From the NCBI GenBank assembly GCA_021732565.1, contig JAKFUT010000110.1, positions 1 through 38,175 of the forward strand: a stretch of 38,175 nucleotides of DNA. The letters are read 5' to 3'. Below are positions 1 through 38,175 of the stretch, piece by piece (the stretch's first letter is position 1; every line of letters starts with the position of its first letter). This DNA comes from Candidatus Obscuribacterales bacterium (GTDB taxonomy: Bacteria > Cyanobacteriota > Vampirovibrionia > Obscuribacterales > Obscuribacteraceae). The notes beneath the pieces are model-generated. The model was given only the letters and a program-made list of their open reading frames with translations, had not been told where the DNA came from and ran no database searches. The position numbers were made by a program, and so were the translations under genes.

Positions 1-2713
1 GGGCCTCGAATGCTGAAATCATGCTCTTAACCTGGCCGGCCGTCTCAACGAAACTGCCGCGAGGCAAGAGCGGACGATACTTCTCCAATACGACCTTGAT
101 GTCTCTGGCTACGCCCCCGAGATCGCGATCTTGACAGGCGGCATAAATATCAAATGCGGGCTGCACATTGTAATGACTGACCACCGATGGAGTGCCGGCG
201 CGCCGCTGTTTTGCGACGTTCAGCAGCATCTGCGGCTGCACCGGGGGCGCCTGGCCCGGTTGCGAAGACTGCTTTTGCTGAGCTGCAATGGTAGCCGGAT
301 TTGATGGGGAAATTGCAGTAATGCGCAAATCATCAAGGCTGGCAATTCTGTACTGGGGCGTCTGAGCGGCAAGATTATAGTTGACGCCATTCAACTGGTT
401 CAACCAGAAATTAGGAGCCACCTGAAAGCTGGAGCTGAGCGATATCAGAAAAGAATTCGACACATCACGCTGAGTTATGCCCATCTGATTGGCGCGTGTT
501 CGGTCGACATCCCAAACGAACTGCGGCGCGTTCACAACCTGGTGCACACAAACATCTACGGCGCCGGGAATCTTTGACACGTCACGCTTTATGTCCCGGG
601 CGATCTTATAATTCTTTTCGGGATCCAAACCGGTAAGGCGAATATCAATGGGTGCGGGCAGCCCCGCATTTAGAATTTGAGACACGATATCGGCAGGCTG
701 AAAATAATAACTGCACTCAGGAAATTCATGAGTGAGCATTTTTCGAACAATCTTCTGATAGTAACCGGTGTTGTGCGCTCTATCTTCCGTGAGCACCACC
801 ATTATTTCACCATCAGCCTCGCTGATAGTCTGACTATCCGAAAACGCATAGTTTACACCGCTTACAGGCATGCCGATATTGTCGGTTATCACCACAATTT
901 CGCAAGCTGGAATAATTTTTCGAATTGCATTTTCAACGCGATGATAAATTCGTTCAGTCTCTTCCACTCGAGTCCCGGGCCGAGCGCTCACGTGCAGTCG
1001 CAAAACGCCGGCATCGATCGCCGGAAAGAAGTCTTCACCGATGGCCGGCAAGAGAAACAGCGAAAGCCCGTAAAACCCCAGAAATAGCGAGACTGAGACT
1101 ATCGGGTGGCTCAACGCCCAGTGCAAGATCCCTCGATAGACATGCCGAGCACTCTCGAATTTGTGATCGATAAAGTTATAAATGTGACCAAAGATGCTGA
1201 TCTTCTTTGGCTCACCGGAAGACTTCTGCTCATGCTCGTGAGAAAGAAGCGCTTTGGACATCAACGGAACGATAGTACGAGACAAACCATAAGACGCAAG
1301 CATGGCAAAGACCACAGCCATTCCCAGCGGAACGAAAAGCGAACGAGACGGTTCGGTCAGAAACACCAAAGGCACAAACACGATGCAAATCGAGAAAGTC
1401 GAAACCAGCGCAGGAGTGGCGACTTCCCTGGCTGAGTCTAGAATAGCCTGCGTCATTTGCTTGCCCATATCAAGATTACGGTGCAAGTTCTCAATTTCCA
1501 CCGTGGCATCGTCGACCAGCATACCCACTGCTAGAGCCAGCCCGCCCAGCGTCATGGAGTTGATGCTCTGACCGCAAATGTGCAGGCCAATTACAGAGGC
1601 TAACATAGCCAGCGGAATAGAGGTGGCAACGATTAAAGTGCTTCGCCAACTACCAAGCAACGCCAGCATCATCACCGCAGTCAGCGCCGCTGCCGTAATA
1701 GCTTCCCTCACAACTTCAGCCACGCACTCCTTCACAAACGTGGATTGGTCGGTCAAAATACTTATCTTGCACGCCGGCGGAACAACCTCCTGCATCCGAG
1801 GCAATTTCTGCTTGATTTGATCCACGACGGACAAAGTAGACGCATCGCCATTCTTCAAGATATTGAAAAGCACCGCTCGTCGCCCGTTCTCATTAACAAT
1901 ATTCAGCTGCGGCTGGTAACCGTCTCGCACATGGGCGACATCTTTAAGGTAAACTACCGCACCTTTTTGGGACTTGATCGGAATATTATTTAGATTATCC
2001 AGAACAGTGGGCGTGTTGTTCAGCGTCATAATGTATTCATAGCTGCCAATTTTGGCAGTTCCGCTTGGCGCTATGATACTCTGCGAATTCACCGCCTGAA
2101 CGACATCGTAAGCAGACAGACCGTTAGAGACCAGCGCTTGCGGATTAAGATCGATGATGACCTCGCGATACTTTCCACCATATGGAAACGGAATCGTCGA
2201 ACCCTGAATAGTAGCTAGTTGATTACGCACGAAGTTATTGGCAATGTCGAACAACTCGGCTTCGGACATGGTTTTACTGCCAATTTGCAATTGCAACACG
2301 GGCACATCCGTGGCGCTCGATACCGTGACGAACGGCGGCGTAATGCCCGGGGGCAGGTAGTTGATAACAGCATTTCCCACCGAGGTGACCATTGCCACGG
2401 CTTCACCAATGTCGGTGCCTTTGTGCAAATAAACTTTGATAATGCTCAATCCACTTAGCGATTGAGACTCCATGTGTTCAATGCCGTTAACAGTGGACGT
2501 GAGCCACTGTTCGGTTACCGTGGTAACCAGATTCTCCACATAATAGGGTGACATTCCCGTATAGGTCCAAATACAGCTTACAATCGGCACATCGATAACA
2601 GGGAAGATATCGACAGCCATCTGCACCATCGACAGAACACCGAAAATTAGAATAGCGATAGCCATCACTATGAACGTGTGGGGTCGGGTTAGTGCCAGTT
2701 CGACTATCCACAT
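1..2713 (-). CDS. RND-family efflux pump, second paralogue (C-terminus cut by window edge)
   Basis: The frame is open for 904 codons from the ATG at 2713 to the left edge, so the last transmembrane block lies outside the window. The N-terminus (MWIVELALTRPHTFIVMA) and the GMLVDDATVEIEN segment with the paired Asp of transmembrane helix 4 are typical of proton-driven RND pumps of the HAE-1/hydrophobe type. The pump should sit in the inner membrane and export toxic compounds through the TolC-like channel encoded upstream. It aligns along its length with the upstream pump but goes directly from the LGGVARDIK segment to GQVKSM, without the long insertion found there. It starts 5 bases after the upstream stop, with AAAGGAG as ribosome site, so the two are co-transcribed. 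The substrate is unknown. Confidence 0.93.
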   Translation of the reverse strand, partial: MWIVELALTRPHTFIVMAIAILIFGVLSMVQMAVDIFPVIDVPIVSCIWTYTGMSPYYVENLVTTVTEQWLTSTVNGIEHMESQSLSGLSIIKVYLHKGTDIGEAVAMVTSVGNAVINYLPPGITPPFVTVSSATDVPVLQLQIGSKTMSEAELFDIANNFVRNQLATIQGSTIPFPYGGKYREVIIDLNPQALVSNGLSAYDVVQAVNSQSIIAPSGTAKIGSYEYIMTLNNTPTVLDNLNNIPIKSQKGAVVYLKDVAHVRDGYQPQLNIVNENGRRAVLFNILKNGDASTLSVVDQIKQKLPRMQEVVPPACKISILTDQSTFVKECVAEVVREAITAAALTAVMMLALLGSWRSTLIVATSIPLAMLASVIGLHICGQSINSMTLGGLALAVGMLVDDATVEIENLHRNLDMGKQMTQAILDSAREVATPALVSTFSICIVFVPLVFLTEPSRSLFVPLGMAVVFAMLASYGLSRTIVPLMSKALLSHEHEQKSSGEPKKISIFGHIYNFIDHKFESARHVYRGILHWALSHPIVSVSLFLGFYGLSLFLLPAIGEDFFPAIDAGVLRLHVSARPGTRVEETERIYHRVENAIRKIIPACEIVVITDNIGMPVSGVNYAFSDSQTISEADGEIMVVLTEDRAHNTGYYQKIVRKMLTHEFPECSYYFQPADIVSQILNAGLPAPIDIRLTGLDPEKNYKIARDIKRDVSKIPGAVDVCVHQVVNAPQFVWDVDRTRANQMGITQRDVSNSFLISLSSSFQVAPNFWLNQLNGVNYNLAAQTPQYRIASLDDLRITAISPSNPATIAAQQKQSSQPGQAPPVQPQMLLNVAKQRRAGTPSVVSHYNVQPAFDIYAACQDRDLGGVARDIKVVLEKYRPLLPRGSFVETAGQVKSMISAFEA

Positions 2714-2718
2714 GAGGG

Positions 2719-5700
2719 CTACTCCTTTTGCGCCGGTAACTTAGTTCGGCGCCGACTTATGCTGAAAATCAGAGGAACGAAAAATAAGGTAGAGAAAGTG
2801 GCCACGGTAAGCCCGCCGATTACGGCGCGACCGATTGGGGCATTCTGTGAGCCACCTTCGCCCGAACCGATCGCCATGGGAATCATGCCGATAATCATTG
2901 CCGTAGCAGTCATGATAACAGGACGAAAACGTTGATAGCCCGCATTCAACGCGGACGTAAAGGAGTCGAATCCTTCTTCCAGCTGCTCTCTGGCAAAAGT
3001 AACCATTAAAATGCTGTTGGCAGAAGCCACACCAATGGTCATGATCGCTCCCATAAGAGCAGGAATACTAAAGGTAGTCTGGGTGACGAACAGACTCCAC
3101 ATAATCCCCGACAGAGCTCCCGGTACAGCCATCAAAATAATTAGTGGATCGGTCCACGATTGAAAGTTGACGACAAGCAACAAATACACAAGCAGCACCG
3201 CGAATACCAGCCCTGCCAGAAGCGCTATAAATGCCAGATTCATACTTAAGACCTGGCCGGTCATGAATATGAACGTGGCAGACTTCCCGGCTCTCTCGAT
3301 GACAGAACTCGCGGAGGAATCTCTTGCATCTTGCGAATGCAAAACCAATAACTGTTTACCGTGATCTTCGTCAGAAAGTTTTATCGAGTACTTGCTCCCG
3401 ACCATTTCCATCTGCCTGTTTACTTTCTCCACAGCTCCTTTTACCTGCTTCTCCGGCACGCGTCCAAGAAGTTCCGCCAACTGAACGATGCATCGTTCTT
3501 TATCCTGATAGTCCATCTTTTGTTTTGCCTGCGCAATGAAGCGATCGGTTACACGAGCAACTTCTTGCTGCGAGGGAGCGCTACTTTGCTTGGCATCGGC
3601 TGCTATCTTTTCTTTGAATTCATCAACAATTTTCTTGAGATCTTCCGATACGCCCCCCAAATCGCGAAACTGGCACGAGACATAAACATCGTATACAGGC
3701 AACACCGACATGTGATTGACCACGGAAGGAGTCGCCGATCGCGAGAAGTTAGCCACGTTGGTGAGCACCGGTAGTTCTTCAACCGGTTGCGATTTCTTCG
3801 ACGGGGAGATCGACATGAATCTCATGTCGTCCAAACTGGCAATCTCACGCTGCGGTGTTTGCACAATCAGGTTGTAGTTAATTCTGCTCTTCTTGTCCAG
3901 CCAGAAATTCGGGTTGGTTTGAAAGCTCGAACTCAAGTTAACCAGAAATGAGTTGGAAATATCCTTTTGGGTCACGCCCATTTCTTCGGCGCGGGTTCGA
4001 TCGACTTCCCACTTGATGTATGGAGCATGCTGCACCTGGTGCACACATACATCAACCGCCCCGGGTACTTTTTCGATGCGCTTCTTAATGTCCACGGCCA
4101 GCTGATAGTTCTTTTCTCTGCTCAAACCGATTACTTTTATGTCAACGGGAGCAGGCAACCCTGCATTCAAAATCTGGGTAACAATGTCGGCCGGTTGGAA
4201 GTAGAGCTTGCATTCGGGAAATCTCTTCTTCACCATTTGCCTCAGAATGTGCTGATATTCCTGAGTTGTACGCGTACGCTTCTCGCTTAGAGTCAAACAA
4301 ATTTCACCATCAGCCTCACTTACCGTTTGACTATCCGAAAGGGCGTAATTCAGCCCGCTCACCGGCAATCCTATATTGTCGATAATCGAGACAAGCTGAT
4401 CGCGAGGAATGGTTTCTCTAATTGCATTTTCCACCCGGCCAAAGATCCGATCGGTCTCTTCCACACGAGTGCCCGGGGGCGCCGATACATGCAATCGCAA
4501 CTGCCCGGCATCGATAGCCGGAAAATAGTCGTAACCGATTTGCGGAAGCAAACAAAATGACACCGCATACAGCCCGAGAAAGAGCCCAATTGATGTTTTC
4601 GGGTGGAGCAGCACCCAGTTAAGACCATCTTTGTAGTGCTCGCGCGCAAACTCAAAGAGATTGTCCAGCAGGATATGAATAGAACCAAAAAATCCCATGA
4701 TTCCTTTGCTCGGCACCTTCTTTGCTCCCGGACCATGGGATTCGCTACCGAGCAGTCTCTTAGACATCAAAGGCACCAGCGTTCGAGACAACCCGTAAGA
4801 AGCAAGCATGGCAAAGGTTACCGACATTCCCAGCGGAACAAACAGTGAGCGCGAAGGTTCGGTAAGAAAAAGCAGAGGCACAAACACGATGCAAATAGAG
4901 AAAGTGGAGACCAGTGCGGGCATGGCGACCTGTTTGGCTCCGTCTAGAATCGCGGTCACAATATCCTTACCCATACCCATATTGCGGTGAACGTTTTCAA
5001 TTTCTACAGTGGCATCGTCAACCAGCATGCCCACAGCCAGGGCGAGCCCGCCAAGGGTCATGGAATTGATGGTCTGCCCGAAAACGGCAAGCCCGATCAT
5101 GGCGCTCAGTATTGCCAGCGGTATTGAAATAGCGACGATTAATGTACTGCGCCAGCTTCCCAAAAGCGCAAGAATCATAAGAGCAGTCAACCCGGCAGCA
5201 GTGGCTGCTTCTTTGATTACCTCGATAACACATTCGCGAACAAATGTAGACTGGTCTGTCAGCACGTTGATCTGGCACGCGGGAGGAACAAGCAAGCGAA
5301 TGCGCGGCAAAGCCTCTTTGAGCCGGTTAACCACCGTAAGAGTAGATGCATCGCCATTCTTCAGCACATTAAAAAGCACTGCCTTCTTGCCGTCTATGTT
5401 AACCACATTTGTTTGGGGAGAATAGCCGTCATGAACGCGAGCCACATCGCGCATGAACACCACCGCTCCATTGTTGCCGGAATTACCGCTTGTGCTGGTT
5501 TTGACCGGAATATCGTTCAATTCTGCAATCGACTCCGGTGTATTGTTCAAAACACAAATATACTCATACTCGCCCATTTTGGCGGTGCCGGAAGGTCCAA
5601 TTACATTCTGATTTTTCAGTGCAGTTACAATGTCACTGGCTGAGAGTCCGGTGGCGAAGAGTGCCTTGGGGTCTAGATCGACCACCACCTGACGATACTT

Positions 5701-6240
5701 GCCCCCATAGGGAAACGGAATTTTCGCCCCTTGCACGGTGGCGAGCTGACTGCGCACCAGATTGTTGGCTATGTCGAACAACTGATCTTCGGGCAAGGAG
5801 TCGCTCTGTATGCCGAGTTGAATCACAGGTACATCAGTGGCGCTGGTAGCCGTCACGAACGGAGGATTTATTCCTCTGGGTAACTGTCGCAAAATAGCAG
5901 TACAAACAGCTGTGGCCTGTGCCACATCTTCACCTACGGGGGTGCCCTTATTCAAATACAACTTAATTACGCTCATGCCGTTGAGCGAAACCGACTCCAT
6001 GTGCTGGATGCCGTTAATTGTAGTAGTAAGAGCTCTTTCGGTGACAGTCGAGATCAGGTTTTCCATGTAGAACGGAGACATGCCGCCGTATGTCCAGGCC
6101 ACGCTAACAATGGGAATATCGATGGACGGAAAAATATCAACGGCCATTCGGCCTATGGAAATCACGCCAAAAATTACGATAGTGATCGCCATGACGATAA
6201 ACGTGTGCGGCTTGCTCAGCGCCAGTTCCACAATCCACAT
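2719..6240 (-). CDS. RND-family efflux pump with extended second periplasmic region (1173 aa)
   Basis: This is a complete inner-membrane RND transporter. It has an N-terminal TM1, the proton-relay motif GMLVDDATVEIEN near residue 410, a central cytoplasmic linker, a second periplasmic domain with YFQPADIV and a C-terminal TM8-12 block. The Lys of AcrB TM10 is replaced (GVASANSILMV), which is common outside the AcrB subgroup. No Met-rich heavy-metal relay was noticed. The protein is about 120-150 residues longer than a usual HAE-1 pump. Much of the excess is a hydrophilic Lys/Glu/Gln-rich stretch at about residues 865-994, where the adjacent paralogue has only 24 residues. The ATG follows GGAGGT by 10 bases and lies 16 bases after the TolC-like gene, so it is in the same operon. 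A periplasmic adaptor should exist but is not in view. Confidence 0.95.
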   Translation of the reverse strand: MWIVELALSKPHTFIVMAITIVIFGVISIGRMAVDIFPSIDIPIVSVAWTYGGMSPFYMENLISTVTERALTTTINGIQHMESVSLNGMSVIKLYLNKGTPVGEDVAQATAVCTAILRQLPRGINPPFVTATSATDVPVIQLGIQSDSLPEDQLFDIANNLVRSQLATVQGAKIPFPYGGKYRQVVVDLDPKALFATGLSASDIVTALKNQNVIGPSGTAKMGEYEYICVLNNTPESIAELNDIPVKTSTSGNSGNNGAVVFMRDVARVHDGYSPQTNVVNIDGKKAVLFNVLKNGDASTLTVVNRLKEALPRIRLLVPPACQINVLTDQSTFVRECVIEVIKEAATAAGLTALMILALLGSWRSTLIVAISIPLAILSAMIGLAVFGQTINSMTLGGLALAVGMLVDDATVEIENVHRNMGMGKDIVTAILDGAKQVAMPALVSTFSICIVFVPLLFLTEPSRSLFVPLGMSVTFAMLASYGLSRTLVPLMSKRLLGSESHGPGAKKVPSKGIMGFFGSIHILLDNLFEFAREHYKDGLNWVLLHPKTSIGLFLGLYAVSFCLLPQIGYDYFPAIDAGQLRLHVSAPPGTRVEETDRIFGRVENAIRETIPRDQLVSIIDNIGLPVSGLNYALSDSQTVSEADGEICLTLSEKRTRTTQEYQHILRQMVKKRFPECKLYFQPADIVTQILNAGLPAPVDIKVIGLSREKNYQLAVDIKKRIEKVPGAVDVCVHQVQHAPYIKWEVDRTRAEEMGVTQKDISNSFLVNLSSSFQTNPNFWLDKKSRINYNLIVQTPQREIASLDDMRFMSISPSKKSQPVEELPVLTNVANFSRSATPSVVNHMSVLPVYDVYVSCQFRDLGGVSEDLKKIVDEFKEKIAADAKQSSAPSQQEVARVTDRFIAQAKQKMDYQDKERCIVQLAELLGRVPEKQVKGAVEKVNRQMEMVGSKYSIKLSDEDHGKQLLVLHSQDARDSSASSVIERAGKSATFIFMTGQVLSMNLAFIALLAGLVFAVLLVYLLLVVNFQSWTDPLIILMAVPGALSGIMWSLFVTQTTFSIPALMGAIMTIGVASANSILMVTFAREQLEEGFDSFTSALNAGYQRFRPVIMTATAMIIGMIPMAIGSGEGGSQNAPIGRAVIGGLTVATFSTLFFVPLIFSISRRRTKLPAQKE

Positions 6241-6256
6241 TGTTGGCGGGTACCTC

Positions 6257-8296
6257 CTACTGCCTCACGGGAGCGGATGCAACCAGCGTCGTCGCAGATA
6301 TTCTGCCGATATCATGCAGCAACTGGGCTTGCGCAACGTTGAATTGTATGATGGCATTGGCCTTGTCAATTAGCGCCGAGGTGTAATCGCGTTGCGCGTT
6401 AATCACATCGAGGTTGGTGCCAACGCCGTTCTCCAACCGATCTTTCGCGACGCGCAACTGTTCCGCCGAAGAGTGTACGGCATCGGTTGTTTCGACAATC
6501 AAAGACTCAGCACTCATGCACGAGAGATACGTGTCGCGCACCTGTGCATAAATTTTATTTAGCTCATCGTTAAATTCAAGCTGCACCTTGCGTGCATTGG
6601 CCCGAGCCGACTGAATGTTACCCACATTCGTGACACCGAGCCCGCCGACGGTCCACTGAATATCCATGCCGATTACAAACAGCGAGCGCCCTCCCGACTT
6701 TGGCGGAGAGTTGCCACCGCCCTGCAACGGCAAGCTCGAACCACTGGATACCCCGGCGGTTGTGGCGGCACCACCGGAAGTGCTCAAGGATGTTTGTTGA
6801 GCACTGGAATTAGAATTGGAAGAAGACGACGAAGAATTGAGGCTGCGGATATTGGCATAGGTGCCAACCACGGTGCCACTCATCGACACTTTGGGAAGCA
6901 GCGGTGCCTTCGCAACCTGAATGGCTTCCTTGGCGGCAAGTCTAAGTTCCGTATATTTTTTCAGTTCAGGGCGATTATCGATGGCGATTCTCAGCAAATC
7001 GCCCACCATAAGATTCTTATCCACAAGACGTGTCTTAGTGATGTATCGATCTAACAAGGTCAGATCTACTCCCTCGTCTAAATTTACTGCACGCGCGAGC
7101 TTAACAGCGCTCTGCCGGCGTTCCACTTGCTGCTTAATGAGCTGTTGCCGTTCTCGAGACAATTGTGTTTTCGCCTGCAAGACTTCCAGCATCGTGTTGG
7201 CACCATTAGCGAAGAGATCTTGATTGATCAAATAGAGAGCACTGGCCGTTTCCGTCGATTTAATTCGAATCTGCAGTAATACATCATTCAACACGAGCTG
7301 ATAATAGAGCTTGGACGCTTCGAGCAACACATCGTTGGTATCGCCCTTCAAAGCGAACTGCGACGCCTTGTAGGTGTGCTTGTCTTGCAAAAATGTATGA
7401 AGCGGTCCGCCGCCCTGGTATAGATACCACTGAAAAGACGAGGGCATGTTGATGTAATAATTCTTGATCGGCAACGCCAGACCAGCCGGACTCACATATT
7501 GCCCGTTGAGACCTTGATAGCTAAACTCGTTGATCAAATTCGGCAAGAACCCGCCAACGGCGCCAATATATTGCCATCTATCCGCCTCACTCTTTTGTTC
7601 TGAAATTCTAATCGTCAAGTTTCCCGTCAACGCGGCATTAATCATGTCGTGCAAGTTAATTTCACGACTGCCCGTTCCTGTCGAATCCAGTTGATAGGGA
7701 GACAAACGATCATCTAGCCTGATCAAAGCGGTCAATAGCGGTGCTTTTACATAGACCTTCTCGGGGTCCACGAACATGGCACCGGAACTCTTGATCGTCT
7801 CTTCAACGATTGCATCGAGCTTCTCTTCCGCCTTCTTTGTCTCTTCCGGTACCGGTTTTTGAATTACTTGCGGCGTCGGCATCGACTGCTCTACGGGCCC
7901 CCTGAGGGGCGAAGGTGTAGTCATTCCGCCCGTCGGACTGGTCTGTTCCGGCAATTGGTTATTTTCCGGGGCCGGGGAATTTTCAGCAGCGAATGCGGGC
8001 ATACTGATACCAACGCTGACAACCAACAGCAACCATGCCACTACGGCGCCGAAGTCGCCAGAAAGGGCTTTTAGTGCGGAGCATCTACCAGATGCACACC
8101 ACGAAACAAGTGCCGAATCGACTGCGCGGATTGACAACCCGCCTTTGTTCACTGAAAACAGGCAGACTGGTAGAGTTTTCAAGCAAGGCTTCCACATAGC
8201 ACACACACTGCCAGACAACCTGCATATTCTTGCAGATAATTGGGGTGAGACGGCCAGGTATTTGGAATGTGAAGAGATGAACAGTTTGCCGCACAA
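6257..8296 (-). CDS. TolC-like outer-membrane efflux channel
   Basis: This is an outer-membrane factor that would give the RND pumps an exit duct. The mature part shows the two OEP repeats, with long amphipathic helices (for example QAKTQLSRERQQL and NAQRDYTSALIDKAN near the C-terminus). A Ser/Gly-rich low-complexity loop lies at about residues 480-540. A hydrophobic signal segment ending in AFA-A lies only at about residues 84-104, so the start is uncertain. The longest frame opens with TTG at 8296, and the first in-frame ATG is at 8197, still far upstream of the signal. Either the signal has an unusually long N-region or translation starts later at a non-ATG codon. It is the first gene of the efflux operon, with a 26-bp inverted repeat just upstream. 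Confidence 0.88.
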   Translation of the reverse strand: MCGKLFISSHSKYLAVSPQLSARICRLSGSVCAMWKPCLKTLPVCLFSVNKGGLSIRAVDSALVSWCASGRCSALKALSGDFGAVVAWLLLVVSVGISMPAFAAENSPAPENNQLPEQTSPTGGMTTPSPLRGPVEQSMPTPQVIQKPVPEETKKAEEKLDAIVEETIKSSGAMFVDPEKVYVKAPLLTALIRLDDRLSPYQLDSTGTGSREINLHDMINAALTGNLTIRISEQKSEADRWQYIGAVGGFLPNLINEFSYQGLNGQYVSPAGLALPIKNYYINMPSSFQWYLYQGGGPLHTFLQDKHTYKASQFALKGDTNDVLLEASKLYYQLVLNDVLLQIRIKSTETASALYLINQDLFANGANTMLEVLQAKTQLSRERQQLIKQQVERRQSAVKLARAVNLDEGVDLTLLDRYITKTRLVDKNLMVGDLLRIAIDNRPELKKYTELRLAAKEAIQVAKAPLLPKVSMSGTVVGTYANIRSLNSSSSSSNSNSSAQQTSLSTSGGAATTAGVSSGSSLPLQGGGNSPPKSGGRSLFVIGMDIQWTVGGLGVTNVGNIQSARANARKVQLEFNDELNKIYAQVRDTYLSCMSAESLIVETTDAVHSSAEQLRVAKDRLENGVGTNLDVINAQRDYTSALIDKANAIIQFNVAQAQLLHDIGRISATTLVASAPVRQ

Positions 8297-8300
8297 GGCT

Positions 8301-8326
8301 GTTCATGCTGCCTAAAAGGCATGAAC
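8301..8326. promoter_or_regulatory. Inverted repeat upstream of the efflux operon
   Basis: The arms GTTCAT and ATGAAC enclose an inner GCCT-AAA-AGGC. Written differently, GTTCATGC and GCATGAAC form 8-bp perfect arms. It lies immediately before the longest possible start of the TolC-like gene, in a 205-bp gap. A repressor operator (for example TetR or MarR type) or an RNA hairpin are both possible. No regulator gene is adjacent in the window. Confidence 0.4.
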
Positions 8327-8501
8327 TAAATGGCTACATGAAGACTACCGGCGGCAATTCCGACGATTGAGAATAATCAATGTTATGCCGGACTAGCGCC
8401 GAAGGTAGGTCTACGGCACAGAACGGCACTAACGTAACGTGCCTCTTCTGGCGGGCAAATACCGCAGATGCCCGCAATTCCTCGCCATCGTACTAAACAA
8501 T

Positions 8502-9008
8502 CTACTTCTTCTGAATAGCCAGGCTTATAGACGTTTCGCTACCGCTATCTTTTGATGTCGGAGAGGCGGTAACCTGCGCCGTCTTTTCACCATTTGATGC
8601 GCTCAACATCGCGGTTCCTTCGCCCTTAAACTCCGTGTCGATCTTCCAACCATTGCTTCCAAAAAAATTCTTGTAGAACGTTACGACTTTGTCGACAGAA
8701 TCAGACGTAGTCAACATCGCATTGTCCGCCATGCCGCTATTCATTTGCGAACCAATGGTCATTTGAACTTTCGAACCGGGATATTGAGGCATTGGATAAT
8801 TCGCCGGATAAACAGCCGCGTTGCCGGAAGCCACGTTGACGCTAGCGCCACCAGCCGAGGTAGCGGTATAGGTCGCACCATCGCGGTCGGCATTGATTTT
8901 AACTTTCCCGTCAGGGGTGCTAATGGTAGTGCCCGTGTTGCATGCCGTCAGCGAAACTGCAGCAATCACGAGACAAAAAGCATGCTGGTTGAAGTGCTTC
9001 AGGTTCAT
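8502..9008 (-). CDS. Predicted lipoprotein (168 aa)
   Basis: The ATG at 9008 is preferred over an upstream in-frame ATG at 9056 because it is preceded by AGAGG and starts exactly at a lipoprotein signal: MNLKHF, a hydrophobic stretch, then the lipobox LTAC with Cys23. The mature protein begins with a short Thr/Gly/Ala-rich region. It continues with a compact C-terminal domain around TTSDSVDKVVTFYKNFF, which resembles small uncharacterised secreted domains that end in a beta-strand region. It should be anchored to the envelope. Its position between the efflux operon and the OmpA gene suggests an envelope role, but no specific function can be given. Confidence 0.82.
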   Translation of the reverse strand: MNLKHFNQHAFCLVIAAVSLTACNTGTTISTPDGKVKINADRDGATYTATSAGGASVNVASGNAAVYPANYPMPQYPGSKVQMTIGSQMNSGMADNAMLTTSDSVDKVVTFYKNFFGSNGWKIDTEFKGEGTAMLSASNGEKTAQVTASPTSKDSGSETSISLAIQKK

Positions 9009-9213
9009 GAGAAAGCCTCTATATTTGGATAATGTTGGTAAACGGTTAGGATACAAGATTTAGCAGTGCCAGCAGACTATTAGCATCGATAACTTACGAC
9101 GAATCCACCAGGTTAGGGAATGGGCAGGGTCGGCACTCTTTCGACAGTCCTTCGGATTACACGCGAGCCTCCGGGTCTGGAGAACCAGGGTCGGTCTAGT
9201 TATCAAAAACAGA

Positions 9214-10608
9214 TTATTCGGAAGTATCGCCGGGAGTGAAAGATACAGCAGCAAAACCGAAGACGCGCTTCCACTTTGAGTAGTCTTTTTCGGGGCAAGA
9301 AGAAGAAACCAGAAATATTCGGTCGCCGAGTCGAGAAGCAGTCAGGCGAGTGACAATGGAACCGTTCTTGTCGTTAACACGCAGGAGGGCGTCTTCCACC
9401 TGCCTTCCATTGAACTCACCAGGTTGTCGACCAACAACTTCAAAACCGCCTTTTTGCGCAAACGATTTCACAAAGCCACCCAGATTAGTATCGTCGGCCG
9501 CCCGAATGTATCGCACCTCAAGATGCACATTGGAATTGCCTTTAAGATTCATTGCCACCAGAGGAATTTGGACAATACTATCTTGAGAAATCTGGTCGCG
9601 AGACAGTTCAATCGGCTTTTCCTCAAAATCGTTCGGAGCAGAAACGGCAATGGCAAGTTGTGAATCGCCCAATGGCTTCCTCACGTGAATTCGGCTGAAT
9701 CCCGTTTTAATCTCTTCGGAAGAGAACAGATTCGAGTATGGCAGCATTTCTGAGAGATCTACCGTGGACAGGGGCTTCTCTCCACGGTCAGAGGCTCCGT
9801 TGCTCATCGCGGTGGTTGCTAATTCACCCCCGGGAATATTTTCACCACCTTCTGAGGAAGTTGCCGGCTGGCTGCCGGAATTGTCTACCGACACGGCGTT
9901 AGTTCCAGCGGCTCCACTCTCGGACGATGGAGCAAGTGCTGTTGCCTCGGGTAACTTTGTACACGTGTCGACGATAATTTCAACTCGACGATTGCTAGCT
10001 CTCCCCTCAGGATTGTCGGTTCCATCGGGTTTCTTATTCGGCGCTCTTGGACGGGTTTCCCCGTACCCTACCATCTCCACGGCAGTTGACGATAAGAAAT
10101 GATTCTGCACCATCCAGTTTCTCACTCGTTCGCCGCGTCTCTCGCTCAATTTCTGATTGTACTGATCAGTGCCTTCTGAGTCAGTATGTCCTTCAATTCG
10201 AACAGGATGAGCTCCAAGCTTCACAATCATTGGTGCCAGCGTGTGTAAAGTCTCTTCTGCATAGGGAGTAAGGGTAGCTTCATCGAAATTGAAAAGAGTA
10301 TCGGCACCAATGCAAAATCGTCGATGACAGGGTGCGGCCTCTGTTTTGATTACCTTGCCTTCGCTAAGCGCCTTGCGAAATTCACCAACCGTCTGAAATA
10401 CCCCGGGAATTTGAAGCGGTGACGTACCCTGAATCGGGCCCGGTTTCTTCTTCCAGTAGTCTTCGTTCGCTTTCATCTTCTCGTCGATATCATGAAAGTT
10501 CTTATTTATCCTGTCTGCGTCTCCCCAGTCTGCATAAGAAGGCATGACGGCGGTGGAGGAAACCACCAGCAATCCAAGCAGAGATAACGCTAACCGGGCT
10601 TTACGCAT
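9214..10608 (-). CDS. OmpA-family peptidoglycan-binding protein with C-terminal extension
   Basis: A signal peptide (MRKARLALSLLGLLVV...PSYA) leads into a 70-residue linker and then an OmpA-C domain at about residues 95-215. The domain shows FNFDEATL, GHTDSEGTDQYNQKLSERR and NRRVEI, which carry the Asp and Arg that bind diaminopimelate in peptidoglycan. In most OmpA-like proteins this domain is C-terminal. Here another 250 residues follow: a Ser/Gly/Asn linker and a beta-rich domain from about residue 285 to 464 that I do not recognise. The protein probably tethers the outer membrane or a surface domain to the wall. The ATG follows GGAG by 11 bases. Confidence 0.88.
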   Translation of the reverse strand: MRKARLALSLLGLLVVSSTAVMPSYADWGDADRINKNFHDIDEKMKANEDYWKKKPGPIQGTSPLQIPGVFQTVGEFRKALSEGKVIKTEAAPCHRRFCIGADTLFNFDEATLTPYAEETLHTLAPMIVKLGAHPVRIEGHTDSEGTDQYNQKLSERRGERVRNWMVQNHFLSSTAVEMVGYGETRPRAPNKKPDGTDNPEGRASNRRVEIIVDTCTKLPEATALAPSSESGAAGTNAVSVDNSGSQPATSSEGGENIPGGELATTAMSNGASDRGEKPLSTVDLSEMLPYSNLFSSEEIKTGFSRIHVRKPLGDSQLAIAVSAPNDFEEKPIELSRDQISQDSIVQIPLVAMNLKGNSNVHLEVRYIRAADDTNLGGFVKSFAQKGGFEVVGRQPGEFNGRQVEDALLRVNDKNGSIVTRLTASRLGDRIFLVSSSCPEKDYSKWKRVFGFAAVSFTPGDTSE

Positions 10609-10979
10609 TTTGAAATTACTCCGTTGAAGCCGAATTGATTATTCCACGTCGTCTACGTCTTTCCGCTGAGGAATATTCGGGCAAAACGATACAGTTCACG
10701 AAGTGCTGTTTATCAGGCGGAGAGAACTATGCTGGAACATAGCGTCGCAGCAGTGGGATTTGCCCCCGGGAGAATGCTTCCATCCGGGTTGATCCACTTG
10801 CGAAACCGCGCTTAGTATGCGGACACACATGTCCCATCTACACGCTGAAGCACTCAACAAAAACAACAGTCTCTATCAGCCTCAACACCTTTTGAAAACA
10901 GCGTTGCTGTTGCCTGATGAGACCCGGATGTGTGAAGCGGTGTCTCAAGATCAAAACCTAGCCCGCATGGAGACCACAA
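10609..10979. other. Divergent intergenic region, no gene seen
   Basis: This 371-base gap separates the divergent OmpA-family gene and the membrane-protein gene, so it should hold both promoters. No convincing -35/-10 pair, hairpin or coding frame stood out. Frames in it lack ribosome sites and protein-like composition. Confidence 0.5.
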
Positions 10980-11630
10980 ATGGTTCTGGGGTACATTCTG
11001 CTGCCTGGACTCGTGGCGGCATTCGTTCTGGCATTTTACGGTATTCGGACAGGGAAGAAACATCCGACCTGGTTAACCAGGCTTGCTTCGCCGATTGGCT
11101 TCGCCTGCGCTGCCGCAGCGTTCCTCTTCGTCCCGTCCGAAATGAACATGCTGTACGACCGCTACCCGGTGCTCAACAACCTGCTGGCCGTGGCTGGTAT
11201 CTGCGGTATGAGCTTCTTCGGAAGCTTGTTCGTGACGGCTTGCCTTGGAAGCAAGAATCCGGCATACGATGCGCTTCTTCCTGAGAACCAGAACAAGCCG
11301 TCCGTCAAGCGAGCCACCGCCATGCTGGCTCTCACCGGGTTGATCCTTGGCATTCCCGGACTCATGCTCTCCATCATCTTCTACAATGGAGAATTCATGT
11401 GGGGGCATCTCTTCATCATCGCCTTTCCCGCAGTGTTCGCCAGCCTGACGCTTCATAGCGCCATGGTGGAGCTGAAAGGAACGGGGGGGACAGCCCGGCC
11501 ACCTAAGTGGAGCGTAGCGGCTCTGTTCGTCCTCGTGGCCGTCTTAATTATCGCCGTGTTCAAGGGACCGGGTCTGCTGTTCCTCATCTTCCTGCCAGTA
11601 GTGCTGGCACTGAGCGGCCGGCGGGCATAA
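10980..11630 (+). CDS. Polytopic inner-membrane protein of unknown function (216 aa)
   Basis: I do not recognise a family. The protein is almost entirely hydrophobic, with about six membrane segments near residues 3-22, 36-52, 64-88, 109-132, 138-160 and 176-214, separated by short charged loops such as GKKHPTWLTR and PENQNKPSVKR. The ATG follows GGAG at normal spacing. The codon use is GC-richer than in the preceding OmpA and lipoprotein genes, and it is followed by a strong hairpin. It stands alone, facing away from its neighbours, so context gives no function. Confidence 0.75.
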   Translation: MVLGYILLPGLVAAFVLAFYGIRTGKKHPTWLTRLASPIGFACAAAAFLFVPSEMNMLYDRYPVLNNLLAVAGICGMSFFGSLFVTACLGSKNPAYDALLPENQNKPSVKRATAMLALTGLILGIPGLMLSIIFYNGEFMWGHLFIIAFPAVFASLTLHSAMVELKGTGGTARPPKWSVAALFVLVAVLIIAVFKGPGLLFLIFLPVVLALSGRRA

Positions 11631-11656
11631 CCACTCGGTGAGCCCACCTGCCTTGA

Positions 11657-11708
11657 ATGGTTGGAAGGAACGGTCTGTCCTAAAGGACAAGCCGTTGCTT
11701 CCAACCAT
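11657..11708. terminator. Long hairpin after the membrane-protein gene
   Basis: The outer arms ATGGTTGGAAG and CTTCCAACCAT are perfect. After one mismatch, AACGG pairs with CCGTT. After a short internal loop, TGTCC pairs with GGACA around a TAAA tip. It lies 27 bases after the stop at 11630. There is no long T-run, so it may be a transcript-stabilising or bidirectional terminator structure. Confidence 0.6.
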
Positions 11709-11989
11709 TCGGGCCTATTGGCTGAGAATATGAGCAGACTTCCATGGCGCCCTACACAACACGGGCAGAACTCTGAATCCTTTCGGTAGTTACTCTGTCT
11801 TAGGTTTTGTCTTTTGCATTTTTGGGGCAGGTCAACTAATTAATATGGTACGTACCCGGTTGATTAGTTGGGGTTGGTTGATTGTTGATTTCGGGAAAGA
11901 AGATCTGCCCATCGTTGAAGTTCAAATTGGGCCTTGCAAAACATCCAGCAAGTGCCCCTAATCCAGTTTGTGCAGTGCAGGTGACAATC

Positions 11990-12045
11990 TTCCCACCTGA
12001 AGGCGGATGGAAGAACGCTTCCTTCCATCCGCCTTCAGGTGGGAA
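11990..12045. terminator. Perfect 24-bp-arm hairpin after the ChaN-like gene
   Basis: The arms 11990-12013 and 12022-12045 are perfectly complementary over 24 bases (beginning TTCCCACCTGAAGG), around an 8-base loop. It lies 37 bases beyond the minus-strand stop at 12082. A stem this long and perfect is unusual for a simple Rho-independent terminator. There is no strong T-tract on either side. Confidence 0.7.
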
Positions 12046-12081
12046 AGCCCGGTTGGACCAAACTATCGTGTAACCCTGGCT

Positions 12082-13023
12082 TTACTTCTGGACGTAAATG
12101 GTGAAGTCTACCGGCAAATCGGAGTCGTCTTCGGAAGAGTCGCTTCCTTCGACGACGACTCGGACAGTGACGACCTTACCGCCAGAGTAGCGCGCGGCGC
12201 GATCAGGAATCCCGAAGCCACCAGCGATATGGCCAATACCCGCGAGCACCACCTGTTTGTTGAGACCACGAGCTTTCATAAACTCGGCCGCATTTCGTCC
12301 CATGACTTCGTCCCACGCGGTCATAATCAGGTACGAGCGATCCTTCTGTTGAATTGTCGGTTTCTGCAGCCCGTGCATCTTGGGCAGAAGCTCATACCAG
12401 TATTCGCGATGAGCCTTCACCTGCAAATCGACCGAACCCAGTTCGTTCTTTTCGGCGTCGGTTAAGCCGTCACAGCCGACTTTGTAGAGCCGGCTGGTGA
12501 ACTCCTTGCGGAGATTGAGCGCTGCCAGAGGTATCTCATTGCGCCGGCAAAATTCTACAATCGGGCGATAGAGTCTCCAGTCAAAGCCCCACCGCTTGCG
12601 GTATTCGGTGTACTTGAGAAACTGGTTTTCCGTGATTTTACCGGCGATGTAGTCGTCGATAATCCTTTGGAAAGGTTTCTGGAACATCTCCATACCTACG
12701 CCGATACGCTCATCACGGGCGAACAGTGCCTTTATTATTTGGAGCTGAACGCGATGATTTGGCTCGCTGTCGTGCGTTTCGCCCACACAAATGATGTCGG
12801 CCTCCATAAGAGAATCGACCAGCTGACCAAACGAAAGCTCTTTCTTATCGGCTGAAACCACCCTGAGCTTTAGCGGAGCCGGTCTTTCAGGCGCCTCTGT
12901 GCGGGCGGCCTCGGGCTTCGTCGTCTGGTCCGCAGCGCTCGGGAGCGCCGGCCTGGATATGGCCAGAATAGCGATAGGAGCAATGATGAGCGCCATCGCA
13001 AGAAGGGAGCGATACCTGTTCAT
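12082..13023 (-). CDS. ChaN-like / Tiki-superfamily (DUF399) exported protein
   Basis: The start is the ATG at 13023, because MNRYRSLLAMALIIAPIAILA is a good signal peptide or membrane anchor. Upstream in-frame starts give non-signal sequence. The mature domain carries GETHD at residues 81-85, MEMFQKP and a C-terminal GIGH motif, the conserved Glu/His positions of the ChaN/TraB/EreA (Tiki) fold. Relatives bind haem or metal, or act as metal-dependent hydrolases at the envelope. Which applies here cannot be told. A mismatch-poor hairpin lies upstream and a perfect 24-bp hairpin downstream, so the gene is probably its own transcript. Confidence 0.85.
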   Translation of the reverse strand: MNRYRSLLAMALIIAPIAILAISRPALPSAADQTTKPEAARTEAPERPAPLKLRVVSADKKELSFGQLVDSLMEADIICVGETHDSEPNHRVQLQIIKALFARDERIGVGMEMFQKPFQRIIDDYIAGKITENQFLKYTEYRKRWGFDWRLYRPIVEFCRRNEIPLAALNLRKEFTSRLYKVGCDGLTDAEKNELGSVDLQVKAHREYWYELLPKMHGLQKPTIQQKDRSYLIMTAWDEVMGRNAAEFMKARGLNKQVVLAGIGHIAGGFGIPDRAARYSGGKVVTVRVVVEGSDSSEDDSDLPVDFTIYVQK

Positions 13024-13140
13024 GTTGTTAGTTCCAGTTGATCGATCTTGATCCATTCGCCGTTGTTTGGAGAAACAGATTGAAGCAAATTGTAAAGCCT
13101 CAATGACTCCACCGATATGGTTTGGTTGGTCGACACCCAC

Positions 13141-13180
13141 GCGAAAACGGATCTGCTCAGACGAGCAGACCCGTTTTCGC
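13141..13180. terminator. Hairpin terminator between the zinc-ribbon and ChaN-like genes
   Basis: The 18-base arms 13141-13158 and 13163-13180 (GCGAAAACGG...) pair with a single mismatch that becomes a G-U pair in one transcript direction, around a 4-base loop. It lies about 128 bases beyond the minus-strand stop at 13308, so it most likely ends the zinc-ribbon transcript. Confidence 0.6.
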
Positions 13181-13307
13181 CACCAGCCTACAACGAACTC
13201 ACCTGACCGTGGACGCTTCTCGAGAGGGCTCCGCCATGAGCGATTCAGGGGAACGATGGCGACCGGGTTTCTAGAAGAGTAATGGCGGCAAGGGCGCCGA
13301 CGCCAGT

Positions 13308-14312
13308 TTATCGCAGCAACAAATGCTCCAGCGAGAAGCAGCCCTTATCCAATCCTCGCAAAGCACTTACCACGGAGCGCCCGACGAGGCTCCATTCAGA
13401 ACCGATGGAAACCCTCGTCCACCAGTCTTGGAGCGAAGCATATCTGGCACCGGGAGCCTTGGCGAGAGCAAGCTGCCCATCGTCAACGAGTGCGGCCCCC
13501 AGGGTGAGAGGATTGCACCGAACCCGCAGCAGAAAGGCGCTGCGTTCCCCCTCAATAGAATTGGCTTGAGCAGCCGCTTCACCGGTATAGCGATTGAAGC
13601 ACAGCTGCAATTTCGGCAGCACATCCAGCGAGATGCCGCTAGCTGCATTCTGCAACAGGTACATCGCCTCTTCAGCGGTGTAAACGGGAATGAACATGAT
13701 CGCTTCCGCCTCAGGCATGGTCCATGAGACTTCGCACCTGATCAGCAGGCCGCTCCAATGTTCCTTAGATGAGTTGGTGCGCACATGCCGCTCGAAGCGG
13801 AGGAATCGCGTCGGCTTATGGACGCTCACCTCGGTCAGAAACATGACACCCGACCCGCAGAAGTCACTGTTCGTGATAATTTCGGCAGTCCTGTGAAGCA
13901 TTTCCGGTAAATGCCCGGGAACGCAGGCACGCACGTAGCTACGACTCCGATGGATCTCATTCTTGTGGCTTCGCTGATAAACCGAGCGCCACTGAATGGT
14001 ACAAGCCCACTGGTCCTTTTCGGTGAAGTGGGAATTTCGGCGCATGGTCAGCCCGTGAAGCGGCGCCTGCCCGGGTTCGGTACCGGAAACAGTGGAGACC
14101 TTGTCGGTCATGTGGAAGCAACGAGATTGCAGGAGCTGCTTGGCGATGGCCTCGACGTCCCGTGGGATTTCCGGACCGTAGTCAGCCCTTAACTCCTGCC
14201 CGCATGTGCCGCACAAGAGGCGTCCGCCCTGCAGCGGCAGCACAAGAGGCTGTCCTTCGAGGTCCTGTGACTGACAGTTAACGCAGACCGTGGTTTGAGA
14301 TGCAGTTGACAT
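13308..14312 (-). CDS. Zinc-ribbon N-terminal protein of unknown function (334 aa)
   Basis: The first 40 residues hold two Cys pairs, CVNC (10-13) and CGTC (34-37), a treble-clef or zinc-ribbon arrangement. The remaining 290 residues are soluble, Arg/His/Ser-rich and without transmembrane segments. I do not recognise the main domain. The ATG at 14312 has GGAAAGAG upstream. Codon use is GC-rich like the neighbouring ChaN-like gene. A cytoplasmic nucleic-acid or regulatory role would suit a zinc ribbon, but that is only inference. Confidence 0.72.
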   Translation of the reverse strand: MSTASQTTVCVNCQSQDLEGQPLVLPLQGGRLLCGTCGQELRADYGPEIPRDVEAIAKQLLQSRCFHMTDKVSTVSGTEPGQAPLHGLTMRRNSHFTEKDQWACTIQWRSVYQRSHKNEIHRSRSYVRACVPGHLPEMLHRTAEIITNSDFCGSGVMFLTEVSVHKPTRFLRFERHVRTNSSKEHWSGLLIRCEVSWTMPEAEAIMFIPVYTAEEAMYLLQNAASGISLDVLPKLQLCFNRYTGEAAAQANSIEGERSAFLLRVRCNPLTLGAALVDDGQLALAKAPGARYASLQDWWTRVSIGSEWSLVGRSVVSALRGLDKGCFSLEHLLLR

Positions 14313-14808
14313 TTACGTACTCTTTCCGGGCCTTAGCCCTTTGTAAAACACCCCGTAGGGCTTATCGACTGAAGAACAGTGGATAACTTCTCAGCAGCAG
14401 CACTCTCTTTTCTCTCGCTTGCATACCCTCGGAACGCTCATCAAGCTTGCCAGCACAGCATGGTTGCTGCTGTAACGTTCGATGTGTGGAACAGGTAATC
14501 GGCTTGAGATGAGATTTCCTACAGAGCGAAAGATAAGAGAGCGCATGGCAACCTACAAAATCAGGACTACCCGTCACAAACCAAATTTCTAATATGTGTT
14601 GTTGAATATTTACTAAGCTAGTGGCAAACAACCCTCTGCAAGCTAGCAAACCCGCTGCATTAACACCCCCTCATTCTACCCGCTAACTGGTGCTAACTTC
14701 GATAAACACGTCAAAACCGAGCCGCGCGAGCAAATCCCCATACCGCCACAGCACCACTCGAATATCCTCACCACGGCATGCTGTTGCAACGAAACCGAAC
14801 GAGTATTC
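14313..14808. other. Intergenic region upstream of the zinc-ribbon gene
   Basis: The composition changes to AT-richer DNA here. A small inverted repeat, AGCCCT (14335-14340) and AGGGCT (14357-14362), lies just upstream of the zinc-ribbon gene. No coding frame has a convincing ribosome site. Confidence 0.4.
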
Positions 14809-15102
14809 ATGTTTTACACGAGTGCGCCTGATTCTTTCGCAGAAGGATTTGCAAGTCTGGCAGCGCAGATATCCGGCAACAAACTCGCGCTAAGAAGATC
14901 GATCGTGGAATTCAAGCAACGGCTGTCTCCGATTCGTGGAGAAGACTTTGCGCAGGTGACGTTGAGCCAATTTGGCACAGAGCGGCCATTGCTTAGCATT
15001 CGGTCCGGCAGGGCGGGTGGAGAGGTGTATATCACAGGTCAAATGGATACTGTGTGTATTTTATCGTACGGAAGATTGGAGCAAACTCGATGCGCTGGAT
15101 AA
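14809..15102 (+). CDS. Possible small protein (97 aa), weakly supported
   Basis: The frame from MFYTSAPDSFAEGF has a protein-like composition (SLAAQISGNKLALRRSIVEFKQRL). However, the ATG lacks a ribosome site, and the frame runs 71 bases into the convergent Lrp-type gene. The preceding frame from the GTG at 14690 could join it through a one-base deletion, as seen elsewhere in this window. It may be a decayed or mis-sequenced gene, or noise. Confidence 0.25.
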   Translation: MFYTSAPDSFAEGFASLAAQISGNKLALRRSIVEFKQRLSPIRGEDFAQVTLSQFGTERPLLSIRSGRAGGEVYITGQMDTVCILSYGRLEQTRCAG

Positions 15103-16057
15103 TTTTGGAAAAACGATCTTTTAGATCATCAACGACATCCTGTAAATCTTCCAGGCTTTTCACTTCGGCGCCAATCTCAAAATCCCACCTTCCCATGGTT
15201 TTTAATAACCACGTGATGTGACGATGCCCTTTGCAAAATTCAAATAGCTCATCCCCATCTTCTTTTCGGAAGTGGTTTTGCTTCACCAGGAGATTGTAGC
15301 TCTGATATCCAAAGGATTGGGGTTCTATCCAAGCAAAATAGCCAGTGATTACTCCGGCATCTTCCAGTCGTTTGATTCGCTGACTTATTGCTGTATCCGA
15401 CAAGTCAACCTGTTTGGCTATGTCTACCAATTTTGCTCTAGCGTTATGCGCCAGTATGCGAAGAATCTGGTGATCGAAATGATCAACTTTTTCTGGTTCC
15501 GTTACTTTGCCTCCGAAGTATGTCGAAGGCGACGGAACCGGGCAGGCATCAAGTAAATATTGTTTGGGGAAGTGAACAGCGTCAATGCGAGTGATGATCT
15601 CTTGATGGTGAATGAAATCACCAAACACATTGCCAATCTCAGTTACGATTTCGAACAAAGAGATCGGATCTCTGGCGAGGATATCTGCGGCGTAGTCGTA
15701 TGTACCGCCACTTCGCGAGAAATACGGGCAGTTCGGGTGATTAATGAAGAATTCAACGAACGACTTTTCCTGTTCCCGCGACAGCCGTTGCATACTCATA
15801 AAAAGCCCGTAATCGACATATCCAAGCCTGGCAAAATTGACGTACCCGAGAAAGAATTTCATTATTCCTCGACTGACCAGACGATCAATTCTATATTGGA
15901 CGACATCAGGCGCAAGACCGAAAGCTTTAGACAGTCCGGCATTCGACTGTCGTGCATTCTGCTCAAGCGCAAAGAGAATTTGGCGATCTTTCAGATCGAG
16001 GTTCGTCAATTGATTTAATGACTTATGCTGTGCTGAGCCCCGGGAATCGGAAGGCAT
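15032..16057 (-). CDS. Double-length Lrp/AsnC-type transcription regulator
   Basis: Two Lrp modules are fused in one chain of about 341 residues, against about 150-165 for a normal Lrp. Each has an AsnC helix-turn-helix. The first is in LKDRQILFALEQNARQ...DVVQYRIDRLVSRG, and the second, more canonical one is in DHQILRILAHNARAKLVDIA...TAISQRIKRLEDAGVI. Each is followed by a beta-rich sensing half. The fusion should act like an intramolecular dimer, binding DNA and perhaps an amino acid. The start is uncertain: the ATG at 16057 gives MPSDSRGS, while a further in-frame ATG at 16126 lacks a ribosome site. Upstream lies a cluster of TTGTGAAC motifs that could be its operator. Confidence 0.85.
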   Translation of the reverse strand: MPSDSRGSAQHKSLNQLTNLDLKDRQILFALEQNARQSNAGLSKAFGLAPDVVQYRIDRLVSRGIMKFFLGYVNFARLGYVDYGLFMSMQRLSREQEKSFVEFFINHPNCPYFSRSGGTYDYAADILARDPISLFEIVTEIGNVFGDFIHHQEIITRIDAVHFPKQYLLDACPVPSPSTYFGGKVTEPEKVDHFDHQILRILAHNARAKLVDIAKQVDLSDTAISQRIKRLEDAGVITGYFAWIEPQSFGYQSYNLLVKQNHFRKEDGDELFEFCKGHRHITWLLKTMGRWDFEIGAEVKSLEDLQDVVDDLKDRFSKIIQRIEFAPIFRTIKYTQYPFDL

Positions 16058-16239
16058 ATCGATATTCTCGCTCAATGTTGCCTGGCTAACTTGATTGGTT
16101 ACCTCGCGGCCAATCCATTGTATCAAGGGAAAAATTACGTTCGGCGCAATTTTCCATATAGCTGGCTGAGCTGATACCGCAGGCGCGCCTCAAGTATTAG
16201 GTGTTTCCGTTAGCAACCCGGGCTGTAAACGTCCTGAAT

Positions 16240-16426
16240 TTGTGAATCAGCCGATATGACATGCCAGAAAAATTTCGTGTGGCGCAATTTTGTCATTTTC
16301 AGAACTTATGTTCACAGCCTGTCTGAATATACGCGACTTGTGAACTGGGACTATTGAAAAAAGCGCCTCGAATTTTTCTGAAGACGAGTTCACAAACCGC
16401 ATTTTTTTCAACCAATGTGTTCACAA
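16240..16426. repeat. Cluster of TTGTGAAC / GTTCACAA motifs
   Basis: Perfect 8-mers occur at 16338-16345 (TTGTGAAC), 16388-16395 and 16419-16426 (both GTTCACAA, each followed by ACC). Variants with one change occur at 16240-16247 and 16310-16317. Three perfect copies in 190 bases are far above chance for an 8-mer. Further copies lie at 17904-17911 and 34076-34083, both intergenic. The spacing is irregular, so this looks like a set of regulator binding sites upstream of the Lrp-type gene and not a CRISPR array. Confidence 0.6.
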
Positions 16427-17633
16427 ACCAGCTGAACCTAATCCAGAATTGCCATCAGCGTAAAACTTTTTCAGTGACATTTCGAGATCGGCTATGTACT
16501 TTTCTTCGACAATCGAATACGCGACGGCAATATTAGCAATAGCGTTATTCAAGGTTTCATCGGTGTTCACTACACATGTCTCTGTCTCGCCGCAAGGCAA
16601 TGGAATCGAGTGCTCCCACCCCCTAGTTTTTATGTGAAGAGTGGCTTGCAACCGCTGTGACCAGCTTCCGAAATCAAACTCGATGCACAGATCAAATTGT
16701 CCATAGGTCTTGCCCTAGTCCCAGATAAGGCTGAGCCTATCTCAAATCCCTTTGGTTTGAAATGTCGAGACAAATGGTTTTTGCGTGAAGCCGAACCTTT
16801 GTCGCCACAATACGGATCGTCAAAGACCTGGTATGGAAAAGATAATGACGAAAAAATCTCGGGGAAATAATAGCGTGCGGAGACCGCATTGCATGCCTCC
16901 TGAATTGGCTTACCCAATTGATAATCATGTGGCTGGCCTGGTTCAAATTCCGGATACTCTCTTGATGCGCAACGACGAGTAAGAATTTTTGCATGCAACG
17001 AATCCAATAAATCATTCTCGTGTTTCGTCAACGGCCGCGTCAGACCCGTGACGGGGTCTAATGTCTTTTCAAAGCAAACATCCATGCGCTTCCTAATTGA
17101 TTTCTTTTGAACTTCAAACTGCAGCCTTATGTACGGGCGAGTTTCTCGTAACGAGATCACTTCGCCAGGCTGATAGGGATCAGCAGATACGATATCCCAA
17201 AACATCAAACCGGCCCAGTTGCATGAGAAACGGCTTCCCATACCATCAATGATCTCGACAATGTTCTCCAGCTCCGGTTGACGACATTCTTTGGAGTCTG
17301 CTCTTGAACTCATTAGAAGGTTGTCGATTACTTCTACTCCACGAATATTCGAAACGTACTTTGGCTCTGGTATCACCTCAATCGGTTTTTCTACATAGCC
17401 AGACTTAGTCATGTGAGTTATATATGGCTCAGCACGCTCAACAAATGACTCCAGTCCTGGAACCGTTTTGATTGCCTTTTGTATCGTGTTTTTCTTCCAG
17501 TTTTTAAAGGTGAAAAGAAGTGCCCTAAGCAAAAACCGTTTTCCCGCAATGTTTCGACTACCGATTTGACGATAAATCGGGCAGCTTCATTGGAGTGCAC
17601 AGCTTCAATGATTTCGATGAAGTATCTCGCCAA
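16421..17633 (-). pseudogene. Unknown gene split by two apparent one-base deletions (about 404 aa if repaired)
   Basis: Three consecutive frames each look like real protein and join smoothly. Frame one starts with TTG at 17633 (LARYFIEIIEAVHSNE) and runs to ETLRENGF. Adding one T to the five-T run at 17531-17535 continues as LLRALLFTFKNWKK. That frame runs to about 16706, where adding one C to a CC pair turns a poor tail into RPYGQFDLCIEFDFGSW and on to the stop at 16421. Without repair the longest open part is 16630-17532. I do not recognise a family. The protein is soluble, with a weak N-terminal amphipathic region. A good promoter with an inverted repeat precedes it, so the gene was, or is, expressed. 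Confidence 0.6.
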
Positions 17634-17661
17634 TTTACTCGAGTGTGCTTTAAGGGCGACG

Positions 17662-17703
17662 TGGAATGGACTACATTATACATTCCATGTCTGGCATTAC
17701 CAA
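17662..17703 (-). promoter_or_regulatory. Sigma-70-type promoter overlapped by an inverted repeat
   Basis: On the minus strand, TTGGTA (17698-17703) and TATAAT (17675-17680) are separated by 17 bases, a near-consensus pair pointing at the split gene that starts at 17633. The arms TGGAATG (17662-17668) and CATTCCA (17681-17687) enclose the -10 element, so a repressor bound there would block transcription. Confidence 0.6.
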
Positions 17704-18181
17704 CGCTGCGAACTTTCGGGATTCTGACAATTTTTAATCTCTACGTGTCAGTCATAGTTTGACATCCTTGCCAAATCCTTTGAACCTAGCCGGGTCGAGA
17801 GGAGCACCAATTGGTCCGCGGATGACCTCGAAGCATTGGCCGCTCAATCGGCGCTGACACATAACCACTTTGGCGCGCCTGTCGTAAACACAAGTTCTGA
17901 AATTTGTGAACACAAGTTCTTACACCGACAAATTTTCTATAGCGCCAAGCAAAGGTTGGACAGGAGGATATGGCACCGCTTCCAAATGTTCTTGGTTTGG
18001 AAAGCGATTTCCAAATACTTTCAGAAGTTTTCCTATTTATCGAAGTTTTTTTCCTATTTGACGACGAAATCACGCAACATGGCTAATGGAATTATAATTC
18101 GACAACAACAACTCAGCCAACAATAATAGATATCAAGCAGGCTTAGACCGCTCCAGAATTTAGAATTTAGAAGAAAGACGG
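17704..18181. other. Divergent intergenic region with a spaced direct repeat
   Basis: No supported gene lies here. The 12-base sequence AACACAAGTTCT occurs twice, at 17887-17898 and 17909-17920, exactly 22 bases apart, with a TTGTGAAC motif at 17904-17911 overlapping the second copy. A small hairpin, TTTGGAAA (17996-18003) with TTTCCAAA (18008-18015), follows. The region likely regulates the divergent genes on both sides. Confidence 0.45.
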
Positions 18182-19075
18182 GTGAGCACTATGAGGAATG
18201 GTGTTGAGTTGGATCAACGCGAACTAAGAGCGCCGCAGAAGGACTGTGCCTTTGGCGGATTAATAGGATTGGCTGGAGGGCATGCTCCACCATTAGTTTC
18301 AGCGCAAAATAGTCTCTCAGCGAAGAGCAGGAATTGTGACTCCTCAGAGAACTTCATACCAGCTGAATTAGTGGGGACCTTAATGAAACTGACATGGACA
18401 GGAGCTATTGTTGGCACGGCAAGTTCAGCAGTTGAACGTGCATCAGTGGGCGACTGGAAAATCCTCACCGCTCAAAGTAGGGGGAATAACTTCTGGAATT
18501 ATAGTGACGGTGTATTGTCGAGTCCGGATTACGAGCGCTTACCAAGATGGGGGAACCGCCCTATACGGCACAGGACATCCCGTCCATTGATCGAGGTGAG
18601 AAGCGTACTCGACGCTGGTACGAGCGGAGGCGCACTCACCACAGCGGAAGACAGAGTATTGGCCCGAATTGAGACTAGAGGTCTTGCAAAAGGACTAGCG
18701 TGTGTCGGTACGGCTCTTTTAACCGACTATATTGTCGACAAGGTGTTTTTTAAAAATGACCGCTACGGAATTGCAAGTGGTCTGGCTGACATCATTGCTG
18801 CACCAGCCCTCGGCGCGATTCCCGCACCATGGTGGCTTCGCCCTGCGGGAATGATTGCGCTGCACACCGCCGGTCGACTCACAGATAGCTATTTCTTCGG
18901 TGATCCAAAACAGGACAAAGACATCGATCCGATGACGGCACCAAAACAAAAGAGTGCTTCAGCGAGTCTTAGAATCAGTCTCGCTTCGTGCGATTCAGGG
19001 TTTCTGGCACAGTGCGGGCGGTCCACCGAGCAGCCGTTTGCAAGCGCTGCCAATGGATTCGAGGTGAAACAATAA
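18182..19075 (+). CDS. Unknown protein with hydrophobic helices, first of a coupled pair (297 aa)
   Basis: I do not recognise a family. Three hydrophobic, Gly/Ala-rich segments (about residues 66-85, 170-190 and 195-235) suggest membrane association. The last contains APALGAIPAPWWLRPAGMI. The start is either GTG at 18182 or ATG at 18191, with GGTGAGC before the latter. The part at about residues 100-150 (SSPDYERLPRWGNRPIRHR) is compositionally odd, and a neighbouring frame reads RITSAYQDGGTALYGTGHP there. Two compensating indels are possible but unproved. The next gene starts one base after the stop, so the two are translated together. Confidence 0.65.
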   Translation: MSTMRNGVELDQRELRAPQKDCAFGGLIGLAGGHAPPLVSAQNSLSAKSRNCDSSENFIPAELVGTLMKLTWTGAIVGTASSAVERASVGDWKILTAQSRGNNFWNYSDGVLSSPDYERLPRWGNRPIRHRTSRPLIEVRSVLDAGTSGGALTTAEDRVLARIETRGLAKGLACVGTALLTDYIVDKVFFKNDRYGIASGLADIIAAPALGAIPAPWWLRPAGMIALHTAGRLTDSYFFGDPKQDKDIDPMTAPKQKSASASLRISLASCDSGFLAQCGRSTEQPFASAANGFEVKQ

Positions 19076-19076
19076 A

Positions 19077-20588
19077 ATGGTTGAGAGAACCAACATCAAC
19101 ATAAATCCAGACTTCCTCAAAGCGACAGAACCACCTGAGAATAGCTCGTCACTTATTCGAACTCTATTGCACGCGGTTGCCTATTCAGCAGTGCAAAGTC
19201 CTCTCCACGGCGTCACTCAACTCGCTGAAAAAACAACCGGTTACAATCTTCCCCACATTCAGCTCGTGGATCAGCTGAAAGAAGCGCCGTTTATGTCCTC
19301 ACAGTGGCACGCCCAACAGATCGGCGGAGCTGTGGGCATGACTTTGCCATACATGGCAGTTAATGCTGTCGTGGGCAGGGGTGGAGACCTGTTAAGTCGG
19401 GGGCTGAAAACGGCAGGATGCGACGCATTTCTTAGCAATTCGGTAGTGAAGACAGGCACCCCGATCTTAAGAGCCGCTACAGCAGGCGCGCTTTACGAAG
19501 GACTGCTTCATCCCACGGGAGAAACGGAAGGTGGCGGTAACTTCCTAACGGCAAAGAGAAACCAGGTGATAGCAGGATTCACGACATTTGGATTGCTCGA
19601 AGCTAACATTCAGGGACTTAAAGCCATCAGCACCATCCGCAATGCCCAAACCCCATGGCTCGTCAATACCGCAGGCAGACAGCTGATAAGGCACATGGCG
19701 GCGGGAGGAATCGCTGGTGTTGCTGATGCGGAGGTTCGCTCAATCCTGGAAGGAAATGGAAATGCCAGAGTGGAAGACATGGGCAAGGCAGCATATGGTT
19801 TCATGTTTGTCGGTGCCTCAATGCATGGAGTGCGCTGTGCATCTGATAAATTCTTTATGACTGAGCGTATTGGAAGCACTATTACAAAGGAAACCGCGAC
19901 CGATATAAGTGTCCGGAAAAAGGACCAGGGGAGTGTTGTGCAGAAGCCTGATACAGAGCGCGCTCAACTCGCTTCAATTTACGCCATCGGAGTTGGGCGA
20001 TGCTGGTCCCCGCGAGAAATTCCCACTGAGTTTTTCTATGAACCGGGTCACCACCATGGTGTGCCGCGCGGGGCGGAAGCAGCAGTGGATGCATGCCAAC
20101 GAGGTGGCGTCTATTTCGATCATCCCACCTTCGCATTGCAGGCTCTTTCTATTCGTCAAAAAAGCGGTCCCACCAAAAACACACTGGTAGTTGGCCCGGG
20201 TGCGGACCCGATCTTAGCCGCTGTCATTTTGTCAGCCGAGAATCCGAAGCAGTTCACGGCACTGGTAGATGTGATGGATGAGCGGCGTTTCTATTGTGAT
20301 AAGCCGTCAGGGATCGCACAAGCGCAGCTGTCACCGCCCGAAGCGCGCCTCTACGCCATTGCCCGGTGCCGTAATGTTACCCCGAGCGATCCCCTTGCCA
20401 AATCGCTGAGAGAGCCGAACTGGAACCTTATCGGTGACTATATTGCAGGCAGCCTTCAGTGGTCGGATTCCGCCCAACAAGCCAAACTGAAAGCTGTGGA
20501 AGCGGAGATTGTCGAAAAGTATCGCAGCCGGCCTGCCAATGGCATTTCAAATCCGCCTGAGCATCCCACCAGACTCCTTGCACAATAG
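19077..20588 (+). CDS. Unknown large protein with helical N-terminal half (503 aa)
   Basis: No known domain is recognised. Residues 25-260 are rich in Gly, Ala and hydrophobic residues with repeated helices (for example GGAVGMTLPYMAVNAVVGRG and AAGGIAGVADAEVRS), like pore- or membrane-interacting or scaffold helices. Residues 290-503 form a more polar Cys/His-containing part (FYEPGHHHGVPRG, YFDHPTF, LVVGPGADPILAA). The ATG is one base after the preceding stop, with GAGGTG upstream at normal distance, so the pair is co-translated and probably works together. It converges on the candidate selenoprotein gene. Confidence 0.75.
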   Translation: MVERTNININPDFLKATEPPENSSSLIRTLLHAVAYSAVQSPLHGVTQLAEKTTGYNLPHIQLVDQLKEAPFMSSQWHAQQIGGAVGMTLPYMAVNAVVGRGGDLLSRGLKTAGCDAFLSNSVVKTGTPILRAATAGALYEGLLHPTGETEGGGNFLTAKRNQVIAGFTTFGLLEANIQGLKAISTIRNAQTPWLVNTAGRQLIRHMAAGGIAGVADAEVRSILEGNGNARVEDMGKAAYGFMFVGASMHGVRCASDKFFMTERIGSTITKETATDISVRKKDQGSVVQKPDTERAQLASIYAIGVGRCWSPREIPTEFFYEPGHHHGVPRGAEAAVDACQRGGVYFDHPTFALQALSIRQKSGPTKNTLVVGPGADPILAAVILSAENPKQFTALVDVMDERRFYCDKPSGIAQAQLSPPEARLYAIARCRNVTPSDPLAKSLREPNWNLIGDYIAGSLQWSDSAQQAKLKAVEAEIVEKYRSRPANGISNPPEHPTRLLAQ

Positions 20589-20696
20589 AATAGATGCCAG
20601 CACCTGATATCTGCTCGAAGCGGATTACAATCAGCACCCGATTTGAATGTGCGATGTGCCACCACTTCAGCATCGCAAGAATCCACCCGGATTGCC

Positions 20697-21635
20697 TCAC
20701 TTATCGAATGGATACGCTGCAAACAACGACGGTCCCATTCCCAAGTATGGATCTTCTAAGTGCACATGCAAGACCTCGCGAAAGATTCGATTGTTGATCA
20801 CATCGGGGCGAGGTGGAGCCATATCCGCCAGAATGCCGTGAGCTCGGCGCCGCCATACAGCTTCGTTAGCCACGGTGTCCTGGTATAGCTCAGTCCATGC
20901 GGCAACATTGCGTCGATTGGTGCCCTCATTTTCGCCAACCTTCTTGAGTGCAAACGTGAGCATTGGTTGTAATACTTCCTGTAAGGGCACCTTCTGCGAT
21001 TCGGTTTTATGATATGAACGAACCAGCTTAAATCGTTCGCACGCAGGTTCCCGGGTCAGCTCAATTGCAAGTTTATTCAGCCGTTCCAGACACTGTTTGA
21101 AAACTCCAGGCTCATAAATTCCCGGCAAAACATCCAGAACTTTTCCATCCCCGAAGCACACATAGGTAGCAATATTTCCTTGCATAGTGCGATTCACTAC
21201 ATTGCCATTTCCGAAATCGATTGTAACCAGTGGAACAGCGCGTGCCGTATGCCAGACTGGTTCATAGTTAGCGTTTATATAATCAGCTACTTCTTTATTA
21301 GAGAACAACACGGTTCTCGCCAGGCGGGCATTTACTCAACAGAATTCTTCGTCCAACCGCCCCAACATTTCAAACAACAATACAGGTTTTTCCGATTGCT
21401 TCGAAGCCTCACAAGCCGCTTCAAATGAATCTCTCCACTGCACCTTACCAGGCACGGCACGGGGATTTTGAGCCGTTACCGGTACCGAACAAGCATTCGC
21501 TTGCGGCACCTCAACGTTACTTGATGAGTCTTCTCCATATCCAGGTGGAATGACCCAACCGAGCGAAAGAACGGTACAGGTGGTGAGAACGACACCAGCC
21601 AAGAAGCCGGACATTTGATAAAGATTGCATTTCAT
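20697..21635 (-). CDS. Thioredoxin-like exported protein with in-frame TGA: candidate selenoprotein
   Basis: The frame opens with ATG at 21635 after GGAGAG. It encodes an N-terminal signal or membrane anchor (residues 9-29), then a thioredoxin-like N-terminal pattern WRDSFEAACEASKQSEKPVLLFEMLGRLDEEFC. Codon 100, directly after Cys99, is TGA (21336-21338). The same frame then continues without another stop for 212 codons as VNARLARTVLFSNKEVADYINANYEPVW and VPLVTIDFGNGNVVNRTMQGN. The sequence on both sides belongs to one fold, and the position after the Cys is where redox pairs sit, so selenocysteine is the natural reading. A hairpin suited to a bacterial SECIS begins 17 bases after the TGA. 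A fresh nonsense mutation is the main alternative. TGA ends other genes here (15032, 37816), so whole-genome recoding is unlikely. The gene follows the tail-anchored gene by 39 bases. Confidence 0.65.
21301..21318 (-). promoter_or_regulatory. Candidate bacterial SECIS hairpin
   Basis: In the transcript GAGAAC pairs with GUUCUC around the loop CGUGUU. The hairpin starts 17 bases, and the apical loop 23 bases, after the in-frame UGA. Known bacterial SECIS elements place the loop roughly 16-37 bases after the UGA and have a G among the first loop bases; both hold here. A 6-bp stem could also occur by chance. Confidence 0.4.
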
Positions 21636-21674
21636 AGCGGCTCTCCATATTCCGTGTTACGAAGCGAACCTGAT

Positions 21675-22217
21675 TTACTGTTGCGGATCACTGAATTTGT
21701 TGAGTCTATCGAGCTGGCTATTAATGGTGCTGAACGATTGTGATACCGCACTTTGCAGAGTGCCTTTCGCAAAACTGAAGCAGAAAACAATTACTAGAAA
21801 ACCGAACAGAAGACAGAGCAAAACAGCAGATGCAACCCCCTGCGCAACCCCAGTGACAAAAGCATTGCTTTTATTGGACGCCTTTCCAGGGGCTCGTTCG
21901 AGAAACGCTTCGCTTTTGCCATTCTTTGTAAAAGCTGTCACTCTAACGGGGCTGTTTTGCTCGGCGAGACTTTCGTTTAACCTGCCCACAGCCGCATCTG
22001 CAGCCTTTTCTCCGCACGAGTCGCTGATCTTTCTGAGAAGGTCCAGGAACGTCTTATGATCCTCTTTGCTGTCAACACCCGCACTCTGAGCAGCGAATCT
22101 AGTGCCCGCGGACAGAAATTCATTGGCAATTGTCGTTTCCAGAGGCTCAGATGCATGAGAATCTGATGGTAGGAGGGAAGGCTCTTCCGCTCTCCCGGTA
22201 GACGATTCCTTGATCAT
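21675..22217 (-). CDS. C-terminally anchored membrane protein of unknown function (180 aa)
   Basis: The ATG at 22217 is chosen because GAGGA precedes it at good distance. The longer frame to 22316 adds an unlikely Cys/Val-rich head. Residues 1-115 are soluble and charged (KEDHKTFLDLLRKISDS, AADAAVGRLNESLAE). A single strong membrane segment lies at about residues 120-150 (GVASAVLLCLLFGFLVIVF), followed by a short helical tail. I do not recognise a family. It is 39 bases upstream of the thioredoxin-like gene on the same strand, so it is likely co-transcribed with it. Confidence 0.7.
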   Translation of the reverse strand: MIKESSTGRAEEPSLLPSDSHASEPLETTIANEFLSAGTRFAAQSAGVDSKEDHKTFLDLLRKISDSCGEKAADAAVGRLNESLAEQNSPVRVTAFTKNGKSEAFLERAPGKASNKSNAFVTGVAQGVASAVLLCLLFGFLVIVFCFSFAKGTLQSAVSQSFSTINSQLDRLNKFSDPQQ

Positions 22218-22516
22218 TTTGCAATTCCTCATAACACTCACCATCACCTTCAGATCTCTGTTTCGCACAGCCACACATGATTGGCAGCACGCCTCCATCA
22301 CTGAGAGTAATTCCATTCTCCGTTTTTCTTTGATCGACGAAACTACCCTCTACAACAAACACGACCCGGGGTTAGCCCTAAGACAATTCGTCAACCTTTA
22401 TTGCTCCGGCGTGATGAGCGAGCTGACACCGCAGGCCGCCCGTGCAGTGCCTGCCATATTTGGACAACATCGACAATCGATGAATCAATTGTGAGCCCGC
22501 TCAACTCGCTTCAGCT

Positions 22517-23098
22517 TTAATTCATCAGCAATTCATAGCCTTGCTCCAACTGAAGTCTACTGGCCGCCATCAGAACCGGACTTGATCCCGACTTGCTAGC
22601 ACTCAACTTATTTTTGATCTGGTATTGAATCGAGCGCGACAGTTTTGCAATTTCCTTCCAATCCCACGCAGAAGTTGCTCCATATTCCGGATACGTGAAC
22701 TGCCATTTCTGTGCTCGTTTTTCAGAATTATGTCCAAAGTGCGAAGAGGTAATGATCTTCCCGTGGCAAATTCCCCCGAAGTGTAAATTCATCAAGCCCC
22801 ATCCTTCCACACAATAGCGAAAGGTATGCCCATTGCATGACTCCGGCACGAGATCTATTCGTCTGACCAAAACTTTTCCGGCAACAGACTTATGCAGCAG
22901 CGAAAGAAGCATCGCGTGAACACCAGGGAAAAAATCCTTCTCCTCATAAGCCGCCCATACTTCGGGCGCGCTGCTAAATTGTCTCAGTTCTTGATCAAAG
23001 CCGGAATAGGTTTCATAAACGACATAACCGCTATCCAAAACAAAATCGATTACCCTCGTAATGTCTTCATTGACAGCATAAAAATCCAAGCTAGCCAT
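22517..23098 (-). CDS. Uncharacterised soluble protein (193 aa)
   Basis: The sequence starts MASLDFYAVNEDITRVIDFVLDS and has no signal or membrane segment. It resembles scattered uncharacterised bacterial proteins that begin with a D-F-Y-A motif followed by a helix and a YETYS-like strand. I know no function for them. The ATG follows AGGAG by 6 bases. It lies 9 bases after a small upstream gene (23108-23352), so the two form an operon. Confidence 0.75.
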   Translation of the reverse strand: MASLDFYAVNEDITRVIDFVLDSGYVVYETYSGFDQELRQFSSAPEVWAAYEEKDFFPGVHAMLLSLLHKSVAGKVLVRRIDLVPESCNGHTFRYCVEGWGLMNLHFGGICHGKIITSSHFGHNSEKRAQKWQFTYPEYGATSAWDWKEIAKLSRSIQYQIKNKLSASKSGSSPVLMAASRLQLEQGYELLMN

Positions 23099-23107
23099 TG
23101 GTTGCTC

Positions 23108-23352
23108 CTACAGGCCACGATTCTTACCGGTCCGCCAGGCGCTGTGTCGCCAGAACTTTAACCACTCGCGGTGCGGCTCCCGGACGGGAAGAGGTAATGA
23201 TACATCTGCATTGGATTCAAATCTGCTCGTGTAAAACGCAGTACCGTGTGGCGCTTCCCACGTGAGTCGCGCTTGTCCGTTATCACTGTCTCCCGATGAA
23301 CACACGGGAAATTCTTGTTTCTCGAAACAAGTGAGCCGTAGCTCATCAACAT
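23108..23352 (-). pseudogene. Small gene with a one-base frame slip (81 aa if repaired)
   Basis: The start at 23352 (MLMSYGSLVSRNKNFP) has a strong GGAGAG ribosome site at correct spacing. That frame soon becomes improbable. Adding one C at the CCC run (23306-23308) continues as VCSSGDSDNGQARLTWEAP and FKFWRH-like Trp-rich sequence to a stop at 23108, 9 bases before the next gene's ATG. The fit of the start, the continuation and the spacing argues for one real gene with a sequencing error or recent mutation. The function is unknown. Confidence 0.5.
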
Positions 23353-23475
23353 ACTAATTGTCTCTCCATGTGGTCCTGCCTACTTCACCCGGTGCGCCCA
23401 CATGATAACCCCTTAACCCCAAAATGCGCTTCTTGTCGTTAAATGCAACAAGCCGGAATACAGAGAGCACAAAAT

Positions 23476-24930
23476 ATGAAACTCACGCTAATCAACCACG
23501 CTTGCTGCAAGGTTTCAGCCGGCTCAGTGAACATTCTGTTCGATCCATGGGTAGAGGGCACAGCCTTCAACAACGGCTGGGATTTGTTAATTCCCACTCC
23601 TTTATCTTTCGATCAAATAATGGAAGGGGTTTCATACCTCTGGATGTCGCATGAACATCCTGATCATTTTTCGGTGCCCTTTCTCTCTCGTGTGGCGAAA
23701 ACTCATCGAGACAAAGTCACCATTTTGTTTCAGAAAACACGAGACCGCAGAGTTTTCAATTTTTGTGCCTCGCTGGGATTGACGGTCCGAGAGCTCGATG
23801 ACAAAGTTCCAACGAAATTGAACGACGAGATCACCGTCACTTGCGGGGTAGCGGATTTCTACGATTCCTGGTTATATATCAGTGACGGAAAAACCTCTAT
23901 TCTAAATTTGAATGATGTTCATACCCGCAGTGACAGCGAGCTTAAACAAATTGCTCGATGGGCTCCTTCACCGACCGTGATGCTCGCTCAGTTCAGCTAT
24001 GCATCATGGAAGGGCGGCCGTGAAAACTCACACTATAGATCCATGGCAGCTACCCAAAAATTGCAGACGCTGGCCAGACAGGTTCGCTGGTTAAAGCCTA
24101 AGCATGCCATGCCGTTTGCAAGTCTCATATATTTCTCAAATGAAGAAAACAGTTACCTGAACGACTGCATCAACACCCCCGCCAAAGCTTCCATGGTCAT
24201 TCAGGAAGCAGGTGCCACACCAGTGGTACTTTATCCCGGTGAGGAGTGGGACATTGCAGCTGGTGAGCACGACAATTCGAAAGCGCTCTCTCTCTATGAA
24301 AGCGTTTACGCAAATCTCGACGCCCTACCTCTACGAAACGCAGGGGTTTCAGCCAGTCTTGAAGAGATCAGAACGGAGTTTCGCAAATACCAGAATAGAA
24401 TTTTCGCAAAGAACTCTCGCATGCTCATCTTGCTACTAACCAGACTTGCGCTCATGAAGGCATTTCAGCCAGTAACCATCAAGCTCTCCGATACAGGGAT
24501 CACGGTCTCTCTCTCAATAATTGACGGGCTTGCGGAACTCGACGCAAAGACGGCTCTTCCTGATGTTAGCATGCACTCTTCATCGCTACTTTTCATTTTG
24601 AAGAACGAATTCGGGTTTGACACGCTCTGTGTAAATGGCAGATTTGAGTGCAGCACGGCAGGTTTTGCCAGAATGACAAAGGCCTTTGCAGTTGGTTCGC
24701 TCAACGCGATGGGGCTTTCACTGGCACCGGCTTTATTGTTCGACGTACGTTTCATCGTAATCTTGTTGAGAATTCTGCACGGGGTAATGACCAAACTTCA
24801 AGCTAGCGAGCGCTCCAGTGGAAAGCTGGAGGAGCAGAGGAAGAGCCAAATTGCCGGTGCGGCCGTGAAGCCACGCACGGCTAATCCGGCAGGGAAGGAC
24901 GAGGAAAGCGAATTGCTTAGAACTCGCTAG
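23476..24930 (+). CDS. Metallo-beta-lactamase-fold hydrolase (UlaG/CMP-Neu5Ac hydroxylase-like), 484 aa
   Basis: The N-terminal half is an MBL-fold enzyme: MKLTLINHACCKV opens the fold, ILFDPWVEGTAF is the first Asp strand, and SHEHPDHF (residues 58-65) is the HxHxDH metal-binding motif. Later NLNDVHTRS and MPFASLIYF give further metal and active-site positions. The arrangement resembles UlaG/RomA-like proteins and the MBL part of CMP-N-acetylneuraminate hydroxylases, though no Rieske iron-sulphur motif is present. Residues 300-470 form an additional helical domain with a hydrophobic stretch near 425-445 that I cannot name. The start at 23476 is supported by AGAGAG; an in-frame ATG at 23443 is less likely. 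The substrate is unknown. Confidence 0.85.
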   Translation: MKLTLINHACCKVSAGSVNILFDPWVEGTAFNNGWDLLIPTPLSFDQIMEGVSYLWMSHEHPDHFSVPFLSRVAKTHRDKVTILFQKTRDRRVFNFCASLGLTVRELDDKVPTKLNDEITVTCGVADFYDSWLYISDGKTSILNLNDVHTRSDSELKQIARWAPSPTVMLAQFSYASWKGGRENSHYRSMAATQKLQTLARQVRWLKPKHAMPFASLIYFSNEENSYLNDCINTPAKASMVIQEAGATPVVLYPGEEWDIAAGEHDNSKALSLYESVYANLDALPLRNAGVSASLEEIRTEFRKYQNRIFAKNSRMLILLLTRLALMKAFQPVTIKLSDTGITVSLSIIDGLAELDAKTALPDVSMHSSSLLFILKNEFGFDTLCVNGRFECSTAGFARMTKAFAVGSLNAMGLSLAPALLFDVRFIVILLRILHGVMTKLQASERSSGKLEEQRKSQIAGAAVKPRTANPAGKDEESELLRTR

Positions 24931-25009
24931 ACCTTCTCAGAGTTTCAAAGAATTTTCAACATTGCCCCATAAGATGTCCTGGTTGAGACAAAACCCGGGG
25001 AGACTGGCA

Positions 25010-26056
25010 ATGGCAAACAGACTCAGCGAGAATGGCGACTCTTGCAATTCACGAAACGAATCTCCAATGACAAACAAGGACCACCGCGCCTTCAGTGAGC
25101 TTGCTCGTACCGCAATGGACGAAGCCAGAGCTAGATATAACAAAGCCGAAAAGAGCAACGGTAGCGATGAGTTATCTTCCGGCAACGGAGATGATTTTGC
25201 GGCTCTTTGTCGTGCAAAGGCTATGATTCAGCACGAGATCCGTCGTGCTGCCAGAGAAGCAGTAGCGCGTCAGATCGAAGCCGAATCGGCCGATGCCAGG
25301 TCCGCCTATACGGCGAAGGAAACCGACCGCGATGGTGTGCGAGGAGTTCGCGCGATAACAATAGTTTCGCCCTCGCTGGATTCTGCATCTTCCGAATCGA
25401 ATCAACTTGTGCAGGAGACGCAACGGCGTACAGCTGCAATCGACCGCCTGCGCGAAAAACTGTGGCACTTGAAGCAGTCCGATCTGATTGTAGGGTGCAA
25501 ATCAAATACACCTAACGACAAAGCACGGTCAACAGACCTCCGTTCAGCAAATCGTCTCCCACCGAAGGCTGAGGCGTCGAGCACAAAAACCAGACCCGAG
25601 GTGGTGACGGATTATTATCGATACAACCAGATCGACTGCGTTGGACCGGCACCTACTAAGCCTGACGTCGAATTCAGCAGTTACGTGGTGCAAAAGGGAG
25701 ATACCCTGACGGCCATTGCCAGAAAGATGACGGGTCCGGAAGCCAGCCCCCGACAAGTGTTTGATACTGTACATCAGATTGCACGTCTAAATGGAATAGT
25801 CGATCCAAATCGGATCAAGGAGCATGCTCATATTCTCGTGCCGCCTGCTCCACAACCAATCGCTAAAGACGAGCTCTTCTATAAAGTGGTTGCTGGAGAC
25901 AATCTGACCAGCATTGCCCGAAAAACTCTGGACCCGAATGCTACCCCCCGTGCCATTCACGAGAGAGTCCTGGAGATAACAAAGCTAAACGGCCTTAACA
26001 ATCCGAATCGTATCCGGCCAAATGAATCACTAAAGATTCCACGACCACAGCACTAG
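25010..26056 (+). CDS. Protein with two C-terminal LysM domains and no signal peptide (348 aa)
   Basis: Two LysM repeats close the protein, at about residues 223-281 (SYVVQKGDTLTAIARKM...LNGIVDPNRI) and 290-346 (FYKVVAGDNLTSIARKT...LNGLNNPNRI). LysM domains bind N-acetylglucosamine polymers such as peptidoglycan. The first 215 residues are polar, with a helical region rich in Ala, Arg and Glu, and have no signal peptide or membrane segment, which is odd for a wall-binding protein. The ATG at 25010 is chosen for its GGGGAG site 7 bases upstream. It follows the MBL gene on the same strand after 79 bases and may share its transcript. Confidence 0.85.
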   Translation: MANRLSENGDSCNSRNESPMTNKDHRAFSELARTAMDEARARYNKAEKSNGSDELSSGNGDDFAALCRAKAMIQHEIRRAAREAVARQIEAESADARSAYTAKETDRDGVRGVRAITIVSPSLDSASSESNQLVQETQRRTAAIDRLREKLWHLKQSDLIVGCKSNTPNDKARSTDLRSANRLPPKAEASSTKTRPEVVTDYYRYNQIDCVGPAPTKPDVEFSSYVVQKGDTLTAIARKMTGPEASPRQVFDTVHQIARLNGIVDPNRIKEHAHILVPPAPQPIAKDELFYKVVAGDNLTSIARKTLDPNATPRAIHERVLEITKLNGLNNPNRIRPNESLKIPRPQH

Positions 26057-26403
26057 TTCCTGCCCAAATTGCGGCTGCCGCAGTTCACTTGATCGACGTC
26101 ATGCGCAGCTAGTGGTGTCGATCAAAATGACGGGCGAATTCGCAACCATCTTCAACGAGCAGGATGTAGAGTGTTCTCCCGGGTATGTTTCGGTCATACC
26201 CGGGAGAACTATCCACTAACCGCTAAGGGTGACAGAGCTAGCCGGAATAGGAGTGGAGAAGCGTTCTGGTTGCTATATCTGCCAAATTTAACGGACTCGG
26301 TGAGCAACTTCTTACCCGACAATGTCGGATTTCGTCGCATTGCAGCGTCAGCGCCCCGCCAATGTCTCAGCGGAATTGCACGCTCTTAATCTTCGTTTCA
26401 CAA
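26057..26403. other. Convergent intergenic region with a perfect hairpin
   Basis: No gene is supported. The main structure is the 15-bp perfect hairpin listed at 26173-26209. The rest shows no coding signal. Confidence 0.45.
26173..26209. terminator. Perfect 15-bp-arm hairpin downstream of the LysM gene
   Basis: GTTCTCCCGGGTATG (26173-26187) pairs perfectly with 26195-26209 around a 7-base loop. It lies about 117 bases after the LysM stop and before the convergent repeat gene. No T-tract follows. Confidence 0.55.
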
Positions 26404-26600
26404 CTATCGAACACCTGCTTCTTGGCCGAGCGAGCGTCGAACATTCTCTGAAGCCACGAGCGTACCGGTGCCCTCTGCTTCCAATTGAGCGCTGATTATC
26501 ATTGATGTTTGTTCGATCTCCGAAATGTCGGGCAGGCGATCTGTGATTTTTGCACCTAGTTGGACAAGGCTGACCGGCGTCAACGTAGTTCCTGAATTCT
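26404..26600 (-). pseudogene. Out-of-frame, diverged third repeat of the repeat protein
   Basis: In the frame one base off from the repeat gene, the sequence reads AIELENSGTTLTPVSLVQLG, then IISAQLEAEGTGTL, to a TAG at 26404. It matches the start of the two upstream repeats (AIELKDLGATVDAASLGKLD) at lower identity. A loss of 12+1 bases at the junction would explain both the missing residues and the slip. Confidence 0.6.
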
Positions 26601-27431
26601 CTAGCTCAATTGCTGCTTAATGCCAAATTCCTTCGGAGCGTGATTCTGGCGAGCAATTGCTTGTTTTGCAATGGTGTCACCGTTGTTCCGATTAACCAGC
26701 CTGTATTGAGTGGTATCTCCCCCAACATTATCGATTTCGTCCGTTACTTTGAATTTGCTACCCTGTGCTTCCAGTTGAGCGTTGATCTTAGCCACGATGT
26801 CTGCTCGATCGCCGAAATGCCGGGCAAGGCGATCGATGGTTCTTGCATCTAGTTTGCCAAGGCTGGCCGCATCAACGGTAGCTCCCAAATCTTTTAGCTC
26901 AATTGCATCGCGCACCTGCTGCTTAGCGTCAATTTCATTTGGACCCTCCTTGGTTTCGCGGCTAATTGATGCTTTGGCAATTGTGTCACCGTTGTTTCTA
27001 TTGACGAGGTTGTATTGCACTTGGTCTCCACCCTCGTCGACCAGGGTCGTTACTTTGAATTTGCTACCCTGTTCTTCCAACTGAGCATTGATCTTAGCCG
27101 CGATGTCTGCTCGATCACCGAAATGCCGGGCAACGCGATCAATGGTTGTTGCATCTAGTTTGCCAAGACTGGCGGCGTCAACTGCAGCTCCTAATGCTTT
27201 CATTTCAACTCTATCTTGCATTATCTCCATTGGATGAGCCATGTTCTGTTCCACAGGCTCTACACCTATCAGTTCCAGATTCGGCAACAACTTTTCAGTG
27301 GCCGCCAACACAGCGGCCGACGGCTGAATCTTAGGTATTTCGTCATAAGCTATTTCACCAAAGTCGGGCGTATCATTGTTGTTTTCCTTGCTTTCAGTGA
27401 TTTCTAGCAATTGATTATTATGGTCTGCCAT
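26601..27431 (-). CDS. Tandem-repeat soluble protein, C-terminus altered by a frame slip
   Basis: Start at the ATG 27431 (MADHNNQLLEI), with GGAGAGCAGGAAA upstream; the longer frame begins at a non-ATG codon without support. After an acidic head of 70 residues come two repeats of about 100 residues (74-175 and 176-276). Each carries GA(A/T)VDAASLGKLDA and TIDRxARHFGDRADI, then INAQLEEQGSKFKV, and ends with YNLVNRNNGDTIAK-type strands. No signal peptide or membrane segment is present, and no known family is recognised. The repeats are close enough to suggest recent duplication. The frame ends early, and a third diverged repeat follows in another frame. Confidence 0.75.
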   Translation of the reverse strand: MADHNNQLLEITESKENNNDTPDFGEIAYDEIPKIQPSAAVLAATEKLLPNLELIGVEPVEQNMAHPMEIMQDRVEMKALGAAVDAASLGKLDATTIDRVARHFGDRADIAAKINAQLEEQGSKFKVTTLVDEGGDQVQYNLVNRNNGDTIAKASISRETKEGPNEIDAKQQVRDAIELKDLGATVDAASLGKLDARTIDRLARHFGDRADIVAKINAQLEAQGSKFKVTDEIDNVGGDTTQYRLVNRNNGDTIAKQAIARQNHAPKEFGIKQQLS

Positions 27432-27694
27432 TTTCCTGCTCTCCTTGAGCGACTTCCAACACGAGGCAAAGTAAAGTGGAAACCTTGCGCAATTGTTGTG
27501 AGAAATTGACAATCTCTCTTGTGCAAAAATTTGCTGATCACCGTTGAATGAGAACGATTAATCAACCTGACTTTTGCAAGAGGTAGGCAATTGGCAGAGA
27601 GATGCTGGAGCCGGAAGCCCGCCCCTGACAGGTGTTTGATAATATCCGGCCAGCTGAATCACACGACAGCACGAGTTCCCACCGAAGTGCTAGT

Positions 27695-27997
27695 TCATCC
27701 CCTTTCAGTTCGCAGTAATTGATATTGGTTTGCAGTGTTGATATTTGGCTGGCAAGGCGACTTCTCGAAACTGTGATCCCGCTGACCAGCCTCGCGTGAA
27801 ATGTAATGGACGGTAAGCCATGCAGCCTTGATCGGTTTACCTGGTAATTCCCCCATGCTGAACCACTCATCATCAACCTGACTCACGCGAGCGGCTGACC
27901 GCTCTAAACGCTTATAAACACTTGTGCAATGAAGAGATGCGGCCACACCGAGCAAATCCAGACGATCCTCGAAATTGATAATGCCTTGATGCTTCAT
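27695..27997 (-). CDS. Possible small protein (100 aa)
   Basis: The ATG at 27997 has an AAGG-like site. The first 70 residues (INFEDRLDLLGVAASLHCTSVYKRLERSA and DEWFSMGELPGKPIKAAWL) look like real protein. The last 30 are less convincing, so a frame slip near 27780 is possible. No family is recognised and there is no membrane segment. Confidence 0.4.
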   Translation of the reverse strand: MKHQGIINFEDRLDLLGVAASLHCTSVYKRLERSAARVSQVDDEWFSMGELPGKPIKAAWLTVHYISREAGQRDHSFEKSPCQPNINTANQYQLLRTERG

Positions 27998-28297
27998 TGA
28001 TAGCGCCTTGATACTGCTTAGTGCTTCTAGTAAGGTGAGGAATCACTCTTCAATTCCCCCACATGGCAGAAAATATCGACTTACACTGCCTCGATCTACG
28101 TGCAATAAACAGATTTCAACTCACTTCATCGTGAGTACTCTCGGTCTGTGATTGACTGTGGCTTCGCCTGAACAGCATCACTGGATGATCAATAAGCGCG
28201 GTAAAGCCGTACTTACGGATCATCCGCTGAGAGGATGGTTAGATGCTCCGTCAAGAAATCAATTGACGGCGGCGTCGCTTTTCTGAAAGTAACGCAC
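27998..28297. other. Upstream region of the permease gene
   Basis: The region holds a 5-bp hairpin, CATCC (28221-28225) with GGATG (28233-28237), covering an upstream ATG. I looked for ydaO/c-di-AMP, TPP and M-box riboswitch signatures and did not find them. No gene is seen. Confidence 0.4.
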
Positions 28298-30250
28298 ATG
28301 AGTTCTCTTGCAACCGCAAGGTCTTCTACCAGTCACCAGTCCCCCCCGGCAAAAGAGGGCGGTGCCCACGCGGAGCATCACAAAGCTCCCTGGTGGCGAG
28401 TGATGTGTCTTACAGGAGTGGATTACTTCTCCACCCTCGGTTACCAACCGAGTATCGCCATCGTCGCGGCAGGTCTGTTGGCTCCAGTGGCGACGGCAGT
28501 ACTGGTGCTTCTCACCCTCTTCGGTGCTCTACCCATCTACAGTCGGGTGGCAGAGCGCAGTCCGGAAGGGCAGGGCAGCATTGCTATGCTGGAGCGGCTA
28601 GTGCCGGGATGGGCGGGCAAGTTCGTGGTTCTGGGCCTGATTGGCTTCTGCGCCACGGATTTTATCATCACGATCACGCTAAGCAGCGCTGACGCTGCCG
28701 CGCATATCGTGCAAAATCCCTACATCGGCCAGTTCATCACCAGTCAGATGCTCGTCACTCTCGTACTGATCACTCTCCTGGGGGCGATGTTCCTCAAGGG
28801 CTTCAAAGAAGTCTTGGGGATAGCCGTCGCTCTGGTGGTGCTCTATCTGGGATTGAACGCCGTAATTATCGCCGCGGGCTTTGCCCGGATCATGGAGCAA
28901 CCACACGTGGTGGGTGATTGGACAAATCTGGTCAGCGTCAGCCACAACGGCTGGACTGGCGCCATCCTGGCTGCCGCTCTGGTCTTCCCCCGCCTCGCCC
29001 TGGGATTCAGCGGTTTCGAGACCGGCGTGGCTGTCATGCCTCAGGTCGAAGGTAACCGTGGTGACACGGCGGAGAAACCAGTTGGTCGCATCGCCAACAC
29101 CAGGAGGCTTCTACGGTGGTCGGCCTGCATCATGGCTGTCTACCTGCTGCTGAGCAGCCTTGTCACCACGTGGCTCATCCCCGCCCAGTTAGTGCAGTCT
29201 GGTGGTGAAGCAGACGGTCGTGCATTGTCCTACCTGGCTCACAGCCTTCTGGGGCATGGCTTCGGCACCCTGTACGATGTGTCGACAGTCTTGATCCTCT
29301 GGTTCGCGGGAGCTTCCGCGATGGCCGGGTTGATTAACCTGGTGCCACGGTACCTTCCTCGCTACGGGATGGCGCCGGAGTGGACGAAGGCTACGCGCCC
29401 GTTGGTTATCTTCTTCACGGTGGTGGCGTTGGTGGTAACGGTTATCTTCCAGGCGGACGTAGAAGCTCAAGGCGGAGCCTATGCCACCGGGGTTCTAGTG
29501 CTTATCACATCGGCGGCTCTGGCTGTCTGCCTCACGTCTCGCACGACTCTTGCCAGAGTGTTTTTTGCAGTGATTACCATCGTGTTCATCTACACGACAG
29601 TGGTGAATGTGATTGAACGGCCGGACGGCTTGAAAGTAGCCAGCTTCTTCATCGGCACGATCATTGTCACATCATTGTTGTCCCGGTGGCTGCGTTCCAT
29701 GGAGCTTCGCCATGACAGTGTCTATCTCGATGCAGCCTGCAAGGCCGTAATCGAGCAGGCAATTGCGGGCGATCGCTCCCGCCAGGAATCTCAGCACGAT
29801 GGACATACTGAAGTAGCCCCGCAACTACGGGTGCTGGCTCACCGCCCTGGCGGCAATGTGAAGCAGAAGCTCAAGGACATGCAAGAGCTGCATGGTATCA
29901 ACCCGAAGAACGTCATTCTCCTTGAGGTCACGGTGCGCGAGCCTTCCGAGTTTGCAAGCAAACGGCTGCACGTTACTTGCGCGCAGGACAAAGCGGGCCA
30001 CCGCATTCTGCGCTGTGAATCCGCCGCCATTCCGAATGCCATGGCGCATGTGTTGCTAACGATTCAGCACCTCTATCAAGACCAGCACGTGAAGTGCCAC
30101 GCGTACTTTGGTTGGTCGGAGAAACGGCCGGTGTTGGCCGCCTTCGAGTTTCTCCTGTTCGGCCAGGGTGAAATCGCAACCTTCACCCGGGAGATCTTGC
30201 GCAGGGCGGAGCCTGACGTCAACAAGCGCCCGCGCATTCACGTCGGGTAG
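28298..30250 (+). CDS. APC-superfamily permease with cytoplasmic C-terminal domain (650 aa)
   Basis: About twelve membrane segments occupy residues 35-480, opening with [24 protein letters not shown], where the broken TM1 of APC transporters lies. A charged cytoplasmic domain of some 150 residues follows ([15 protein letters not shown]...[15 protein letters not shown]). This layout resembles KimA-type and related APC permeases, which carry potassium or amino acids; the substrate cannot be decided here. The start is placed at ATG 28298. The alternative ATG at 28235 has its ribosome site too close and lies inside a CATCC-GGATG hairpin. Codon use is GC-rich. The gene stands alone. Confidence 0.87.
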
Positions 30251-30671
30251 TATCAACTCGCGCTCGATGCGCGCTAACAGCCGGTATGCGGGGACAGATA
30301 GATTGGAAACGGGCCTTTGCGCCGGCTCCACCTTCTGTCCTCGCGCACCGGTTTTGTTTTTCGCCGCCTTGCGTACTTCTCTTGCTAGTACTATGTCACA
30401 TTTAACAGATCCTACAACCTCTCCTCACACGGTCCCGGTTTGCCTGCGTTCCACCCTTGGAGCTCGATGGTAACGGCCGCTTCCGCGCTCTCTTAGGAAA
30501 TGTCCTTGTTATACGTTGACTATTTCGGGCTGGGCGCCTACATCTTACGGATGATAAGTTGAGTAAGTCGAGTTACAACTAACAACGAGGTGGCGCACAT
30601 CGGTAGATCTAGCAACCGAATATGGTGGCAGTCGCAAAGTCGATTTAGTCGCGTCGTGGTGACAACAAAAT
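30251..30671. other. Convergent intergenic region, nothing recognised
   Basis: About 420 bases lie between the permease stop and the DCC-type gene stop. No strong hairpin, repeat or coding frame was found. The GC-rich character of the permease fades after about 30350. Confidence 0.4.
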
Positions 30672-31100
30672 CTAGGCAGCTTCGTGAACGGAACCGCCGC
30701 CAGGCGGATTCGACGACGGTGGCAAATTTATGTGTGCCAAACGTTTTCGATTTCGGCTAACGAGGAAATACAGTTGCCTGGTTATCCACATCGTACCGGG
30801 CAATGTATAGGCCACCACTGCAATTCTTCCTGATGGAAGATTCTTGAGAATGTAGGGAATTGCGTCTGGTCCGTGCCAGCGTTCAGATTCGTCGTCGACA
30901 AGGAGGAGACTCCATGGAGACGAATCAAGTTCGCCCGTCAACTGTTGCGTTTGCGGATCTTGATCGTTGCGGCCAATTACTGTGAATACTCGACGTTTGT
31001 CGCAGTTCTTCACTAATCGCGCAAGAAATCGGACTACCGGGCAACTGTCGTCGCACATGATAGTCCAGGGTGTCGGGTTGCCGAGTGTGTTGGTTACCAT
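30672..31100 (-). CDS. DCC-family (DUF393) thiol-disulfide protein, altered motif
   Basis: The layout matches DUF393 (DCC) proteins. There is an N-terminal D-x-x-C motif (CDDSCPVVRFLARLV, Cys16 and Cys20), a central LLLVDDESERWHGPDAIPYILKNL strand-helix, and a C-terminal helix ending in LVSRNRKRL. DCC proteins are thioredoxin-fold proteins of unclear redox role. The usual DGxCxxC pair is not intact: the second Cys after CP is replaced by Val, while an extra Cys lies earlier. The ATG at 31100 follows AGGGGTG; a GTG at 31106 is possible. Confidence 0.72.
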   Translation of the reverse strand: MVTNTLGNPTPWTIMCDDSCPVVRFLARLVKNCDKRRVFTVIGRNDQDPQTQQLTGELDSSPWSLLLVDDESERWHGPDAIPYILKNLPSGRIAVVAYTLPGTMWITRQLYFLVSRNRKRLAHINLPPSSNPPGGGSVHEAA

Positions 31101-31445
31101 ATCCACTCACCCCTCTTCCTGAGTCTGCTCTTAAGTTAACCAATTTTAGCAAGAAATAGATACTTGCGATATCCCATCTGACGCTGTTATGCGCAATTTA
31201 GTTTCTAAATTTTTTCACCAGCGGCGCCTGACAACCGCCTCCACGGCTATATTTGCCTCCCTGATGCCAAGAGCTCGCTGCAATCCGGACCTCCCTCGAG
31301 CGTGGAACATCGAAGCCCTTCGAACAACATCAGGCACCATATTCGGTGCCTGAAGCATCTTTCGTGTATTTCGCCCGATGCAGCACAAGTTCACTTTATT
31401 TGTCAACCTTCAGAAGGTCTCTATGCCGCTCGACTGACTAGCCGC
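31101..31445. other. Intergenic region with a 9-bp hairpin
   Basis: TCAGGCACC (31330-31338) pairs perfectly with GGTGCCTGA (31345-31353) around a 6-base loop, a possible terminator or processing hairpin. The upstream part should hold the DCC gene promoter. No gene is seen. Confidence 0.45.
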
Positions 31446-31828
31446 TCAGGGCATTTTGGGCACGCGCGATTTGCTTAGTTGTCTTCGGTGGTTCTTTCGC
31501 GTCGTCTTTTCCAACTTAGCTATAATCTCCGCTTCTCGTTGGGCGTCGTCTGTCTTAGACTGTTTGAAGTACAACTCACGTAACCTGCAAGCGACTCGGG
31601 ACAAGAATCCTTGCTGCAGACACTTTACTTGCACAACGGCAAGGAAGTGTGTCGAATACGGCCCGGATCCTGCCGGGCATTGATACCCGAATGGCTTGCA
31701 GATGCGGAGGGCCACTGTTGAGTCGGTGCCGAATCATCCGTGCATCTGCTTTCATTAGTTGTCATCACCCCCTCACAAGAAGCAGTTTCAGACGGTTCAT
31801 TGGGGTTCATACGCTCAATCGCGACCAT
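31446..31828 (-). pseudogene. Possible small gene with a frame slip, helical C-terminus
   Basis: The last 60 residues before the stop at 31446 (CRLRELYFKQSKTDDAQREA and EIIAKLEK) look like the C-terminal helix of a TPR-like or other helical protein. A neighbouring frame supplies a head (MNPNEPSETASCEG...). One added C at 31660-31661 would join them. No strong ribosome site marks the start, so it may be a gene remnant. Confidence 0.3.
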
Positions 31829-31943
31829 ACCTGATCAGGGGCACCAGTGACAAAAGCGCAGTGCGAGCGATTGAAGCGCCGCCTGGACTGAACGCGGTGG
31901 CAGGCGACACAAAACATTAATGGAAGTTGGAGGAAAGGCGGCA

Positions 31944-32111
31944 ATGGACTACCTTCAATTCATCACTCCTTCCGCCTTCTTTGAAAAGACAGAACCTCAG
32001 CAAGAGACAAATTCCCACGTTGGTCGCCCGTTAAAGCAAACAGTGCTTGAATTAAGAGCGTCGCCTAAATACCTCCATCCAGGGGAAAAACCATGTCGGA
32101 CTCCAAATTGA
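31944..32111 (+). CDS. Possible 55-aa leader or small protein
   Basis: The ATG at 31944 has a strong GGAGGAAA site 7 bases upstream. The peptide starts MDYLQFITPSAFFEKTEP and ends 19 bases inside the next gene, which allows translational coupling. The composition is not distinctive and no family is recognised. Confidence 0.35.
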   Translation: MDYLQFITPSAFFEKTEPQQETNSHVGRPLKQTVLELRASPKYLHPGEKPCRTPN

Positions 32112-32587
32112 TGATGGCTTCGGTGAGTTGCTGGATCATCCTGGCGTTGTGCCTCTTGGGTGCGATTCCGTGGGCACCGGGTATTACCGCGCTAGTAGTG
32201 CTGTTAACGGTCACGACGAGCATCCACCTCTACGGGCCGCGCCCACTGACCGCAACAGAGGTCTTCCGACGGCGGCGCGATAACTACGCGTTGGTGGCAG
32301 GCCGTCTGTATGGACTCAAGCTCTCTCTTCGGTCAGCCCGGAACCACCTTATGGAACGCTGCGCGACGACCGACCTGCCTGAATGCGTGCGCTCTCAGGC
32401 CGCGCAGCTGGTTGCCTCTTCGCGCAATGAAGTGTCGCGGCTGGAAGGCCGAGTTGCCCAGACGGAGCAAGACTACAACATCGCAAGAACCAAGCTTAAT
32501 GAAAGCATGGACGACATGAACACCCTCGCCCGAATGCGGGAGGAGGCTGTGTACGTGCAACAGGGGAAGCTGGTACGAGCAGGCTAG
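32093..32587 (+). CDS. Membrane protein with C-terminal coiled coil (164 aa)
   Basis: One long or two short membrane segments fill residues 5-45 (MMASVSCWIILALCLLGAI, then ITALVVLLTVTTSIHLYG). A helical region from about residue 55 to 160 has coiled-coil character (SRNEVSRLEGRVAQTEQDYNIARTKL in part). The ATG follows AGGGG by 6-7 bases. No family is recognised. It resembles in layout, though not obviously in sequence, the membrane/coiled-coil gene at 33097-33891. A long hairpin follows. Confidence 0.7.
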   Translation: MSDSKLMMASVSCWIILALCLLGAIPWAPGITALVVLLTVTTSIHLYGPRPLTATEVFRRRRDNYALVAGRLYGLKLSLRSARNHLMERCATTDLPECVRSQAAQLVASSRNEVSRLEGRVAQTEQDYNIARTKLNESMDDMNTLARMREEAVYVQQGKLVRAG

Positions 32588-32636
32588 TTCTTCAGCACCC
32601 GGCTCGCCCAAGGTTGATTGAAAGCAAGCCCAAGTA

Positions 32637-32682
32637 CCCGCCAGAGAGCGCGAGTTGCAGAACTCAAAACATCTCTGGCGGG
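32637..32682. terminator. Hairpin after the coiled-coil membrane gene
   Basis: CCCGCCAGAGA (32637-32647) pairs perfectly with TCTCTGGCGGG (32672-32682). Inside, GAGTT (32652-32656) pairs with AACTC (32661-32665). It lies 50 bases after the stop. Confidence 0.6.
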
Positions 32683-33008
32683 GTTCACGGACTGGATCGG
32701 GCCTACTCTGAACTCCTACACCACACACCTATAGCAGCCTTGAAAACTCATTTTTTGGTGACGACAGCTTCTATCTTAGATAATAGAAACGGGTGACAAC
32801 ATTATATGACACCCCGGAACTGTATCACGTAAGGGGCTGGCAAGCGAATCAACACCGGAGAAGCTCCGATTACTTCGCCCGAACATCGCTGCCCCGGGGC
32901 CTTACCGAGAACGATGGACAGCCCCGGGAGGATCAGCCGATCCACAGCCAAATCCACAAGATCCGAATTTGGCTGAGAACGAAAATCAAAGGAAGACGAA
33001 ACCACACA

Positions 33009-33061
33009 AGACGTGGACACTGAAGAAGAGCAATTCCCCATCTTCATCAGTGTCCACGTCT
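33009..33061. terminator. Near-perfect 20-bp hairpin after the 33.1-33.9 kb gene
   Basis: The arms 33009-33028 and 33042-33061 (AGACGTGGACACTG...) pair with one mismatch around a 13-base loop. It lies 36 bases beyond the minus-strand stop at 33097, so it probably ends that transcript. Confidence 0.6.
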
Positions 33062-33096
33062 ATTAGCCGCTTGCAGCCCCAGTACTTCAAATGCTG

Positions 33097-33891
33097 TTAC
33101 ACCAACGGCTGCTCACCCTCGCTCGGTCCATTGCCACCGGGCAGCGAAGGCTTCTCTGAGGCATTCTTCGCCTCCAGCAGCGGTAGCGACACCGTAGACA
33201 CGCCAACGACCGGTAGGGCTCCCAAGCCGAGCTTTTGCGGAATGTGTGAAACCAGTTCCGGAAGTTCGGGTCGCTCAATGGCCAGCCCCGGTATGGCGTC
33301 TTGATTCAGCAAGGTTCGCAGTTGCTCGGCGGTGGCCTTCAGGGCTCCGACTTCCCGCTGAATCAACCGTCGCCCCTCTTGAACGTTGCGCCGCTCGCGC
33401 TTCCTGGAGGGATCGTCCTTCATCTTCTCTTCAGTCTTGCGAGCTTCAGTGACTTGCGCTTCTCCTTCAGCGGCCAGGTTCTCGTAAACGCCAATGACGG
33501 CGCGTACGCGGGACTTCTGCAGCCGATTCACAAGCTTGCCCGCCAGGTAAGCGTAGATGGCGAGGAACTTGGTCTTGAAGCGCCGCACAAGACCACCGCT
33601 TTCGCGAACGGTATCCGCATTCTTGTCATAGCGAACCAACCAGATGGCGCTACCGACGAGCGAGAACGCCAGGCTGACGAATCCAAGAACACCAATGACC
33701 GGATGCCCTGGAAGCAAAGCGCCCGACCAGATACCGTAGAGACCGGCCATAACCAGCCCCACAACCGCAGCTGTGCCCTTCGTGCCAAACCCGGGGTCAG
33801 CCTGCTCAGGCATCCGCTTGACATAGCGACGCGCCAGGAGCGCAAGCACCGGAGGAATCAGGACGAAGACCGCCCCTAGAATCGTGTACAT
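33097..33891 (-). CDS. Membrane protein with coiled-coil region (264 aa)
   Basis: The start at 33891 (MYTILGAVFVLIPP) is preferred because GGAG lies 6 bases upstream; further in-frame starts at 33903 and 33939 lack one. Three membrane segments lie near residues 2-20, 40-62 and 66-85. A long basic and acidic helical region, probably a coiled coil, spans about residues 105-220 (EAQVTEARKTEEKMKDD in part). The C-terminus is Pro/Gly-rich. The family and function are unknown. The likely topology is a membrane anchor with a cytoplasmic coiled coil. Confidence 0.72.
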   Translation of the reverse strand: MYTILGAVFVLIPPVLALLARRYVKRMPEQADPGFGTKGTAAVVGLVMAGLYGIWSGALLPGHPVIGVLGFVSLAFSLVGSAIWLVRYDKNADTVRESGGLVRRFKTKFLAIYAYLAGKLVNRLQKSRVRAVIGVYENLAAEGEAQVTEARKTEEKMKDDPSRKRERRNVQEGRRLIQREVGALKATAEQLRTLLNQDAIPGLAIERPELPELVSHIPQKLGLGALPVVGVSTVSLPLLEAKNASEKPSLPGGNGPSEGEQPLV

Positions 33892-34329
33892 GAACGTCTC
33901 CATTCTTAAATAATACGCAGGACCCTGACCCGAATACAAACCAAAGAACCTTTGCTCTTTAACCTTGTATTCATAGTCCTTTCGGGATCAGTTCTTCAGG
34001 ATAATCCTGCGCGTTTTTTGGGTGGAAGAGGCAACAGGTGAATTTAGCGTGTGGCGCCCACCGAAGTTCACAAATGCATCCAGTTATAAAGTCCTTTTCG
34101 TGCAAGTTCGCGCAAGTTATCGATAGGGGTCAGGAAAGTTCCATCCTCACGAAATTCCGCTCAAAGAAGCAGACCGGACGCCCAATATGAGCGTTCGGCC
34201 GCTCCGAAAGGAGTTTGCTTCTGGCTTTGCACAACCGGAAGTCTGCAAAGACGAGGATTTCGCGATGGATAGGCGGTTCACAGGCACAGTGGTCCCTTTT
34301 CGAGAGGAGAGAAGGGAGATGCAGGCTTA
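33892..34329. other. Intergenic region with a TTGTGAAC-type motif
   Basis: GTTCACAA occurs at 34076-34083, the same 8-mer that clusters near 16.3 kb. Downstream, GCCCAATATGAGCGTTCGG forms part of an imperfect inverted repeat of about 9 bp. This may terminate nothing obvious, because the acyltransferase gene ends at 34330 on the minus strand. No gene is seen. Confidence 0.4.
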
Positions 34330-35241
34330 TTAACCGCAACGACGATTGCCGCAAGACGCCGCGGCCTTCTCCGTCAGCGCCTTGATCTGGTCGAACAAAA
34401 CCGCAGTGGCGAAGTTCTTCTCCAGGGGCAACTCGCTCAGAGGAAGAGGTTCGCCAATGGCCACAGCAGTTTGCGCATTGACCGTGTCCAACACCCTGCC
34501 ATAACTCTTGAAGCCGAGGAAGTTGAACAGCTTCGCGAATACAGTCCGATTGTTCGGATTGTGATCGTAGTGAACTCCGATCGGCACCAGGAAGACCGGC
34601 TCCTCAAGGCTCTGCGCGATGCGTATGGCACCGTGCTGAAAGTCGGTGAGCCTCAAGTCGTTATCCCGCACCAGCCGGCCTTGCGGAAAGATGAAGAAGT
34701 CCGTGTCCGGCTCTTTGGTCAAAATGGAGACCGCGGACTGTACGGCCTCGAGCAGCCGGCGACGAACGAAGGGACGGTCCGGTTGCTCTATGTTCAGGGG
34801 CGGTGAATTTGAGCCAACCTCATCGAAGAAGTCTACAAGGATGCCGCCGGTATAGGCAACGAACGGCCCACGCTCACCGCGACACTGGTTAAAGGCGACG
34901 AAGTAGCGAACCTTTCGCAGCCCGAGCATCCACGCAAGCAGCACACCATCGGCTTCGGTCTGATGGTTGCACACGTATATATAGCGTCCCTTTTTCAGCT
35001 TCTGTGGCAGCCGTCCGATCTTGCGGATTCGTCCCAGGCACCACATCGATGCCAACCAGCCGGCCAGGTACCTGAACAAGCGGTGAAGGAAGCCAGGCGG
35101 GGGCGTACGGTAATTCTTGTCGGTCTCCATCTTGCGGCCTTCGCACCGCCAGTAATGTATGACGCGTGCAAGCTGAACGCAACCGTAGGCGGCTGCGAGC
35201 AGGAGAAAACAGAATGCAATAAAGCACCACTGGAAAACCAC
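34330..35241 (-). CDS. PlsC-type lysophospholipid acyltransferase (303 aa)
   Basis: It carries the glycerolipid acyltransferase motifs: NHQTEAD with His93 and Asp98 (HX4D, catalytic), FPQGRL at residues 185-190 (substrate-phosphate binding, usually FPEGTR) and VPIGV. An N-terminal membrane segment (residues 2-24) anchors it to the inner membrane. Such enzymes transfer an acyl chain to lysophosphatidic acid or a related acceptor. The exact acceptor is unclear because the FPEGTR Glu and Thr are changed. The GTG start at 35241 has GGAG 7-8 bases upstream. Confidence 0.85.
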   Translation of the reverse strand: MVFQWCFIAFCFLLLAAAYGCVQLARVIHYWRCEGRKMETDKNYRTPPPGFLHRLFRYLAGWLASMWCLGRIRKIGRLPQKLKKGRYIYVCNHQTEADGVLLAWMLGLRKVRYFVAFNQCRGERGPFVAYTGGILVDFFDEVGSNSPPLNIEQPDRPFVRRRLLEAVQSAVSILTKEPDTDFFIFPQGRLVRDNDLRLTDFQHGAIRIAQSLEEPVFLVPIGVHYDHNPNNRTVFAKLFNFLGFKSYGRVLDTVNAQTAVAIGEPLPLSELPLEKNFATAVLFDQIKALTEKAAASCGNRRCG

Positions 35242-35343
35242 TGGTCGTTCTCCACAATGAGCGAACTTCGGAAGTAAAATCAGAACGGGGTCGGGCCACG
35301 CCTGAGCCCGCCTGGCTCACAGTGCACCAACCCCTCGGTTTGA

Positions 35344-35862
35344 TTACGCCTTCTCACTACGAGGCTGAGCGATCGCGCGAGCGATCGTCACAATGTTCAG
35401 GCCTGACCATCGCTTCTCAACGTCAGCGGCCAATCGAAGAGTGTATTCACAATAGCGATTCCACTTGGATGAATCCATCCAAGTGGCGTCCAGTAAATTG
35501 CTGACCTTATCGTACAGCTTGAACAGACGCACTTCCTCGCTACGGTTCCATACCTCAACCATCTCATGGTCGGACGAGTCGAACGTCATAGCTTCTACCA
35601 GCGCGCGAACCTCTGGACTGGTCTGGAGGACGTAAGTCGTATCTTCGAGAATATCGTGAAATAGCAGAGTCTGGTACCCCAAGAGCCGTTGCTCCTCGGG
35701 CAGCGCGGTTTCCGCCAGAACGGTCATGGCGCACCAGATGGGGTGAATGGCGTACGGCGTGGTGCCGTCCCATTTGCGAAAGGCCTTCCCCGGTTTGGCG
35801 GGATACTTGCCATGCGCGTCCAGAGTCGCGTTCACGCTCGTAGCCAGATTCGAGTAGGACAT
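35344..35862 (-). CDS. HD-domain hydrolase, MESH1/SpoT-hydrolase-like (172 aa)
   Basis: The metal-binding pattern is present: His40 in YAIHPIWCAM, HD at 69-70 with a following ED at 73-74 (LLFHDILEDT), and a late Asp118 in KLYDKVSNLLD. The spacing H...HDxxED...D resembles the small HD hydrolases related to the hydrolase half of RelA/SpoT (MESH1 type), which cut (p)ppGpp. Relatives act on other nucleotides, so the substrate is open. The start at 35862 is chosen over an ATG at 35931 because the latter overlaps the hairpin at 35909-35949 and has no ribosome site. Confidence 0.8.
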   Translation of the reverse strand: MSYSNLATSVNATLDAHGKYPAKPGKAFRKWDGTTPYAIHPIWCAMTVLAETALPEEQRLLGYQTLLFHDILEDTTYVLQTSPEVRALVEAMTFDSSDHEMVEVWNRSEEVRLFKLYDKVSNLLDATWMDSSKWNRYCEYTLRLAADVEKRWSGLNIVTIARAIAQPRSEKA

Positions 35863-35908
35863 GCGGGTGTTTCCAATTTGCTGCCGGTGCCTCTTCCGAA
35901 AAAGCCGA

Positions 35909-35949
35909 AGCTCCTCGAACGGCTCATACAAAGAGTCGTTCGAGGAGCT
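35909..35949. terminator. Perfect 13-bp hairpin
   Basis: AGCTCCTCGAACG (35909-35921) pairs perfectly with CGTTCGAGGAGCT (35937-35949) around 15 bases. It lies between the Cys-rich gene (stop 36082) and the HD gene (start 35862). Confidence 0.55.
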
Positions 35950-36036
35950 CAGCAGCGCTAGCTTCTTCGGAAATACATGTCGAATTTGTTCGAGTTTCGG
36001 ACTTGCCGAAACCGAATAGCACGGTGCATTTGCACG

Positions 36037-36075
36037 AATGAAAGCAGAGGAGCAGCTCGGCTCCTCTACTTCATT
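36037..36075. terminator. Hairpin after the Cys-rich gene
   Basis: AGAGGAGC (36046-36053) pairs with GCTCCTCT (36060-36067). Outside, AATGA and TCATT extend the stem across a 3-4 base bulge. It lies just beyond the minus-strand stop at 36082, so it is a likely terminator. Confidence 0.6.
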
Positions 36076-36081
36076 GGGAAC

Positions 36082-36528
36082 TTATTCATCCTCGTATTTG
36101 CTCAGGTTACACTGCAGCTCTACTCCCTGGTTGGGGGCGCACTTCATACAGAAAATCCTCGTGCACGATGAGTGGTTTTCAGCGCAAGACACGCGAACCA
36201 TCGAGGGCGAGCAGAGCCCGTTGATCTCATCCATTCGACTATTAGGCCACCGAGCGCACTTGTTCCCACTGGTAGAATCAGCTCCGGTGAATTCCACTGT
36301 CTGTCCACATTGCAAGCAGCCAACAATGAAGCCGGCCGCTCTCTCGCAGACTGCCACATGGAACAGAAGCGCGTTCAAGCGGCTCCCGAGTTCACGGCAG
36401 CGCTCCGCAACAGACTTACGCTCAGACAGTGTATGCGAGTTCAACTGGTGAAGCCTCTTCCTCAATTCAACGAGCCCGTCAATAGACGGGAGTTCCGCAA
36501 GTCGATCGAGAATCTCTAATTCCGTCAT
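36082..36528 (-). CDS. Cysteine-rich, probably metal-binding protein (148 aa)
   Basis: The first 55 residues form a helical, possibly coiled, region. The rest carries Cys pairs CLQC and, near the end, CTRIFCMKC, with further single Cys residues, a pattern expected of a zinc-binding fold. There is no signal peptide or membrane segment, so it is probably cytoplasmic. The ATG at 36528 follows GAGGG by 8 bases. I do not recognise a family. Confidence 0.7.
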   Translation of the reverse strand: MTELEILDRLAELPSIDGLVELRKRLHQLNSHTLSERKSVAERCRELGSRLNALLFHVAVCERAAGFIVGCLQCGQTVEFTGADSTSGNKCARWPNSRMDEINGLCSPSMVRVSCAENHSSCTRIFCMKCAPNQGVELQCNLSKYEDE

Positions 36529-36916
36529 GATAGGTCCCTCTTGAAGGGTTGTCTTTGCAATGCGAACTGGTTAGCGGGCTGAGCTCAATACCTGTCAATT
36601 TCCGTGCTGGTTCCAATAGGAATGGCATTCAAACTAACTCGCCGGCGAGGATAAGAAAAGTAGTTCACCCGAGGTCGAACAGTAAAATCACCACTGTGCG
36701 GAAGAACATTCATTGCGCTGCACATAGTGATTCGTTGCGTCGTGGGCACAGATTCAAGCCCTTGCTGCGCCCGACACTTCCAAACAATAAATAGTTCGGC
36801 AATCCGCTGCACATAACTATGAGGTCCAAACCGAAATGGAAAGGCGCCTGTCACGGGCGTTGGTGAAGTTGAGGTGAAGGAGCAGGCTGGTGCCGAAATT
36901 TCCTCCTCAGCAAGAT
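36529..36916. other. Intergenic region, no firm gene
   Basis: An 89-codon minus frame at 36585-36854 (MTGAFPFRFGPHSYVQRIAE...) is open, but has no ribosome site and shows only weak protein-like character. It may be a remnant. Otherwise nothing is recognised. Confidence 0.35.
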
Positions 36917-37771
36917 TTACTCCTTGCGATAGTTTTCACCACAACTCGGCTCAGTAGAATTAGTGTACAGGCGTCGTGCCAGATAACTGCGATACGTAGC
37001 CGTCCGCTCCGATGGTGCAAAAGGATACTTGGGACAAAATTCCTCATCCACCATCTGTTGAATGCGAGCCATTGTAGCGCCGTCCTTATAAAGCCGATCC
37101 GCCAGAAAAGCTTCATCAATGCACTCACTACACGTGGAACCATGCTCATCGGTGTCTGTGAAACAATCGAGCAAAGTCTTGTGGTGTTCCGTCAGGTCAC
37201 AGCCACAATAACAGAATAGTCTCTCGAGAACATCCGGACGTTTTTTTGCAATCTCGTAAGAGACCGGAACCATGGGTTTGTCTTGCCAATGCTCCGTGCG
37301 AAAACGCTTGGGATCAAGCACCTTTGCGGCTAGCGCCTCCTTATGTGCGGTCTCGGAAGAACTTTGTCGTCGCTCTTTCTCCGGCACGCGGCGAAGCTCA
37401 TTAGCTGAAGAATCACCCCCGGATTGCGCCAGTTCCTTCGAATCTGCCACTACTTTCTCGGCAGCATCTTTTTTGGAGGTCGCTCCTCCAACGAACGGGT
37501 TTGGTCCATGAGGCTTGGGATGACTCTCGGCCTCCTTAGTCGTAGAGGGAGTATTCTCCACAGTTCCGGTGGCCGGAGCATCACTCTTTTCCGGTGCCGT
37601 CCAGACAACCCGGGAGGAGTTGCTACTCTGTCGCGGGGTACAAGCCGTCATACTCGTCGCGACACAACTTGCGATCAACAGGTACCCTGCGATCCCAAAG
37701 CAAGGGCCGAGCAACTCGCGAATGACTCCAGAAAAATTCACCTCTGCACTATCGAATTGTTTCTCTTGCAT
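36917..37771 (-). CDS. PCYCGC-motif lipoprotein (284 aa)
   Basis: A signal segment at residues 22-41 leads to the lipobox MTAC, with Cys44 as the lipidation site. A long Ser/Glu/Lys-rich linker follows. The C-terminal domain at about residues 165-275 matches the PCYCGC family: VSYEIAKKRPDVLERLFCYCGC (186-191 for the core), then HHKTLLDCF and CSEC at 214-217. Here the first Pro of PCYCGC is replaced by Phe. The Cys cluster suggests metal binding, but the family's job is unknown. The protein should sit at the outer face of a membrane. A paralogue lies directly upstream with a 44-base gap. Confidence 0.82.
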   Translation of the reverse strand: MQEKQFDSAEVNFSGVIRELLGPCFGIAGYLLIASCVATSMTACTPRQSSNSSRVVWTAPEKSDAPATGTVENTPSTTKEAESHPKPHGPNPFVGGATSKKDAAEKVVADSKELAQSGGDSSANELRRVPEKERRQSSSETAHKEALAAKVLDPKRFRTEHWQDKPMVPVSYEIAKKRPDVLERLFCYCGCDLTEHHKTLLDCFTDTDEHGSTCSECIDEAFLADRLYKDGATMARIQQMVDEEFCPKYPFAPSERTATYRSYLARRLYTNSTEPSCGENYRKE

Positions 37772-37815
37772 TAGCTACCTGACCGAAATTTCTAGCGACA
37801 CTTCAAATAACAGGC

Positions 37816-38175
37816 TCAATCGGCAACCTGTTTTTCGTTCTTCTTTTCGCCATCGCTCTTCTTAGCGCCGTCGTCCTTCTTCGCGTCGTCTTTGTGATCA
37901 CCGGCACAACACTTGGGGACTTCTTTCCCTGGTTTGAGTTTGGGCACCCATTTCTTCTCCTCGGTACCCGGGGTTGCAGGTCCGGCGGTCCCATCTCCAA
38001 ATTTCACATTGCTCGCCTTCGAGGCGGCACCGCTGTCTGTTTTAGGTCCATAAAGCCGGTTGGCTTTGTATTTTATATACGTCGGGCTCTCTTCTTCAAA
38101 CGGATAATTTCGGGAATAGGTTTCATCAATGATTTTTTGAATCTCCGACTCAGCCGTATTATCGCGAGCTAGCTT
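37816..38175 (-). CDS. Second PCYCGC-family paralogue (N-terminus outside window)
   Basis: The frame is open to the right edge, so only the C-terminal 119 residues are visible. IQKIIDETYSRNYPFEEESPTYIKY-type sequence aligns with the end of the neighbouring PCYCGC lipoprotein (IQQMVDEEFCPKYPFAPSER, then RSYLARRLY). The Cys core itself would lie outside the window. The visible part lacks the Cys of DEEFC (Ser-Arg in its place). It adds a 70-residue tail with a CC pair and a very Lys/Asp-rich end (HKDDAKKDDGAKK). The gene pair looks like a tandem duplication. The stop is a TGA. Confidence 0.72.
   Translation of the reverse strand, partial: KLARDNTAESEIQKIIDETYSRNYPFEEESPTYIKYKANRLYGPKTDSGAASKASNVKFGDGTAGPATPGTEEKKWVPKLKPGKEVPKCCAGDHKDDAKKDDGAKKSDGEKKNEKQVAD

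Follow-up and report, generated by a model that had tools for sequence, protein, structure and literature searches.

Organization of the Locus

On the minus strand of the 38,175-nt stretch of DNA analyzed here (hereafter the window), a frame of 312 codons (21635..20697) is interrupted by one interior TGA at codon 100 (21338-21336) and closes with a second, terminal TGA (20699-20697). The codon just before the interior TGA is TGT, encoding Cys-99, and the ATG at 21635 is preceded, at a distance of 7 nt, by GGAG (21643..21646, minus strand), which we read from the sequence as the likely ribosome-binding site. Frame, coordinates, the single TGA at codon 100 and the adjoining Cys codon were all recovered as an earlier first-pass annotation of this DNA had given them. 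It had also predicted that an ORF caller would split the gene in two, and the ORF finder indeed returned one ORF of 99 aa (21336-21635) and another of 204 aa (20697-21311), the first usable start of the latter being a GTG at 21311, within the loop of an RNA hairpin described below.

Read through the UGA as selenocysteine (Sec), the gene (20697..21635, minus strand) would encode an N-terminal signal peptide or signal anchor at approximately residues 1-34 (21534..21635), read from the sequence and clearer as a signal peptide in homologues, followed by a putative thioredoxin-fold-like domain at approximately residues 63-190 (21066..21449), which contains the pair Cys99-Sec100 (Sec codon, 21336..21338). 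The C-terminal domain, approximately residues 240-312 (20700..20918), is conserved both in the group A and in the Cys homologues described below, and belongs to no known family. Homologues span the whole length of the read-through protein, and judging from their lengths the terminal TGA is the true stop.

Immediately upstream and on the same strand, an ORF for a 213-aa protein (21675-22316, minus strand) ends 40 bp before the gene and may be carried on one transcript with it; this protein had no Pfam match and has one predicted-looking membrane segment. Elsewhere in the window, reading of the ORF list showed two adjacent large ORFs (2-2713 and 2719-6240, minus strand) of closely similar, RND efflux transporter-like sequence, after which comes an outer-membrane-factor-like ORF (6257-8296), while the plus strand carries a metallo-beta-lactamase-fold-like protein (23443-24930; match below threshold) and then a protein with two LysM domains (24962-26056). 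Relatives of the window's neighbors were never found beside a homologue of the gene in other genomes, and no gene neighborhood was shared beyond one genus. The 22 larger ORFs of the window stop at TAA (11), TAG (nine) or TGA (two), so that UGA is rare, and the gene itself accounts for one of the two TGA cases.

Homologues With an In-Frame UGA

A search of 50 genomes of the same family with the read-through protein gave matches in 25, and nearly all matches that cover the active site hold exactly one in-frame TGA. The closest relatives form a group of 18 members including the window protein (group A), in which TGA occupies the equivalent codon in 18/18, within the motif [ER]FC-U-[TVA]NA[RQ][LM]AR[TS]VLF (also given as FC-U-[TVA]NARLARTVLFS). 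A sister group (group B) contributed 66 distinct sequences with TGA at the corresponding codon, and its motif is TU-SA[GA]NS[LM]RA[VG]SLS. Of the 53 genomes of the order, 40 gave a total of 106 matches to a profile of group A; an in-frame TGA is present in 99 of these matches, and up to eight matches to the superfamily were found in a single genome. Another 55 records, some of which repeat earlier loci, were read, and all had TGA at the equivalent place with the lone exception of L156, a thioredoxin-fold protein with a conventional CxxC.

Profile-profile alignment united groups A and B with a probability of 98.4% and placed Sec on Sec. MAFFT by itself put the one-residue gap of group B behind the Sec; the Sec-on-Sec placement is adopted because of the profile-profile alignment together with the fixed spacing between UGA and hairpin. 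The groups differ in their cysteines: in group A the sole other invariant Cys is the one directly preceding Sec (Cys-99), whereas group B lacks a neighboring Cys and has one distant invariant Cys (in CLPG).

The genome from which the window derives also holds L036 (G000:C158:9488-10099), a copy that shares 57% identity with residues 112-312 of the window protein but has neither a signal peptide nor the Cys-Sec segment, and is a truncated paralogue or a pseudogene. The presence of this paralogue without an active-site region would fit the notion that the window gene, too, is merely split by a nonsense mutation, a sequencing error or decay into a pseudogene. This explanation is refuted by the recurrence of TGA at the same codon in dozens of separately assembled genomes, with the frame intact afterwards, and we give it virtually no credence.

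Relatives Without Selenocysteine

A search of 386 genomes from the phylum with the group-B profile recovered stop-free proteins, mostly of about 430 aa, from 24 other genomes. These are homologues of group A, to which the domain model of that group gives 85-137 bits and which carry the motif LSC-ANSRFFR. PsaA/PsaB were detected in 20 of 59 sampled genomes of the phylum and in none of the 21 sampled from the window's class (among 14 control genomes, matches were confined to Synechococcus), and we therefore place the window in a non-photosynthetic class of the phylum Cyanobacteriota. In all 23 of the wholly readable homologues from photosynthetic genomes, a Cys codon (TGT or TGC) stands exactly at the Sec column, and the C-terminal domain is common to all. 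The first-pass annotation had proposed looking for Cys or Sec at position 100 in homologues, and both were found: Sec-UGA in 18/18 close homologues and Cys in 23/23 from photosynthetic genomes.

The photosynthetic-genome proteins (L162-L185, unnamed) are thus full-length counterparts of the window protein, C-terminal domain included, but they differ from it in having Cys for Sec and Ser for the adjacent Cys, in lacking such a hairpin, and in possessing two other conserved Cys residues upstream. In a tree of the domain, these proteins and group B are each set off by a well-supported branch, and the unity of group A is moderately supported. Two members from the non-photosynthetic family also lack Sec: the group-B protein L058 (G030:C80) has Cys (TGT) and the group-A relative L038 (G013:C1) has Glu (GAG) at this position, and in both the hairpin is degraded.

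The same homologues bear on the reading given by the ORF finder, namely that the locus consists of two separate genes, one for a short exported peptide and one for the downstream ORF. Since the downstream ORF would start within the hairpin and has no visible ribosome-binding site, and the homologues of photosynthetic genomes are single uninterrupted proteins, we rejected this possibility as exceedingly improbable and treat the locus as one gene.

The SECIS-Like Hairpin

A 6-bp hairpin with the loop CGUGUU, said by the first-pass annotation to begin 17 nt past the UGA, was found as described. It occupies 21301..21318 on the minus strand (loop, 21312-21307), corresponding to positions +18 to +35 after the UGA. 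Taken alone, this hairpin does not stand out from the 66 nt in which it lies (z -0.58), and the case was therefore decided on relatives. It is conservation, with TGA in 18/18 members of group A and the same hairpin in both groups, that lifts the hairpin above chance.

The distance from UGA to hairpin is equal in the two groups, and the element reads GAGAAC-CGUGUU-GUUCUC in A and GAGAGC-CGUGUC-GCUCUC in B. All six pairs are present in 72 of 84 distinct sequences and five pairs in nine more. Over 30 distinct sequences, 97.2% of cells are paired, a fraction that falls to 31.7-63.9% if the 3' partners are shifted along. Compensatory change is seen at one pair (AU in 15 sequences, GC in 14), and in the same 30 sequences the covariation score exceeded all 500 shuffles, although this control is inflated by relatedness and one shifted version had a similar covariation score. 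For these reasons we put the weight on the paired fraction, on the freezing of codons and on the occurrence of the element in two different amino-acid contexts. The freezing is pronounced: inside the hairpin, Val is GTG in 18/18 (A) and 59/59 (B) cases (backgrounds across these genes, 0.29 and 0.23), Thr is ACC in 17/17 (background, 0.30) and Ala is GCC in 64/64 (background, 0.35), while neighboring codons vary. Furthermore, the hairpin is lost in the Sec-free relatives.

A covariance model of the element matched the window at 21338-21298 with an E-value of 8.4e-9, a value to be read with the window sequence being part of the training set. Applied to two genomes of the genus, the model gave ten matches with E-values up to 0.011, every one inside a member of the family, and four of these were outside the training of the model (C73 and C291 in the window's genome; C27 and C49 in the congener).

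The published bSECIS model calls for a stem of 4-16 bp, a loop of 3-9 nt with G in one of its first two positions and located 16-37 nt after the UGA, and a minimum free energy of -7.5 kcal/mol or below (PMC13188914). The window hairpin has this geometry, with 6 bp, a 6-nt loop in which G is second and followed by U, and 23 nt between UGA and loop. Its stem has an energy of -5.4 kcal/mol alone and -6.8 kcal/mol once three neighboring bases are included at either end, the 48-nt region reaches -10.1 kcal/mol, and the consensus stem of group B has -8.1 kcal/mol. The comparison with bSECIS that the first-pass annotation had suggested came out in favor of the element in geometry, the energy of the isolated stem alone falling short of the limit.

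Selenocysteine Machinery and Decoding of the UGA

The window's own genome encodes a tRNA-Sec with a UCA anticodon (68.9 bits) and a SelB of 646 aa (333 bits), a pair reported to be the signature of Sec decoding (PMC1273633). The first-pass annotation had pointed to selA, selB, selD and tRNA-Sec as the genes to look for, and here the outcome was divided: selB and tRNA-Sec are present, but selA and an above-cut-off selD were not found in the draft genome, which is 67% complete. Both occur in a genome of the same genus, G027 (selA, 5.9e-162; selD, 4.9e-108), and in the 50 family genomes selA, selD and tRNA-Sec were over cut-off in 35, 42 and 39, respectively. Seven genomes from three genera carry the tRNA-Sec gene and a group-B gene on one contig, approximately 12-16 kb apart (G004:C72, G006:C30, G007:C128, G029:C1, G030:C77, G031:C3, and G045:C183).

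A changed code or leaky read-through could insert an ordinary amino acid at the UGA in place of Sec, for which the rarity of UGA as a stop (2 of the 22 window ORFs counted) might be taken to speak. We rejected this explanation, which we rate as very improbable, on account of Cys being the alternative residue, the conserved SECIS-like hairpin, the presence of tRNA-Sec and SelB, and the fact that two window ORFs, one of them the gene itself, do terminate at UGA. Taken together, the conserved UGA, the substitution by Cys, the RNA element and the presence of tRNA-Sec with SelB strongly support the selenoprotein interpretation that the first-pass annotation had put forward, and by these comparisons the gene is almost certainly a genuine selenoprotein gene whose family is absent from the catalogues consulted. 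On this comparative basis, SelB and Sec-tRNA(UCA) would decode UGA-100 as selenocysteine, steered by the hairpin 18-35 nt downstream.

Fold, Export, and Relation to Known Families

From weak Pfam and NCBIfam matches, the alignment to the CxxC relative L156 and the signal-peptide-like N-termini, we infer that the protein is thioredoxin-like and exported. The Pfam scores for Thioredox_DsbH and Thioredoxin_7 were 14.6 and 12.9 bits against a gathering threshold of 27. An AlphaFold single-sequence model of the domain was unusable (pLDDT 34), searches of solved structures gave no sequence relative in the PDB and nothing usable, and a contig scan of the genome gave one short match that is probably spurious. 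Counted back from the conserved [FY]-x-[ND] that closes the active-site helix, Sec aligns with the first Cys of the CxxC of L156; this register is our own reading, as HMMER places the gap ambiguously. In the alignments of groups A and B we saw neither a retained CxxC nor a canonical cis-Pro motif.

The probable fold family, Thioredox_DsbH/DUF255 (PF03190) and Thioredoxin_7 (PF13899), is matched weakly over the domain and below the gathering cut-off, and the window family has C-Sec-x-x-A in place of CxxC. Among catalogued selenoproteins, the thioredoxin-like VPGUxxT Trx-like (seleno)proteins NF041382/NF041383 (OS_HP5 in the catalogue) are weakly matched by alignment members (NF041383 by 13 of 19, NF041382 by eight; best E-value, 3.1e-5), but the window protein reaches 14.4 bits where the cut-off is 275, its match is confined to residues 63-88, and the motif of the family is FCU(V/T/A)NA (FCUVNA in the window) and not VPGUxxT. 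The Trx7/PDZ (seleno)proteins NF041199 are Thioredoxin_7-like and were matched very weakly by the Cys homologues (11.6-12.2 bits; cut-off, 300), whereas the window protein had no match and no PDZ domain was found; moreover, the catalogued motif is CxxU as opposed to CU here.

Hence the window protein is not assigned by any NCBIfam or Pfam model, and the nearest selenoprotein models remain far under their cut-offs. A catalogue from 2026, which covers 119 families and subfamilies of prokaryotic selenoproteins, lists CU motifs in other proteins only, and none of its 119 entries is a family with the window motif (PMC13188914). We thus consider the proteins to constitute a new family of thioredoxin-like selenoproteins with ordinary bacterial decoding. 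The family is apparently undescribed, and it may already be recorded in other papers or in annotation that is unpublished.

Proposed Function and Distribution

Given the position of Sec at the place of the first Cys and the single adjacent invariant Cys, we favor an extracytoplasmic redox enzyme that is peroxidase- or reductase-like. Sec would stand for the first, nucleophilic Cys of a thioredoxin CxxC of which the second Cys has been lost, its selenol would reduce a peroxide, a disulfide or another oxidized group outside the cytoplasm, and Cys-99 would resolve the intermediate as a vicinal selenenylsulfide. By analogy, redox chemistry of this sort is somewhat probable, and for the narrower proposal, that the vicinal Cys-Sec pair is the resolving couple, the odds appear slightly unfavorable.

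A selenoprotein might instead use its Cys-Sec pair to bind a metal, a metalloid or another ligand, without redox turnover, as no CxxC is kept, no canonical cis-Pro motif was seen, and a vicinal CU is known from catalogued metal-related selenoproteins, among them SaoL, HgcA, and MbdU (PMC13188914, Table 1). However, Sec coincides with the nucleophilic Cys in the CxxC of a thioredoxin fold, group B retains Sec without an adjacent Cys, and no metal-handling genes were recognized next to the gene. Ligand binding is therefore unlikely in our view, and we retain the redox enzyme as the preferred reading.

A broader scenario is offered tentatively: the order may export an enlarged set of selenoproteins based on a single thioredoxin-like superfamily, in which Sec would be ancestral and Cys a later replacement in oxygenic cyanobacteria, with group A resolving via its vicinal Cys and group B via the distant CLPG Cys. 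A 2022 review counts Cyanobacteria among the few lineages apparently without Sec (PMC9312934), and no relevant paper on Sec came up for Melainabacteria, Vampirovibrio or Obscuribacter in the literature searched; the present loci place Sec decoding in this phylum. They also add an uncatalogued selenoprotein superfamily of about a hundred loci in the order, whose proteins standard annotation would truncate at the active site. Since Sec in the non-photosynthetic branch is cleanly paired with Cys in the oxygenic branch of the same phylum, the relation between oxygen and the retention of Sec becomes directly testable. Lastly, four more divergent relatives with an in-frame TGA (L096, L097, L151, and L160) carry the motifs [DG][CG]U[IM][GA][GS]RM[AT]RGSSLS and ATUGNGHLSR, and their hairpins differ.
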